Of a stretch of DNA of 47,124 bases, positions 1 to 47,124 are shown in pieces. This DNA comes from Bacteroidales bacterium. GTDB taxonomy: Bacteria; Bacteroidota; Bacteroidia; Bacteroidales; GCA-2748055. Where the stretch lies: NCBI GenBank assembly GCA_029931975.1, contig JAOZQY010000026.1, forward strand, positions 1-47,124, written 5' to 3'. Under the pieces are notes generated by a model that was given only the letters and a program-made list of their open reading frames with translations, made no database searches and was not told where the DNA came from. Made by a program: the position numbers and the translations under genes. How positions within the stretch are numbered: position 1 is the first letter of the stretch; every line of letters begins with the position of its first letter.

Positions 1-360
1 GGTGCTCAGAAAGAGATGCTTCTTCCTTCAATACTGGCCATCGCCGTTCCCATTGGAGTTGGACTGATTCTTGGCGTAGCCGGAGTAATCGGATTGCTTG
101 TTGGAGGTCTGACCACTGGTTTCACCCTGGCGGTGATGCTGAACAATGCCGGTGGTGCATGGGATAATGCCAAAAAGTACATTGAAAAAGGTAACTTCGG
201 AGGAAAAGGAAGTGAATCACACAAAGCAGCTGTGACTGGAGACACCGTTGGTGATCCTTTCAAAGACACTTCAGGTCCTTCATTGAACATCCTGATCAAA
301 CTGATGACCATGGTCTCTGTTGTAATGGCAGGTCTGACCGTAGCTTTCGGACTTTTCTAG
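1..360 (+). CDS. hppA: Membrane-bound proton/sodium-translocating pyrophosphatase, C-terminal part (partial)
   Basis: This is the 3' end of an integral-membrane pyrophosphatase, which couples hydrolysis of pyrophosphate to H+ or Na+ export across the inner membrane. The frame is open from base 1, so the gene enters from the left and the ATG at 16 is internal. About 119 codons are visible. They include the family signature [12 protein letters not shown], a [20 protein letters not shown] block and the C-terminal [14 protein letters not shown] segment. These conserved Asp/Lys residues belong to the pyrophosphate and Mg binding site. A hydrophobic helix precedes them and a last one ends the protein. 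The residues that decide H+ versus Na+ pumping and K+ dependence lie upstream of the window, so subtype cannot be called. A strong terminator follows at once. Confidence 0.95.
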
Positions 361-386
361 GAACTATAGAACCAGATTATATCTTA

Positions 387-417
387 GGGGCTGTCTCATT
401 CGGGACAGCCCCTTTTT
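387..417 (+). terminator. Rho-independent terminator of the pyrophosphatase gene
   Basis: GGGGCTGTC (387-395) pairs perfectly with GACAGCCCC (404-412), and two further pairs narrow the loop. Five T residues follow directly at 413-417. The hairpin begins 26 bases after the hppA stop codon, as expected for an intrinsic terminator. Confidence 0.93.
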
Positions 418-724
418 GCGTTATGTATGCATGGCTTGACTTGTTATTGAATAATCACTAACTTGTTTATGATTGATGAATATCTAAATCCTTCTTAGAT
501 TCAGCTGGTCTATCCGCTTTAGTCAGCTTTTAATTCTTCTCTTCGGATTTACTTACTATTTACATTCTATCGTGCCTTGATTCTCAAGAATTGAGGCACT
601 AATCTCTTGGGCACCGGATTTCTCAGCTCTGGTTCCCTGTTGGGTGGCTGATCGCTTTACGTTTCAGGGCTCCCGGTTATTCTAACCCAGGGTTTTCTTC
701 AAACCGGATTGCCAAAGAGTACCC
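418..724. other. Non-coding stretch between terminator and gene remnants
   Basis: No convincing coding frame, tRNA or repeat is seen. The only structure noted is an imperfect hairpin at 572-599, where GTGCCTT pairs with GAGGCAC through one wobble pair and a short inner ATTCT/AGAAT helix. It has no T-run. The stretch may be further decayed sequence of the gene whose 3' end survives just downstream, but I cannot show that. Confidence 0.5.
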
Positions 725-925
725 GTGGCGTTCCTGTTCTTAATCTACCGGAAATCGATATCTGTGTTTCCCAACCCGGTAAAAGATCACTTGGTCCTAC
801 AGATAAGTACGCCTCAGGGGCTTCATTACATGCTCTATGATGTAAGAGGAGGAATGATTGAGCGGGGCCAGGTTTATAATGAGCGAACTGAGATAGACGT
901 CAGTGCTCTTGAACCTGCTGTTTAT
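725..925 (+). pseudogene. Remnant of a T9SS C-terminal sorting domain
   Basis: One frame reads SVFPNPVKDHLVLQI, then LYDVRGGMIERGQV, then EIDVSALEPAVY. This is the usual order of a type A sorting domain that sends proteins through the type IX secretion system: the FPNP strand, the hydrophobic strands with a LYD..G turn, and the final ID.S.L..G.Y block. The last strand (normally YFLRV or similar plus stop) is missing, because the frame runs into unrelated sequence after about 920. There is no start codon or mature domain upstream that could belong to it. I read it as the surviving 3' end of a lost secreted protein. The family assignment is by motif only. Confidence 0.7.
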
Positions 926-1165
926 GGTATCAGTTCTGACTCTTGTGGGCCAGACACCGACCACCTTTATTTATCAGGCGGTGTTACGGGATGTCGATGG
1001 ATATATTAATGCCGATGCAAATGTCAATGCTGAAATTGCTACAGGGGCCGTTCGATCAATCTTGGAGCAATGTGGGTTGCCCTAACCTCCACCTATAACT
1101 ACTATCTCAACATTCGGGTTACGGGTTTTTCAAGTGCATATGTTTTTCAGCCTGTGGTTATAGTA
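903..1165 (+). pseudogene. Remnant of the N-terminus of a Bacteroidota cell-surface protein
   Basis: In the third frame a hydrophobic, signal-peptide-like stretch (LLFMVSVLTLVGQ) is followed by TPTTFIYQAVLRDVDGYINADANV. This closely resembles the start of secreted Bacteroidota proteins that begin after the signal peptide with a QxFxYQAVxRDxDGxxxxNxxV motif. After about 1040 the frame breaks. Pieces in other frames resemble the continuation, for example WSNVGCP near 1065 and TYNYYLNIRVTG near 1095-1130, which matches the usual YFLNVxVDG strand. No ATG and no long open frame exist. The remnant overlaps the sorting-domain remnant in another frame, so a deletion probably joined the end of one gene to the start of the next. 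Confidence 0.6.
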
Positions 1166-1204
1166 TTGTTTATAGCAAGTAGCATGTAGGCTCAGATATG
1201 ATTT

Positions 1205-1981
1205 CTATTGCCTGATGATCTCACCCTGACCGGGCAGGTATTTTTCAAGGCGAAATTCCTGACCGTCGAAAACGCCGTAGGTGAAGTTGCCGATCCAGTC
1301 GCCCAGGCAAATCACCCGGCTGTTTTCGGCGAGCCGGATGTCATAAGGGATATGCCGGTGACCGAATACGAAATATTCGATATCGGGGTGTTTTTCCAGT
1401 TCTTTCCTGGCGAATTGAACCTGGTGTTCATTGTCCACGCCCAGAAAGGAGCCGAGTGCTCCGTGCTTCATGCGACTCTTCTTGGACCACCAGTGGGCAA
1501 ATGCCATGGATCCGTTGGGATGGATGCGGGCATAGAACCATTGCATCAGCCTGTTTTTAAAGATTCCCTGGAGCATCTTGTAGCCCTTGTCACCCTGGTG
1601 CAATCCGTCGCCATGTCCCAGAAAAAACCGGTGACCGTTCCAAAGCTTTTGAACGCTTTTTCGGTGCACTTCCAGATTGATTTCCCCGGGAAGATAATCG
1701 AAGATCCAGATGTCGTGGTTGCCTGGAATCAGGTGAATTTTTACCCCCGCATCACTTAGGGAGGCCAGGGTTCCCAGGAAACGGGTAAATCCACGAGGGA
1801 CCACCTTTTTGTATTCAAACCAGTAATCGAAGACATCGCCCAGCAGCCATAGCTCACTGGCATCGTTCCGGATTTCTTCCAGCCACTGAACAAATAGTTT
1901 TTCGCGGCGGAGACTCTCTTGGGGAGACTGCATCCCCAGGTGAAGGTCCGAAGCGAAGTATATACGACGTTGCTCAGTCAT
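1205..1981 (-). CDS. lpxH: UDP-2,3-diacylglucosamine diphosphatase (LpxH-type metallophosphoesterase)
   Basis: This enzyme hydrolyses UDP-2,3-diacylglucosamine to 2,3-diacylglucosamine-1-phosphate (lipid X), the fourth step of lipid A synthesis, at the inner face of the cytoplasmic membrane. The 258-residue protein has the complete calcineurin-like two-metal site in order: SDLHLG (D12, H14), GDVFD (D49), GNHD (N88, H89), GHGD (H123) and GHRH (H208, H210). The WFY..HP segment near 148-155 matches the LpxH cap region. The start ATG lies 4 bases downstream of the stop of the preceding TlpA-like lipoprotein gene, so it is the third gene of a minus-strand unit starting at 4350. A general metallophosphoesterase role is the alternative, but length and motif spacing favour LpxH. 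Confidence 0.88.
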   Translation of the reverse strand: MTEQRRIYFASDLHLGMQSPQESLRREKLFVQWLEEIRNDASELWLLGDVFDYWFEYKKVVPRGFTRFLGTLASLSDAGVKIHLIPGNHDIWIFDYLPGEINLEVHRKSVQKLWNGHRFFLGHGDGLHQGDKGYKMLQGIFKNRLMQWFYARIHPNGSMAFAHWWSKKSRMKHGALGSFLGVDNEHQVQFARKELEKHPDIEYFVFGHRHIPYDIRLAENSRVICLGDWIGNFTYGVFDGQEFRLEKYLPGQGEIIRQ

Positions 1982-1985
1982 TTGT

Positions 1986-3149
1986 TTAAATCAGGTTGTC
2001 AAGCCAGGTCTCCAGGGTCCTGCCAGAAAGGTTTTTGGCCAGTATATCTCCTTCCCGGTTGATCAGGAAGGTGGTGGGTAGTTCTGAAATATTATAGAGG
2101 AGTGCCGCTTTTGAATCCGGAAAGGAGAGTTCCGAAACATTGATCCAGTTGAATTCATTAAAATCAATAGCATTCATCCAGTTAATTTTATTGTTGTCCA
2201 GGGAGATGGCATAAATTTCGAATCCTTTTTCATGGTATTTGAGGTAGGTGGATTGTAACTGAATCAGGGCCTGGATACTGCCGCTGTTCCCGGATGCCCA
2301 AAAGGCTACCAGGGTTACTTTTCCCTTCAGTGATGATAGTGCGATCTCCTTGTTATCCCTGTCTGGAATGGAAAGATCAAGCATGCCGGAGCTTTGGTCG
2401 GCTAATTCCAGGAGAGTGTTGAGGTGTTCGTTTTTTTTGAACGTAGCCTCTCTTTGCTCAATATCTGAACGTAGCGATTTGGTCAGTGAAGAGTTTGGGT
2501 AGGAACTTTCCAGGGAGTCGGCAACTGCTTTGAAGTACTGCAGATCACCTTCCATGTTGAGTACCAGGCTTTCTTTATCGTACTTCTGATAGAGGGCGTA
2601 TACACTTGAAAGAGAACCCAGGTGTTCCACCAGGTATTTGATGGTAAAACGTTTCTGTTTGACAATGGCCTGGGCATAGGCGTTTTTGACCAGTTCCATC
2701 TGTGGATTTTCAGGATCTCCAATGGAAGCTGCCACCAGCTGTAGGGAGTCAAGGGCTCTGCGTGTTTGTTCAAGCTGCTCAACCAGAAGTCGGATTCCTT
2801 CCGACTCATCAGATCCGGAGATGCTGTATGTACTTCCGAATGTATCATAGCCGGTTTTAATGGAGATCTTATCACCGGGAGAAACCAGGAGGTTCAGTAT
2901 TTCACCTGTTTCACTCTTTAGAATATATAGCTCGGGCTCATCCAGGCCCAGATTCAATGTAAAAGAACCATTCTTATCGAGCTCTACCGAGTCGACCAGG
3001 GACGTTCGATTTACATCAAGCCTTTCAAGGGTCAGCTTTGCGCCTTCACCTCCGCTGATCAGCCCGCTGATTTCTGTTCTGTTGCTCTTGCATGCAAATC
3101 CTGTAAATCCTATAATCAGCGCTATTAGAATGGGTATGCTTCCTTTCAT
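1986..3149 (-). CDS. TlpA-like lipoprotein, DUF4369 plus thioredoxin fold without CxxC
   Basis: A lipoprotein signal peptide ends in a lipobox with C20 (TGFAC), so the protein should be anchored in the envelope. Residues ~27-105 resemble the DUF4369 beta domain that precedes TlpA/AhpC-type thioredoxin domains in Bacteroidota; ~110-250 is helical; ~255-387 is a thioredoxin fold (LVAFWAS, then a LPTTFLI strand with the cis-proline, then GDI). The active site is degenerate. Where WCxxC is expected the sequence is GNSGS, so both cysteine positions are Asn288 and Ser291. Thiol oxidoreductase activity is therefore unlikely and a binding or structural role is my inference. One base separates the start from the stop of the paralogous upstream gene. 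lpxH follows after 4 bases. Confidence 0.87.
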   Translation of the reverse strand: MKGSIPILIALIIGFTGFACKSNRTEISGLISGGEGAKLTLERLDVNRTSLVDSVELDKNGSFTLNLGLDEPELYILKSETGEILNLLVSPGDKISIKTGYDTFGSTYSISGSDESEGIRLLVEQLEQTRRALDSLQLVAASIGDPENPQMELVKNAYAQAIVKQKRFTIKYLVEHLGSLSSVYALYQKYDKESLVLNMEGDLQYFKAVADSLESSYPNSSLTKSLRSDIEQREATFKKNEHLNTLLELADQSSGMLDLSIPDRDNKEIALSSLKGKVTLVAFWASGNSGSIQALIQLQSTYLKYHEKGFEIYAISLDNNKINWMNAIDFNEFNWINVSELSFPDSKAALLYNISELPTTFLINREGDILAKNLSGRTLETWLDNLI

Positions 3150-3150
3150 C

Positions 3151-4350
3151 TTAGTTGTTCAATAATTGGTCCAGTTTATTCAATAATTGATCTCCGTACA
3201 GATCTGTTTCTATTATTTTGCCTGATGGGTCGATCACCACATTAAAGGGAATCTTCTCCACCCCGTAGATATTTACAAGCGGGGTTTCCCACCGCTTCAG
3301 ATCACTTACATGATCCCAGTCCAGATGATCCGTGTCAATGGCTAAGGTCCAGGCCTCTTTGTCATCATCCAGTGAGACCTGAAGGATCTTGAAGCTATGT
3401 TCTCCAAAACGTTCCATGGCTCTTGCCAGGACCTTATTTTCCTCTCTGCACAGCTTGCTCCAGGAGGCCCAAAAAGCCAGTAATACATAGTCTCCTTTCA
3501 GGTCCGACAGGGCCATTTGGCTTCCATCAGGGCGTGAAGATACAAAATCGGGAGCGATCTGCCCTTTTTTCAATAAACCAGCTTGGCTTTTACTCTTCCT
3601 GAGCTGTTCAGCTTCAGTCACCTGGGCATGCAGCAACTGCACGGCTTCCAGTTTATTGTGCCCGGCCATAAGGACAGAGTCCACGAAATTGTATACAGCA
3701 AAATCTGTATCCGGGGAAAAAACAGGAAATCCCTGTCCGTATAGGTTGTAGAGTGCGATCAGGATAGCGGGGGAACTTGCATTCTTGTGAATGTATTGTA
3801 GAGAATAGGCATGAAAAGAGGAAGTAATGGAATCAAATTGTTGATCCAGACGCTGTTTTATTGCGGGATAGTCCGGCGATGAAACATTCTCCCTGTTCTT
3901 TCTTGAAATCTCCCCTAATGCTTCCAGGGTTTGTTTATGTTCTTTTGCAAGGGTCTGAAGCAGTGATGAACCTGGTGAGCCCTTGATGGTATAAGTGTTC
4001 ATATTGTCCGACTGGCCGGTGAACTGAACAGATTCTCCGGGCTCTATCAACAGGTTTATATATCCGGAGGGTCCGAACCTGAGTACGTAAAATGCGATCT
4101 GTTCGGGTGAAAAAGTAATGTGAAAATGTCCTGATTCATCACAAGAAACCGTATCCACTGGGATAAATTCCCTGGCCCCCATCTCCTCCAGTAGAATGGT
4201 CTCTCCATTACCCTCATGGAGAAGTCCGGAAATTACAGTGCTGTAAACAGCTTTCTTATCCTCCGTATTAGGCGATCCTTTCTGCCCGCATCCCATCAGG
4301 AGCAGGAGCAGAAAGTATAGCATGATTATATCTGAGTACCTGTGCATCAC
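3151..4350 (-). CDS. TlpA-like lipoprotein, DUF4369 plus thioredoxin fold with SxxC active site
   Basis: This 399-residue paralogue of the downstream gene is first in the minus-strand unit. Its lipobox is LLMGC with C21. It has a DUF4369-like beta domain (~38-120), a helical linker, and a C-terminal thioredoxin fold with FWASW near 293-297 and cis-proline strand KIPFNVVI. The usual CxxC reads S298-K-L-C301, so the attacking N-terminal cysteine is lost and only the second remains. Such SxxC sites in thioredoxin-fold proteins can still form mixed disulfides or bind glutathione, but cannot perform the standard dithiol cycle. The gene diverges from the glycogen operon across a 133-base gap that probably holds both promoters. 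Confidence 0.87.
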   Translation of the reverse strand: MMHRYSDIIMLYFLLLLLMGCGQKGSPNTEDKKAVYSTVISGLLHEGNGETILLEEMGAREFIPVDTVSCDESGHFHITFSPEQIAFYVLRFGPSGYINLLIEPGESVQFTGQSDNMNTYTIKGSPGSSLLQTLAKEHKQTLEALGEISRKNRENVSSPDYPAIKQRLDQQFDSITSSFHAYSLQYIHKNASSPAILIALYNLYGQGFPVFSPDTDFAVYNFVDSVLMAGHNKLEAVQLLHAQVTEAEQLRKSKSQAGLLKKGQIAPDFVSSRPDGSQMALSDLKGDYVLLAFWASWSKLCREENKVLARAMERFGEHSFKILQVSLDDDKEAWTLAIDTDHLDWDHVSDLKRWETPLVNIYGVEKIPFNVVIDPSGKIIETDLYGDQLLNKLDQLLNN

Positions 4351-4402
4351 GTTTATTTTTTATGTAAAAATAATAAGAATGCAATATGTATGAATTAGTT
4401 TC

Positions 4403-4410
4403 TAATTTTG
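4403..4410 (+). promoter_or_regulatory. Putative -7 promoter element of the glycogen operon
   Basis: TAATTTTG matches the Bacteroidota -7 consensus TAnnTTTG and lies about 74 bases upstream of the debranching enzyme start, inside the divergent gap. No clear TTTG -33 element is seen at the usual spacing, so support is moderate. Confidence 0.42.
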
Positions 4411-4483
4411 TATTCAAATACTTAGCTTCTACTACCTTGAATCTTGATCTTTTTTGAATAATTATTGATTAATCCTATTGTAG

Positions 4484-6421
4484 ATGAGTTACCTGACTTT
4501 TGATAAAAAAGAACTGATTAATCTTGAATATTCTCTGTCCAGGGAGGTGATCAGGTCAAACCGTGCAGGTTCTTACGCTTCGTCCACTATCATTGGTTGT
4601 AACACCAGGAAGTACCACGGATTGCTTGTTTGTCCGCTGGAAGAGATGGATGGCGAACACCATGTACTGCTTTCCACACTGGATCCGACAGTGATTCAGC
4701 ACGACAAAGAGTTTAACCTGGGGATCCATAAATACGAGGGAGATCATTATGTTCCCAAAGGCCATAAGTATGTTAGAGAATATAGCAATATTAAAGCTTC
4801 ATACCTGGTCTATCGTGTTGGAGGGGTCATCCTTTCCAGGGAGATAATACTGATATCCAAAGCTGAACAGGTGCTGCTCAGGTATACATTGATTGATGCC
4901 CATTCAGATACACTGCTTCGTCTACAACCATTCCTTGCATTCCGTAATTACCATGCATTAAGTAAATCCAATCTTTATATCAATACCAGGTATGAGGAAG
5001 TGAAAAACGGCATTATGTCAAGGCTCTATGATGGATACCCCGGGCTCTATATGCAGTCTTCCAAGGCGGGAGAATTTGTTCCGGTTCCTGACTGGTATTA
5101 CAATGTAGAATACCTGGAGGAGCAGAAGAGGGGATATGACTATAAAGAGGATCTCTATGTGCCGGGTTATTTTGAGTTTTCCATTAAGAAGGGAGAATCC
5201 ATTGTATTCTCGGCTTCGACCAGTGAGGAGGCACCGGCGGGATTGAAAAGGAAGTTTACTTCGGAACTCAGGCAACGAACTTCCAAGGATAGTATAAAAG
5301 GATGCTTGCTGAATGCAGCCCAGCAGTTTATCGTCCGGAAACAAGACAGCACTGAGATCAAAGCTGGCTTTCCCTGGTTTGGAGCATGGGGGAGGGATAC
5401 CTTCATGGCTCTCCCGGGGCTCACGCTGACAACAGGTGATTTACCGACAGCTCTGGAAGTGATTGATTCGATGGTAGCCAGGATGAAGCAAGGCCTGTTC
5501 CCCAATACAGCCATTAAAGGCACACCGGCATTTAATTCTTCAGATGCTCCTCTCTGGTTTATTCGGGCCCTTCAGCAATATGAAAAATATGATCCGGATT
5601 TTGATATCTGGAAAAAATACGGGAAGGTCATTAAATCGGTACTGGAGACTTATCGTGATGGCTCATCAGGGGTCATCAGAATGCTGGAAAACGGACTGAT
5701 TCATGCAGAGGATGAGGGGAAAGCTCTTACCTGGATGGATGCAGAAGCGGATGGCCAGTTGGTAACTCCCAGGCCGGGACAGGTTGTTGAGGTAAATGCA
5801 CTGTGGTATAATTCGGTGTGTCAGGCTCTGCTCTGGGCAGAGAAAAGGGATAAGACTTTCTTCAAATCCTGGAGCCCTCTTCCTGAACAGATCAGGGAAT
5901 CTTTTGTTAAGGTGTTCTGGGATCCTGAGAGGGGATACCTGGCCGATTATGTTCATGGTTCTTTCAAGGACTTCGCTGTAAGACCCAGTCAGCTGATTGC
6001 AGTATCGGTTGATCATTCACCGCTTACTTCAGAAATGAAAAAATCCGTTCTTGATGTGGTGGAAGGGGAGTTACTGACGCCAAGGGGTCTTAGAAGCCTT
6101 TCTCCCAAGAATGAAGCATATAAGGGGATCTATGAGGGAAGCCAGGCTAAGCGTGATCGTGCCTATCATCAGGGAACCGTATGGCCCTGGTTGCTTGAAC
6201 ACTATGTGATTGGTGTCCTGGATGTACATAAGAAGACGGGACAGGGCCAGGTTAAGAAAATATATGATGGATTCGAAGAGGTAATGAGCTTGAGGGGTAT
6301 TGGGAGTATTTCTGAAATATACGACGGGAATCCCCCCCATTATGCCAGGGGTGCCATATCACAGGCAACCGGAGTCGCTGCTTTGCTGCGCATTGACGAG
6401 ATGATAGAAGGTTTTAAATAA
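4484..6421 (+). CDS. Glycogen debranching enzyme (amylo-alpha-1,6-glucosidase, GH133 type)
   Basis: This enzyme removes alpha-1,6-linked glucose at branch points of glycogen. The N-terminal ~230 residues match the bacterial/archaeal debranching-enzyme N-domain (RSNRAGSYASSTIIGCNTRKYHGLL near 25-48). Residues ~265-640 form the (alpha/alpha)6-barrel GDE C-domain, with WFGAWGRD at 298-305 and TWMDAE at 416-421, the likely catalytic region. A late HQGTVWPW motif is also typical. The protein has 645 residues and lacks the GH13 transferase half of eukaryotic debranching enzymes, so a separate 4-alpha-glucanotransferase is needed; the GH57 protein two genes downstream is a candidate. It is the first gene of the operon, and the next gene begins 20 bases after the stop. 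Confidence 0.93.
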   Translation: MSYLTFDKKELINLEYSLSREVIRSNRAGSYASSTIIGCNTRKYHGLLVCPLEEMDGEHHVLLSTLDPTVIQHDKEFNLGIHKYEGDHYVPKGHKYVREYSNIKASYLVYRVGGVILSREIILISKAEQVLLRYTLIDAHSDTLLRLQPFLAFRNYHALSKSNLYINTRYEEVKNGIMSRLYDGYPGLYMQSSKAGEFVPVPDWYYNVEYLEEQKRGYDYKEDLYVPGYFEFSIKKGESIVFSASTSEEAPAGLKRKFTSELRQRTSKDSIKGCLLNAAQQFIVRKQDSTEIKAGFPWFGAWGRDTFMALPGLTLTTGDLPTALEVIDSMVARMKQGLFPNTAIKGTPAFNSSDAPLWFIRALQQYEKYDPDFDIWKKYGKVIKSVLETYRDGSSGVIRMLENGLIHAEDEGKALTWMDAEADGQLVTPRPGQVVEVNALWYNSVCQALLWAEKRDKTFFKSWSPLPEQIRESFVKVFWDPERGYLADYVHGSFKDFAVRPSQLIAVSVDHSPLTSEMKKSVLDVVEGELLTPRGLRSLSPKNEAYKGIYEGSQAKRDRAYHQGTVWPWLLEHYVIGVLDVHKKTGQGQVKKIYDGFEEVMSLRGIGSISEIYDGNPPHYARGAISQATGVAALLRIDEMIEGFK

Positions 6422-6440
6422 TATAACTATATCTCAGCAT

Positions 6441-7727
6441 ATGAGGGTATTGATGTTTGGGTGGGAGTTTCCACCACATATTTCCGGGGGACTGGGTACT
6501 GCCTGTTATGGGCTTACCAGGGGGATGTCGGTAATTCCGGAGCTGGATATCCTGTTTGTGGTTCCAAAGGCCCACGGCGATGAGGACCAGAGCAGGATCC
6601 GTCTGATGGGTGCCGGTGATGTAAGCCTCGATATTAGGGCAGTTAAAGATCACAAATTTTTGAAGGACCTGTCCTATATTGAAATCAACTCCAACCTTGT
6701 ACCCTATACATCTCCTGAAGAATACGATGAACTAATCAATAAGGCAGAAACCATGGGAAAAAGGCTGGTGGAGACTACCATGGGCGGACAGCTTAATTTC
6801 ACCGGAACCTATGGTAAAAACCTCTATGAAGAGATTACCAATTACGCCATCGTAGCCGGAGAGATTGCGCTTAAAGAGGAATTTGATATTATCCATTCCC
6901 ACGACTGGCTCACTTATCCGGCAGGGATTGCAGCCAAACGGGCTTCGGGAAAGCCGCTGGTTATTCATGTGCATGCCACTGATTTTGACAGGAGTGGGGG
7001 AAAGGTGAATCCCACGGTCTTTGAGATTGAAAAGACAGGAATGCACTTGGCCGATAAGATTATTGCGGTCAGTAACCTGACCCGCAATACGATTATAGAT
7101 AAGTATGGGATCCATCCTGATAAGGTGCTTACCGTATATAATGCTGTAGACCCCCTTTCGGATATGGAGAAGCTCCAGTTGAAGCGGGGAATCAACGATA
7201 AGGTGGTTACTTTCCTTGGACGAATCACCCTTCAGAAAGGACCCGAATATTTTGTCCAGGCAGCTTACAAGGTCCTGCAGAAAATGGATAGTGTAAGATT
7301 TGTGATGGCAGGCAGCGGCGAGTTGCTTGAAAAAATGATTCACTGGACAGCAAAACTTGGGATCTCGGACAGGTTTCACTATACCGGCTTCCTGAAGGGG
7401 GATGATGTGTTCAAAATGTTCTCCCTCAGTGATGTTTATGTGATGCCTTCCGTTTCAGAACCTTTCGGCATATCCCCGCTGGAAGCTATGCAATCTAACG
7501 TCCCATCCATTATTTCCCACCAGTCGGGTGTGGCTGAAATCCTGAATTACGCATTCAAAGTAGATTTCTGGGATGTGGATGCACTGGCCGATGCCATTTA
7601 CGGACTCTTGAATTATCCTTCTCTTTCAGAGATGTTTAAAAAGTATGGGGTAGCTGAGGTAAACGATATGAAGTGGGAGAACTCAGGGAAAAAAGTTCAT
7701 TCCATCTATAAAGAATTTGTTCAATAG
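6441..7727 (+). CDS. GT4 glycosyltransferase, glycogen/starch synthase-like
   Basis: This 428-residue GT-B enzyme starts with MRVLMFGWEFPPHISGGLG, where the GGLG loop is the nucleotide-sugar glycine loop of bacterial starch synthase-like enzymes. An HSHDW motif lies near 152-156. The C-terminal domain has TFLGRITLQKG (~255) and SEPFGISPLEAM, which carries the E-x7-E donor-binding motif. It is shorter than GlgA (about 470-480 residues) and is best called GT4. Its place between debranching enzyme and GH57 enzyme argues for elongation of alpha-glucan or maltooligosaccharide. Whether the donor is ADP- or UDP-glucose cannot be read from the sequence. Confidence 0.85.
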   Translation: MRVLMFGWEFPPHISGGLGTACYGLTRGMSVIPELDILFVVPKAHGDEDQSRIRLMGAGDVSLDIRAVKDHKFLKDLSYIEINSNLVPYTSPEEYDELINKAETMGKRLVETTMGGQLNFTGTYGKNLYEEITNYAIVAGEIALKEEFDIIHSHDWLTYPAGIAAKRASGKPLVIHVHATDFDRSGGKVNPTVFEIEKTGMHLADKIIAVSNLTRNTIIDKYGIHPDKVLTVYNAVDPLSDMEKLQLKRGINDKVVTFLGRITLQKGPEYFVQAAYKVLQKMDSVRFVMAGSGELLEKMIHWTAKLGISDRFHYTGFLKGDDVFKMFSLSDVYVMPSVSEPFGISPLEAMQSNVPSIISHQSGVAEILNYAFKVDFWDVDALADAIYGLLNYPSLSEMFKKYGVAEVNDMKWENSGKKVHSIYKEFVQ

Positions 7728-7743
7728 CAAAATATGTGATCAC

Positions 7744-9141
7744 ATGAGAACTATCTGTTTCTATTTCCAGGTCCATCAGCCCTTCCGTTTCAGAAGGTAC
7801 CGTTTTTTTGATATTGGGAACGATCACTACTACTATGATGATTTTTCCAATGAATCTATCCTTCAAAAGGTGGCTCAGAAATGTTACCTGCCTGCCAATG
7901 AGCTGATGCTTGACCTGATTCAGAAATACAAGGGCAAGTTTAGGATTGCCTATTCCATTTCTGGGATAGCCATGGACCAGTTCAGGCTATATGCCCCCGA
8001 GGTGTTGGAAAGTTTTAAGACACTGGCCGATACGGGAAAGGTGGAGTTTCTTTCAGAAACATATGCCCACTCGCTTAGTTCTCTAAAAGGGAAAGAGGAG
8101 TTTGAACGCCAGGTCAGGGTACATGATCAGTTAATTAAGGAATATTTTGGACAGGAACCAAAGGTTTTCCGGAATACAGAGCTTATCTATTCTGATGAAA
8201 TTGGTGCCATGGTGGCTGATATGGGTTTTAAGGCCATGCTTACCGAGGGGGCCAAACATGTACTGGGCTGGAAAAGCCCCAACTATCTCTACTGTAATGC
8301 CATCAATCCAAAGCTGAAACTTTTGCTTAAAAACTTTAAGCTAAGTGATGATATTGCCTTCAGGTTTTCCAATAAGTCCTGGTCCGATTACCCGTTGACA
8401 GCTGACAAGTTTGTGGACTGGCTGAATCAGACTCCCGAAAAGGAAGAGGTTCTGAACCTTTTTATGGATTATGAGACATTTGGAGAGCACCAGTGGAAAG
8501 AAACGGGGATATTTGATTTCCTGGAGGCGTTGCCGGAAAGTGTTTTCAAGAATTCGCCTTTTACCTTCAGCACGCCATCAGAGGTGGCTCAAAAACTTCA
8601 AGTGGTTTCTGCAGTACATGTACCCCATCCAATCTCCTGGGCAGATGAGGAACGTGATCTTACCGCCTGGCTGGGGAATGAACTGCAAAATGAGGCCTTT
8701 GATAAACTCTATTCACTGGGAGAAAAGGTTTATGAATCGGGCAATGACGGAATCAAACAGGATTATGCTTACCTGCAGGTAAGCGACCATTTCTATTATA
8801 TGTCCACGAAATTTTTCTCCGATGGAGAGGTTCATTCCTATTTCAATCCTTACGATACGCCCTATGATGCATTTATTAACTATATGAATATACTGAGCGA
8901 TTTTGAGATCAGGGTAAATGCTGCTGTAAATGCCGATGTGGACGATCATGTGGCTCGCCTTAGCAAGATCATCAAAGAGAAGGATGAACAGCTGGAGAAG
9001 CTGGAAAAGCGTTTGGCTGCAAAGCCTGTTGCGGCTACTAAAGGAGCTGTGGCCACGAAAAAAACCGCAACAACTAAAAAAGGTGCAGCCTCGAAAAAGG
9101 CAGGTGCCGTAAAGAAAAGTACGGCGGGTAAGAAAAGTTAA
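7744..9141 (+). CDS. GH57 alpha-amylase / 4-alpha-glucanotransferase with Lys/Ala-rich tail
   Basis: This GH57 enzyme acts on alpha-1,4-glucan. It opens with RTICFYFQVHQPFR, containing the HQP motif (11-13). Likely catalytic residues are E146 in RNTELIYSDEIG (nucleophile) and D242 in FMDYETFGEHQ (acid/base). The ATG at 7744 is preferred over an in-frame TTG at 7717, because it places the conserved beta-strand at the N-terminus and avoids overlap with the upstream gene. After the catalytic region comes a short coiled coil (~404-422) and then about 42 residues made almost only of Lys, Ala, Thr, Gly and Ser. Such a tail is not part of the GH57 fold; binding to a polyanion is speculation. The fusion gene starts 22 bases downstream. 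Confidence 0.9.
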   Translation: MRTICFYFQVHQPFRFRRYRFFDIGNDHYYYDDFSNESILQKVAQKCYLPANELMLDLIQKYKGKFRIAYSISGIAMDQFRLYAPEVLESFKTLADTGKVEFLSETYAHSLSSLKGKEEFERQVRVHDQLIKEYFGQEPKVFRNTELIYSDEIGAMVADMGFKAMLTEGAKHVLGWKSPNYLYCNAINPKLKLLLKNFKLSDDIAFRFSNKSWSDYPLTADKFVDWLNQTPEKEEVLNLFMDYETFGEHQWKETGIFDFLEALPESVFKNSPFTFSTPSEVAQKLQVVSAVHVPHPISWADEERDLTAWLGNELQNEAFDKLYSLGEKVYESGNDGIKQDYAYLQVSDHFYYMSTKFFSDGEVHSYFNPYDTPYDAFINYMNILSDFEIRVNAAVNADVDDHVARLSKIIKEKDEQLEKLEKRLAAKPVAATKGAVATKKTATTKKGAASKKAGAVKKSTAGKKS

Positions 9142-9163
9142 AAAATCTGAAACATATTATAGA

Positions 9164-12100
9164 ATGAGAAAACCTGATTATTTATTTGAGGTTAGTTGGG
9201 AAGTATGCAATAAAGTGGGGGGAATACATACGGTTATATCCACCAAGGCCCTCTCTGTGGTTGAAGAGCTGGCCGATCAGTATATCACCATAGGTCCGGA
9301 TGTCTGGAGAGAAAGCAAGGAGCATCCGGAGTTTGAAGAGGATCGTACACTTTTTCCCGACTGGAGGGAGAGTGCTGCCAGGGAGGGACTTCGGGTCAGG
9401 ATCGGGCGCTGGAAAATTGCGGGTCGGCCCATTGCCGTGGTCCTGGACTTCACCACTTTCATCCAACGTAAAGATGAGATATTTAAGAAACTGTGGGAGT
9501 CCTATAAGCTGGATTCAATTAGCGGACAGTGGGACTACATAGAACCTGCTCTGTTTGGATATGCTGCCGGACAGGCTATCGAGAGCTTCTCCAGGTATTA
9601 CGATCTGGAAAAGAGGAATCTTGTGGCTCATTTTCATGAGTGGCAGACTGGCGCCGGACTGCTCTACCTGGAGAATTATCTACCCTCGGTAGGTACTGTA
9701 TTTACCACTCATGCCACCACAGTGGGACGTTCCATGGCAGGCAATATGCAGTCCCTTTACAGTCAGATGGACCAACTGAATGGGGATGTGAAGGCCCGGG
9801 AATTAAATGTGGTTGCGAAACACTCCCTTGAAAAACTGGCAGGAATAAATGCAGATGCTTTTACTACGGTGAGTGAGCTCACTGCCAGGGAGTGTCTCCA
9901 GTTTCATAAACGGGAGGTTGATGAAGTGTTGCCCAATGGTTTTGAGGATCAGTTTGTGCCGAAGGCGAAGGAGTTTGATAAGAAGCGCCAGGCGGCCAGG
10001 GAGAAAATGCTTCATATTGCAAGCGACATGACCGGGGATCAATTTTCTGAAGATACAATACTGATGGCTACCAGCGGGCGATATGAATTCAGGAACAAAG
10101 GGATAGATCTTTTCATTGATTCACTGGGCGAGTTGAACAGGAATCAGAGTTGTCCGGGTAAGGCCGTGGCATTCCTCCTGATCCCGGCCAATCATTATGG
10201 TCCGCACAAAGGGGGAAAGGACATCAAGCGGCATCTGACTCATAATCTACATTATGAGGAGCATGATCAGATCCTGAACAGGATGAAAAGCAATGGGCTG
10301 AATAACTCCGACGACGATAAGGTAAAGGTGATCTTCGTTCCCTCCTACCTGAATGGGGACGACGGCATCTTTAACCTGTCTTACTATGATGTATTGATTG
10401 GGCTGGATCTGACCATCTTTCCTTCTTATTATGAGCCCTGGGGGTATACGCCACTGGAGAGCCTGGCATTCAGTGTGCCTACTGTAACCACCACGCTTAC
10501 CGGTTTTGGCTTGTGGGTGAATAATGAATATAAAAAAGAGGTGCCTGGAATTACTGTAATTCCGCGTGATGATTTCAACGACAAGGAGGTAGTAGAAAGG
10601 ATCAGTCGAGCCATTTACGCTTACTGTGAAATTGGGGGCGAGGCCATGGAGAAAAGCCGTAAGGGCGCCCACGCTATCTCTCGTATAGCACTTTGGAAAA
10701 CCCTGATCAAGCATTACTGGAAGGCATATGATCATGCCTTGAAGAGTGCTGAAGGAAAAGAGGTCGTCTATTATGAAAAGGAGCGGATTGAAAAGCTTCC
10801 GGAAACAGAGCAGGCCCTGGTGGATATTCATCCTTTCTGGCGCCGGGTCATGGTTCAGCAAAATATCCCGGACAAACTTAAACCCCTGGAGGAGCTTTCA
10901 CGGAATCTCTGGTGGTCCTGGACCCAGGATGCCATCGACCTCTTCGAGTCCATCGATCCGAAGATATGGCTTAAGGTGAATGAGAACCCGGTAGAACTGT
11001 TGGAGCAACTACCTTATGACACACTGAAAAAACTGGAGACTAACGAACAGTTTCTTCAGAAGCTCCAGAAGGTCCATGGGGTTTTCATGGCCTATATGAC
11101 GGAAAAACCCAGGGAGGGCATGCCCGGAATCTCTTATTTCAGTATGGAGTACGGGATACATAATTCTCTGAAGACCTTTTCGGGCGGACTGGGCCTTCTG
11201 GCCGGGGACTACCTGAAGGAGGCCAGTGATTACAATATTCCATTGATTGGAGTCGGACTGTTATACAGGTATGGATATTTCAGGCAAATGATTTCGGCAG
11301 GCGGAGAACAGGTTGCACTTAGTGATGCTCAGGATTTCTCCAGGTTGCCTGTTACGGCTGTAAGAGATGAGGACGGAAACTGGAAGGATATTAATATTGT
11401 TCTTCCGGGACGTACGCTCTATGCCAGGATATGGAAAGTACAGGTGGGCAGGATTCCTTTGTACTTGCTTGATACAGATTATGAAGCCAACCAGGAGGGA
11501 GACAGGGGGATTACCCATAACCTATATGGGGGAGATAATGAAAATCGTCTGAAGCAGGAGATCCTGCTGGGCATTGGCGGAATCAGGGCCCTTAGGAGCA
11601 TTGGACTCGATACGGATATCTATCACTGCAACGAGGGGCATGCAGCTTTTACAAGCCTGGAACGCTTAAGGGAGTATATTCAGGAGGGGAATATGACTTA
11701 CCCTGAAGCTGTGGAACTGGTTCGTTCATCCAGCCTCTTTACCACCCATACACCGGTTCCTGCGGGTCATGATTCCTTCGAGGAGGATATTTTGCGGACT
11801 TATGTGGCCCACTATCCAGAACGCCTGAAAATTTCATGGAACCAATTTATGAACCTGGGTCGCTTCCATCCCAACCAGAGAAATGAGAAGTTTTCCATGA
11901 GTATACTGGCAGTAAGATTATCCCAGGAGGTCAACGGCGTAAGCAAGTTGCACGGTGAGGTATCCAGGGATATGTTTACCGGGTTGTGGCCGGGGTATAT
12001 GACCGATGAATTGCATATTGGTTATGTGACCAACGGGGTTCATCTGCCCACATGGCTGGGTGCGGAATGGAAAAAACTTTATGAAAGAACATTTGGGGAG

Positions 12101-13369
12101 AATTGTTTTCTGCGTCAGGAGGATCGTGTGATGTGGGACAGGATCAAAGAGGTTTCGGGAAAAGAGATATGGAGCCTGAAATCGAGGGAACGCGAGGGAC
12201 TGATCAATCATATTAAAGACAGGCTGTCGGTGGCTTCCACAAAGATGATGGATAATCCCGGCCAGATGCTGGAAATCTCCACCGCACTAAATAAAGATGC
12301 GTTGACCATTGGGTTTGCACGGAGGTTTGCCACATATAAACGTGCACATCTGCTATTCAGAGACCTGGATCGGCTCTCAAGGATTGTCAATGATCCTGAG
12401 AAACCGGTACAGTTTGTATTTGCAGGGAAAGCGCATCCCAGGGATATTCCGGGACAGGATCTGATCAAGATGATTGTAGAGATCTCGAAAAGACCGGAAT
12501 TTATTGGGAAGATTGTTTTTCTTCAAAACTACGATATACTTCTGGCCAAGCGATTGGTACGTGGAGTTGATATCTGGCTCAATACTCCTACCAGGCCCCT
12601 TGAGGCCTCAGGAACCAGCGGGGAGAAGGCTGTAATGAACGGGACCATGCACTTCTCTGTGCTGGATGGCTGGTGGGCCGAAGGGTACAGGGAAGATGCA
12701 GGCTGGATGTTACCCATTGAGCGCTCCTTTGACAACCAGGAGTTGCAGGACGAACTGGACGCAGAGCGGATCTACACTCTGCTGGAGACTAATATCACTG
12801 AGAAGTTCTACGATCGCGATCAGGACGATGTGCCGGGCGATTGGGTTGGAATGATCCAGAACACCATTGCACATGTAGCCCCCAAGTTTACCATGAACAG
12901 GATGCTTAGGGATTATATCAACAGATTCTATATGAAGCTTTATAAGCGCTCCCAAATAATGAAGGAAAAGGATTGCCTTTTACCCAAGGAGCTGGCACTC
13001 TGGAAACACAGGATTCTCGGACACTGGAAGAATATCAAGGTAGTGGAGTATGACTTCCCCGATGTGACCCGCACGGAGTTTGTAGCGGGCAACACCTATA
13101 CAGGGAAGGTGGTACTGGACCTGGATGGTCTGTCGGCTGAAGAGATCGGCGTGGAAATGGTTCATACCAGGAGCCACAGCGGAAATGAAGCATCAGAGTT
13201 CAGGGGAGCTGTGGAGTTTGAATGTACCCATGTTGATGGTACGCTGGCAGAGTACACCATTGTTCAGCAAGTTGATGAAACTGGTGTATTTGATATTGGC
13301 TTCAGGATTTTTCCAAAACATGAACATGTTCCTCACCGGATGGATTTCCCATTGGTTCGATGGATTTAA
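9164..13369 (+). CDS. Fusion protein: GT3 glycogen synthase plus GT35 alpha-glucan phosphorylase
   Basis: A 1401-residue protein with two complete enzyme domains of opposite function. Residues 1-~545 resemble GT3, the glycogen synthase family of animals and fungi, which normally uses UDP-glucose: FEVSWEVCNKVGGIHTV at the N-terminus (K17, G19, G20) and an E-x7-E motif at E424/E432 in YYEPWGYTPLE. Residues ~565-1270 are an alpha-glucan phosphorylase of the short archaeal/bacterial type: DUF3417-like start (LEELSRNLWWSW), NEGHAAF and THTPVPAGHD. The PLP site is EASGTSGEKAVMNG with K1155 as the expected Schiff-base lysine. A C-terminal beta domain ends the chain. No internal stop or frameshift is seen. 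It is the last gene of the operon and faces the branching enzyme gene. Confidence 0.93.
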   Translation: MRKPDYLFEVSWEVCNKVGGIHTVISTKALSVVEELADQYITIGPDVWRESKEHPEFEEDRTLFPDWRESAAREGLRVRIGRWKIAGRPIAVVLDFTTFIQRKDEIFKKLWESYKLDSISGQWDYIEPALFGYAAGQAIESFSRYYDLEKRNLVAHFHEWQTGAGLLYLENYLPSVGTVFTTHATTVGRSMAGNMQSLYSQMDQLNGDVKARELNVVAKHSLEKLAGINADAFTTVSELTARECLQFHKREVDEVLPNGFEDQFVPKAKEFDKKRQAAREKMLHIASDMTGDQFSEDTILMATSGRYEFRNKGIDLFIDSLGELNRNQSCPGKAVAFLLIPANHYGPHKGGKDIKRHLTHNLHYEEHDQILNRMKSNGLNNSDDDKVKVIFVPSYLNGDDGIFNLSYYDVLIGLDLTIFPSYYEPWGYTPLESLAFSVPTVTTTLTGFGLWVNNEYKKEVPGITVIPRDDFNDKEVVERISRAIYAYCEIGGEAMEKSRKGAHAISRIALWKTLIKHYWKAYDHALKSAEGKEVVYYEKERIEKLPETEQALVDIHPFWRRVMVQQNIPDKLKPLEELSRNLWWSWTQDAIDLFESIDPKIWLKVNENPVELLEQLPYDTLKKLETNEQFLQKLQKVHGVFMAYMTEKPREGMPGISYFSMEYGIHNSLKTFSGGLGLLAGDYLKEASDYNIPLIGVGLLYRYGYFRQMISAGGEQVALSDAQDFSRLPVTAVRDEDGNWKDINIVLPGRTLYARIWKVQVGRIPLYLLDTDYEANQEGDRGITHNLYGGDNENRLKQEILLGIGGIRALRSIGLDTDIYHCNEGHAAFTSLERLREYIQEGNMTYPEAVELVRSSSLFTTHTPVPAGHDSFEEDILRTYVAHYPERLKISWNQFMNLGRFHPNQRNEKFSMSILAVRLSQEVNGVSKLHGEVSRDMFTGLWPGYMTDELHIGYVTNGVHLPTWLGAEWKKLYERTFGENCFLRQEDRVMWDRIKEVSGKEIWSLKSREREGLINHIKDRLSVASTKMMDNPGQMLEISTALNKDALTIGFARRFATYKRAHLLFRDLDRLSRIVNDPEKPVQFVFAGKAHPRDIPGQDLIKMIVEISKRPEFIGKIVFLQNYDILLAKRLVRGVDIWLNTPTRPLEASGTSGEKAVMNGTMHFSVLDGWWAEGYREDAGWMLPIERSFDNQELQDELDAERIYTLLETNITEKFYDRDQDDVPGDWVGMIQNTIAHVAPKFTMNRMLRDYINRFYMKLYKRSQIMKEKDCLLPKELALWKHRILGHWKNIKVVEYDFPDVTRTEFVAGNTYTGKVVLDLDGLSAEEIGVEMVHTRSHSGNEASEFRGAVEFECTHVDGTLAEYTIVQQVDETGVFDIGFRIFPKHEHVPHRMDFPLVRWI

Positions 13370-13428
13370 CACTTTCTTCGCCAGTGAGTTAGTGCGTGGT
13401 GATTAGAGCCAATTGCTTAGTGGGTGAT

Positions 13429-15441
13429 TTATCGGACCCGGGGTATATCTTTTCGTTGCAGTACCACAGCTGTTCTCGAGGGTAGATAGAGCTTTAGATT
13501 CTGCTTCAAGCCGAAAGAACGTTCAGGCGTGGTGCGATGACTAATGCTGCTGTCATACCTTCCAAAACCTCCGAATTCTCTCTGGTCAGAGCAGAGCAGG
13601 GTATTGTATTTCCCCGCATCCACGGCAAGCCCGTAACCGGTATAGGAGTTATGTGGGTGGAAGTTAAACACAAAGAGAAGACCCTTCCGTTCAAATGCAA
13701 TGATCAGATCTCCCTGATCTGTCTTCACATGCTTGCATGAGGTGTTATAGATGCCGGCCCTGGCCAGCATATGGATCATTTCCATATCAAAATTGCCCAG
13801 CTGACTGTATCTGAGCTTCTGGTTCTCTACAAGGCTCCACTGGCGCCTGGCATACTGGTAAGACCATTCATTCCCTTCCCTGGGGAAGTCGATCCATTCT
13901 GGGTGACCAAACTCATTGCCCATGAAGTTGAGGTAGGCGTTTCCTGCAGTAGCGGCTGTGATCAGGCGAATCATTTTATGCAGGGCGATTCCCCGGTCCA
14001 CCACCAGGTTCGTAGAGTCCCTGTTCATGTGCCAGTACATCTCCTTATCTATCAGCCGGAAGATGATGGTTTTATCTCCCACCAGGGCCTGATCGTGCGA
14101 TTCGGCATATCCCACTGTTTTTTCATCGGCCCGCTTGGATGTGAGTTCATGGAAAATTTCAGAAACGTTCCATGCTTCATCGGCTTTTTCCTTAATGGTT
14201 TTGATCCAGTAGTCCGGAGTTCCCATGGCCAGCCTGTAATTAAAGCCCAAGCCTCCATTTTCGACTGGGACGGCCAGTCCGGGATATCCGCTCATATCCT
14301 CCGCAATGGAGAGTGCTCCCGGCCTGATTTCCTGTATCATCTTGTTAGCCAGGCTCAGGTAAGTGATGGCATCTTCGTCCTGTCCACCGTCAAAATAGAA
14401 ATCGTAACTGGTAAAATCCCTCTCCAGTCCATGATCATAAAAGAGCATGCTTGTAACCCCGTCGAATCTGAATCCGTCGAATCGAAATTCTGTCAGCCAG
14501 TAATTCACATTGGAGAGCAGAAAATGGCTCACCTCGTTTTTCCCATAATCAAAACACAGGGAGTCCCAGGCCACATGCTCCCTTCGGTGATTGCCATGGA
14601 AGAACTGAGCCGGATCACCATCCAGCAATCCCAGTCCCTCGTTCTCATTTTTTACCGCATGCGAATGGACAATATCCATGATCACAGCGATACCATGCCC
14701 GTGGGCCTCGTCTATAAGTTCCTTCAGTTCTTCCGGAGTGCCGAATCTGGAACTGGCTGCAAAAAAATTGGAGACATGGTATCCAAAGGAACCGTAATAG
14801 GGATGTTCCTGAATGGCCATCAGTTGGAGTGTATTATATCCTCCACGGAGCACATGTGGCAATACTTTTTCCCGGAATTCGGAGTAGCTTCCCACCTTGT
14901 ATTCCTCTGTTGCCATACCTATATGGCCTTCATAGATCAGGGGCTGGAAATTCTCAAGTTCGGGAAGACGATTCTTCCATTGAAAGGGCTGAGCCGGGCT
15001 CCATACCTGCGCATCAAAAATATGTGTTTCAGGATCCTGTACCACCCTGGTACACCAGGCGGGAATCCGGTTTCCTTCTCCGCCATCCCAGCGAATCAGC
15101 AATTTGTAGCGGTCGCCATGAGTGAGCGACCCTTCGTCCAGCAGGATCTCCCAGTTGCCATGTTCGAGCCGTATAAAACGGTATTTTTCTTCAATTTGCC
15201 AATTGTTGAAGGTTCCGGTCAAAAATATCTCTGTGGCATGGGGTGCCCATTCGCGCATGATCCAGGATTTTTTCTGCCTGTGTAGTCCGAACCAGAGGTG
15301 TCCGCTGGCAAAAGACTGCAGCGTGCTTTTACCTGCCAGTTGCCGTTCTCTTTCCAGGGTATTATCCATACGCTTGATAATAACATCTGTATAAGGTTCA
15401 AGCCAGGGGTCGTTCTGGATAAGACGAGGAGGGTTTGCCAT
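13429..15441 (-). CDS. glgB: 1,4-alpha-glucan branching enzyme (GH13_8, eukaryote-like)
   Basis: This enzyme makes alpha-1,6 branches by transferring alpha-1,4 chain segments. The 670-residue protein has an N-terminal helix, a CBM48-like beta domain (~60-150; REWAPHATEIFLTGTFNNW), the GH13 barrel and a C-terminal beta domain. Catalytic residues are visible: D327 in FDGFRFDGV (nucleophile), E381 in IAEDMSG (acid/base) and D450 in ESHDQ (transition-state stabiliser). The compact layout and the FGYHVSNFFA and ALVGDKT motifs match subfamily 8, the animal, fungal and plant type also found in Bacteroidota. It converges on the synthase-phosphorylase fusion with a 59-base gap that has no obvious terminator. 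A plus-strand open frame lies antisense across much of it and is not considered a gene. Confidence 0.95.
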   Translation of the reverse strand: MANPPRLIQNDPWLEPYTDVIIKRMDNTLERERQLAGKSTLQSFASGHLWFGLHRQKKSWIMREWAPHATEIFLTGTFNNWQIEEKYRFIRLEHGNWEILLDEGSLTHGDRYKLLIRWDGGEGNRIPAWCTRVVQDPETHIFDAQVWSPAQPFQWKNRLPELENFQPLIYEGHIGMATEEYKVGSYSEFREKVLPHVLRGGYNTLQLMAIQEHPYYGSFGYHVSNFFAASSRFGTPEELKELIDEAHGHGIAVIMDIVHSHAVKNENEGLGLLDGDPAQFFHGNHRREHVAWDSLCFDYGKNEVSHFLLSNVNYWLTEFRFDGFRFDGVTSMLFYDHGLERDFTSYDFYFDGGQDEDAITYLSLANKMIQEIRPGALSIAEDMSGYPGLAVPVENGGLGFNYRLAMGTPDYWIKTIKEKADEAWNVSEIFHELTSKRADEKTVGYAESHDQALVGDKTIIFRLIDKEMYWHMNRDSTNLVVDRGIALHKMIRLITAATAGNAYLNFMGNEFGHPEWIDFPREGNEWSYQYARRQWSLVENQKLRYSQLGNFDMEMIHMLARAGIYNTSCKHVKTDQGDLIIAFERKGLLFVFNFHPHNSYTGYGLAVDAGKYNTLLCSDQREFGGFGRYDSSISHRTTPERSFGLKQNLKLYLPSRTAVVLQRKDIPRVR

Positions 15442-15543
15442 AGTGACAATAAAGTTACATGTTTATTTGAAGAGAAAAAGTGTTAATAGAATTGGAGTAT
15501 GTCCCGCATAAAATTAATTTAGGGATCAATTCGATTGATTGGT

Positions 15544-16470
15544 ATGAATGTTTGGAATATAGATGATTCTTTTTTGCTGAAACGACCGGTGGCTACCATT
15601 GGTATTTTTGATGGAGTTCATTCTGGACATCGTTTCATTCTTGATCACTTAAAGAACCAGGCCAGGGCGCATGGGGGTGAAACGGTTGTGGTGACTTTCT
15701 GGCCACATCCGCGCATAGTCCTGAACAAAGAACTGCACGATTTTAAATTGCTGCATACCAAGGAAGAAAAGATCCTGGAAATGGAGCGCTATGGGATCGA
15801 TAATCTGGTTATTATTCCCTTTGACAGGGAGATCGCTACGCTTACTGCTTGTGATTTTGTTCAGGAATACCTGGTTAACAGATTGGGCGTTGAGGTGCTG
15901 CTGGTTGGTTATGACAACCGTTTTGGGAAAGATCGCAAAGGGGACCCTGAAGGCTTGGAGATGTGTGCGGAGAAAAATAAATACAGGATAGAAAAGCTTC
16001 CTGAATTTCAATCGGAACATGGTACTGTTAGCTCCACAAGTATAAGGGAGTCCATATTAAAGGGAAACCTTGTGGCAGCCAGGGAAATGCTTGGATATCA
16101 TTTCTATCTCGCAGGAAGTATTGTGGAAGGAAATCACATTGGCAGGCAGATGGGGTTCCCCACAGCCAATATTCATCCACAGGATCCCTATAAACTGATT
16201 CCCATGAATGGTGTATACGCCATTCGATGTGAACTACGGGGTGAGACTTTTAATGGAATGTTGAATATTGGGTTCCGACCAACCATCGATAGTGCCATGG
16301 CAGTGAAGACCATTGAAGCGCATTTGTTTGACGTTACAGGTGATTTTTATGATGAGGAGGTTGTGATTCATTTTGTGAAACGGGTAAGGGATGAAATGAA
16401 ATTCAGTGGATTGGATGCCTTGAAGCAGCAGCTTCAAAAGGACAAAGCCATTATTCAGGGATTACTATGA
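15544..16470 (+). CDS. ribF: Bifunctional riboflavin kinase / FAD synthetase
   Basis: This protein phosphorylates riboflavin to FMN and adenylates FMN to FAD in the cytoplasm. The N-terminal FAD synthetase half has the nucleotidyltransferase motif GIFDGVHSGHRF (~20-31) and later the SSTSIRE signature (~162-168). The C-terminal kinase half has GRQMGFPTANI (~200-210) and GMLNIGFRPT, which position ATP and flavin. The ATG at 15544 (308 residues) is preferred to a TTG three codons upstream. The stop codon overlaps by four bases with the ATG of the next, frameshifted gene. The gap to divergent glgB is about 100 bases. Confidence 0.95.
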   Translation: MNVWNIDDSFLLKRPVATIGIFDGVHSGHRFILDHLKNQARAHGGETVVVTFWPHPRIVLNKELHDFKLLHTKEEKILEMERYGIDNLVIIPFDREIATLTACDFVQEYLVNRLGVEVLLVGYDNRFGKDRKGDPEGLEMCAEKNKYRIEKLPEFQSEHGTVSSTSIRESILKGNLVAAREMLGYHFYLAGSIVEGNHIGRQMGFPTANIHPQDPYKLIPMNGVYAIRCELRGETFNGMLNIGFRPTIDSAMAVKTIEAHLFDVTGDFYDEEVVIHFVKRVRDEMKFSGLDALKQQLQKDKAIIQGLL

Positions 16471-16878
16471 CAAAACAAATATTTTTAGCCATTTCCCTGT
16501 TTATTCTTTCCTATAGACCGTTTTTTTACTCACAGGTATGAGGCAATTGTGGGTGCTGGATTGTTAATGGGTAAAACAGATTGGTCCATGTATTATAGCT
16601 ATAATGGATATACAGAAGCGGAGATTTGGATATTTAAGAATAAGACAGTTCAACTGAATGATAATCTTTATGGATTTCAATTAAGAAGTACCTTTCATTT
16701 TTACCTCTTCCCCGGATCTTCCTTATGGGCTGGTGTGGAGGCAAACTTCTACAAGCCATGGGCCATTCAAACCCTTGAGTTCCCAACTTTCGATCCGGAT
16801 GCTCCCATTCTCCTCCAGGAACATACCCTTGATTTCTCGAGTGTCAGAATCAAGTTTGGGGTTAGCATATATCTCTAG
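16467..16878 (+). pseudogene. Frameshifted small outer-membrane beta-barrel-like protein
   Basis: An ATG overlapping the ribF stop opens a signal-peptide-like frame (MTKQIFLAISLFILSYRPFF) that stops at a TGA at 16539-16541. A different frame then runs to 16878 and encodes about 109 residues of alternating beta-strand-like sequence (YEAIVGAGLLMGKTDW, GFQLRSTFHFYLFPGSSLWAG, SSVRIKFGVSIYL) that looks like the strands of a small outer-membrane barrel ending in a hydrophobic/aromatic strand. Removing one T from the run of seven at 16521-16527 joins the two frames exactly. This is either a true frameshift mutation or a homopolymer sequencing error. No family can be named with confidence. Confidence 0.6.
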
Positions 16879-16885
16879 AAAAGTG

Positions 16886-16893
16886 TAATTTTG
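16886..16893 (+). promoter_or_regulatory. -7 promoter element of ahcY
   Basis: TAATTTTG fits TAnnTTTG exactly and lies 15 bases upstream of the first ATG of ahcY. A -33 element at the standard spacing is not clear. The motif includes the TTG at 16891, which argues against that codon being the translation start. Confidence 0.55.
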
Positions 16894-16908
16894 CACTTCA
16901 ATTTTATA

Positions 16909-18333
16909 ATGATGGAAACGATGACATATAAAAAGACACTTCCCTATAAAGTGGCCGACATCAGTCTGGCCGAATTCGGAAGAAAAGAGATTGAGATTGC
17001 TGAGAAAGAGATGCCCGGACTGATGTCCATTCGACGTAAGCAATCAGGTTCTAAGCCCCTGCAGGGTGCCAGGATCATGGGTTCTCTACATATGACCATA
17101 CAAACCGCTGTACTCATTGAAACTCTGGTTGAACTGGGTGCCGATGTACGTTGGTCCAGCTGTAATATCTTCAGTACCCAGGATCACGCAGCTGCGGCCA
17201 TTGCTGCCACCGGCGTTCCGGTATTTGCATGGAAGGGGGAGACCCTCGAAGAGTACTGGTGGTGTACCGCCCAGGCACTGAACTTTCCGGAAGGCAAAGG
17301 ACCCAACATGATTGTGGATGATGGTGGAGATGCCACGCTGCTGATTCATAAGGGATACGAGGCGGAGAACGATTCAAAAGTGCTGGAGGTGAAAGCTTCG
17401 AGCCATGAAGAAGCTGTTGTTTACGATACACTGAAAGGAATCCTTGCAGAAGATCCCGAAAGATGGCACAGAATTTCACCTGCCATGAAAGGAGTTTCTG
17501 AAGAGACCACAACAGGTGTACTTCGCCTCTACCAGATGATGGAGCAGGGTAAGCTTCTTTTCCCGGCCATCAATGTTAATGATTCGGTGACCAAATCGAA
17601 ATTTGATAACCTCTACGGATGCCGTGAATCGCTGGCCGATGGTATCAAACGTGCCACCGATGTGATGGTGGCTGGAAAGGTTGTTGTTGTTGCCGGTTAT
17701 GGTGATGTGGGCAAGGGATGTTCCCACTCCATGAAATCATATGGTGCCAGGGTAATCGTCACTGAGATCGATCCCATCTGCGCTTTGCAGGCTGCCATGG
17801 AAGGGTTTGAGGTGAACACCATGGAAGAAGCTGTCAAACAGGGAAATATCTTTGTAACCACCACCGGGAACAAGGATGTGATCACTGCCGAACATATGGC
17901 CGCCATGAAGGACCAGGCCATTGTTTGTAATATCGGGCACTTCGATAATGAAATCCAGGTTGCCCAGCTGGAGGGCTGGAAAGGCATCCGCAAGATTAAT
18001 ATCAAGCCGCAGGTGGATAAGTTTCTTTATGAAGATGGTCATGCCATTTTCCTTCTGGCCGAGGGACGCCTGGTGAATCTGGGCTGTGCCACCGGTCATC
18101 CATCATTTGTAATGAGTAACTCATTCTCGAACCAGATCCTGGCTCAACTTGAGCTGTGGCAGAAAGACTATGAGACTGGTGTATATATGCTTCCCAAGCA
18201 TCTTGATGAGGAGGTGGCCAGGCTACACCTGGAACAGCTGGGCGTAAAACTTACCACTCTTACTCCGGAGCAGGCTGAATACCTGGGAGTAAGTATTGAA
18301 GGACCATACAAAGCCGAACATTACAGGTACTAG
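16909..18333 (+). CDS. ahcY: Adenosylhomocysteinase
   Basis: This NAD-dependent enzyme hydrolyses S-adenosylhomocysteine to adenosine and homocysteine, which regenerates the methyl cycle. Motifs include the N-terminal [16 protein letters not shown], the substrate region [17 protein letters not shown], the catalytic Lys/Asp region [13 protein letters not shown], the Rossmann NAD loop [13 protein letters not shown], and the C-terminal YRY end through which the final Lys/Tyr residues normally contact NAD of the partner subunit. ATGs at 16909, 16912 and 16921 are all possible; a TTG at 16891 is rejected because it lies inside the promoter element. Length of about 470 residues is normal for the long bacterial form. 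Confidence 0.96.
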
Positions 18334-18436
18334 GTTTCGGAAGCGAATCTTTTCCCATGGCGAAATGATATTTATGATAGAGCCTACAATTTGCAGCTTT
18401 GCTACAGATTTAAGCCTGGAACGAATATTACGAGCC

Positions 18437-18874
18437 CTAGTTGCTTATGAGGAGAATATTCCCCTGAATGGAGGTGTGGTACTCTTCCAGGGGATATTCG
18501 GCTGGACCTGAGTTTGGATAGGCGCCATTGACCAGAACAAAGGTAGAACCACATTCCGGGCATTTAAAAACCCCCACGAAGTTTTCATCTTCAACTACCG
18601 CCTCATCGTGTTCGGGAAATTCGGTGCAGGTCATATCATAGGCATGAAATACCAGGTCAGCTTCTCTGTAAAGAACAATGCCCTTATATCCCTCATTGGG
18701 GATGATTTTGGTGGATCCTATACCCATACTACCCAATTCTGCATAAATGTCCAGGTCAACATATACCTTCACATAAGGAATGATTTTACCCCGGTTGGTT
18801 TCACAGGAAGAAACCATTACTGCTGTAAAAAGCAGGACTGCAAAGATTATATATAGGTGACGGTCCTTGGTCAT
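18437..18874 (-). CDS. Rieske-like lipoprotein with altered metal ligands
   Basis: This 145-residue protein has a lipobox ending at C24 (MVSSC), so it is predicted to be envelope-anchored. The mature part is beta-rich and follows the layout of small Bacteroidota Rieske-fold proteins: a FHAYDMTCTEF strand-loop, then FKCPECGSTF, then EYPLEEYHTSIQGNILLISN. A normal Rieske centre is C-x-H...C-x2-H. Here the first pair is C83-T-E85 and the second is C105-P-E-C108, so both histidines are replaced. Three cysteines remain, with H89 nearby, and they might bind zinc or an unusual iron-sulfur cluster. Function is unknown. It converges with ahcY across 103 bases and diverges from the gene at 18958. Confidence 0.75.
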   Translation of the reverse strand: MTKDRHLYIIFAVLLFTAVMVSSCETNRGKIIPYVKVYVDLDIYAELGSMGIGSTKIIPNEGYKGIVLYREADLVFHAYDMTCTEFPEHDEAVVEDENFVGVFKCPECGSTFVLVNGAYPNSGPAEYPLEEYHTSIQGNILLISN

Positions 18875-18957
18875 TTCCTTGTAAAAGTACGAAAATTGGC
18901 TATTTTTTGTACTTTTAACGCTGTAAGGAACGGAATATTTCCCAAGTGCAATAGAAG

Positions 18958-19437
18958 ATGGATTTTGACATAGGTAACATATTTTATATAGTCATCACAC
19001 TTGTGGCGGTGATTGTGGGTTTGCTGGGTAAGAAAAAAAAGCCGGCAGGTGAAAGTCCTGACGCCCCGGAAAGCCAGGCCCGACCAGGGTTTTTCGAGAA
19101 TTTGGAGCGTGTATTACAGATGGGACAGGAGGAAACTGCGATCAAACATTTGCAGGACTTTGAAGAGGATATTCCATTGGAGGAAGAGGTGCAGCCAGAG
19201 GTGGCGCCTGAGCTTTTGAAAGCACCTACCATTATGGACGAGTATGAACGGATCATGAATCGTTCTACAGATGGGACTATGAATCTTATTAGTGGAGAAG
19301 GGGAGCGTATGACTGAGTCTATGGAGGTGTTCGACCTGGACTATGAATCAGGAACAGACTATTTTAAGATTGTAGAAGAGTTTGATGCTGGTACGGCAAT
19401 TGTCTATTCAACCATTATCAATCGACTTGAATATTAG
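18958..19437 (+). CDS. Hypothetical membrane-anchored acidic protein upstream of greA
   Basis: I do not recognise a family. The 159 residues start with one transmembrane helix (~6-23, GNIFYIVITLVAVIVGLL) followed by a KKKK stop-transfer motif. The rest would then face the cytoplasm and is acidic and low in aromatic residues: an EEDIPLEEEVQPEVAPE linker, a DEYERIMNRSTDGTMNLISGEGE segment, and an EFDAGTAIVYSTIINRLEY end that looks like a conserved C-terminal peptide. Codon use and composition resemble the neighbours, and a start 83 bases from the divergent lipoprotein is plausible. The greA promoter appears to overlap its 3' end. Confidence 0.75.
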   Translation: MDFDIGNIFYIVITLVAVIVGLLGKKKKPAGESPDAPESQARPGFFENLERVLQMGQEETAIKHLQDFEEDIPLEEEVQPEVAPELLKAPTIMDEYERIMNRSTDGTMNLISGEGERMTESMEVFDLDYESGTDYFKIVEEFDAGTAIVYSTIINRLEY

Positions 19438-19455
19438 GTTTTTTTTGTAATTTTG
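19427..19455 (+). promoter_or_regulatory. Promoter of greA
   Basis: A TTG (19427-19429) is followed after 18 bases by TAATTTTG (19448-19455), fitting the Bacteroidota -33/-7 arrangement. The -33 part lies inside the 3' end of the upstream coding region. About 65 bases separate it from the greA start. Confidence 0.6.
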
Positions 19456-19506
19456 TGTTTGAAGAGTTCCGTCGTTCGCGGGATTCTTTTTGTTTTTATT
19501 ATTAAG

Positions 19507-19512
19507 AGGAGG
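19507..19512 (+). promoter_or_regulatory. Strong Shine-Dalgarno site of greA
   Basis: A perfect AGGAGG sits 8 bases before the greA ATG. Most genes in this window have no recognisable Shine-Dalgarno sequence, so this full anti-16S match is unusual for the organism and fixes the start at 19521. Confidence 0.75.
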
Positions 19513-19520
19513 AAATTGTT

Positions 19521-19994
19521 ATGGCAAAAACTTTATATATGACAGAGGAGGGACTGACCAAGCTGAAGAAGGAGCTGGAACAGTTGAGTCTTGTGGAAAG
19601 ACCAGCCATTTCGCAACAGATTGCAGAAGCCAGGGACAAGGGCGACCTGTCCGAGAATGCAGAGTACGATGCTGCCAAAGAAGCTCAGGGTTTACTTGAG
19701 ATGAGAATCGCCAGATTAGAAGACATGGTTGCTAAAGCGAGGATCATTGATGAAACAAAGATCGACACCTCTCATGTACAGATCCTGAATAAGGTTAAAA
19801 TCAAGAACATAAAAAATAGCCAGCAGCTTGAGTATATGCTGGTCTCCGAGAGTGAAGCTGATATTAAGAGCGGAAAAATCTCTGTGGCCACGCCCATTGC
19901 CAAGGGGCTTCTGGGTAAAAAGGTGGGCGATGTGGTTGAGATCCAGGTTCCCTCCGGCCTTATGTCGTTCGAGATCATAGAGATCTCTCTTTAA
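19521..19994 (+). CDS. greA: Transcription elongation factor GreA
   Basis: GreA enters the RNA polymerase secondary channel and stimulates cleavage of backtracked RNA. The 157-residue protein has the N-terminal antiparallel coiled coil, with the acidic tip in DKGDLSENAEYDAAKE (~35-50). The Asp/Glu residues there coordinate the catalytic magnesium. The C-terminal FKBP-like domain includes ISVATPIAKGLLGKKVGDVVEIQVPSG. Length matches the family. It is preceded by its own promoter and an exceptional Shine-Dalgarno site. The HIT protein gene follows after 10 bases, probably in the same transcript. Confidence 0.97.
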   Translation: MAKTLYMTEEGLTKLKKELEQLSLVERPAISQQIAEARDKGDLSENAEYDAAKEAQGLLEMRIARLEDMVAKARIIDETKIDTSHVQILNKVKIKNIKNSQQLEYMLVSESEADIKSGKISVATPIAKGLLGKKVGDVVEIQVPSGLMSFEIIEISL

Positions 19995-20004
19995 TTCTGC
20001 ACTT

Positions 20005-20400
20005 ATGGCTAGTATTTTTTCAAAGATTATCGCTGGAGAGATCCCTTCCTATCGCATCCATGAGGATGACAGGTATTATGCCTTCCTGGATATTAATCCA
20101 CTGGCTGAAGGTCACACACTGGTTATTCCTAAGGTGGAGACCGATTACCTGTTCGATCTGGAAGATAATCTTCTGGCTGATATGATGGTGTTTGCGAAAA
20201 AAGTTGCTTTAGCAATCGATCTTACCATGGTTTGTAAGAGGGTAGGCATTGCTGTTCTTGGATTGGAAGTACCTCATGCCCATATTCACCTGGTGCCTAT
20301 TAACAACCTGCATGATATTGAGTTCAGCAGGCCAAAACTGCAATTCTCGGATGAGGAATTCAGGGCTACCGCTGCAAAGATTTCTGGAGCTATCAAGTAG
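20005..20400 (+). CDS. HIT-family (histidine triad) nucleotide-binding protein
   Basis: This small protein is a likely purine nucleoside phosphoramidase or related nucleotide hydrolase of the HINT branch. The 131 residues contain SIFSKIIAGEIPSYRIHEDD at the start, DINPLAEGHTLVIPK near 30-44, and the histidine triad H91-A-H93-I-H95-L-V-P, whose central histidine forms the nucleotidyl intermediate. It follows greA closely. Its stop codon lies only 2 bases from the stop of convergent ruvC, so the two transcripts must overlap at their ends. The cellular substrate cannot be inferred. Confidence 0.93.
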   Translation: MASIFSKIIAGEIPSYRIHEDDRYYAFLDINPLAEGHTLVIPKVETDYLFDLEDNLLADMMVFAKKVALAIDLTMVCKRVGIAVLGLEVPHAHIHLVPINNLHDIEFSRPKLQFSDEEFRATAAKISGAIK

Positions 20401-20402
20401 GT

Positions 20403-20960
20403 TTATTTGAGTCTGTCCGGGTTCTTACGGATAAATTCTTCCCAGCTTTTGTTTCCCGGGTTCTTAGTGTGAAGTCCATTTTGGTAGAAATGGCAAACTG
20501 CTACGGCAAGTCCGTCTGTGGCATCCAGATTTTTAGGGATATCCTTCAGATCAAACATCCTCATCAGCATGCGGGCGACCTGCTCCTTGGAGGCATCACC
20601 AGCACTGGTGATGGCTATTTTTATTTTTCGGGGAGCGTATTCAAAAACAGGAATATCCCTCGAAAGAACTGCAGCCATAGCCACACCCTGGGCCCTGCCA
20701 AGTTTAAGCATGGATTGTACATTCTTTCCGAAGAATGGAGCCTCGATAGCCACTTCGTCAGGTAGGTAAAGCTCCATCAGCTCTAAAGTCCGTTCATAGA
20801 TCTTCCTCAGTTTCATATAGTGGTCACCTTCACGTTTCAGATCAACAACCCCCATATCCACATAGGCTGGGGTCTTACCAGTACCTTTAATAATACCATA
20901 GCCCATCAGGGTGGTGCCGGGGTCGATTCCGAGGATAATCCGTTCAGTACTTATTTGCAT
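20403..20960 (-). CDS. ruvC: Holliday junction resolvase RuvC
   Basis: This endonuclease resolves four-way junctions during recombination repair together with RuvAB (not in the window). The 185-residue RNase H-fold protein has the expected acidic residues D13 (GIDPGTT), E73 (AIEAPFFG), D146 and D149 (LDATDGLAVAV). ASKEQV near 123-128 matches the family. The C-terminus (~165-185) extends a little past the core and is basic. The gene overlaps the end of the upstream EamA transporter gene by 17 bases, so translation is probably coupled. It is the last gene of the rplU-rpmA-serS unit. Confidence 0.96.
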   Translation of the reverse strand: MQISTERIILGIDPGTTLMGYGIIKGTGKTPAYVDMGVVDLKREGDHYMKLRKIYERTLELMELYLPDEVAIEAPFFGKNVQSMLKLGRAQGVAMAAVLSRDIPVFEYAPRKIKIAITSAGDASKEQVARMLMRMFDLKDIPKNLDATDGLAVAVCHFYQNGLHTKNPGNKSWEEFIRKNPDRLK

Positions 20961-21843
20961 CTCTTCTGTTTATATTCTGTAGCACAATGCCGCTTACCAG
21001 AAGTATAATTCCCATTACAGTGGTTATATATATATCTTCACCGAGGACCCGGTTGGCCAGGAACAGGTTCAGGAATGGCGCCATATACACCAGGTTACTG
21101 ATCCGGTCGCTCTTTGGTGCAAGCCGGATTGCCATCAGCCACAGGGCAAAGGTAATACCCATTTCGAAAACTCCCACATAGAGGGCAGCAAACCAGCCTT
21201 CAGCTGAATCAGGGAAAGGATTATCTGTAAGAGTTCCGGCCAGCAGGAGGAAGATGGAGGCAAAGGTGAAGTTAAGGAACAAGCGGGTAATGGGATCCCT
21301 TTGGTCGCGTGTATTGAAGAGGAAATAGGATGCCCAGATCACCGAACTGGAGAGGGCCAGGAAGATGCCAAGCCTGTTCTGGGGATCTTCCCCTGAAGTG
21401 CCTCCCATCAGGGAGATAAGTACAACTCCCGAAAAACTGATTAGCATGGCACCGATACTCTTCCAGCGGATGTGTTGGCCCAGCATGGGAATTGCCAGAA
21501 GTACAAGTACAATGGGCCAGACCATATTGAGGGGCTGAGCTACCTGTGAGGGAAGTATGGTATAGGCCTTAAAAAGTATCAGGTAATAGGCCACGGGATT
21601 TAGGAGGCCCATAAGGGCTGAAAAAAGCAGGTCTTTTCGTGTAAAGGAAAAAAGGGATTTTAATTTTCCCTGGGCAGCGATGATTATGCCCAGCACCACA
21701 GCCGAACTCAGGGTGGCTCCGCTAAGAAGTTGCCAGCTTGTGACATGCTGCAGCCCCAATTTAAAAGCGGTGGGACAGGTGGACCAGAATAGTACAGCCA
21801 GGATGGCAAAAAGATAGGCTTTCCTTGCTGATGTTCCTTTCAT
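20944..21843 (-). CDS. EamA/DMT-family transporter
   Basis: This is an inner-membrane protein of 299 residues with about ten hydrophobic segments arranged as two EamA repeats: ~7-135, including PTAFKLGLQHV and a LNPVAYYLILFKAYTILP stretch, and ~150-290, ending with VMGIILLVSGIVLQNINRR. The family exports or exchanges diverse metabolites, and the substrate cannot be predicted from sequence. It starts 11 bases after serS and overlaps ruvC by 17 bases. The short basic C-terminus (NRRDANKY) is typical. Confidence 0.9.
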   Translation of the reverse strand: MKGTSARKAYLFAILAVLFWSTCPTAFKLGLQHVTSWQLLSGATLSSAVVLGIIIAAQGKLKSLFSFTRKDLLFSALMGLLNPVAYYLILFKAYTILPSQVAQPLNMVWPIVLVLLAIPMLGQHIRWKSIGAMLISFSGVVLISLMGGTSGEDPQNRLGIFLALSSSVIWASYFLFNTRDQRDPITRLFLNFTFASIFLLLAGTLTDNPFPDSAEGWFAALYVGVFEMGITFALWLMAIRLAPKSDRISNLVYMAPFLNLFLANRVLGEDIYITTVMGIILLVSGIVLQNINRRDANKY

Positions 21844-21854
21844 AAATCGTGAGA

Positions 21855-23135
21855 TCAGGAGATCCTTACATTACCTGGGCCCATATAGGGCTGTAATACT
21901 TCCGGTATTGCGATTCCTTCCTGGCCCTGGTTATTTTCCAGGAGGGCGGCCATGATCCTGGGTAGAGCCAGGGAGCTGCCATTAAGAGTATGGGCCAGCA
22001 TTGGCCGTTTCTCTCCAGCCTCCCTGAACCTGAGTTTCAGGCGGTTTGCCTGGTAGGATTCAAAATTGGAGACAGAGCTTACCTCCAGCCATTTGTCCTG
22101 GGCTGCAGAGTATACCTCAAAATCGTAGGTGAGGGCAGAGGTGAAACTGAGATCACCGCCGCATAGTTCCAAAATGCGGTATGGAAGCCCCAATTTGATA
22201 ATCAGCTGCTCCACATGCAAAACCATCTCTTCCAGCGCTTCGTATGAGCGTGAGGGGTGCTGTATCTGAACAATTTCTACTTTATCAAACTGGTGAACCC
22301 GGTTTAGTCCTCTTACATCTTTTCCATAGGAGCCTGCTTCTCTTCTGAAACATGGTGTATAAGCTGTGTTTTTTACCGGAAGATCTTCAGCATTCAGAAT
22401 TACATCCCTGTAGATATTTGTAACGGGAACTTCTGCAGTTGGAATCAGGTAAAGGTTGTCGAGAGTTGCATGGTACATTTGTCCCTCTTTATCGGGGAGT
22501 TGTCCGGTGCCAAACCCGGAGGCTTCGTTTACCATGAGGGGAGGAAGGATCTCTTCATACCCTGCACTGGTATTCATGTCCAGGAACCAGGAAATAAGAG
22601 CACGCTGTAATTTGGCGCCCTGGCCCCGGTACACAGGAAAACCGGCCCCGGTAATCTTTACGCCCAGTTCGAAGTCGATCAGCTTGTATTTTTTGGCCAA
22701 CTCCCAGTGCGGCATCGACCCTTCCGGCAGTTTGGGTATATCCCCACCCCGGCGAATCTCCATATTGTCAGCATCACTTTTCCCGGCGGGAACTGAAGGG
22801 TGTGGGATGTTGGGTACTTGTACCAGGAGTTCGTTTAACTGCATATTGGCAGCTTGCAGGTCCTGCTCCAGGGTTTCTAACTGCTGTTTAATGCTTGTGG
22901 TTTGCTCTTTTACCTGGTTGGCCTTCTCCTTTTCACCCGATTTGAACAATTGTCCGATCTCTTTGCTGAGCCTGTTCATTTCCGCCTGAAGTTCATTGGT
23001 CTTTACCTGGAGGGAGCGACGCTCATTATCCAGTTCAATGATCTGGTCGATTAGCTCAGGGCTGTGAAAATTCTTGATTTCAAGACCTTTAAGGATGGCG
23101 TCTTTGTTTTCTCGGATAAAGGGGATGGTAAGCAT
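21855..23135 (-). CDS. serS: Seryl-tRNA synthetase
   Basis: This class II synthetase charges tRNA-Ser (and selenocysteine tRNA where present). The N-terminal ~115 residues form the long antiparallel coiled coil that grips the tRNA variable arm (RRSLQVKTNELQAEMNRLS...). The catalytic domain has TAEVPVTN, motif 2 CFRREAGSYGKD and motif 3 GSSLALPRIMAALLENNQ. The start is placed at the ATG 23133-23135 (MLTIPFIRENKDAI), giving 426 residues; an in-frame extension of 10 codons upstream runs into the terminator hairpin and is rejected. An intrinsic terminator separates it from rpmA, so its expression depends on readthrough or on a promoter I did not find. Confidence 0.96.
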   Translation of the reverse strand: MLTIPFIRENKDAILKGLEIKNFHSPELIDQIIELDNERRSLQVKTNELQAEMNRLSKEIGQLFKSGEKEKANQVKEQTTSIKQQLETLEQDLQAANMQLNELLVQVPNIPHPSVPAGKSDADNMEIRRGGDIPKLPEGSMPHWELAKKYKLIDFELGVKITGAGFPVYRGQGAKLQRALISWFLDMNTSAGYEEILPPLMVNEASGFGTGQLPDKEGQMYHATLDNLYLIPTAEVPVTNIYRDVILNAEDLPVKNTAYTPCFRREAGSYGKDVRGLNRVHQFDKVEIVQIQHPSRSYEALEEMVLHVEQLIIKLGLPYRILELCGGDLSFTSALTYDFEVYSAAQDKWLEVSSVSNFESYQANRLKLRFREAGEKRPMLAHTLNGSSLALPRIMAALLENNQGQEGIAIPEVLQPYMGPGNVRIS

Positions 23136-23146
23136 AATTAAAGCAT

Positions 23147-23187
23147 AAAAAAACCTGTAATACACTTCAAAGGTAGTGCATTACAGG
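23147..23187 (-). terminator. Intrinsic terminator/attenuator between rpmA and serS
   Basis: Read on the minus strand, CCTGTAATGCACT pairs with AGTGTATTACAGG over 13 positions with one mismatch. Seven T residues follow at once (A-run 23147-23153 on the plus strand). It lies 28 bases after the rpmA stop and ends 12 bases before the serS start, so it should end or reduce rplU-rpmA transcripts. Confidence 0.88.
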
Positions 23188-23214
23188 TGAATGATATTGA
23201 ATATTTTTGTATTT

Positions 23215-23478
23215 CTACTGGTTTTCTACCGGTTCGATGGAGACATATGATTTGTTGTCTCTTTTCTTGGTGAATTTCACCACGCCATCGCTTGTTGCAA
23301 AAAGGGTGTGGTCCCTGCCCATGCCAACATTGCTTCCGGCATGATGTACAGTACCTCTCTGTCTGACGAGGATATTACCAGCTTTAACGACCTGTCCGCC
23401 GTAAAGTTTCACACCCAGTCTTTTGCTTTCTGATTCGCGACCGTTTCTTGAGCTACCCGCTCCTTTTTTGTGTGCCAT
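23215..23478 (-). CDS. rpmA: 50S ribosomal protein L27
   Basis: L27 lies at the peptidyl transferase centre, and its N-terminal tail reaches the tRNA 3' ends. The 87 residues start [24 protein letters not shown], so no Firmicutes-like cleavable N-terminal extension is present. [14 protein letters not shown] and the C-terminal [16 protein letters not shown] strands are normal. It follows rplU after 45 bases that contain two tandem 15-bp repeats, and a terminator lies downstream. Confidence 0.98.
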
Positions 23479-23492
23479 ATCTTTTGACTTTT

Positions 23493-23522
23493 ACTATCTT
23501 ACTATCAACTATCTTACTATTA
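23493..23522. repeat. Two tandem 15-bp repeats in the rplU-rpmA spacer
   Basis: ACTATCTTACTATCA (23493-23507) is followed directly by ACTATCTTACTATTA (23508-23522), with one mismatch and a partial third copy (ACTATT) running to 23528. Inside each unit ACTAT occurs twice. The repeats fill most of the short spacer upstream of the L27 start. Confidence 0.85.
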
Positions 23523-23523
23523 A

Positions 23524-24066
23524 CTATTCAGCCTTGTCTCCTGATTCTTTTTTCGGAGCAGCTTTTTTGGCTGCAGGTTTTTTAGCAGCAGGTTTCTTGG
23601 CTGCAGGTTTTTTGGCTACAGCTTCTTTCTTTTCAGCACTTGCCTTTACAGCAGGTTTCTTTGCTGCTGTAGTTTTAGCTGGAGCTTTCTTCGCAGCAGC
23701 TTTGGCAACAGGAGCTTCCTCCTTTTTAGCTGCGGTTTGCTTGCTTGCTGCACCTTTTTCCAGGATGCCCTCAATTTGGATCTGGGTCATGTACTGACGG
23801 TGGCCGTTCAATTTCTGATAACCTTTTCTTCTTTTCTTCTTAAAGACAAGAACTTTGTCAGCTTTCATATGAGAAATAATCTTGGCATCAATAGTGGCGC
23901 CTTTTACAACGGGATCGCCTACTGACACTTTGCTTCCGGTATCAATCAATAAAACCTTGTCGAAAGAAACTTTTTTTCCTTCTTCTACTTCGAGCCTGTG
24001 AACATACAATTTCTGGTCTTTTTCAACCTTAAACTGCTGTCCTGCTATATCAACTATTGCGTACAT
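23524..24066 (-). CDS. rplU: 50S ribosomal protein L21 with long Lys/Ala-rich C-terminal tail
   Basis: L21 binds 23S rRNA early in assembly. Residues 1-~103 are the normal L21 (MYAIVDIAGQQFKVEKDQ, VGDPVVKGATIDAKI, FKKKRRKGYQKLNGHRQYMTQIQI). A 77-residue tail made of Lys, Ala, Pro, Glu and Val follows, including four KKPAA/KKAAP-like units. The usual length is about 103-105 residues, so the tail nearly doubles the protein. It resembles histone H1-like tails and is presumably disordered and highly basic; contact with rRNA or another polyanion is inference. It is the first gene of the minus-strand unit and has a well-formed promoter. Confidence 0.96.
   Translation of the reverse strand: MYAIVDIAGQQFKVEKDQKLYVHRLEVEEGKKVSFDKVLLIDTGSKVSVGDPVVKGATIDAKIISHMKADKVLVFKKKRRKGYQKLNGHRQYMTQIQIEGILEKGAASKQTAAKKEEAPVAKAAAKKAPAKTTAAKKPAVKASAEKKEAVAKKPAAKKPAAKKPAAKKAAPKKESGDKAE
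23569..23613. repeat. Three 15-bp tandem repeats coding KKPAA in the L21 tail
   Basis: GGCTGCAGGTTTTTT (23569-23583) and an identical copy (23599-23613) flank AGCAGCAGGTTTCTT (23584-23598), which differs at three positions, all silent on the minus strand. Each unit encodes Lys-Lys-Pro-Ala-Ala, so the tail probably grew by in-frame duplication. Confidence 0.88.
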
Positions 24067-24106
24067 TATACAATGCTTTTTACTTTAAATCAGAATTTTG
24101 GGTTTG

Positions 24107-24137
24107 CAAAGATAGAAAAGATTGTCTGATTATCAAA
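24107..24137 (-). promoter_or_regulatory. Promoter of the rplU-rpmA unit
   Basis: On the minus strand, TTTG (24137-24134) is followed after 19 bases by TATCTTTG (24114-24107), which matches the Bacteroidota -33/-7 consensus in sequence and spacing. The -7 element ends 40 bases upstream of the rplU ATG. Confidence 0.75.
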
Positions 24138-24183
24138 GGCATTAGTACAAATAAATTTTGAATATTATTGTCGGAGTTATTTC

Positions 24184-24191
24184 TATATTTG
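24184..24191 (+). promoter_or_regulatory. -7 promoter element for the bifunctional nuclease operon
   Basis: TATATTTG fits TAnnTTTG and lies 24 bases upstream of the ATG at 24216. A TTTG at 24157-24160 is a possible but rather distant -33 element. Confidence 0.5.
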
Positions 24192-24215
24192 TGACTAAAG
24201 AGTGCATAAAGAGGT

Positions 24216-24836
24216 ATGGGGAAAATCAAGTTAAACGTCCTGGGTATTTCATACAGCCAGACACAATCGGGGGCTTATGCCCTGGTTCTCTCGGAGGAGG
24301 AGGGAAATAGGAGAATTCCCATTATAGTTGGCGGATTTGAGGCACAGGCTATTGCCATTGAGCTTGAAGGACTGGCACCTCCACGTCCTCTGACACATGA
24401 CCTTTTTAAGAATTTTGCCGATTCCTATGGCATTACCATTCTTGAGGTCAATATACATAAACTTGAAGATGGTGTATTCTTTGCCAATATCCAGTGCGAT
24501 AAGGGGGGGCAGAGAATAGTTCTTGATGCAAGGACCTCCGATGCCATTGCACTAGCTCTCAGGTTTAGTTGCCCGATTTATTCTACAGATGAAATAGTGG
24601 AAAAAGCGGGCATCGTCCTTGATTTTGAAAAAGGAGCCGAATTTGAGCATCCTGGTGCTTCGCCGGAAGAGGAGGACAAAACCGGGGTAGAGAAGAAAAA
24701 GAAGGATACCCCTCATCCTGATCTTGCAGACACCAGCATGGACGATTTAAAATCCTTGCTTGCTGAAGCAGTTTCCAAGGAGGATTATGAAAAGGCTTCG
24801 AAGATCAGGGATGAGATAAACCGAAGGTCCAAATGA
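24216..24836 (+). CDS. Bifunctional nuclease family protein (DUF151) with UVR motif
   Basis: The 206-residue cytoplasmic protein has an N-terminal DUF151/BFN domain (~5-140), with GAYALVLSEEEGNRRIPIIVGGFEAQAIAIELEG and LDARTSDAIALALRF. An acidic and then lysine-rich linker (~145-168) leads to a C-terminal UVR-like helical pair (MDDLKSLLAEAVSKEDYEKASKIRDEINRR). DUF151 members have been reported to cleave DNA and RNA. UVR motifs mediate UvrB-UvrC type contacts, so a nucleic-acid or stress role is likely. The last four bases overlap the start of the transporter gene (ATGA). Confidence 0.9.
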   Translation: MGKIKLNVLGISYSQTQSGAYALVLSEEEGNRRIPIIVGGFEAQAIAIELEGLAPPRPLTHDLFKNFADSYGITILEVNIHKLEDGVFFANIQCDKGGQRIVLDARTSDAIALALRFSCPIYSTDEIVEKAGIVLDFEKGAEFEHPGASPEEEDKTGVEKKKKDTPHPDLADTSMDDLKSLLAEAVSKEDYEKASKIRDEINRRSK

Positions 24837-26239
24837 TTACAGATAGTTTAATGCTTGATACTGTGCTTACGGCCATTCAACAAGCACCTGTTGATGTTGC
24901 TCCCATGTCCAACCTTCTTCCGGAAAGATCCGGATTTGATTTTGACCTGATCAGGTTGCTAAGAGGATTGTTGGGCATGCTTGTTTTAATAGCAGTTGCC
25001 TATCTTTTCAGTAACAATCGAAAAGCAGTTAACTGGAAGATGGTGGGCACAGGACTCATTTTCCAGATTCTACTTGCAATAGGAATACTGTACATCCCTT
25101 TTGTCCAGATCTTTTTTGAATTTATTGGCAAGGGCTTTGTAAAAATACTCGCTTTTACCGGCGAAGGAGTTAACTATCTCCTGAAGCGAAACGATACCGG
25201 GGCAACCGATCCTGCACTGCAGAACTTTGCCTTCTCAATTCTCCCGACTATCATTTTCTTTGCTGCATTTTCAAGCTTACTTTTTTATCTGGGGATTATC
25301 CAGTTGTTTGTAAAAGGCTTTGGCTATCTGCTCTCCAGAGGATTGGGCTTGTCCGGACCCGAGAGTCTCTCAGTGGCGGGGAATATTTTTCTCGGGCAGA
25401 CCGAATCGCCCCTGTTGATAAAACCCTACCTGGAGAAGATGACAAAATCTGAGATCCTCCTGGTGATGTCGGGAGGAATGGCAACCCTGGCTGGAGGGGT
25501 TCTGGCAGCCTATATTGGTTTCCTGGGTGGAGGAGATCCAGTCCAGCAGGTTATTTTTGCCAAGCATTTGCTTACAGCCTCTATTATGGCTGCTCCCGGA
25601 GTGGTGGTGATTTCCAAGATTATTGTTCCCCAGACTGAAAAAGTGGATAGAACCATTGAAGTAAGTAAGGAGGAGGTTGGGAAAAATGCCCTTGATGCCA
25701 TTTCCAACGGCACCGGTGATGGATTAAGGCTGGCAGTTAATGTGGGGGCCATGTTACTGGTATTTATTGCTTTTATTGCATTTGCAAACTATATTTTTGT
25801 GAAAATTGGCGACTGGACAAGTCTGAATGACAGGATTCTTTCAGCGACCAACGGAAAATATGATGAACTAAGCCTGGAGTTTATTCTGGGCTATGGACTC
25901 TCTCCTTTGATGTGGTTGATAGGTGTGGCCGGGGAGGATACTACACTTGTGGGATCGCTTCTTGGAAAGAAATTGATCCTCACGGAATTTGTGGCCTATA
26001 TTGATCTTGCTGATATGAAAGCGGCCGGTGTATTTACCGATTCCAAATCGATTATTATGTCGGTTTATATGCTATGCGGATTTGCCAATTTTGCTTCCAT
26101 TGGAATACAGATTGGGGGGATCGGTGCACTTGCACCGGGACGCAGGGTGTTGCTTGCTCAGTATGGTATGCGAGCATTGCTGGCAGGGACCCTTGCATCG
26201 CTTCTTTCTGCCACAATCATTGGAGTCTTAATGGGATAG
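24833..26239 (+). CDS. Concentrative nucleoside transporter (CNT/NupC family)
   Basis: This is an inner-membrane nucleoside symporter of 468 residues. Hydrophobic helices start near residue 40 after a soluble N-terminus. Conserved CNT motifs are visible: GLGLSGPESLSVAGNIFLGQTESPLLIKPY (~167-196), where the G-Q-T-E segment contacts nucleoside, then SGGMATLAGGVLAAYIG, and SIIMSVYMLCGFANFASIGIQIGG near the end. The N-terminal ~35 residues are poorly conserved. ATGs at 24833 and 24851 are both possible, and the overlap with the previous stop favours 24833. The ion (H+ or Na+) cannot be told. A receiver-domain gene follows 2 bases after the stop. Confidence 0.93.
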   Translation: MITDSLMLDTVLTAIQQAPVDVAPMSNLLPERSGFDFDLIRLLRGLLGMLVLIAVAYLFSNNRKAVNWKMVGTGLIFQILLAIGILYIPFVQIFFEFIGKGFVKILAFTGEGVNYLLKRNDTGATDPALQNFAFSILPTIIFFAAFSSLLFYLGIIQLFVKGFGYLLSRGLGLSGPESLSVAGNIFLGQTESPLLIKPYLEKMTKSEILLVMSGGMATLAGGVLAAYIGFLGGGDPVQQVIFAKHLLTASIMAAPGVVVISKIIVPQTEKVDRTIEVSKEEVGKNALDAISNGTGDGLRLAVNVGAMLLVFIAFIAFANYIFVKIGDWTSLNDRILSATNGKYDELSLEFILGYGLSPLMWLIGVAGEDTTLVGSLLGKKLILTEFVAYIDLADMKAAGVFTDSKSIIMSVYMLCGFANFASIGIQIGGIGALAPGRRVLLAQYGMRALLAGTLASLLSATIIGVLMG

Positions 26240-26241
26240 GA

Positions 26242-26646
26242 ATGGCTGTTGGAGGAAAATATGATTTTGATTTTTCTGATAAAGTTGTCCTGGTAGTAGA
26301 AGATAACCAGATCTCCTTTAAGCTCATAAATGCGGTGCTAAAGCAGGTGAAAACCAACGTGGTCCATGCACCCAACGGATTGAGAGCTATCGAGTTTTGT
26401 GCTTCGGACACCCATTTTGATCTTGTGTTAATGGATATGCAGATGCCGGAGGTAGATGGCCTGGAAGCTACCAGGAAAATCAAATTGATCAGGCCCGAAC
26501 TTCCGATTGTTGCCACAACTGCCAATACTTACGACGAAACTTCCACGGTCTGTATGGAGGCCGGCTGTGATGCTTTCCTGTCAAAACCATTGCAGTTCAG
26601 GAAACTGTTTGAAATGATGCAATCAATTTTTGACCGGCAAGCATAG
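26242..26646 (+). CDS. Stand-alone response-regulator receiver protein
   Basis: The 134-residue single receiver domain has no output domain. The acidic pocket is E20-D21, the phosphorylated aspartate is D65 in LVLMDMQMPEVDG, the switch threonine is T93 (VATTAN) and the conserved lysine is K115 (LSKPLQ). The frame is open upstream into the transporter gene, but the ATG at 26242 begins just before beta-1 and leaves no overlap, so it is chosen. The sequence most resembles receiver domains detached from hybrid histidine kinases. No kinase is nearby. It lies between a nucleoside transporter and a glycosyltransferase, 2 and 6 bases away. Confidence 0.92.
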   Translation: MAVGGKYDFDFSDKVVLVVEDNQISFKLINAVLKQVKTNVVHAPNGLRAIEFCASDTHFDLVLMDMQMPEVDGLEATRKIKLIRPELPIVATTANTYDETSTVCMEAGCDAFLSKPLQFRKLFEMMQSIFDRQA

Positions 26647-26652
26647 TGCATC

Positions 26653-27774
26653 ATGGCACTTACTCTTATTATAATCCTGCTCATTATATACTGCTACACG
26701 CTGCTTATTATCCTATTTTATATAGAGATAGAGAAGGATCCTGGCATGTATGATGAAAATCCCGAGCATCTCCGGCCCCTCAGTATTATTGTTCCTTTCA
26801 GGAATGAGGCAGAGCATTTGCCTGGATTAATCGGGGACCTTGTTGCTCAATCCTATCCGGCCCATATTTGGGAGCTTATTATTGTTGATGATCACTCTGA
26901 GGATGATTCTGCTTCCATTATTACTTCTCTGATTGATGATATACCCGGGTTTAGCTACCTAAGGCTTCCCCCTGGCAAGTCTGGAAAAAAAGCAGCCTTG
27001 TATGAAGGCATTCAAAAGGCAAAGCATAACTGGATCATTCAGGTGGATGCCGATTGCCGGGTGGGCCCTGGTTTTATATCTTCTCATGTAATGTTTTTGG
27101 AACGACATCCCTCCGATATGGTTGCTGGCCTGGTAAGTACCAGGAAAGGGGGAGGGAGCTTCCTGGAAACCTTTGAAAGGCTTGATATGTTAGCACTTGT
27201 GGGAAGCAGTGCCGGATCATTTAGCCTGGGTCGTCCCATGATGTGCAGTGGTGCCAATCTCTCCTATTCCAGGGAGCTTTACCTGGAGACCCGTTCTTTT
27301 GATCCCGAACAAAGTACTGCTTCGGGCGATGATATGTTCCTGATGATCGGGGGTCGAAAACTGAAAAGGACTCTTCGATATAATTCCAGCAGGGAATCGA
27401 TGGTGGAGACTGGTGCAGTGAAAGATCTTCGGAGGCTGATTGTACAGCGAATGCGTTGGGGCTCAAAAACCGGAGCATACCGAATGCCCGACATTCAGCT
27501 GTTGGCCCTCCTGATATCATTAACCAATATTTCCATTTTGCTTATGCCGCTATGGATGATGCTTTTCCCAGGAATGTGGCCCTGGCTGGCAGGGGCATAT
27601 TTAGCAAAATCACTTGCCGATTTTATGCTTCTTTTCAGGATTACAGGCATAACAGGTTCACGGGCCGATTTAAAGATGTTTATTCCTGTATCGCTGTTGT
27701 ACTATCCCTTTTTCCTGGTAAGTATGTTGGGGTCTCTGCTGGGAAAACAGGGATGGAAAAAACCGCTTAAGTAA
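26653..27774 (+). CDS. Membrane GT2 glycosyltransferase
   Basis: This 373-residue inverting GT-A glycosyltransferase is bound to the inner membrane. One helix (~3-23) precedes the catalytic domain: PLSIIVPFRNEAEHLPGLI (~42-60), IIVDDHSEDD, QVDADCRVG (the DxD-like metal site near 135), GDDMFLM and QRMRWGSK, which corresponds to the (Q/R)xxRW motif of processive GT2 enzymes. Two or three C-terminal helices follow (~285-365). The layout suits lipid-linked sugar transfer or synthesis of a surface glycan; the substrate is unknown. Its last 8 bases overlap the convergent ABC permease gene. Confidence 0.9.
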   Translation: MALTLIIILLIIYCYTLLIILFYIEIEKDPGMYDENPEHLRPLSIIVPFRNEAEHLPGLIGDLVAQSYPAHIWELIIVDDHSEDDSASIITSLIDDIPGFSYLRLPPGKSGKKAALYEGIQKAKHNWIIQVDADCRVGPGFISSHVMFLERHPSDMVAGLVSTRKGGGSFLETFERLDMLALVGSSAGSFSLGRPMMCSGANLSYSRELYLETRSFDPEQSTASGDDMFLMIGGRKLKRTLRYNSSRESMVETGAVKDLRRLIVQRMRWGSKTGAYRMPDIQLLALLISLTNISILLMPLWMMLFPGMWPWLAGAYLAKSLADFMLLFRITGITGSRADLKMFIPVSLLYYPFFLVSMLGSLLGKQGWKKPLK

Positions 27775-28588
27775 ATCTTCTGCGTTGCATAAGCCGGTAG
27801 CTGAAAAAGATGGCCATAATTGTATAGGTCAGTACCAGCATAATATTTTGCCATCCCGGCAAACCATCCGGTATGATATTCAGGGCCGATTCATCGATGG
27901 GCTCGGCGCTGTTCATCTTTTTTTCAAAAATCTCGATCAGGTTTGGTACCGGAGTCAGCTGTGTGGTGGCTCGCATGGGAAGATACCACCGTAGCTCATA
28001 TTTTCGAAGAACCAGGAATAGCACAGGATCAACAAAAACCCGCATGGCCAGAAAGGTGAGCAGGGAGAGTGCCGTATTTTTCATCAGAAGAGCCACCAGC
28101 AGCCCCATGGACATATAGGCAAAGGAAGAGACAAAGTATCTTCCCAGGATCCAGGTGTTCTCCATGGCTATCTTAAAGGTTAGTTTATAACTGTAGATCA
28201 GGCCAAGGGTGAGAGATGTGAGTCCCAGCAACAGCGTGGCAAAGAGAGCGAGGACTACAACCAGCAGCAGTTTTTGCAGCAGGAGTTCTGTACGGCTAAG
28301 GCCAAAAATCACTTGGGTTTTGAAGGTGTGGTTATTGAACTCTTTGGTAGTAATCATAATGATAATCAGTGCCAGTAGCATGTTGTATGGCTCAGTGACC
28401 CAGGTGAGAAACAGCCATACATCGGGAAAGCGGAACAGGTCGCTGAGCGAAATCACCGGTATCTCCTTATCCAGGGCCGGATAGATAACTAGACCAAGGG
28501 TAAAGGCCAGGAAGTAGATTCCCAATGTAATCCGAAATGGATTATAATTCAGCAGTTTGATCTGTTCAATATGTAATAATCGCCTCAT
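27767..28588 (-). CDS. ABC-2 type transporter permease
   Basis: This 273-residue inner-membrane protein has about six hydrophobic segments (for example ITLGIYFLAFTLGLVIYPAL, LLLVVVLALFATLLLGLTSLTLGLIYSY and NIMLVLTYTIMAIFFSYRL), a layout typical of ABC-2 exporters. The start is 3 bases after the stop of the ATPase gene, so the two form one exporter. Substrate is unknown; such pairs in Bacteroidota move peptides, antibiotics or lipids. It overlaps the convergent GT2 gene by 8 bases at the 3' end. Confidence 0.88.
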   Translation of the reverse strand: MRRLLHIEQIKLLNYNPFRITLGIYFLAFTLGLVIYPALDKEIPVISLSDLFRFPDVWLFLTWVTEPYNMLLALIIIMITTKEFNNHTFKTQVIFGLSRTELLLQKLLLVVVLALFATLLLGLTSLTLGLIYSYKLTFKIAMENTWILGRYFVSSFAYMSMGLLVALLMKNTALSLLTFLAMRVFVDPVLFLVLRKYELRWYLPMRATTQLTPVPNLIEIFEKKMNSAEPIDESALNIIPDGLPGWQNIMLVLTYTIMAIFFSYRLMQRRRFT

Positions 28589-28591
28589 CTG

Positions 28592-29485
28592 CTACTCCTC
28601 TTTAACCAGCTCCAGAAAGTGTGATTCAAGGCTTCGTTTCCTGCTAAGCATATGATGAATAACAAGCTTGTTGGCAAATGCAAAACTGTTTACATCTGCT
28701 GGTTTAACCTCTTCGTCAAGGGTAAGAACCAGTAAGCCGTTTTCAGTCTCAATATCTTTTACCAGCGGAGACCCCTTTAATAACTTCTTAAGCTCCTCGT
28801 TGTTGTTACTTGAGATCTCAATGATTTCATCTTCTGCCAACAGCTCCTTTACCGGTCCGTTAGCCAGTAACTCTCCTTTTTTCAAAATGGCCACATGGCT
28901 GCAGATTTTTTCTACTTCGCTGAGAATGTGAGAGGCCAGGATCAAAGTCTTGCCGGCATTCACCTGTATGAGGACAAGCTCTCGTACCTCGGCAATACCT
29001 TCAGGGTCGAGGCCATTGGTGGGTTCATCAAGGACCAGCACCCGTGGATCGCCCAGGAGGGCGGCGGCAATGCCAAGCCGTTGTTTCATTCCAAGTGAGA
29101 GGGTAGAGAACTTTGATTTTTTCCGTTCAGAAAGATTTGCAGTTTCAAGAACACGATCGATATCACCGTAGGGCATCCCTTTGATATCGCAAATAATTTT
29201 CAGATTTTTTACCAGGTTCAGGTAGGGATAGAAATGGGGTGTCTCAATGAGTGAACCAATAAACCTTCTCTGGCTCGCTTCAGGCGCTTCATTGAACCAT
29301 CTGAACATGCCGGCATCCTGCTTGATAATTCCAGTCACGATGGAGAGAGTAGTTGTTTTCCCACTCCCGTTGGGCCCAAGAATCCCATAAGCCTGTCCTT
29401 CAGAAATCTGAAGATCAAGGTTCCGGATGGCTCTAACATTTTTATAGGATTTGGACAATCCCTGGATGGACAGGATTTCCTTCAT
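28592..29485 (-). CDS. ABC transporter ATP-binding protein
   Basis: The 297-residue ATPase of the exporter has Walker A GPNGSGKTT (K43), signature LSLGMKQRLGIAAALLG, Walker B VLVLDEPTNGLDPEG and the switch histidine in ASHIL. The C-terminal ~75 residues after the ATPase core resemble the regulatory extension of drug- and lantibiotic-type ABC-2 ATPases. The start is set at the ATG 29483-29485 (MKEILSIQGLSKSYKN); a longer frame of 55 extra codons overlaps recQ and is not family-like. It follows recQ after one base. Confidence 0.95.
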   Translation of the reverse strand: MKEILSIQGLSKSYKNVRAIRNLDLQISEGQAYGILGPNGSGKTTTLSIVTGIIKQDAGMFRWFNEAPEASQRRFIGSLIETPHFYPYLNLVKNLKIICDIKGMPYGDIDRVLETANLSERKKSKFSTLSLGMKQRLGIAAALLGDPRVLVLDEPTNGLDPEGIAEVRELVLIQVNAGKTLILASHILSEVEKICSHVAILKKGELLANGPVKELLAEDEIIEISSNNNEELKKLLKGSPLVKDIETENGLLVLTLDEEVKPADVNSFAFANKLVIHHMLSRKRSLESHFLELVKEE

Positions 29486-29486
29486 A

Positions 29487-31670
29487 TCAGTTGCCAAGCT
29501 CGGAAAAGAATTTGATTCGCACAAGCTTAATCTCCTCTTCTGTGAAATATTCTTCGCCCAATTCTGCCAGGGCCTCATCGATGGATTCAGTTTTAGCCTC
29601 CCTGAAATATTCAAAAATTTCATCCAGTTTCTCCTCATCCATGATCTCATCCAGGTAATAATTAATGTTCAACTTGGTACCTGAACCAACAATGGCCTCA
29701 ATTTCATCAATGAGATCCATCATCCCAATTTTTTTTGCATTGGCAATATCATCCAGGGGCAGCTTGCGATCAATATTCTGAATAATATAGACCTTAAGCC
29801 CCGATTTATTGACCACCGATTTGACTACCATGTCCTGTGGGCGGAGGATATCTTTCTCTTCCACATATTCATGAATTAGTTCGACAAACTTCTTGCCGTA
29901 TTTTTTTGCTTTGCCGGTACCTACACCAACAATATTCTGAAGCTCATCGATTTTGATTGGATACTGAATGGCCATATCTTCCAGGGAGGGGTCCTGGAAG
30001 ATCACAAATGGCGGAAGATTTAGTTCCCGGGCCATCTTTTTTCTTAGATCCTTAAGTATATGCATCAGTTCATCATCAGCTGCTCCGGTTCCTCCTCCAC
30101 CTGTTGCATCACCCGCTTCAGGTGCCATATCAAAATCATGATCCTTTGTCAACATCATCGAATAAGGCTTCTTAATAAATTCATGACCTGCGTCAGTTAG
30201 TCTCAATAAACCATAATTCTCAATATCCTTATTTATCAATCTTCCAATCAGGGCCTGCCTGAGAACAGCATTCCAGAATTTAACATCTTTATCTTTCCCG
30301 GCCCCAAAGTATTCGGAATTGTGGTGATTATATGTCTTAACTGCACTGTTGGCGATGCCTGAAAGTATGGTTGCGATATGTTCAGATTTAAATTTCTCCT
30401 GGACCGCTAAAATAGCTTTCAGGCATAAGAGAACATCACTTTTCCCTTCAAATTTTTCTTTGGGATGTAAACAGTTGTCACAATTGTTACATCCCTCTTT
30501 CATATATTCACCGAAGTAGTTGAGCAGCAATTTGGGTCGGCAAACTGCAGATTCAGCATAAGCTACGGTTTCCAGCAGCAATTGTTTACCTATTTCCTGC
30601 TCAGCCACCGGTTTTCCCTGCATAAATTTCTCCAGCTTCTGAATGTCCTTGTACCTGTAAAATGCAATGCATTTTCCCTCACCTCCATCGCGGCCTGCCC
30701 GACCTGTTTCCTGGTAATATCCTTCAAGGCTTTTTGGCATATCGTAATGAATCACAAAACGAACATCCGGTTTATCAATGCCCATACCAAATGCTATGGT
30801 GGCTACAATCACATCCGCCTCTTCCATAAGGAACTGGTCCTGATTGGACGAACGAGTAAGGGCATCCATTCCTGCATGGTAAGGAAGAGCTTTGATCCCG
30901 TTTACTTTCAGGGTTTCAGCCAGCTCTTCCACCTTTTTACGGGAGAGGCAATAAATAATTCCTGATTTGCCAGGGTTAGCCAGTATAAATTTGATAATCT
31001 CCTTTGTGGCATGAATTTTGGGTCTGATTTCGTAGTAGAGGTTGTGTCGGCGGAAGGAGGATTTGAAAACATTGGCCCCAACCATATCCAGATTCTTCTG
31101 AATATCGTGCTGAACCTTTGGTGTTGCAGTGGCCGTCAGGGCTATAAGTGGAGCCGTACCAATTTTATTGATGATGGGTCTGATCCTTCTGTATTCAGGT
31201 CTGAAATCGTGTCCCCACTCTGAGATACAATGCGCTTCATCGATGGCGTAGAAAGAGATGTTTATCTGCTTCAGGAACTCGATATTTTCCTCCTTGGTGA
31301 GGCTTTCCGGGGCCACATAGAGCAGGCGGGTACGTTTGTTCAGCACATCACTTTTCACTTTTGCGATGGCATTTTTAGTGAGGGATGAATTCAGAAAGTG
31401 GGCCACACCCTCGTCCATGCTAAAGCTTCGCATGGCATCCACCTGGTTTTTCATCAATGCAATGAGCGGAGAAATCACAATGGCTGTACCATCTTTGATT
31501 AGTGCCGGGAGCTGGTAACAAAGCGATTTACCTCCCCCGGTGGGCATTAGCACAAAGGAGTCATTCCCTGCAAGAACATTGGCAATGACCTCCTCCTGGT
31601 TTCCCTTGAAGGTGTCAAATCCAAAATACTTCTTCAGGTTATTATGAAGTACCTCTCCAATGCTTTCCAT
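29487..31670 (-). CDS. recQ: ATP-dependent DNA helicase RecQ
   Basis: This 3'-5' helicase works in recombination and replication-fork repair. The 727 residues have Walker A MPTGGGKS (K48), the DEAH box DEAHCISEWGHDFRPEY (including the aromatic-rich loop), TATATPKVQ, and GRAGRDG of motif VI. A zinc-binding cluster near 375-405 (CRPKLLLNYFGE...CNNCDNC) and a winged helix follow. An HRDC domain lies at ~530-610 (LRKKMARELNLPPFVIFQDPSLEDMA), and a further ~110-residue helical extension makes it longer than E. coli RecQ (about 610). It is the first gene of a minus-strand unit with the ABC exporter genes. Confidence 0.96.
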   Translation of the reverse strand: MESIGEVLHNNLKKYFGFDTFKGNQEEVIANVLAGNDSFVLMPTGGGKSLCYQLPALIKDGTAIVISPLIALMKNQVDAMRSFSMDEGVAHFLNSSLTKNAIAKVKSDVLNKRTRLLYVAPESLTKEENIEFLKQINISFYAIDEAHCISEWGHDFRPEYRRIRPIINKIGTAPLIALTATATPKVQHDIQKNLDMVGANVFKSSFRRHNLYYEIRPKIHATKEIIKFILANPGKSGIIYCLSRKKVEELAETLKVNGIKALPYHAGMDALTRSSNQDQFLMEEADVIVATIAFGMGIDKPDVRFVIHYDMPKSLEGYYQETGRAGRDGGEGKCIAFYRYKDIQKLEKFMQGKPVAEQEIGKQLLLETVAYAESAVCRPKLLLNYFGEYMKEGCNNCDNCLHPKEKFEGKSDVLLCLKAILAVQEKFKSEHIATILSGIANSAVKTYNHHNSEYFGAGKDKDVKFWNAVLRQALIGRLINKDIENYGLLRLTDAGHEFIKKPYSMMLTKDHDFDMAPEAGDATGGGGTGAADDELMHILKDLRKKMARELNLPPFVIFQDPSLEDMAIQYPIKIDELQNIVGVGTGKAKKYGKKFVELIHEYVEEKDILRPQDMVVKSVVNKSGLKVYIIQNIDRKLPLDDIANAKKIGMMDLIDEIEAIVGSGTKLNINYYLDEIMDEEKLDEIFEYFREAKTESIDEALAELGEEYFTEEEIKLVRIKFFSELGN

Positions 31671-31773
31671 TTTCCCTTAAAAATCTGATCAAATTAAAGG
31701 TACTATAATTTGATTTAGTTTCAAGCTGGTCGTTTTTTTTTGTTACTTTGTGCGACCTTTATCCAGACTGAAT

Positions 31774-32808
31774 ATGAGTAAGACTATTGAAGGGGAAATG
31801 TCTTTCCTTGAGCACCTTGAGGTGATGCGCTGGCACCTGTTACGTTCAATTGCAGCGATAGTAATCCTGGCACTGGTGGCTTTTGTATTTAAAGAAATTG
31901 TATTTGACAAGATAATTCTGGCTCCCAAAGAGCCCCCTTTCCCAACCAACCGTTGGTTGTGTCAGCTGGGTGAGATCCTCGGTTTGGAAAGAATCTGTAT
32001 TAACCAGAATCCTTTCACTCTTCAGACAGTGAAGATGGCTGAGCAGTTCTCCATGCATATAATTGTCTCCCTTGTGGCGGGGCTTGTAATTGCTTTTCCC
32101 TATGTTTTCTGGGAGTTCTGGAGGTTTATTATTCCTGCTTTATATGATAAAGAGAAGAATACTGCAAGAGGTGCTGTTTTTTTTACATCCCTGCTTTTCA
32201 TACTGGGGGTATTGTTTGGGTATTACATTATCTCGCCCCTCTCGGTCAATTTTCTTGGGAACTATAAAGTAAGCGAAAGTGTTATTAGTGCGCCAACCTT
32301 AAGGTCATATGTGCAGACGATTACATCTGTGGTACTGGCTGCCGGGCTGGTATTTCAGCTCCCAATTCTGGTTTACTTTCTGAGTAAGGTGGGACTGGTC
32401 ACACCTGATTTTCTAAAAAAATACCGGAGGCACTCTCTTATAGTGATTGTGACACTCTCAGCCATTATTACTCCTCCGGACGTATTCAGTCAGATCCTGG
32501 TGGCCCTGCCCCTGATGGTGCTCTATGAAATAGGAATCGCAATCAGCCGGCGTATTATGAAGCAGCAGGAGGCTGAACAGGAGGCCTATGACAAACCGGT
32601 GAAAGCCAAAAAGAAGAAGGTTGCTACTGAAGAACCTGAAGCTGAGAAGAAGGAAGAACGTGATGAGGAGTCCAGCAAAAATCAGGAAGAAGTGAGTACC
32701 AAGAAACCCTGGAAACGGCCTGCATCTGGAATCGATTCGAAAGAGGAGGACGATCGGGATGAGGATGATTCAGAAACTGAAAACGATGAAACGAAACCTT
32801 CGGAATAG
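31774..32808 (+). CDS. tatC: Sec-independent protein translocase TatC with charged C-terminal tail
   Basis: TatC is the twin-arginine signal receptor of the inner membrane. The 344-residue protein opens with [16 protein letters not shown], the cytoplasmic helix that binds the RR motif. Six hydrophobic segments follow, with the periplasmic [19 protein letters not shown] region and a helix-5 [13 protein letters not shown] segment. From ~residue 255 a tail of about 85 residues is rich in Lys, Glu and Asp and lacks hydrophobic stretches; TatC proteins normally stop soon after the last helix. ATG 31774 is chosen over 31798. An imperfect -7 element (TTACTTTG) precedes it. tatA/B are not in the window; lptB starts 5 bases downstream. 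Confidence 0.93.
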
Positions 32809-32813
32809 ATACT

Positions 32814-33536
32814 ATGAAGCTACACACAAATCAACTGGTTAAGAAGTATAAAAGCCGTAAGGTGGTGGACGAAGTGTCGGTCAGTGTAGAGCAAGGTGAA
32901 ATTGTGGGTCTGCTGGGGCCGAACGGAGCGGGAAAGACCACTACTTTCTATATGATTGTGGGCCTGATTACTCCAAATGAAGGGACTATATTGCTCGATG
33001 ATCAGGACATTACCAAGGAGCCGGTATATAAGCGGGCCCGGAAGGGCATCGGATACCTTGCCCAGGAAGCCTCGGTATTCAGAAAGCTTTCCGTAGAAGA
33101 TAATATCCTGGCAGTGCTGGAGATGTCGGACCTGACAAAGAGTGAGCAGCGCGATAGGGTGGAGTCCATGTTGGAGGAGTTTGGCCTGGTAAAGATCAGG
33201 AAGAGCCTGGGAATTCAGCTTTCGGGTGGTGAGCGCCGGCGTACCGAAATTGCCAGGGCCCTGGCATTGAGTCCCCATTTTATTTTGTTGGATGAACCAT
33301 TTGCAGGAGTTGATCCTATAGCTGTGGAGGATATTCAGGAAATTATTTCCAAACTTAAAAAGAAAAATATTGGAATCCTGATTACCGATCACAATGTGCA
33401 TGAGACACTTGCTATCACTGAACGTTCCTATTTGATGTTTGAGGGATCCATATTAAAAGCGGGTACAGCTGAGGACCTTGCGGAGGATGAACAGGTGAGA
33501 AGAGTATACCTGGGACAGAACTTCGAGCTTCGATAA
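32814..33536 (+). CDS. lptB: LPS export ABC transporter ATPase LptB
   Basis: LptB drives LptFG to extract lipopolysaccharide from the inner membrane into the Lpt bridge. The 240-residue ATPase has Walker [10 protein letters not shown] (K41), the Q-loop [16 protein letters not shown] typical of LptB, signature [15 protein letters not shown], Walker [17 protein letters not shown] and H-loop TDHNVHETL. The FRKLSVEDN and DEPFAGVDP blocks separate it from other ABC ATPases. It is probably co-transcribed with tatC, 5 bases upstream. A tRNA-Leu promoter begins 11 bases after its stop. Confidence 0.96.
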
Positions 33537-33547
33537 ATCAAACTATC

Positions 33548-33577
33548 TTTGTAATCCGGAAATTTGGGTTAAATTTG
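33548..33577 (+). promoter_or_regulatory. Promoter of tRNA-Leu
   Basis: TTTG (33548-33551), an 18-base spacer and TAAATTTG (33570-33577) match the Bacteroidota -33/-7 consensus very well. The element ends 10 bases before the tRNA, so transcription starts nearly at the mature 5' end. Confidence 0.8.
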
Positions 33578-33587
33578 CGGAAATTTT

Positions 33588-33669
33588 GCGGATGTGGCGG
33601 AATTGGTAGACGCGCTAGATTTAGGATCTAGTTCCTTCGGGAGTGTGGGTTCGAGTCCCTTCATCCGCA
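33588..33669 (+). tRNA. tRNA-Leu (anticodon UAG)
   Basis: The 7-bp acceptor stem GCGGATG/CATCCGC closes the gene, with A as discriminator base. The anticodon stem CTAGA/TCTAG holds the loop TTTAGGA, giving anticodon TAG (reads CUN codons). A long variable arm with a CCTTCGGGAG hairpin marks a class II tRNA, and the T arm has GGTTCGAGTCC. The CCA end is not encoded. Confidence 0.97.
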
Positions 33670-33683
33670 CGAGATTAATGCAT

Positions 33684-33729
33684 AAACCGCTATGCTTTCG
33701 GATGTTAAAACGATTGTGTTGCGGTTTTT
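33684..33729 (+). terminator. Possible weak terminator after tRNA-Leu
   Basis: AAACCGC (33684-33690) can pair with GCGGTTT (33721-33727), followed by two more T residues. The 30-base loop makes this a weak candidate, and it overlaps the region upstream of the trigger factor promoter. Confidence 0.3.
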
Positions 33730-33731
33730 GC

Positions 33732-33739
33732 TAATTTTG
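33732..33739 (+). promoter_or_regulatory. -7 promoter element of the tig-clpP-clpX operon
   Basis: TAATTTTG matches TAnnTTTG and lies 20 bases before the tig ATG. A TTG at 33714-33716 is closer than the usual -33 spacing, so only the -7 element is well supported. Confidence 0.55.
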
Positions 33740-33759
33740 TACTTTATATTTTTTAGAAC

Positions 33760-35112
33760 ATGAACATTTCACAGGAGAATATCGATAAGTTAAATGCGGT
33801 CCTTAATGTCAAAGTTGAGCAGGCAGATTACACGGAGCGTGTAGATAAAGTGCTAAAAGATTACCGCAGGCAGGCCAAGGTTGATGGTTTCAGGCCAGGT
33901 AAAGTGCCCATGGGCATTATCAAGAAAATGTATTATACCCCGGTGCTGGTAGATGAAGTGAATAAACTGGTTTCAGAATCCCTTTTTCAATACCTGCAAG
34001 AGAATAAAGTCAATATTCTTGGGGAACCTCTTCCACATAAAGATAAGGAGCAGAAGGTGGATTTTGAGAAGGACACTGAATTCGAATTCAAATTTGACCT
34101 GGGATTGGCCCCTGAATTTAGGTTGGAAGTAAGCGCTAAAGACAAGGTAGCCTATTACAGGATCAAGGTGGATAAGAAACAGCAGGATGAACATAAGGAT
34201 TCGTTGTTGCAGCGCTTTGGTGAGTTCAAGGCTGTGGATAAGGCCGGAGATGATGAGTTGATCAAAGGAATCCTGGTCAAAGTTGACAAAGAAGGGAATG
34301 AGGTCGAGAACGGAATCCGTGTGGAGAATATCTCCATGTCGCTGGAGATGATGAAGGATGAAAACCAGAAAGTGCTCTTCAGCGGAACAGCCTGTGGAGA
34401 CGAAGTGGTCTTTGATGTGAAAAAGGCCTTTCCTAACGATACTGAACTGGCCTCCCTACTGCGTATTGATAAGACCGAGGTAGCCATGCTCGAGGGAACT
34501 TTCAAATGTATCATCGAAGAGGTGAGTAAATTTGAGAGGGCTGTGATCGGTCAGGAGTTCTATGATAAAGTCTATGGGGCGGGGGAAGTAAAAACAGAAG
34601 AGGAATTTACCAAGCGCGTAACAGAGGAGATTGCCCTGAATTACGAGCGTGAGAGTGAGTACCGTTTCATGGTGGATGCCCGCGAGTCCCTGATTAAAAA
34701 GGCGAAGATTGATCTTCCTGTGGAATTTCTGAAGCGCTGGATGGTGGAGACGAATGATCAGATCACCGAGGAACAGGTAAAAGATGATTTTGAAAAATAT
34801 GAGGATGATTTTCGTTGGCAGTTGATTAAAGAAGCCCTGTTGAAAGAGCAGGATATTAAGGTAAGCGAGGAAGAGGCCCTGGAAGCTGCCAAGGCTGTGG
34901 TCCTGAATCAGTACATACAGTATGGCATCAGCAATGTGCCGGACGAATACCTGGAGAACTATGCCAGAGAGATGATGTCAAAACCTGAAGAGTCCCGAAA
35001 ATTCTACGAGCAGAAGGGCGAAGAAAAGTTGATGGCCTATATTAAATCAACGGTCAAATTGGATGAAAAAGTGGTCAGTTCAGAGAAGTTCCGTAAATTG
35101 TATGAGAAATAA
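33760..35112 (+). CDS. tig: Trigger factor (ribosome-associated chaperone)
   Basis: Trigger factor binds nascent chains at the ribosome exit tunnel. The 450-residue protein has the N-terminal ribosome-binding domain with the signature DGFRPGKVPMGIIKKMY (~42-58). The middle region (~150-240) is diverged, with no clear peptidyl-prolyl isomerase active-site pattern, as is usual in Bacteroidota. A long helical C-terminal chaperone domain follows (~265-450; YEREREY-like arms, EYLENYAREMM). It sits upstream of clpP and clpX, the arrangement known from many bacteria, which links folding and degradation of new proteins. Confidence 0.94.
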   Translation: MNISQENIDKLNAVLNVKVEQADYTERVDKVLKDYRRQAKVDGFRPGKVPMGIIKKMYYTPVLVDEVNKLVSESLFQYLQENKVNILGEPLPHKDKEQKVDFEKDTEFEFKFDLGLAPEFRLEVSAKDKVAYYRIKVDKKQQDEHKDSLLQRFGEFKAVDKAGDDELIKGILVKVDKEGNEVENGIRVENISMSLEMMKDENQKVLFSGTACGDEVVFDVKKAFPNDTELASLLRIDKTEVAMLEGTFKCIIEEVSKFERAVIGQEFYDKVYGAGEVKTEEEFTKRVTEEIALNYERESEYRFMVDARESLIKKAKIDLPVEFLKRWMVETNDQITEEQVKDDFEKYEDDFRWQLIKEALLKEQDIKVSEEEALEAAKAVVLNQYIQYGISNVPDEYLENYAREMMSKPEESRKFYEQKGEEKLMAYIKSTVKLDEKVVSSEKFRKLYEK

Positions 35113-35123
35113 AAAGTAATTCT

Positions 35124-35807
35124 ATGAACCAGCAGGACGATTTTAAGAAGTTTGCAAACAAGCATATGGGCATCAATAGTATGACGCTCCATAAATTTAC
35201 TTCACAGTATAATAGCTATATATCACCTACCATTATAGAAGAGAGGCAGTTAAATGTAGCTTCTATGGATGTTTTCTCAAGACTGATGATGGACAGAATC
35301 ATCTTCCTTGGGGCTCCCATTGACGACTATGTGGCCAATATTATTCAGGCACAATTGCTCTATCTCGATTCGGCCGATCCCAATAAAGACATCCAGGTGT
35401 ATTTTAATTCACCGGGAGGTGGAGTACATGCCGGGATGGGTATATATGACACCATGCAATATACCTCCTGTGATGTGGCAACTATATGTACTGGCATGGC
35501 TGCTTCTATGGCTGCTGTATTGCTGTGTGCAGGAACTGCCGGAAAGCGCTCTGCCTTGAAGCACAGTCGTGTTATGATCCACCAGCCTATGGGGGGTACC
35601 CAGGGTCAGGCTTCTGATATTGAGATCACAACCCGTGAGATTTTGAAGATGAAAAAGGAACTGTACACAATCATTGCTGATCATTCAGGAAAATCTCTCA
35701 AAGAGGTAGAGAAGGACAGCGACCGTGATTTCTGGATGACTTCCGCTGAGGCAAAGGAATATGGAATGATTGATGAAGTTTTGATAAGAACCAAAGACAA
35801 AAAGTAA
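35124..35807 (+). CDS. clpP: ATP-dependent Clp protease proteolytic subunit
   Basis: This is the serine peptidase barrel that degrades proteins fed by ClpX or ClpA/C. Catalytic residues are visible: S128 in GMAASMAAV and H153 in MIHQPMGGTQGQASD, with the third residue, an Asp, in the later part. The handle helix EILKMKKELYTIIADHSGK follows. The N-terminal ~35 residues before the SRLMMDRIIFLG core are longer than in E. coli mature ClpP and may hold a propeptide. The stop overlaps the clpX start by one base, and tig ends 11 bases upstream. Confidence 0.97.
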   Translation: MNQQDDFKKFANKHMGINSMTLHKFTSQYNSYISPTIIEERQLNVASMDVFSRLMMDRIIFLGAPIDDYVANIIQAQLLYLDSADPNKDIQVYFNSPGGGVHAGMGIYDTMQYTSCDVATICTGMAASMAAVLLCAGTAGKRSALKHSRVMIHQPMGGTQGQASDIEITTREILKMKKELYTIIADHSGKSLKEVEKDSDRDFWMTSAEAKEYGMIDEVLIRTKDKK

Positions 35808-37024
35808 TGGACCGTTGCTCTTTTTGCGGAAGGGAGAAAAAGGATACTAACCTTTTGATTGCCGGTATTTCAGGTCACATCTGTGATCGTTGTATCGAAC
35901 AGGCCTATAGCATTGTCCAGGAAGAACTGGGAGTGCATGGTGAGTTTGATATGGGACAGATCAAGCTTCTGAAACCCGTCGAAATCAAAAACTTCCTGGA
36001 CCTGTACGTGATCGGGCAGGAGGAGGCCAAAAAGTATATTTCTGTTGCTGTATACAACCATTACAAAAGGCTGATGCAGCAGGATAGCAAGGATGAGATT
36101 GAAATTGAGAAGTCGAATATAGTCATGGTTGGAGAGACCGGTACGGGTAAAACCCTGCTGGCAAGAACCATTGCACGGCTGCTGCACGTACCTTTTACCA
36201 TCGTGGATGCGACTGTACTCACTGAGGCCGGTTATGTGGGTGAAGATATTGAAAGTGTCCTGACCAGGTTGTTACAGGTGGCCGATTACAATGTGGAAGC
36301 TGCAGAGAAGGGTATTGTCTTTATCGATGAAATTGATAAAATTGCCCGTAAAAGTGATAATCCCTCTATCACAAGGGATGTATCCGGAGAAGGGGTTCAG
36401 CAGGGTCTGTTGAAATTGCTGGAAGGCTCTATTATCAATGTGCCTCCCCAGGGAGGGAGGAAGCATCCCGACCAGAAAATGATTCCGGTGAATACCAAAA
36501 ATATTCTCTTTATCTGTGGTGGAGCATTTGATGGTATCGAAAATAAGATTGCCAACCGCATGAATACCCAGGTAGTAGGTTACAATGCAGCCAAGAAAGT
36601 GGACAAGGTTGACAAGGATAATATGCTGCAGTATGTGGCACCCCAGGATTTGAAATCCTTTGGAATGATTCCTGAAATCATTGGTCGTCTGCCGGTACTT
36701 ACCTACCTGAATCCTTTGAATGAAAAGGCCCTTCGCAGGATTCTGACAGAGCCCCGAAATGCCATCATCAAGCAGTATGAAAAGCTGTTTGATATGGATG
36801 GGATCAAATTGTCGTGGGATGCAAAGGTGCTGGACTACATTGTTCAAAAAGCAGTGGAATTTAAACTGGGAGCCCGGGGCCTGCGCTCCATCTGTGAGGC
36901 CATTATGATGGATGCCATGTTCGAGCTTCCCTCCAAAGAGAATCCCGGAGATATCAATATCGGGATTAAGTATGCCAGGGAGAAACTGGAAAAGGCCAAT
37001 CTAAAGCGCCTGAAAGCAGCCTGA
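35807..37024 (+). CDS. clpX: ATP-dependent Clp protease ATP-binding subunit ClpX
   Basis: ClpX is the AAA+ unfoldase that delivers substrates to ClpP. The N-terminal zinc-binding domain has C4, C7, C26 and C29. The AAA+ core has Walker A GETGTGKT, Walker [13 protein letters not shown], the pore loop in [12 protein letters not shown] and sensor/arginine motifs near [11 protein letters not shown]. The 405 residues are close to the family length; the IGF-type ClpP-binding loop is expected in the 230-260 region. It overlaps clpP by one base and the following transporter gene by one base, so the three are likely translated in a coupled way. Confidence 0.97.
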
Positions 37025-37956
37025 TGAGCAGGTCAAAATCAGGGGTCTATTTTCTGGTCATTCTCGCAATGGTTTTCTGGGGATTTACCTTTGTTGCTTT
37101 CAAATTTGCCAATGTATCTTTCCGGCCTATCTCCATTGTTTTTTTCAGACTCACTGTCTCCATCTTTTTTCTTTTTGGATTTGCCCTGCTATTTAAAAGG
37201 TTAAACAGGATCAAACGAAAGGATCAGAAATTGTTCCTGCTGATGGCTCTGGCAGAACCGTTCTTTTATTTCCTGGGAGAGGCTTACGGACTTACCATGG
37301 TCACCGCAACGGTTGGAGCCGTAATTATCTCCACCATCCCACTTATCGTTCCTTTTGGAGCCTACTATTTTTTCAGGGAAAAACTGACTCCCATGAATTA
37401 CCTGGGTCTGTTAATTTCCTTTGGAGGGGTGTTGTTGGTGGTACTCACCAGAAGTGGAGGCCTGGCAGCAGACTGGAAAGGGGTTTTGCTGATGTTTGTG
37501 GCAGTTTTCTCAGCGGTAGCTTATACCATGATAGTGAAGATCCTGGCAGATGATTATACCCCAATCACCATTACAGCTTACCAGAGTCTTTACGGACTTC
37601 TTATGTTTGTCCCACTGTTCCTGATCATAGAGGTTCCACATCTGGACTTTAGCAACGTGACTACCCATAGCCTGCTGGCAGTAGGATATCTGGGGGTATT
37701 TGGATCGGGAATATGTTTTATCCTGATAACCATTGGAATCAGGGAGCTGGGGGCCGCCAGGGCTAATATTTTTGGCAACCTGATTCCTGTTGTCACAGCG
37801 ATTCTCTCATTTTATCTTCTCAAGGAAGCCATGCCATTGATAAAAATTCTGGGGATTGTGGTAGTCATCCTGGGATTGCTTCTCTCCCAGATCAGCAGCC
37901 TCAAGGTAAAGCATAGTTGGGGCAGAGAGTCGATTCGTCACATTCCAAATCCGTAA
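37024..37956 (+). CDS. EamA/DMT-family transporter
   Basis: This 310-residue inner-membrane protein has about ten hydrophobic helices in two EamA repeats (~8-140 and ~155-290). The first repeat starts VILAMVFWGFTFVAFKFANVSFRPI, and the second has AYTMIVKILADDYTPITITAYQSLYG. Substrate is unknown. It differs clearly in sequence from the EamA protein at 20944-21843. The ATG overlaps the clpX TGA, and the glycosyltransferase gene starts 3 bases after its stop. Confidence 0.9.
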   Translation: MSRSKSGVYFLVILAMVFWGFTFVAFKFANVSFRPISIVFFRLTVSIFFLFGFALLFKRLNRIKRKDQKLFLLMALAEPFFYFLGEAYGLTMVTATVGAVIISTIPLIVPFGAYYFFREKLTPMNYLGLLISFGGVLLVVLTRSGGLAADWKGVLLMFVAVFSAVAYTMIVKILADDYTPITITAYQSLYGLLMFVPLFLIIEVPHLDFSNVTTHSLLAVGYLGVFGSGICFILITIGIRELGAARANIFGNLIPVVTAILSFYLLKEAMPLIKILGIVVVILGLLLSQISSLKVKHSWGRESIRHIPNP

Positions 37957-37959
37957 AAT

Positions 37960-39015
37960 ATGGCCAGATGTCTCTTCATTGTACAGGGAGAGGGAAAGGG
38001 ACATATGTCCCAGGCGCTGGCCCTGAAGGAGTACCTGCTTGAGGAGGGGCATACAGTGGAAGCTGTTTACCTGGGGATTAGCAATCCTGATGCTGTGCCT
38101 GCTTACTTCAGCGAAAACTTTCCTGGCATCCTGTTTACCTTTCGGAGTCCCTGGTTCCTCAGGACCCCTAATAGGAAGGGGGTCTATGTGGGTCGGACGC
38201 TGATGTTTAATCTGCTCCGGTCCCGGATTTATATTAGGGAGTTTAAGAGGATCAGAAGTAAGATCAATACCATTCGGCCAGATGTTGTTTTTAACTTTTA
38301 TGAGATGGTGGGTTCCCTGGCTATGCGAAAGATCGACCCGGGAATCAAAAGAATTGCCCTTGGGCACCATTTCTATCTTCACCTGAACAGGTCTCTTTGT
38401 AAAGAGGGCCCGGCGTGGCACAGGTATTTGCTCCAGATGCATACCAATCTGATTATCAGTTCGAGCGACAAAGTCCTGGCACTTTCCTTCAGGGAGGAGC
38501 AGGGGAGCTCAGACATCCAGGTAGTCCCCCCCCTGGTGCGCAGGGAGTTCCGGGAAATGATCCATACTCCGGGTAAGAGATACCTGGTTTACCTCTTGAA
38601 CGAGGGATTCTTTTATGAGTTACTGATGCTGGCCAGGGACCTCCCCGGCTTCCAGGCCGATCTGTTTACCTCATTGAAACCGGATATGGAAATTCCCAAA
38701 GGAATTACACTTCATCCTTTTGATGCAAAAAAATTCAGTAATTTAATGGCCTCCTGCAGAGCTCTGATAAGCACTGCCGGATTTGATACTGTAGCAGAAG
38801 CTGCCTATCATGGTATTCCCTTGGCGGTCATTCCTGCACAAAACCATTTTGAACAGAAGTGTAACGGAGCCGATATTACAGCAAAGGGGATCGGGGTGGT
38901 GGTGGAACAGATAAATCAGGCTACCCTCGATAAGATGACACCAAAGGATCCTGTAATGTACAGGAGGTGGGTGGATCTTGCAGGGGAGCAAATTATTAAA
39001 TGTATTGAGGAATAA
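37960..39015 (+). CDS. GT-B fold glycosyltransferase (MurG/UGT-like)
   Basis: The 351-residue protein resembles a group of MurG/UGT-like transferases. It starts with FIVQGEGKGHMSQALALKEYL, the glycine-rich acceptor-side loop. The C-terminal half has LMASCRALISTAGFDTVAEAAYHGIPLAVIPAQNHFEQKCNG, a clear donor-binding motif (GG/AG.. TVAEA...G.P....P...EQ). No signal peptide or membrane helix is seen. Acceptor and donor are unknown; neighbouring genes do not point to one pathway. It ends 30 bases before porQ. Confidence 0.85.
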   Translation: MARCLFIVQGEGKGHMSQALALKEYLLEEGHTVEAVYLGISNPDAVPAYFSENFPGILFTFRSPWFLRTPNRKGVYVGRTLMFNLLRSRIYIREFKRIRSKINTIRPDVVFNFYEMVGSLAMRKIDPGIKRIALGHHFYLHLNRSLCKEGPAWHRYLLQMHTNLIISSSDKVLALSFREEQGSSDIQVVPPLVRREFREMIHTPGKRYLVYLLNEGFFYELLMLARDLPGFQADLFTSLKPDMEIPKGITLHPFDAKKFSNLMASCRALISTAGFDTVAEAAYHGIPLAVIPAQNHFEQKCNGADITAKGIGVVVEQINQATLDKMTPKDPVMYRRWVDLAGEQIIKCIEE

Positions 39016-39045
39016 TATAGCAAGTCGATTGGCGTTTAATAGGAT

Positions 39046-40092
39046 ATGATTCGAGGTGTAATTATAAACATAAGTTTGCTACTGCTTTTCCAGACCGGTA
39101 ATGCCCAAAAGGGGGGGGAGACGACTTATAGTTTCCTCGGTCTTGCCAATGCAGCCAGGGTTGCTGCCCTGGGCGGAGAGGTGGTCTCATTGCAGGATGA
39201 TGATATCAACCTGGTGTTTCATAATCCGGCACTTCTCTCTCCCGGAATGCATAACAATCTCAATCTTAACTATGTAAACTATTTTGCAGGGGTGAACTAC
39301 GGCTACGCTTCCTACGCTTATTCGATCGAGGAGATCGGTAATTTTGCCGCCGGAATGCACTATGTAAACTATGGTACTTTTGACAGGACCGATGAACTGG
39401 GACAGTCTATGGGAACATTCAGGGCTTCTGAATACGCTATGAACCTGTTCTATTCAAGGAGCTTTCTGGATGATAAGCTAAGTGCCGGAGTGAACCTGAA
39501 GCCCATTTTTTCTTCCCTGGAGCAGTATACTTCTTTGGGCATTGCCATGGATATAGGGGCGGTCTATAACAATCCGGGTACACAAACGACCCTGGGACTT
39601 GTTGTGAAGAATATGGGTACACAGATTACCTCCTACACGGGCATTAGAGAGCCATTGCCCTTGGAAATCCAGGCGGGAGTTACCCAGGGGCTTGCACATG
39701 CACCTTTTCGCTTTACCATCACCTTCCAGAACCTGGAGCGATGGGATCTGACCTATACTCTTTCGAATGAAGACGAGACACTGTTTGATGGGAACGATGC
39801 TGAACAGAGTGGATTTGATATGTTTGGAGACAAGTTGATGCGTCACCTTGTTTTCGGAACAGAATTCCTCCTGGGAGAAAATTTTCACATCGACCTGGGG
39901 TATAATTATAAGAGAAGACAAGAAATGAAGGTAAATGCTCGTCCCGGTATGGTAGGATTCTCAATGGGTTTCGGATTCCGTGTCTCCAAGTTTCATATCG
40001 CATTTGGGCGTGCAGCATACCACCTGGCTGGAGGCACCAGCCATTTTTCCTTAACCACCAATCTTTCTGAGTTTTACAGAAAGGCTGACTGA
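39046..40092 (+). CDS. porQ: Type IX secretion system protein PorQ
   Basis: PorQ is an outer-membrane beta-barrel of the PorV/FadL-like superfamily needed for attachment of T9SS cargo in Bacteroidota. The 348 residues include a signal peptide (~1-20, ending GNAQ) and the typical SFLGLANAARVAALGGEVVSLQDDDINLVFHNPALLS block. Repeated GxxxYxxYG-like strands follow, and a final ARPGMVGFSMGFGFRVSKFHIAFGRAAYHLAGGTSHFSLTTNL stretch. The following cmk gene is a common neighbour of porQ in this phylum. It implies that the cell has a T9SS, in line with the sorting-domain remnant at 725-925. Confidence 0.9.
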   Translation: MIRGVIINISLLLLFQTGNAQKGGETTYSFLGLANAARVAALGGEVVSLQDDDINLVFHNPALLSPGMHNNLNLNYVNYFAGVNYGYASYAYSIEEIGNFAAGMHYVNYGTFDRTDELGQSMGTFRASEYAMNLFYSRSFLDDKLSAGVNLKPIFSSLEQYTSLGIAMDIGAVYNNPGTQTTLGLVVKNMGTQITSYTGIREPLPLEIQAGVTQGLAHAPFRFTITFQNLERWDLTYTLSNEDETLFDGNDAEQSGFDMFGDKLMRHLVFGTEFLLGENFHIDLGYNYKRRQEMKVNARPGMVGFSMGFGFRVSKFHIAFGRAAYHLAGGTSHFSLTTNLSEFYRKAD

Positions 40093-40102
40093 AATAAATA
40101 AC

Positions 40103-40816
40103 GTGGGACAACAGAAAATCATAATTGCACTGGACGGACACTCCTCCTGTGGAAAGAGTACATATGCAAAGCTAATTGCCGCCGAGCTGGGTTATGCCTA
40201 CATTGATTCAGGGGCTATGTACCGGGCGGTAACACTGGCGGCTATGGATGCCGGACTTTTCGATGACAATGCTGCACCACCGCCTGAGAAGATTGAGGCC
40301 CTGTTGGATCATGTGGAACTGAAACTAAAACACAATCCGGCAAAAAGGCGCACCGAGCTGTTTCTGAACGACAGAATGGTTGAGGATCTAATACGCAGTA
40401 TGGAGGTCAGCGCGCATGTAAGTTATATCGCGGCCATTTCTGCGGTTAGAAGGAAGATGGTTGAGTACCAGAGGATGCTGGGTGCTGAAAAAGGTGTGGT
40501 GATGGATGGCAGGGATATTGGGACTGTTGTATTTCCCGATGCAGAATTGAAGATCTTTCTGACAGCATCCCTGGAAGTTCGGGCGGGAAGGCGTTACCGG
40601 GAACTGATAGAGAAAGGGATGGCTGCAGAATTTGCAGATGTGCAGAGCAACCTGGAGAAACGTGACCATATAGATTCAAACCGTGACGATAGTCCCCTGA
40701 AACAGGCAGATGATGCCATTTTGCTTGATAACAGTGAAATGACCCTGGAGCAGCAGATGATCTGGTTCAATAATTTGTATCGGCAGGTAATAACAGCAGC
40801 AGATGATAAAGATTGA
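40103..40816 (+). CDS. cmk: Cytidylate kinase
   Basis: This enzyme phosphorylates CMP and dCMP. The 237-residue P-loop kinase has IALDGHSSCGKSTYAK (Walker A), YIDSGAMYRAVTLAA (NMP-binding), MDGRDIGTVVFPDAELKIFLTAS and the lid R...DHIDSNRDDSPLKQADDAILLDNSEM. The start is GTG at 40103; no ATG lies in frame upstream before a stop. A long insert around 55-85 (AAPPPEKIEALLDHVELKLKHN) is the normal NMP-bind insert. It overlaps ispH by 14 bases. Confidence 0.95.
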   Translation: MGQQKIIIALDGHSSCGKSTYAKLIAAELGYAYIDSGAMYRAVTLAAMDAGLFDDNAAPPPEKIEALLDHVELKLKHNPAKRRTELFLNDRMVEDLIRSMEVSAHVSYIAAISAVRRKMVEYQRMLGAEKGVVMDGRDIGTVVFPDAELKIFLTASLEVRAGRRYRELIEKGMAAEFADVQSNLEKRDHIDSNRDDSPLKQADDAILLDNSEMTLEQQMIWFNNLYRQVITAADDKD

Positions 40817-41690
40817 GATAGACCCCGGGGCAGGATTCTGTTTTGGAGTGGATGAAGTAATTAAAACTGCGGAAGCACGTCTACAGAACGGGGAGGTGCT
40901 ATACGGACTGGGAGATATGGTACACAATGCTGCAGAAATGAAACGTTTGCAGGTCCTGGGATTGAAGACCATTGATCACCAGCAGCTTACCAGCCTTCCT
41001 CCAGGCAAAGTATTGTTCAGGGCACATGGTGAACCCCCGGAAACATATATCACAGCTGCTCAATACGGTGTGGAGATTATTGATGGGACCTGTCCCATCG
41101 TGGCCAGGTTGCAGAAAAAGCTGAAAAAAGCATACGATGACATGGATCACAGCAAAGAACAGCTGGTGATTTATGGCAAACCCGATCACCCGGAAACCAT
41201 TGGATTGATGGGCCAGGTGAATGGAGATGCCATTGTGCTGAGTTCGGTGGAAGGGGTCTCTTCCATTGATCCTGAAAAGAGGGTCTTGCTCTTTTCACAG
41301 ACCACCATGGATCCCGAACAGTTCAAGGAGATGGAAAAGGCCTTAAAGAATTATCTGCGGAACACCTCCAAGGAGACTAAATATGCACAATTTAAGTCGG
41401 ATTGTACCATCTGCGGACAGATGAAAAAGAGGAAGCCGGGACTCTCCCGTTTTGCGCGTAAATATGACCTTATGTTGTTCGTAAGTGGGAAAAACTCCTC
41501 TAACGGAAAAATGCTTTATGAATATTGCCTTTCACTTAATCCGTCTACTTTCTGGATCAGCGAAAAGGAAGAGATTGAAAAACAGTGGTTTGAGGGCTGT
41601 CAGAGCATTGGGATTAGTGGTGCCACCTCCACATCACGGGAGCAATTGGAATCGGTGATGAAACAGGTTAAAAAGTTAACTTTATCTTAA
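40803..41690 (+). CDS. ispH: 4-hydroxy-3-methylbut-2-enyl diphosphate reductase
   Basis: IspH catalyses the last step of the non-mevalonate isoprenoid pathway, giving IPP and DMAPP with a [4Fe-4S] cluster. The 295-residue protein has the three cluster cysteines: C13 (GAGFCFGV), C97 (IIDGTCPIV) and C204 (DCTICGQM). The catalytic glutamate motif HPETIGLMGQ is present near 130, and GISGATSTSREQLE binds the diphosphate. An extra C201 sits three residues before the third ligand. It overlaps cmk by 14 bases. Confidence 0.95.
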   Translation: MIKIEIDPGAGFCFGVDEVIKTAEARLQNGEVLYGLGDMVHNAAEMKRLQVLGLKTIDHQQLTSLPPGKVLFRAHGEPPETYITAAQYGVEIIDGTCPIVARLQKKLKKAYDDMDHSKEQLVIYGKPDHPETIGLMGQVNGDAIVLSSVEGVSSIDPEKRVLLFSQTTMDPEQFKEMEKALKNYLRNTSKETKYAQFKSDCTICGQMKKRKPGLSRFARKYDLMLFVSGKNSSNGKMLYEYCLSLNPSTFWISEKEEIEKQWFEGCQSIGISGATSTSREQLESVMKQVKKLTLS

Positions 41691-41701
41691 TAGTATTTCA
41701 T

Positions 41702-41709
41702 TAATTTTG
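41702..41709 (+). promoter_or_regulatory. -7 promoter element of pfkA
   Basis: TAATTTTG matches TAnnTTTG and lies 23 bases before the pfkA ATG. A TTTA at 41681-41684 is a weak -33 candidate. Confidence 0.55.
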
Positions 41710-41732
41710 CGGTGTCTAAATGACCTCTTATC

Positions 41733-42716
41733 ATGGGAAAGATTAAGAAAATTGGAGTACTTACCTCGGGAGGGGATGCTCCGGGAATGAATGCAGCCAT
41801 CAGGGGAGTGACCCGTACAGCTATATATTACGGACTCGAAGTAGTTGGGATCCGTCATGGTTATCATGGGATGATCAATAATCATTTTGTTGATCTGAAA
41901 GCCCACAGCGTGAGTGATATACTTGCCAGGGGTGGGACCATCCTGAAGACAGCCAGGAGCAAGGAGTTTATGGAGCCGGAAGGACGCAAGCAGGCTTACG
42001 AGAATCTGAAGGCTGCTGGAATTGATGCAGTGGTTGTGATAGGTGGTGACGGTTCCCTGACCGGGGCCAGGGTTTTCTGTGATGAGTATTATGATATACC
42101 TTTTGTGGGGATTCCCGGGACCATTGACAATGATATTTACGGAACCGATTATACCATCGGCTACGATACCGCATTGAATACGGTGGTTGAAGCCGTGGAT
42201 AAAATCAGGGATACGGCCGGAAGTCACAACAGGCTCTTCTTTATTGAAGTGATGGGCCGGGACGCCGGCTTTATTGCTCTTAGCAGTGGAATTGCCTGTG
42301 GTGCCGAGGCCATTATGATTCCTGAGGTACACGGACAGGTCAGCAATTTAAAAAATTACCTGGAAAAGGGTTTTAAGCGTAAGAAGTCCAGTAACATCAT
42401 TATTGTTGCCGAAGGGGATGAATCCGGAGGAGCTTTTGCCATTGCAGAAAGCGTAAAGGATGATTTTTCGGATTATGATGTGCGTGTTTCTGTCCTTGGA
42501 CATATTCAGCGAGGAGGTACACCATCCGCGCGCGACCGGGTAACTGCCAGCAAGTTGGGTTTTGCAGCCGTTGAAGCGCTGATGGATGATCAGAAGAGTG
42601 TGATGGTTGGATATCATAACAACGAAATTGATCAGGTTCCATTTAGAAAGGTTATAAAGCTGAAGAAAGCAGTGAACCCCGAACAGATAAATATGGTGGA
42701 GATTCTCTCTATCTAA
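41733..42716 (+). CDS. pfkA: ATP-dependent 6-phosphofructokinase
   Basis: This enzyme phosphorylates fructose-6-phosphate in glycolysis. The 327-residue protein has GVLTSGGDAPGMNAAIRG at the N-terminus, GGDG at 104-107 followed by SLTGA, the catalytic TIDND at 130-134 (D132), and MGRDAGFIAL. The glycine in GGDG, rather than the aspartate found in PPi-dependent enzymes, indicates ATP as donor. VSVLGHIQRGGTPSARDR near the C-terminal third binds the substrate. The gene stands alone with its own promoter and 31 bases to priA. Confidence 0.96.
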   Translation: MGKIKKIGVLTSGGDAPGMNAAIRGVTRTAIYYGLEVVGIRHGYHGMINNHFVDLKAHSVSDILARGGTILKTARSKEFMEPEGRKQAYENLKAAGIDAVVVIGGDGSLTGARVFCDEYYDIPFVGIPGTIDNDIYGTDYTIGYDTALNTVVEAVDKIRDTAGSHNRLFFIEVMGRDAGFIALSSGIACGAEAIMIPEVHGQVSNLKNYLEKGFKRKKSSNIIIVAEGDESGGAFAIAESVKDDFSDYDVRVSVLGHIQRGGTPSARDRVTASKLGFAAVEALMDDQKSVMVGYHNNEIDQVPFRKVIKLKKAVNPEQINMVEILSI

Positions 42717-42747
42717 AGCCTTCTCTTTTTTTCGTAAATTACCATCT

Positions 42748-45225
42748 ATGTCCGTACCGGCTTTGTATGCACAGGTAATACTACCACTGGCTGTTGAGGG
42801 CTTCTATACCTATTTGGTTCCTGAAGCCATGCGGGAGCGTTTGGTGCCCGGGAGTCGTGTGTTGGTTTCATTTGGAAAGAAGCGTATATACAGCGCCATT
42901 GTCCGTTCCTTACAAAATGAACCTCCGGAAGGCTTTCAGGCAAAAAGCATTCTCGATTTGCTCGATGATTCTCCCCTTGTAAATGAAAAACAGCTGGCAC
43001 TCTGGGATTGGATTGCTTCCTACTATATGTGCACACCGGGAGAAGTGATGCGGGCCGCCTTACCTTCGGGATTAAGGCCCGAAAGTGAATCGAAAGTGCG
43101 CTATAGCTACAAGTATGAGGATGATCTTGTTCTGGATCAGTATGAAAGACTGCTGTTGGAGCATGTTAAGGATCAGGGAGAAGTGAGCATTGGGGACCTT
43201 CAGCTGACGGAGCTTTCAAAAAACCCGCTGAAACTCTTAAAGCAACTGGTGGAGAAAGGTGCAGTGGAGATCAATGAATTTGTCCGTCCCGGAGCTGCTC
43301 ACAAATCGGTAAGCTATATTAGGTTTTCTGAGGCTTACAGGACAGAAAAGGCACTTCATACATTGCTGGATCAACTCCTTCGGGCACCCAGGCAGAAAGA
43401 GTTCGTGGAGCACCTGCTTTCTCTGATAGTTGCCGGGAGCAAAGGTCTGGCAACTGAACTAAAGAAGATGGAGCTTGTAAAGGATCAGGGGGATGCCGGC
43501 GCATTATCTGCCCTGATTAAGAAAGGGGTGCTGGAACAGTTTATCAGGGAAGAGTTAGGACAGGATCATGATAACAGTGAGAATCCTGGCACTCCAAATA
43601 AATTGAATATAGAACAGCAGGCTGGCTTGAAAAAAATCAGGGAACAGTTTGTAACTCATCAGACAGTATTGTTGCATGGTGTTACCTCCAGCGGGAAGAC
43701 AGAGCTCTATATTCACCTGATTCAGGAGATGATGGAGCAGGGCAAGCAAGTACTCTATCTACTGCCTGAAATCGCCCTGACCACCCAGATCATTCAGCGA
43801 ATCAGCAGGGTATTTGGAAGCAGGGTAGGAGTGTACCACTCCAGGTACAGTGATTCCCAGCGGGTACATGTTTACCGGAACCTGCTGGGCTTAACCGATG
43901 ATGGAACTTATGGTGTAGTTATAGGGGTTCGCTCGGCCATTTTTCTTCCCTTTCAAAACCTGGGATTGGTTATCATAGATGAGGAGCATGAAAACACCTA
44001 CAAACAGCACGATCCTGCCCCAAGGTATCATGCCCGCGATACGGCACAGGTACTCTCCCTTCATCACAATGCCAGGGTATTGATGGGCACTGCTACCCCA
44101 TCCTTCGAGTCGCTTCACAATGCCCGCACAGAAAAATTTGCATATGTAAGCCTTTCTACTCGTTTTGGTGAAGTGGAACCTCCGGAGATTATTCTGGCCG
44201 ATATAAAAGTGGCCACCAAACGAAAACAAATGGTTTCGCACTTCACCCCACAATTGATGGAGGCGATCAGGGAGGCCCTTGAGGAAAAGGAGCAGGTGAT
44301 CCTCTTTCAAAACAGACGTGGATTCTCTCACTACATTGTGTGCAACGAATGCAGCCATATTCCAAAATGTTACCGTTGCGATGTGAGCCTGACTTACCAC
44401 AAATACAGTGGGAAACTGGAGTGTCACTACTGTGGACATAAGGAAAGCATGCCCCTGGCATGTCCCTCTTGCGGATCCCCCAGCATGAGCATGAAGGGAT
44501 TTGGAACAGAGCAAATTGAGGATGAACTTCCCCTGATATTTGAGGGAATCCGGGTGGGTCGTTTGGATACAGATACAGCCCGGTCGCTTAGCCGTACCCG
44601 GATCATGATAAGTCAATTTGAAGAAGGGAAACTGGATCTGCTCATTGGAACTCAGATGCTTTCCAAAGGACTGGATTTTGGTAATGTGACCCTTGTGGGT
44701 GTACTTGATGCGGATCAAATGCTGCATTTTCCTGATTTCCGGGCCTTTGAGCGAAGCTACCAGTTGGTTTCACAGGTTAGCGGCAGGGCTGGGAGAAGAA
44801 AGAAGAGAGGGAAAGTGATTGTCCAGACCATGGATCCGGAGCATCCTGTGATTCAGTTTATCTACAACAATGATTTCGAAGGTCTCTATGCCGACCAGAT
44901 GGAGGAGCGTGAGCTTTTTGGTTATCCTCCTTTCAAAAGGATGATCAGGATAAATTTCCGACATAAAATTCCTTCCATCCTTGATGGTGCCACGGATTTG
45001 ATTGCCAGGGAATTGAAAGAAATATTTTCCAGCCGTGTTCTTGGCCCCCAGTACCCTCCCGTGAGAAAGACCCACAATATGTTTCAGAAGCAGATCATTC
45101 TGAAGATAGAAAGGGAGGTAAGCTATGAGCGGGCACGGGAATTATTAAAGGAGGTTCTTGCCCGACTTTCCGGCAATGAAGTATATCGTTCGGTTCGGAT
45201 CTCAGTGGATGTGGACCCCTATTGA
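42748..45225 (+). CDS. priA: Primosomal replication helicase PriA
   Basis: PriA restarts replication at stalled or recombined forks. The 825-residue protein has the N-terminal 3'-end-binding domain (VLVSFGKKRIYSAIV). The helicase core has Walker A HGVTSSGKTELY, DEEH box VIIDEEHENTYKQ and GTATPSFES. A zinc cluster has eight cysteines (CNECSHIPKCYRCDVSLTYH, then CHYCGHKE and ACPSCGS), followed by SGRAGRRKKRG of motif VI and a C-terminal domain (DPY end). Length is somewhat above the E. coli protein (about 730), with the extra residues mostly in the 150-290 linker/winged-helix region. Confidence 0.96.
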   Translation: MSVPALYAQVILPLAVEGFYTYLVPEAMRERLVPGSRVLVSFGKKRIYSAIVRSLQNEPPEGFQAKSILDLLDDSPLVNEKQLALWDWIASYYMCTPGEVMRAALPSGLRPESESKVRYSYKYEDDLVLDQYERLLLEHVKDQGEVSIGDLQLTELSKNPLKLLKQLVEKGAVEINEFVRPGAAHKSVSYIRFSEAYRTEKALHTLLDQLLRAPRQKEFVEHLLSLIVAGSKGLATELKKMELVKDQGDAGALSALIKKGVLEQFIREELGQDHDNSENPGTPNKLNIEQQAGLKKIREQFVTHQTVLLHGVTSSGKTELYIHLIQEMMEQGKQVLYLLPEIALTTQIIQRISRVFGSRVGVYHSRYSDSQRVHVYRNLLGLTDDGTYGVVIGVRSAIFLPFQNLGLVIIDEEHENTYKQHDPAPRYHARDTAQVLSLHHNARVLMGTATPSFESLHNARTEKFAYVSLSTRFGEVEPPEIILADIKVATKRKQMVSHFTPQLMEAIREALEEKEQVILFQNRRGFSHYIVCNECSHIPKCYRCDVSLTYHKYSGKLECHYCGHKESMPLACPSCGSPSMSMKGFGTEQIEDELPLIFEGIRVGRLDTDTARSLSRTRIMISQFEEGKLDLLIGTQMLSKGLDFGNVTLVGVLDADQMLHFPDFRAFERSYQLVSQVSGRAGRRKKRGKVIVQTMDPEHPVIQFIYNNDFEGLYADQMEERELFGYPPFKRMIRINFRHKIPSILDGATDLIARELKEIFSSRVLGPQYPPVRKTHNMFQKQIILKIEREVSYERARELLKEVLARLSGNEVYRSVRISVDVDPY

Positions 45226-45236
45226 GTATAAAAGAT

Positions 45237-45244
45237 TATCTTTG
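45237..45244 (+). promoter_or_regulatory. -7 promoter element of the heptose-phosphate kinase gene
   Basis: TATCTTTG matches TAnnTTTG in the 38-base gap after priA and lies 19 bases before the ATG at 45264. No clear -33 element is present at standard spacing. Confidence 0.5.
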
Positions 45245-45263
45245 CGCAGATTTATAAGAAAGC

Positions 45264-46268
45264 ATGTTTGAATCCATTGATTTTAAGTCCGTTTTTACCC
45301 AGTTTACCAACCAGAAAGTGTTGATCATTGGGGATGTAATGATCGATACCTACCTGTGGGGAAGTGTGGCTCGTGTTTCCCCGGAAGCCCCTGTGCCAAT
45401 TGTTTCAGGCGTGATCGAAGAGAACCGCCTTGGTGGAGCTGCCAATGTGGCTTTGAGTATTAAGGCCTTGGGGGCAGTGCCTATTCTTTGTTCTGTTATT
45501 GGTGATGACGACCGGGGCAAACTGATCCTGGAATTGATGGAAGAGCAATTGCTGTCCGATATAGGTTTGGTGGTGGATGAGCATCGTGTGACCACACAGA
45601 AGACCAGGATTATTAGTGGAAACCAGCATTTACTTCGAGTGGATGAGGAGATGGATATCTTCCTGAATAAGAGGGTGCAGGAGGAGTTTATTGAGCTGAT
45701 TACAAGTTTGCTCGAAAGTGGAGGTATCGATGCCATTATCATGCAGGATTATGATAAAGGTGTATTAACTCCCAGGGTGATTTCAGAAGTGATAAGTGCA
45801 TCTGAAAGGGTGGTAGTTCCGGTACTGGTAGATCCGAAGTTCAGGAGCTTTGATCTCTATAAAAAGGTAAAGCTTTTCAAGCCCAACTTCAGGGAGTTGA
45901 CAAAAGGACTTAATCTGGATATCAAGAAGAAGGAAATCGATAAACTTGCCGAAGCCGTAAAAAAATTTCAGATTAAGCAGCAGATCGAGAATCTGCTTGT
46001 TACACTTAGTGACCAGGGAGTGCTCAATTCTGGAGATGGGGAGCTTGTGCATATCCCGGCGGTGAAAAGAGAAATAACAGATGTTTCCGGTGCCGGGGAT
46101 ACTGTAATTGCAGTGGCGGCTCTCTGTCTTATTTCAGGACTTACACCTGCTGAGGCAGCTGCTGTTTCCAACCTGGCCGGTGGACAGGTATGTGAAAAGG
46201 CAGGAGTGGTTCCCGTTAGTTCAGAAACGTTACTTGCTGAATGCAAGGAGTACTTTAAAAGCTCATAA
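45264..46268 (+). CDS. D-glycero-beta-D-manno-heptose-7-phosphate kinase (RfaE1/HldE kinase domain)
   Basis: This PfkB-family kinase phosphorylates heptose-7-phosphate on the way to ADP-heptose for the LPS core. The 334 residues start with the family block VLIIGDVMIDTYLWGSVARVSPEAPVPIV (~18-46) and RLGGAANVALSIKALGA. They end with TDVSGAGDTVIA, where D279 is the catalytic base. Only the kinase half is present; the nucleotidyltransferase half of fused HldE is missing and must be a separate gene elsewhere. Other carbohydrate kinases of the PfkB family are less likely because of the SPEAPVP motif. tRNA-Pro follows 26 bases downstream. Confidence 0.9.
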   Translation: MFESIDFKSVFTQFTNQKVLIIGDVMIDTYLWGSVARVSPEAPVPIVSGVIEENRLGGAANVALSIKALGAVPILCSVIGDDDRGKLILELMEEQLLSDIGLVVDEHRVTTQKTRIISGNQHLLRVDEEMDIFLNKRVQEEFIELITSLLESGGIDAIIMQDYDKGVLTPRVISEVISASERVVVPVLVDPKFRSFDLYKKVKLFKPNFRELTKGLNLDIKKKEIDKLAEAVKKFQIKQQIENLLVTLSDQGVLNSGDGELVHIPAVKREITDVSGAGDTVIAVAALCLISGLTPAEAAAVSNLAGGQVCEKAGVVPVSSETLLAECKEYFKSS

Positions 46269-46276
46269 AGTTTTGG

Positions 46277-46284
46277 TATTTTTG
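46277..46284 (+). promoter_or_regulatory. -7 promoter element of tRNA-Pro
   Basis: TATTTTTG matches TAnnTTTG and ends 10 bases before the tRNA, the same distance as for tRNA-Leu. A TTTA at 46254-46257, 19 bases upstream, is a plausible -33 element inside the end of the kinase gene. Confidence 0.65.
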
Positions 46285-46294
46285 CCTTACAATT

Positions 46295-46368
46295 CGGGGT
46301 ATAGCGCAGCCCGGTAGCGCGCGTCGTTCGGGACGACGAGGTCGTGGGTTCAAATCCCGCTACCCCGA
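46295..46368 (+). tRNA. tRNA-Pro (anticodon CGG)
   Basis: The acceptor stem CGGGGTA/TACCCCG is perfect, with A as discriminator base. The D arm is GCGC...GCGC, the anticodon stem CGTCG/CGACG holds loop TTCGGGA (anticodon CGG, reads CCG), and the T arm has GGTTCAAATCC. CCA is not encoded. A terminator hairpin begins 10 bases downstream. Confidence 0.96.
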
Positions 46369-46378
46369 CAGATAAATG

Positions 46379-46418
46379 AAATGACCTTTGTAAATCAGCA
46401 CATTACAAGGGTCATTTT
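46379..46418 (+). terminator. Hairpin terminator after tRNA-Pro
   Basis: AAATGACCTTTGTAA (46379-46393) pairs with TTACAAGGGTCATTT (46403-46417) over 15 positions with one wobble pair, leaving a 9-base loop. A short T-run (TTTT, then G, then TTT) follows. The stem ends AAAT/ATTT, so it may act in both directions. Confidence 0.75.
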
Positions 46419-46514
46419 GTTTATAATACAAAAAGTAACACAAATTATTTTGCTATCTCCCGTTATCCCAACGACAATTTTCCCAGCAAATCCCAAGGTG
46501 GGATTGGAATTCTG

Positions 46515-46532
46515 TGTTGCAATATTGCAACA
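46515..46532. repeat. 18-bp perfect palindrome
   Basis: TGTTGCAATATTGCAACA is its own reverse complement over 18 bases. It lies in the otherwise gene-free 46419-46656 region between the tRNA terminator and the transposase. Possible readings are a regulator operator or a mobile-element end. A second smaller palindrome, TAGAAT-TT-ATTCTA, is nearby at 46565-46578. Confidence 0.7.
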
Positions 46533-46631
46533 TAAAGGGTACGGTCCCTTATGCTATTCTGGTATAGAATTTATTCTACAGATCGATCAAATGATGAAAC
46601 CTATTTGACAAATCTAAAGTAAGATTTCAAA

Positions 46632-46670
46632 ATATTTCACCCGATAATTTCTGATTTTAGCATATTTCAC
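46632..46670. repeat. Direct repeat ATATTTCAC near the transposase 3' end
   Basis: ATATTTCAC occurs at 46632-46640 and again at 46662-46670, spaced by 30 bases. The second copy covers the last codons of the transposase. Nine bases is short, so this could be chance; it might mark the end of the insertion sequence. Confidence 0.35.
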
Positions 46671-47124
46671 AAGGTTCTTTTATATTTTGCTGCAATCTTA
46701 ACTGTTTGGCTTCCTGTATCTGCTTCTGCCATTGGCCTGTAGGCAAAGGGGTTCCGATCAAGGCTTCATACGGAGTGCGTCCTTTCAGGGAGTGATGGGG
46801 TCGTTCATATTGATAATCAGGAATGATCCAGTCCAGCAGTTTTCTTAATTCATGAATATCCTTGAAGTCGTGTTTGAAAAGATAATGATACTTGATGATC
46901 TTATTCTGGGCTTCTACCATTGAGTTTGAGAAACGGATATCTTTTCCGGCAATGATTTTTTGAACGCTAACCTCCTCGGAACTGATGTAGTCATCCACGG
47001 TGTTGTTATTGTTTTCAACTCCGCCGTCAACGATGAGTCTGACATCCTCCCCGGGAACCATTATATACTGCTCAAAGGCTTGCTTGATGCTTTGCATGCG
47101 GATTTCGGCAGACACCTTCTCAGA
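46657..47124 (-). mobile_element. DDE transposase, C-terminal part of an IS3-like element (partial)
   Basis: The frame enters from the right edge, so the GTG at 47113-47115 is internal. The visible ~155 residues are the second half of an rve/DDE integrase core. VRLIVDGGVEN holds the second catalytic Asp, SNSMVEAQNKIIKYHYLFKH holds the catalytic Glu followed by the K/N-rich helix, and DYQYERPHHSLKGRTPYEAL is the classic IS3/IS481-type C-terminal motif. A Lys/Gln-rich tail ends the protein. Terminal inverted repeats cannot be identified because only one end is in view. Whether the copy is intact is unknown. Confidence 0.88.

Follow-up and report, generated by a model that had tools for sequence, protein, structure and literature searches.

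A single open reading frame in the window, the 47,124 nt stretch of Bacteroidales contig JAOZQY010000026.1 analysed here, encodes a GT3 glycogen synthase and a GT35 alpha-glucan phosphorylase in one chain of 1401 amino acids. Textbooks present the glycogen-building and glycogen-degrading enzymes as proteins under separate control. In much of the Bacteroidales, and in certain relatives belonging to other orders of that class, the two are tied together. The fusion is probably one bifunctional glycogen enzyme that would carry out synthesis and phosphorolysis in a 1:1 ratio on one particle, as judged from sequence. A search of titles and abstracts in an open-access library found no published description of a GT3-GT35 fusion.

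The fused open reading frame

The initial annotation placed both enzymes in a single 1401-residue frame, and the open frame, Pfam and NCBIfam bear this out. The frame starts with ATG and has no internal stop, and its minus-strand mirror shows many stops, the longest listed minus-strand open reading frame inside it being 204 aa. The order of domains is GT3, DUF3417 and GT35, followed by a C-terminal domain. The features are:

9164–13369, + strand, GT3-DUF3417-GT35 fusion gene, 1401 aa (open frame and translation, Pfam, NCBIfam)
9188–10768, + strand, GT3 glycogen synthase domain, residues 9–535 (PF05693; human and yeast glycogen synthase matches)
9212–9223, + strand, nucleotide-sugar loop K17-V-G-G20 of GT3 (K in 90/96 fused rows, M in 6/96; both G in 96/96)
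10433–10459, + strand, GT3 catalytic pair E424 ... E432 (96/96 fused rows)
10745–10831, + strand, linker, residues 528–556 (letters poorly conserved, length nearly constant; pLDDT <50 at 538–564)
10865–11170, + strand, DUF3417 domain, residues 568–669, N-terminal part of this phosphorylase type (PF11897, 113 bits)
11129–12937, + strand, GT35 alpha-glucan phosphorylase core, residues 656–1258 (TIGR02094; 53% identity to 9l6i)
12626–12628, + strand, PLP lysine K1155 within EASGTSGEKA (96/96 fused rows)
12938–13366, + strand, C-terminal domain, residues 1259–1401 (aligns to the end of 9l6i; no Pfam family at E 0.01)

There is no stop or frameshift near residues 545–565, and the frame also reads through uninterrupted in six near relatives (L068–L072 and L106), whose halves are 67–85% identical to those of the window. 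The residues named in the initial annotation, N16-K17-V18-G19-G20, E424, E432 and K1155, are found at the places it gave. It also expected that annotation would name the phosphorylase half only, and TIGR02094 is indeed the one model to pass its NCBIfam cut-off, the glgA models giving 34–53 bits against cut-offs of 328–616. Names assigned by such models can thus leave the glycogen synthase unseen in genomes that carry the fusion.

The synthase half

The N-terminal half scores 317 bits with PF05693 (Glycogen_syn; gathering cut-off 27), and matches to human and yeast glycogen synthase, its nearest solved relatives, have E-values from 1e-76 to 2e-66. E424 and E432 stand opposite E510 and E518 of human GYS1, with positions counted in the printed alignment. 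E424, E432, R306, K312, K1155, R1053, R1054, Y1058 and K1059 are invariant in all 96 fused rows. Departures consist of the K17 to M change listed above, H158 to N in two rows, R189 to E in two and Y407 to F in one. The invariance of the nine residues in both halves suggests that selection acts on each active site.

The half is not a classical GlgA (GT5, ADP-glucose type), since the fusion gives 53 bits with TIGR02095 where the cut-off is 328; no protein of the window's genome exceeds that cut-off, the best reaching 108 bits. The initial description of GT3 as the synthase family of animals and fungi is true of the family as a whole but not of the fused GT3, which is a short type lacking both the eukaryotic insert and the arginine cluster of glucose-6-phosphate (G6P) control. 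It shares with GYS1 and Gsy2 the GT3 fold, the KVGG loop, GRYEF..NKG and the catalytic glutamates, with an identity of 26–29% in structural alignments.

The insert of the regulated GYS1/Gsy2 type is taken here to lie between the N- and C-lobe motifs of GT3. The distance between these motifs is 116 residues in the window and 112–128 in 14 of 21 short-type relatives (the pattern missed 7), versus 177–182 residues in 21 of 23 long-type GT3 sequences (2 missed). The fused GT3 is approximately 55 residues shorter at this site and leaves PF05693 positions 342–413 unmatched in the window. GYS1 R579, R580, R582, R586, R588 and R591, with places counted from the human alignment, are presumed to form the six-arginine cluster for G6P control. 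Arginine occupies none of the six corresponding positions in 22 of the 96 fused rows, one in 65, two in 8 and three in a single row. The eukaryotic-type insert is described in a section of PMC11046441 as additional helices for tetramers.

A long, eukaryote-like GT3 is also present in Bacteroidota. It has family and phylum in common with the fused GT3 but, as in L229, retains the insert, can be aligned with yeast Gsy2 over almost its whole length and is not fused. All 23 long-type frames seen are 607–797 aa and thus too short to include a GT35 half as well. GT3 outside Bacteroidota is reported for DPANN archaea and others in PMC11046441.

The phosphorylase half and the linker

TIGR02094 matches residues 656–1258 over the full profile with 832–835 bits (cut-off 191.7), and Pfam Phosphorylase gives 105 bits (cut-off 27). 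RR..YK, which we take to be the phosphate site of GT35, and K1155, presumably its PLP lysine, are present in 96 of 96 rows. The score with the Thermococcales-type maltodextrin phosphorylase model NF041129 is 729 bits, below the cut-off of 1500. The nearest solved relative is the Segatella copri glycogen phosphorylase (PDB 9l6i / 20yr), which aligns with the whole half, DUF3417 region and C-terminal domain included (928 bits, 53% identity). However, the Segatella copri enzyme is an 852-residue chain with no GT3 half.

The distance across the linker is 68–70 residues in 78 of 96 fused rows, the letters being variable, and no conserved motif was found in it among these rows. Its pN/pS is 0.158 in seven sequences with pS near saturation, indicating purifying selection. 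AlphaFold2 gives a low-confidence linker separating two well-predicted enzymes, and on this model the linker looks flexible.

Neighbouring genes and supply of nucleotide sugar

The fusion gene follows three genes on the same strand, the debranching, GT4 and GH57 genes, and faces a fourth:

4484–6421, + strand, glycogen debranching enzyme (GDE_N/GDE_C), first gene of the run (profile matches)
6441–7727, + strand, GT4/GT5-like glycosyltransferase (profile matches)
7744–9141, + strand, GH57 alpha-glucan enzyme (PF03065, 269 bits; ATG 7744 is a chosen start, the listed frame beginning at TTG 7717)
13429–15441, − strand, GH13 branching enzyme, convergent with the fusion (CBM_48, alpha-amylase; GlgB models below equivalog cut-offs)

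Each of the three upstream genes is found in 55 of the 72 fused loci with 7.5 kb or more of sequence before the fusion.

A profile search of the window's genome for the source of the donor shows no GlgC or GalU over cut-off. PF00483 has three matches in this genome: one is RmlA, over its cut-off, and the other two, where partial stretches were scanned, are mannose-1-phosphate guanylyltransferase-like and MurU-like and fall below cut-off. PF01704 has no match in the genome, and none in any control either, so its silence is uninformative. Prevotella bryantii is reported, in the portions of PMC7935935 and PMC4432691 that bear on it, to be without glgC and to have a eukaryotic-type UDP-glucose synthase. 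Prevotella oral taxon 299 carries a split form of the same GT3 and GT35 pair.

Proposed role

The GT3 half would use a nucleotide sugar, which by analogy with Prevotella may be UDP-glucose, to lengthen alpha-1,4-glucan ends, and the GT35 half, with PLP, would use phosphate to cut the same kind of ends and yield glucose-1-phosphate. The two globular enzymes would be joined by a flexible tether whose length hardly varies, and the covalent link would fix their ratio at 1:1 and hold them together on a single glycogen particle. Whether net flux runs towards synthesis or breakdown would then depend on the supply of nucleotide sugar versus phosphate, together with any allostery of either half, and the debranching, GH57, GT4 and branching enzymes would be partners. 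The profile search of the genome found a single GT3 gene and a single TIGR02094 phosphorylase, both being the fusion frame, and this counts in favor of the bifunctional reading.

Several points count against it: split genera do without the covalent link, and most short-type genomes of the phylum-wide draw are split; K17, H158, R189 and Y407 vary in a few rows; no GlgC or GalU passes its cut-off; and two enzymes working in opposite directions at 1:1, if left unregulated, would waste UTP by futile cycling.

The initial annotation suggested switching or channelling. GT35 releases glucose-1-phosphate and GT3 requires a nucleotide sugar. What the phosphorylase makes is thus not what the synthase consumes, which renders direct channelling implausible; the end of the glucan chain is the sole shared intermediate. 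Switching is possible. No regulatory domain was recognised in the fusion protein. A self-contained, kinase-free switch is a long shot: an occupied active site, or a bound phosphate, glucose-1-phosphate or nucleotide sugar, would turn off the other half by way of the tethered domains, and vice versa. If true, one protein would do the job of the animals' two enzymes and phosphorylation cascade.

A different role, in which the phosphorylase half trims the synthase's chains and so sets outer-chain length for the branching enzyme, is unlikely. The model for it is Cgs, the cyclic beta-1,2-glucan synthase (GT84 + GH94), which according to the pertinent part of PMC10901819 holds a polymer's synthase and phosphorylase in one chain and has its products shortened by phosphate, and the chain end is all that the two sites of the fusion share. 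However, Cgs is a membrane protein of other families acting on beta-1,2-glucan, the single phosphorylase that the genome search detected would need to mobilise glycogen as well, and the low confidence of the linker model points to flexibility rather than a rigid landscape. Other fused alpha-glucan enzymes, namely Waddlia GlgA-GlgB, TreS-Mak and Neisseria GlgB-MalQ (from sections of PMC11046441 and PMC7935935), do not include one that joins a synthase to the phosphorylase that undoes its work.

Distribution and origin of the fusion

The fusion frame is present in 77 of 80 named relatives, the top-scoring ones among at least 586, and within the order 124 of 141 short-GT3 frames among the matches listed are fused; the whole-genome search reached only kin of the window. 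In a phylum-wide draw, four of five short-type genomes are split. Bacteroides, Phocaeicola, Parabacteroides and Prevotella carry adjacent genes of the same subfamilies, order and strand, 45–51% identical to the window's halves, but as two proteins, the first GT35 ATG lying 27–108 nt beyond the GT3 stop (9 pairs). The separate genes of Bacteroides and Prevotella show that the covalent link is dispensable. In the tree, the split genera form one clade nested within the fused sequences. Split genes as the ancestral state are rejected with the phosphorylase half (AU p 0.009) and not with the synthase half (p 0.13). The fusion is probably ancestral, and the Bacteroides/Prevotella arrangement looks like the product of a later split.

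Adjacency in the split clade, with order unchanged, and the absence of a linker motif would also suit operon neighbours joined by chance and kept without gain, splitting being as free as joining. This is doubtful, as there is a single split clade while the fusion is retained over many families and several orders, the linker keeps its spacing and its codons appear to be under selection.

That the phosphorylase half mainly supplies a dimer and a glycogen-binding surface to the short GT3, the link being structural more than metabolic, has a slim chance of being correct. The residues missing at the eukaryotic oligomerisation insert and the size of the long GT3 frames fit such a scaffold. On the other hand, the tested phosphorylase residues are invariant, the Bacteroides/Prevotella clade has a short GT3 as a free-standing protein, and the f177 lineage is still fused despite having lost most of DUF3417 and the C-terminal domain. 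In one further lineage GT35 is present and GT3 was not found. The fused, split and trimmed lineages and the one in which GT35 alone was found constitute a natural experiment on the effect of covalently linking a futile-cycle pair.

An assembly error or misread stop that joined two genes is next to impossible, even though the window's genome is a draft assembly in 366 contigs, and a chance or artefact origin is refuted by the 77 fused loci, which include records not titled as MAGs (Labilibacter sediminis, Plebeiobacterium sediminum, Dysgonomonas sp. HGC4, Marinifilum caeruleilacunae, Capnocytophaga canis and Chitinophaga rupis).

L116 and L164 are rejected as splits, as both run into contig ends; their split label in one tree leads to three changes of label there. 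The L128 frame is broken within the GT3 half and not at the linker, by assembly error or a real split. A longer fusion, the 1891-aa frame of G442, is also rejected: its extra ~480 residues come from a different reading frame across the GH57 gene upstream and are thus a stop-to-stop artefact.

Domain structure and conserved residues

The fusion lies in a single stop-free frame.

9164–13369, + strand: fusion gene, 1401 residues

By hmmscan the frame contains Glycogen_syn PF05693 (GT3, 317 bits), DUF3417 at residues 568–669 (113 bits) and a Phosphorylase domain (105 bits), which bears out the initial annotation of a GT3-GT35 fusion. Against the N-terminal half, human and yeast glycogen synthase give E-values of 1e-76 to 2e-66; the C-terminal half aligns almost full length with a solved phosphorylase (928 bits; Segatella copri glycogen phosphorylase, 9l6i in the structure library, 53% identity). 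Residues 656–1258 are TIGR02094, alpha-glucan family phosphorylase (832 bits), the sole model above cut-off among nine NCBIfam models listed. Thus an NCBIfam-based name would give the phosphorylase only, as had been anticipated.

Both halves are conserved in a residue alignment of 96 fused proteins, comprising the window's own and those of 95 out of 101 fused frames (six were omitted for incomplete cover). GT3 residues G19, G20, H183, R306, K312, E424 and E432 and GT35 residues R1053, R1054, Y1058, K1059 and K1155 are invariant. Position 17 is K in 90 sequences and M in 6; Y407 is kept in 95, the remaining one having F; and H158 to N and R189 to E are each found in 2 of the 96. Read by eye in an alignment with the human enzyme, E424/E432 face GYS1 E510/E518, R306/K312 face R331/K337 and Y407 faces Y493.

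An AlphaFold2 model of residues 1–1200 (70 alignment rows) displays two folded enzymes, with pLDDT 84.5 and pTM 0.76. pLDDT falls below 50 in the linker, 538–564, and also at active-site loops 15–19, 1056–1058 and 1145–1148, and at 350–354 and 1168–1184. Letter conservation is low across 528–566 (mean 31%, 96 fused sequences); the W511 to N581 spacing is 68–70 in 78 of the 96. In seven close sequences, with pS close to saturation (0.71–0.79), pN/pS is 0.22 for GT3, 0.16 for the linker, 0.25 for DUF3417, 0.13 for GT35 and 0.26 for the C-terminus. The linker value indicates that it behaves like constrained, translated sequence.

Two forms of GT3

GT3 was initially noted as the synthase family of animals and fungi; the GT3 half here is not the animal-like enzyme but of a short type without the eukaryotic insert. 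GRYEF and PSYYEPWG are 116 residues apart in the window, and 112–128 apart in the 14 short-type relatives, out of 21, that the pattern caught, compared with 177–182 in 21 of 23 long-type GT3 sequences from other Bacteroidota (2 missed). The single long-type protein aligned with yeast Gsy2 matches it near end to end, insert included. Fused proteins also lack the set of six arginines that form the glucose-6-phosphate site of eukaryotic glycogen synthases; at most 3 are present in any of 96 fused sequences, and 0 or 1 in 87. The 23 long-type frames, at 607–797 aa, are too short for a fusion. Three long-type sequences form a fully supported group separate from 109 short-type ones in the GT3 tree.

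Distribution of the fusion

The fusion of two known enzymes is real and widespread, and probably old. Named genomes were scanned with a GT3 alignment of 20 sequences, and the best 80 loci of at least 586 confirmed relatives were taken; these are the best query matches, not a random sample. GT3 and GT35 share one frame at 77 of the 80, some cut by a contig end, and thus the fusion is no accident. Two other loci stop at a contig end within the gene, and one is broken inside GT3. No description of a GT3-GT35 fusion was found in the open-access literature searched.

In the window's order, 266 of 295 genomes show a GT3 match. Among the 141 short-type sequences listed there, 124 belong to frames of 1300 aa or longer, 9 to frames of 500–650 aa and 8 to frames of other lengths. 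Further draws give another picture. A phylum-wide draw of 392 genomes gave 21 with a GT3 match, 18 above cut-off; the short type is found in only five, the window (fused) and four with split genes. A class draw of 148 genomes gave TIGR02094 above cut-off in 31: 10 frames of 1149–1430 aa, every one fused to GT3; 6 of 854–931 aa, four from split pairs and two without GT3; 14 of a short form (552–619 aa); and one gene broken across two contigs.

Fusions also occur beyond the window's order (L233–L238, L241–L243 and that of Chitinophaga rupis). Lineage f177 has a natural minimal GT3-GT35 form of 1149–1173 aa:

8757–12275: L233 fusion
8532–11978: L234 fusion

Its GT35 part begins about 96–99 residues late and ends at about 707–713 of 846. 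Most of the DUF3417 part and the C-terminal domain are missing (Pfam was run on L233 only, where DUF3417 gives 17 bits, under cut-off). Lineage f199 (L235–L238) has highly diverged fusions of 1337–1360 aa, which retain the tested residues of both sites. Lineage f205 carries a TIGR02094 GT35 by itself (L239 in G745, L240 in G771), and neither genome gave a GT3 match.

Gene neighborhood and own genome

Debranching enzyme, GT4 and GH57 genes are situated upstream of the fusion on the same strand, with short gaps.

6441–7727, + strand: GT4 gene in the conserved glycogen run; N-terminus matches GT5 starch synthase domain

Among the 72 fused loci with 7.5 kb or more of sequence on that side, each of the three genes occurs upstream and on the strand of the fusion in 55; none of them was found next to the five split pairs examined (L066, L073–L076). 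The branching enzyme is less fixed in position than this run. In the 76 fused loci that extend 3 kb or more past the gene, it is downstream on the opposite strand in 13, as in the window, upstream in 17, downstream on the same strand in 1, and not found in 45.

In the window's own genome (G000, 96% complete) a single GT3 and a single GT35 were found, both in the fusion; GlgC, GlgA and GalU gave nothing above cut-off there. Its three PF00483 matches are RmlA, a GMP-like stretch and a MurU-like stretch.

G000 contigs C167, C45 and C254: PF00483 matches (L186/L256, L257, L187/L258)
G000 contig C45, 60920–61552: L188, 276-aa frame whose match to GT5 glycogen/starch synthase is confined to that family's N-terminal ~200 positions

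L188 is a retained GlgA fragment; a passage in PMC11046441 also remarks on a GT5 N-terminal fragment for Bacteroidetes.

Proposed working of the fusion

As the likeliest working hypothesis, the GT3 half would add glucose from a nucleotide sugar onto chain ends, and the GT35 half would use phosphate to take glucose off ends as glucose-1-phosphate. Passages in reports on Prevotella bryantii (PMC7935935, PMC4432691) are the basis for UDP-glucose as the likely donor. The channelling first proposed is implausible, since the GT35 product is not the substrate of GT3, which leaves no one-step channel. What the halves would have in common is the non-reducing end and the glycogen particle. Fusion would then give equal enzyme numbers and co-residence, with metabolite levels setting the net direction of flux. 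A precedent is Cgs, which likewise joins a synthase and a phosphorylase in one chain; according to PMC10901819, its products are shortened by phosphate, and its phosphorylase part also seems to serve as a scaffold.

Ancestry

In the GT35 tree (70 sequences) the 9 split pairs form a single clade (SH-aLRT 100) within the fused ones, next to Marinilabiliaceae and Marinifilum. The clade's named sequences come from Bacteroides finegoldii, Phocaeicola massiliensis, Parabacteroides distasonis and a Prevotella. The GT3 tree (112 sequences) likewise nests the 5 true split sequences as one clade in fused ones; two additional sequences labelled split are contig ends. In all 9 pairs the genes adjoin in the order of the fusion, the GT3 stop and the first GT35 ATG being separated by 27–108 nt. 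With outgroups and full bootstraps, the fused sequences are held together in 0 of 200 bootstrap trees for either half. For GT35, with the solo L239 kept among the fused sequences, the AU test rejects split genes as the ancestral state (p = 0.009); for GT3 it does not (p = 0.13). Fusions from outside the window's order branch outside the Bacteroidales group on the GT35 tree; on the GT3 tree their forks mostly lack resolution. Thus the trees support, rather than prove, that the fusion is probably ancestral and was split later. The surprise is that opposite reactions are tied together and that the link has apparently been undone in the studied genera. A passage in PMC11046441 raises a possible gain of Bacteroidetes GT3 from archaea; the trees here took in no archaeal GT3.

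Capnocytophaga canis L133, a flavobacterial record, has the fusion and pairs in both trees with a Butyricimonas MAG (L141, Odoribacteraceae), which suggests transfer. Both halves of L107, from a MAG titled Chitinophaga pinensis, pair with L067, which belongs to the same family as the window, and the label is doubtful. NZ_OY725918.1 and NZ_OY725812.1, titled Bacteroides finegoldii and Parabacteroides distasonis plasmids, hold glycogen genes, the former with V-ATPase genes also, and look like chromosome pieces.
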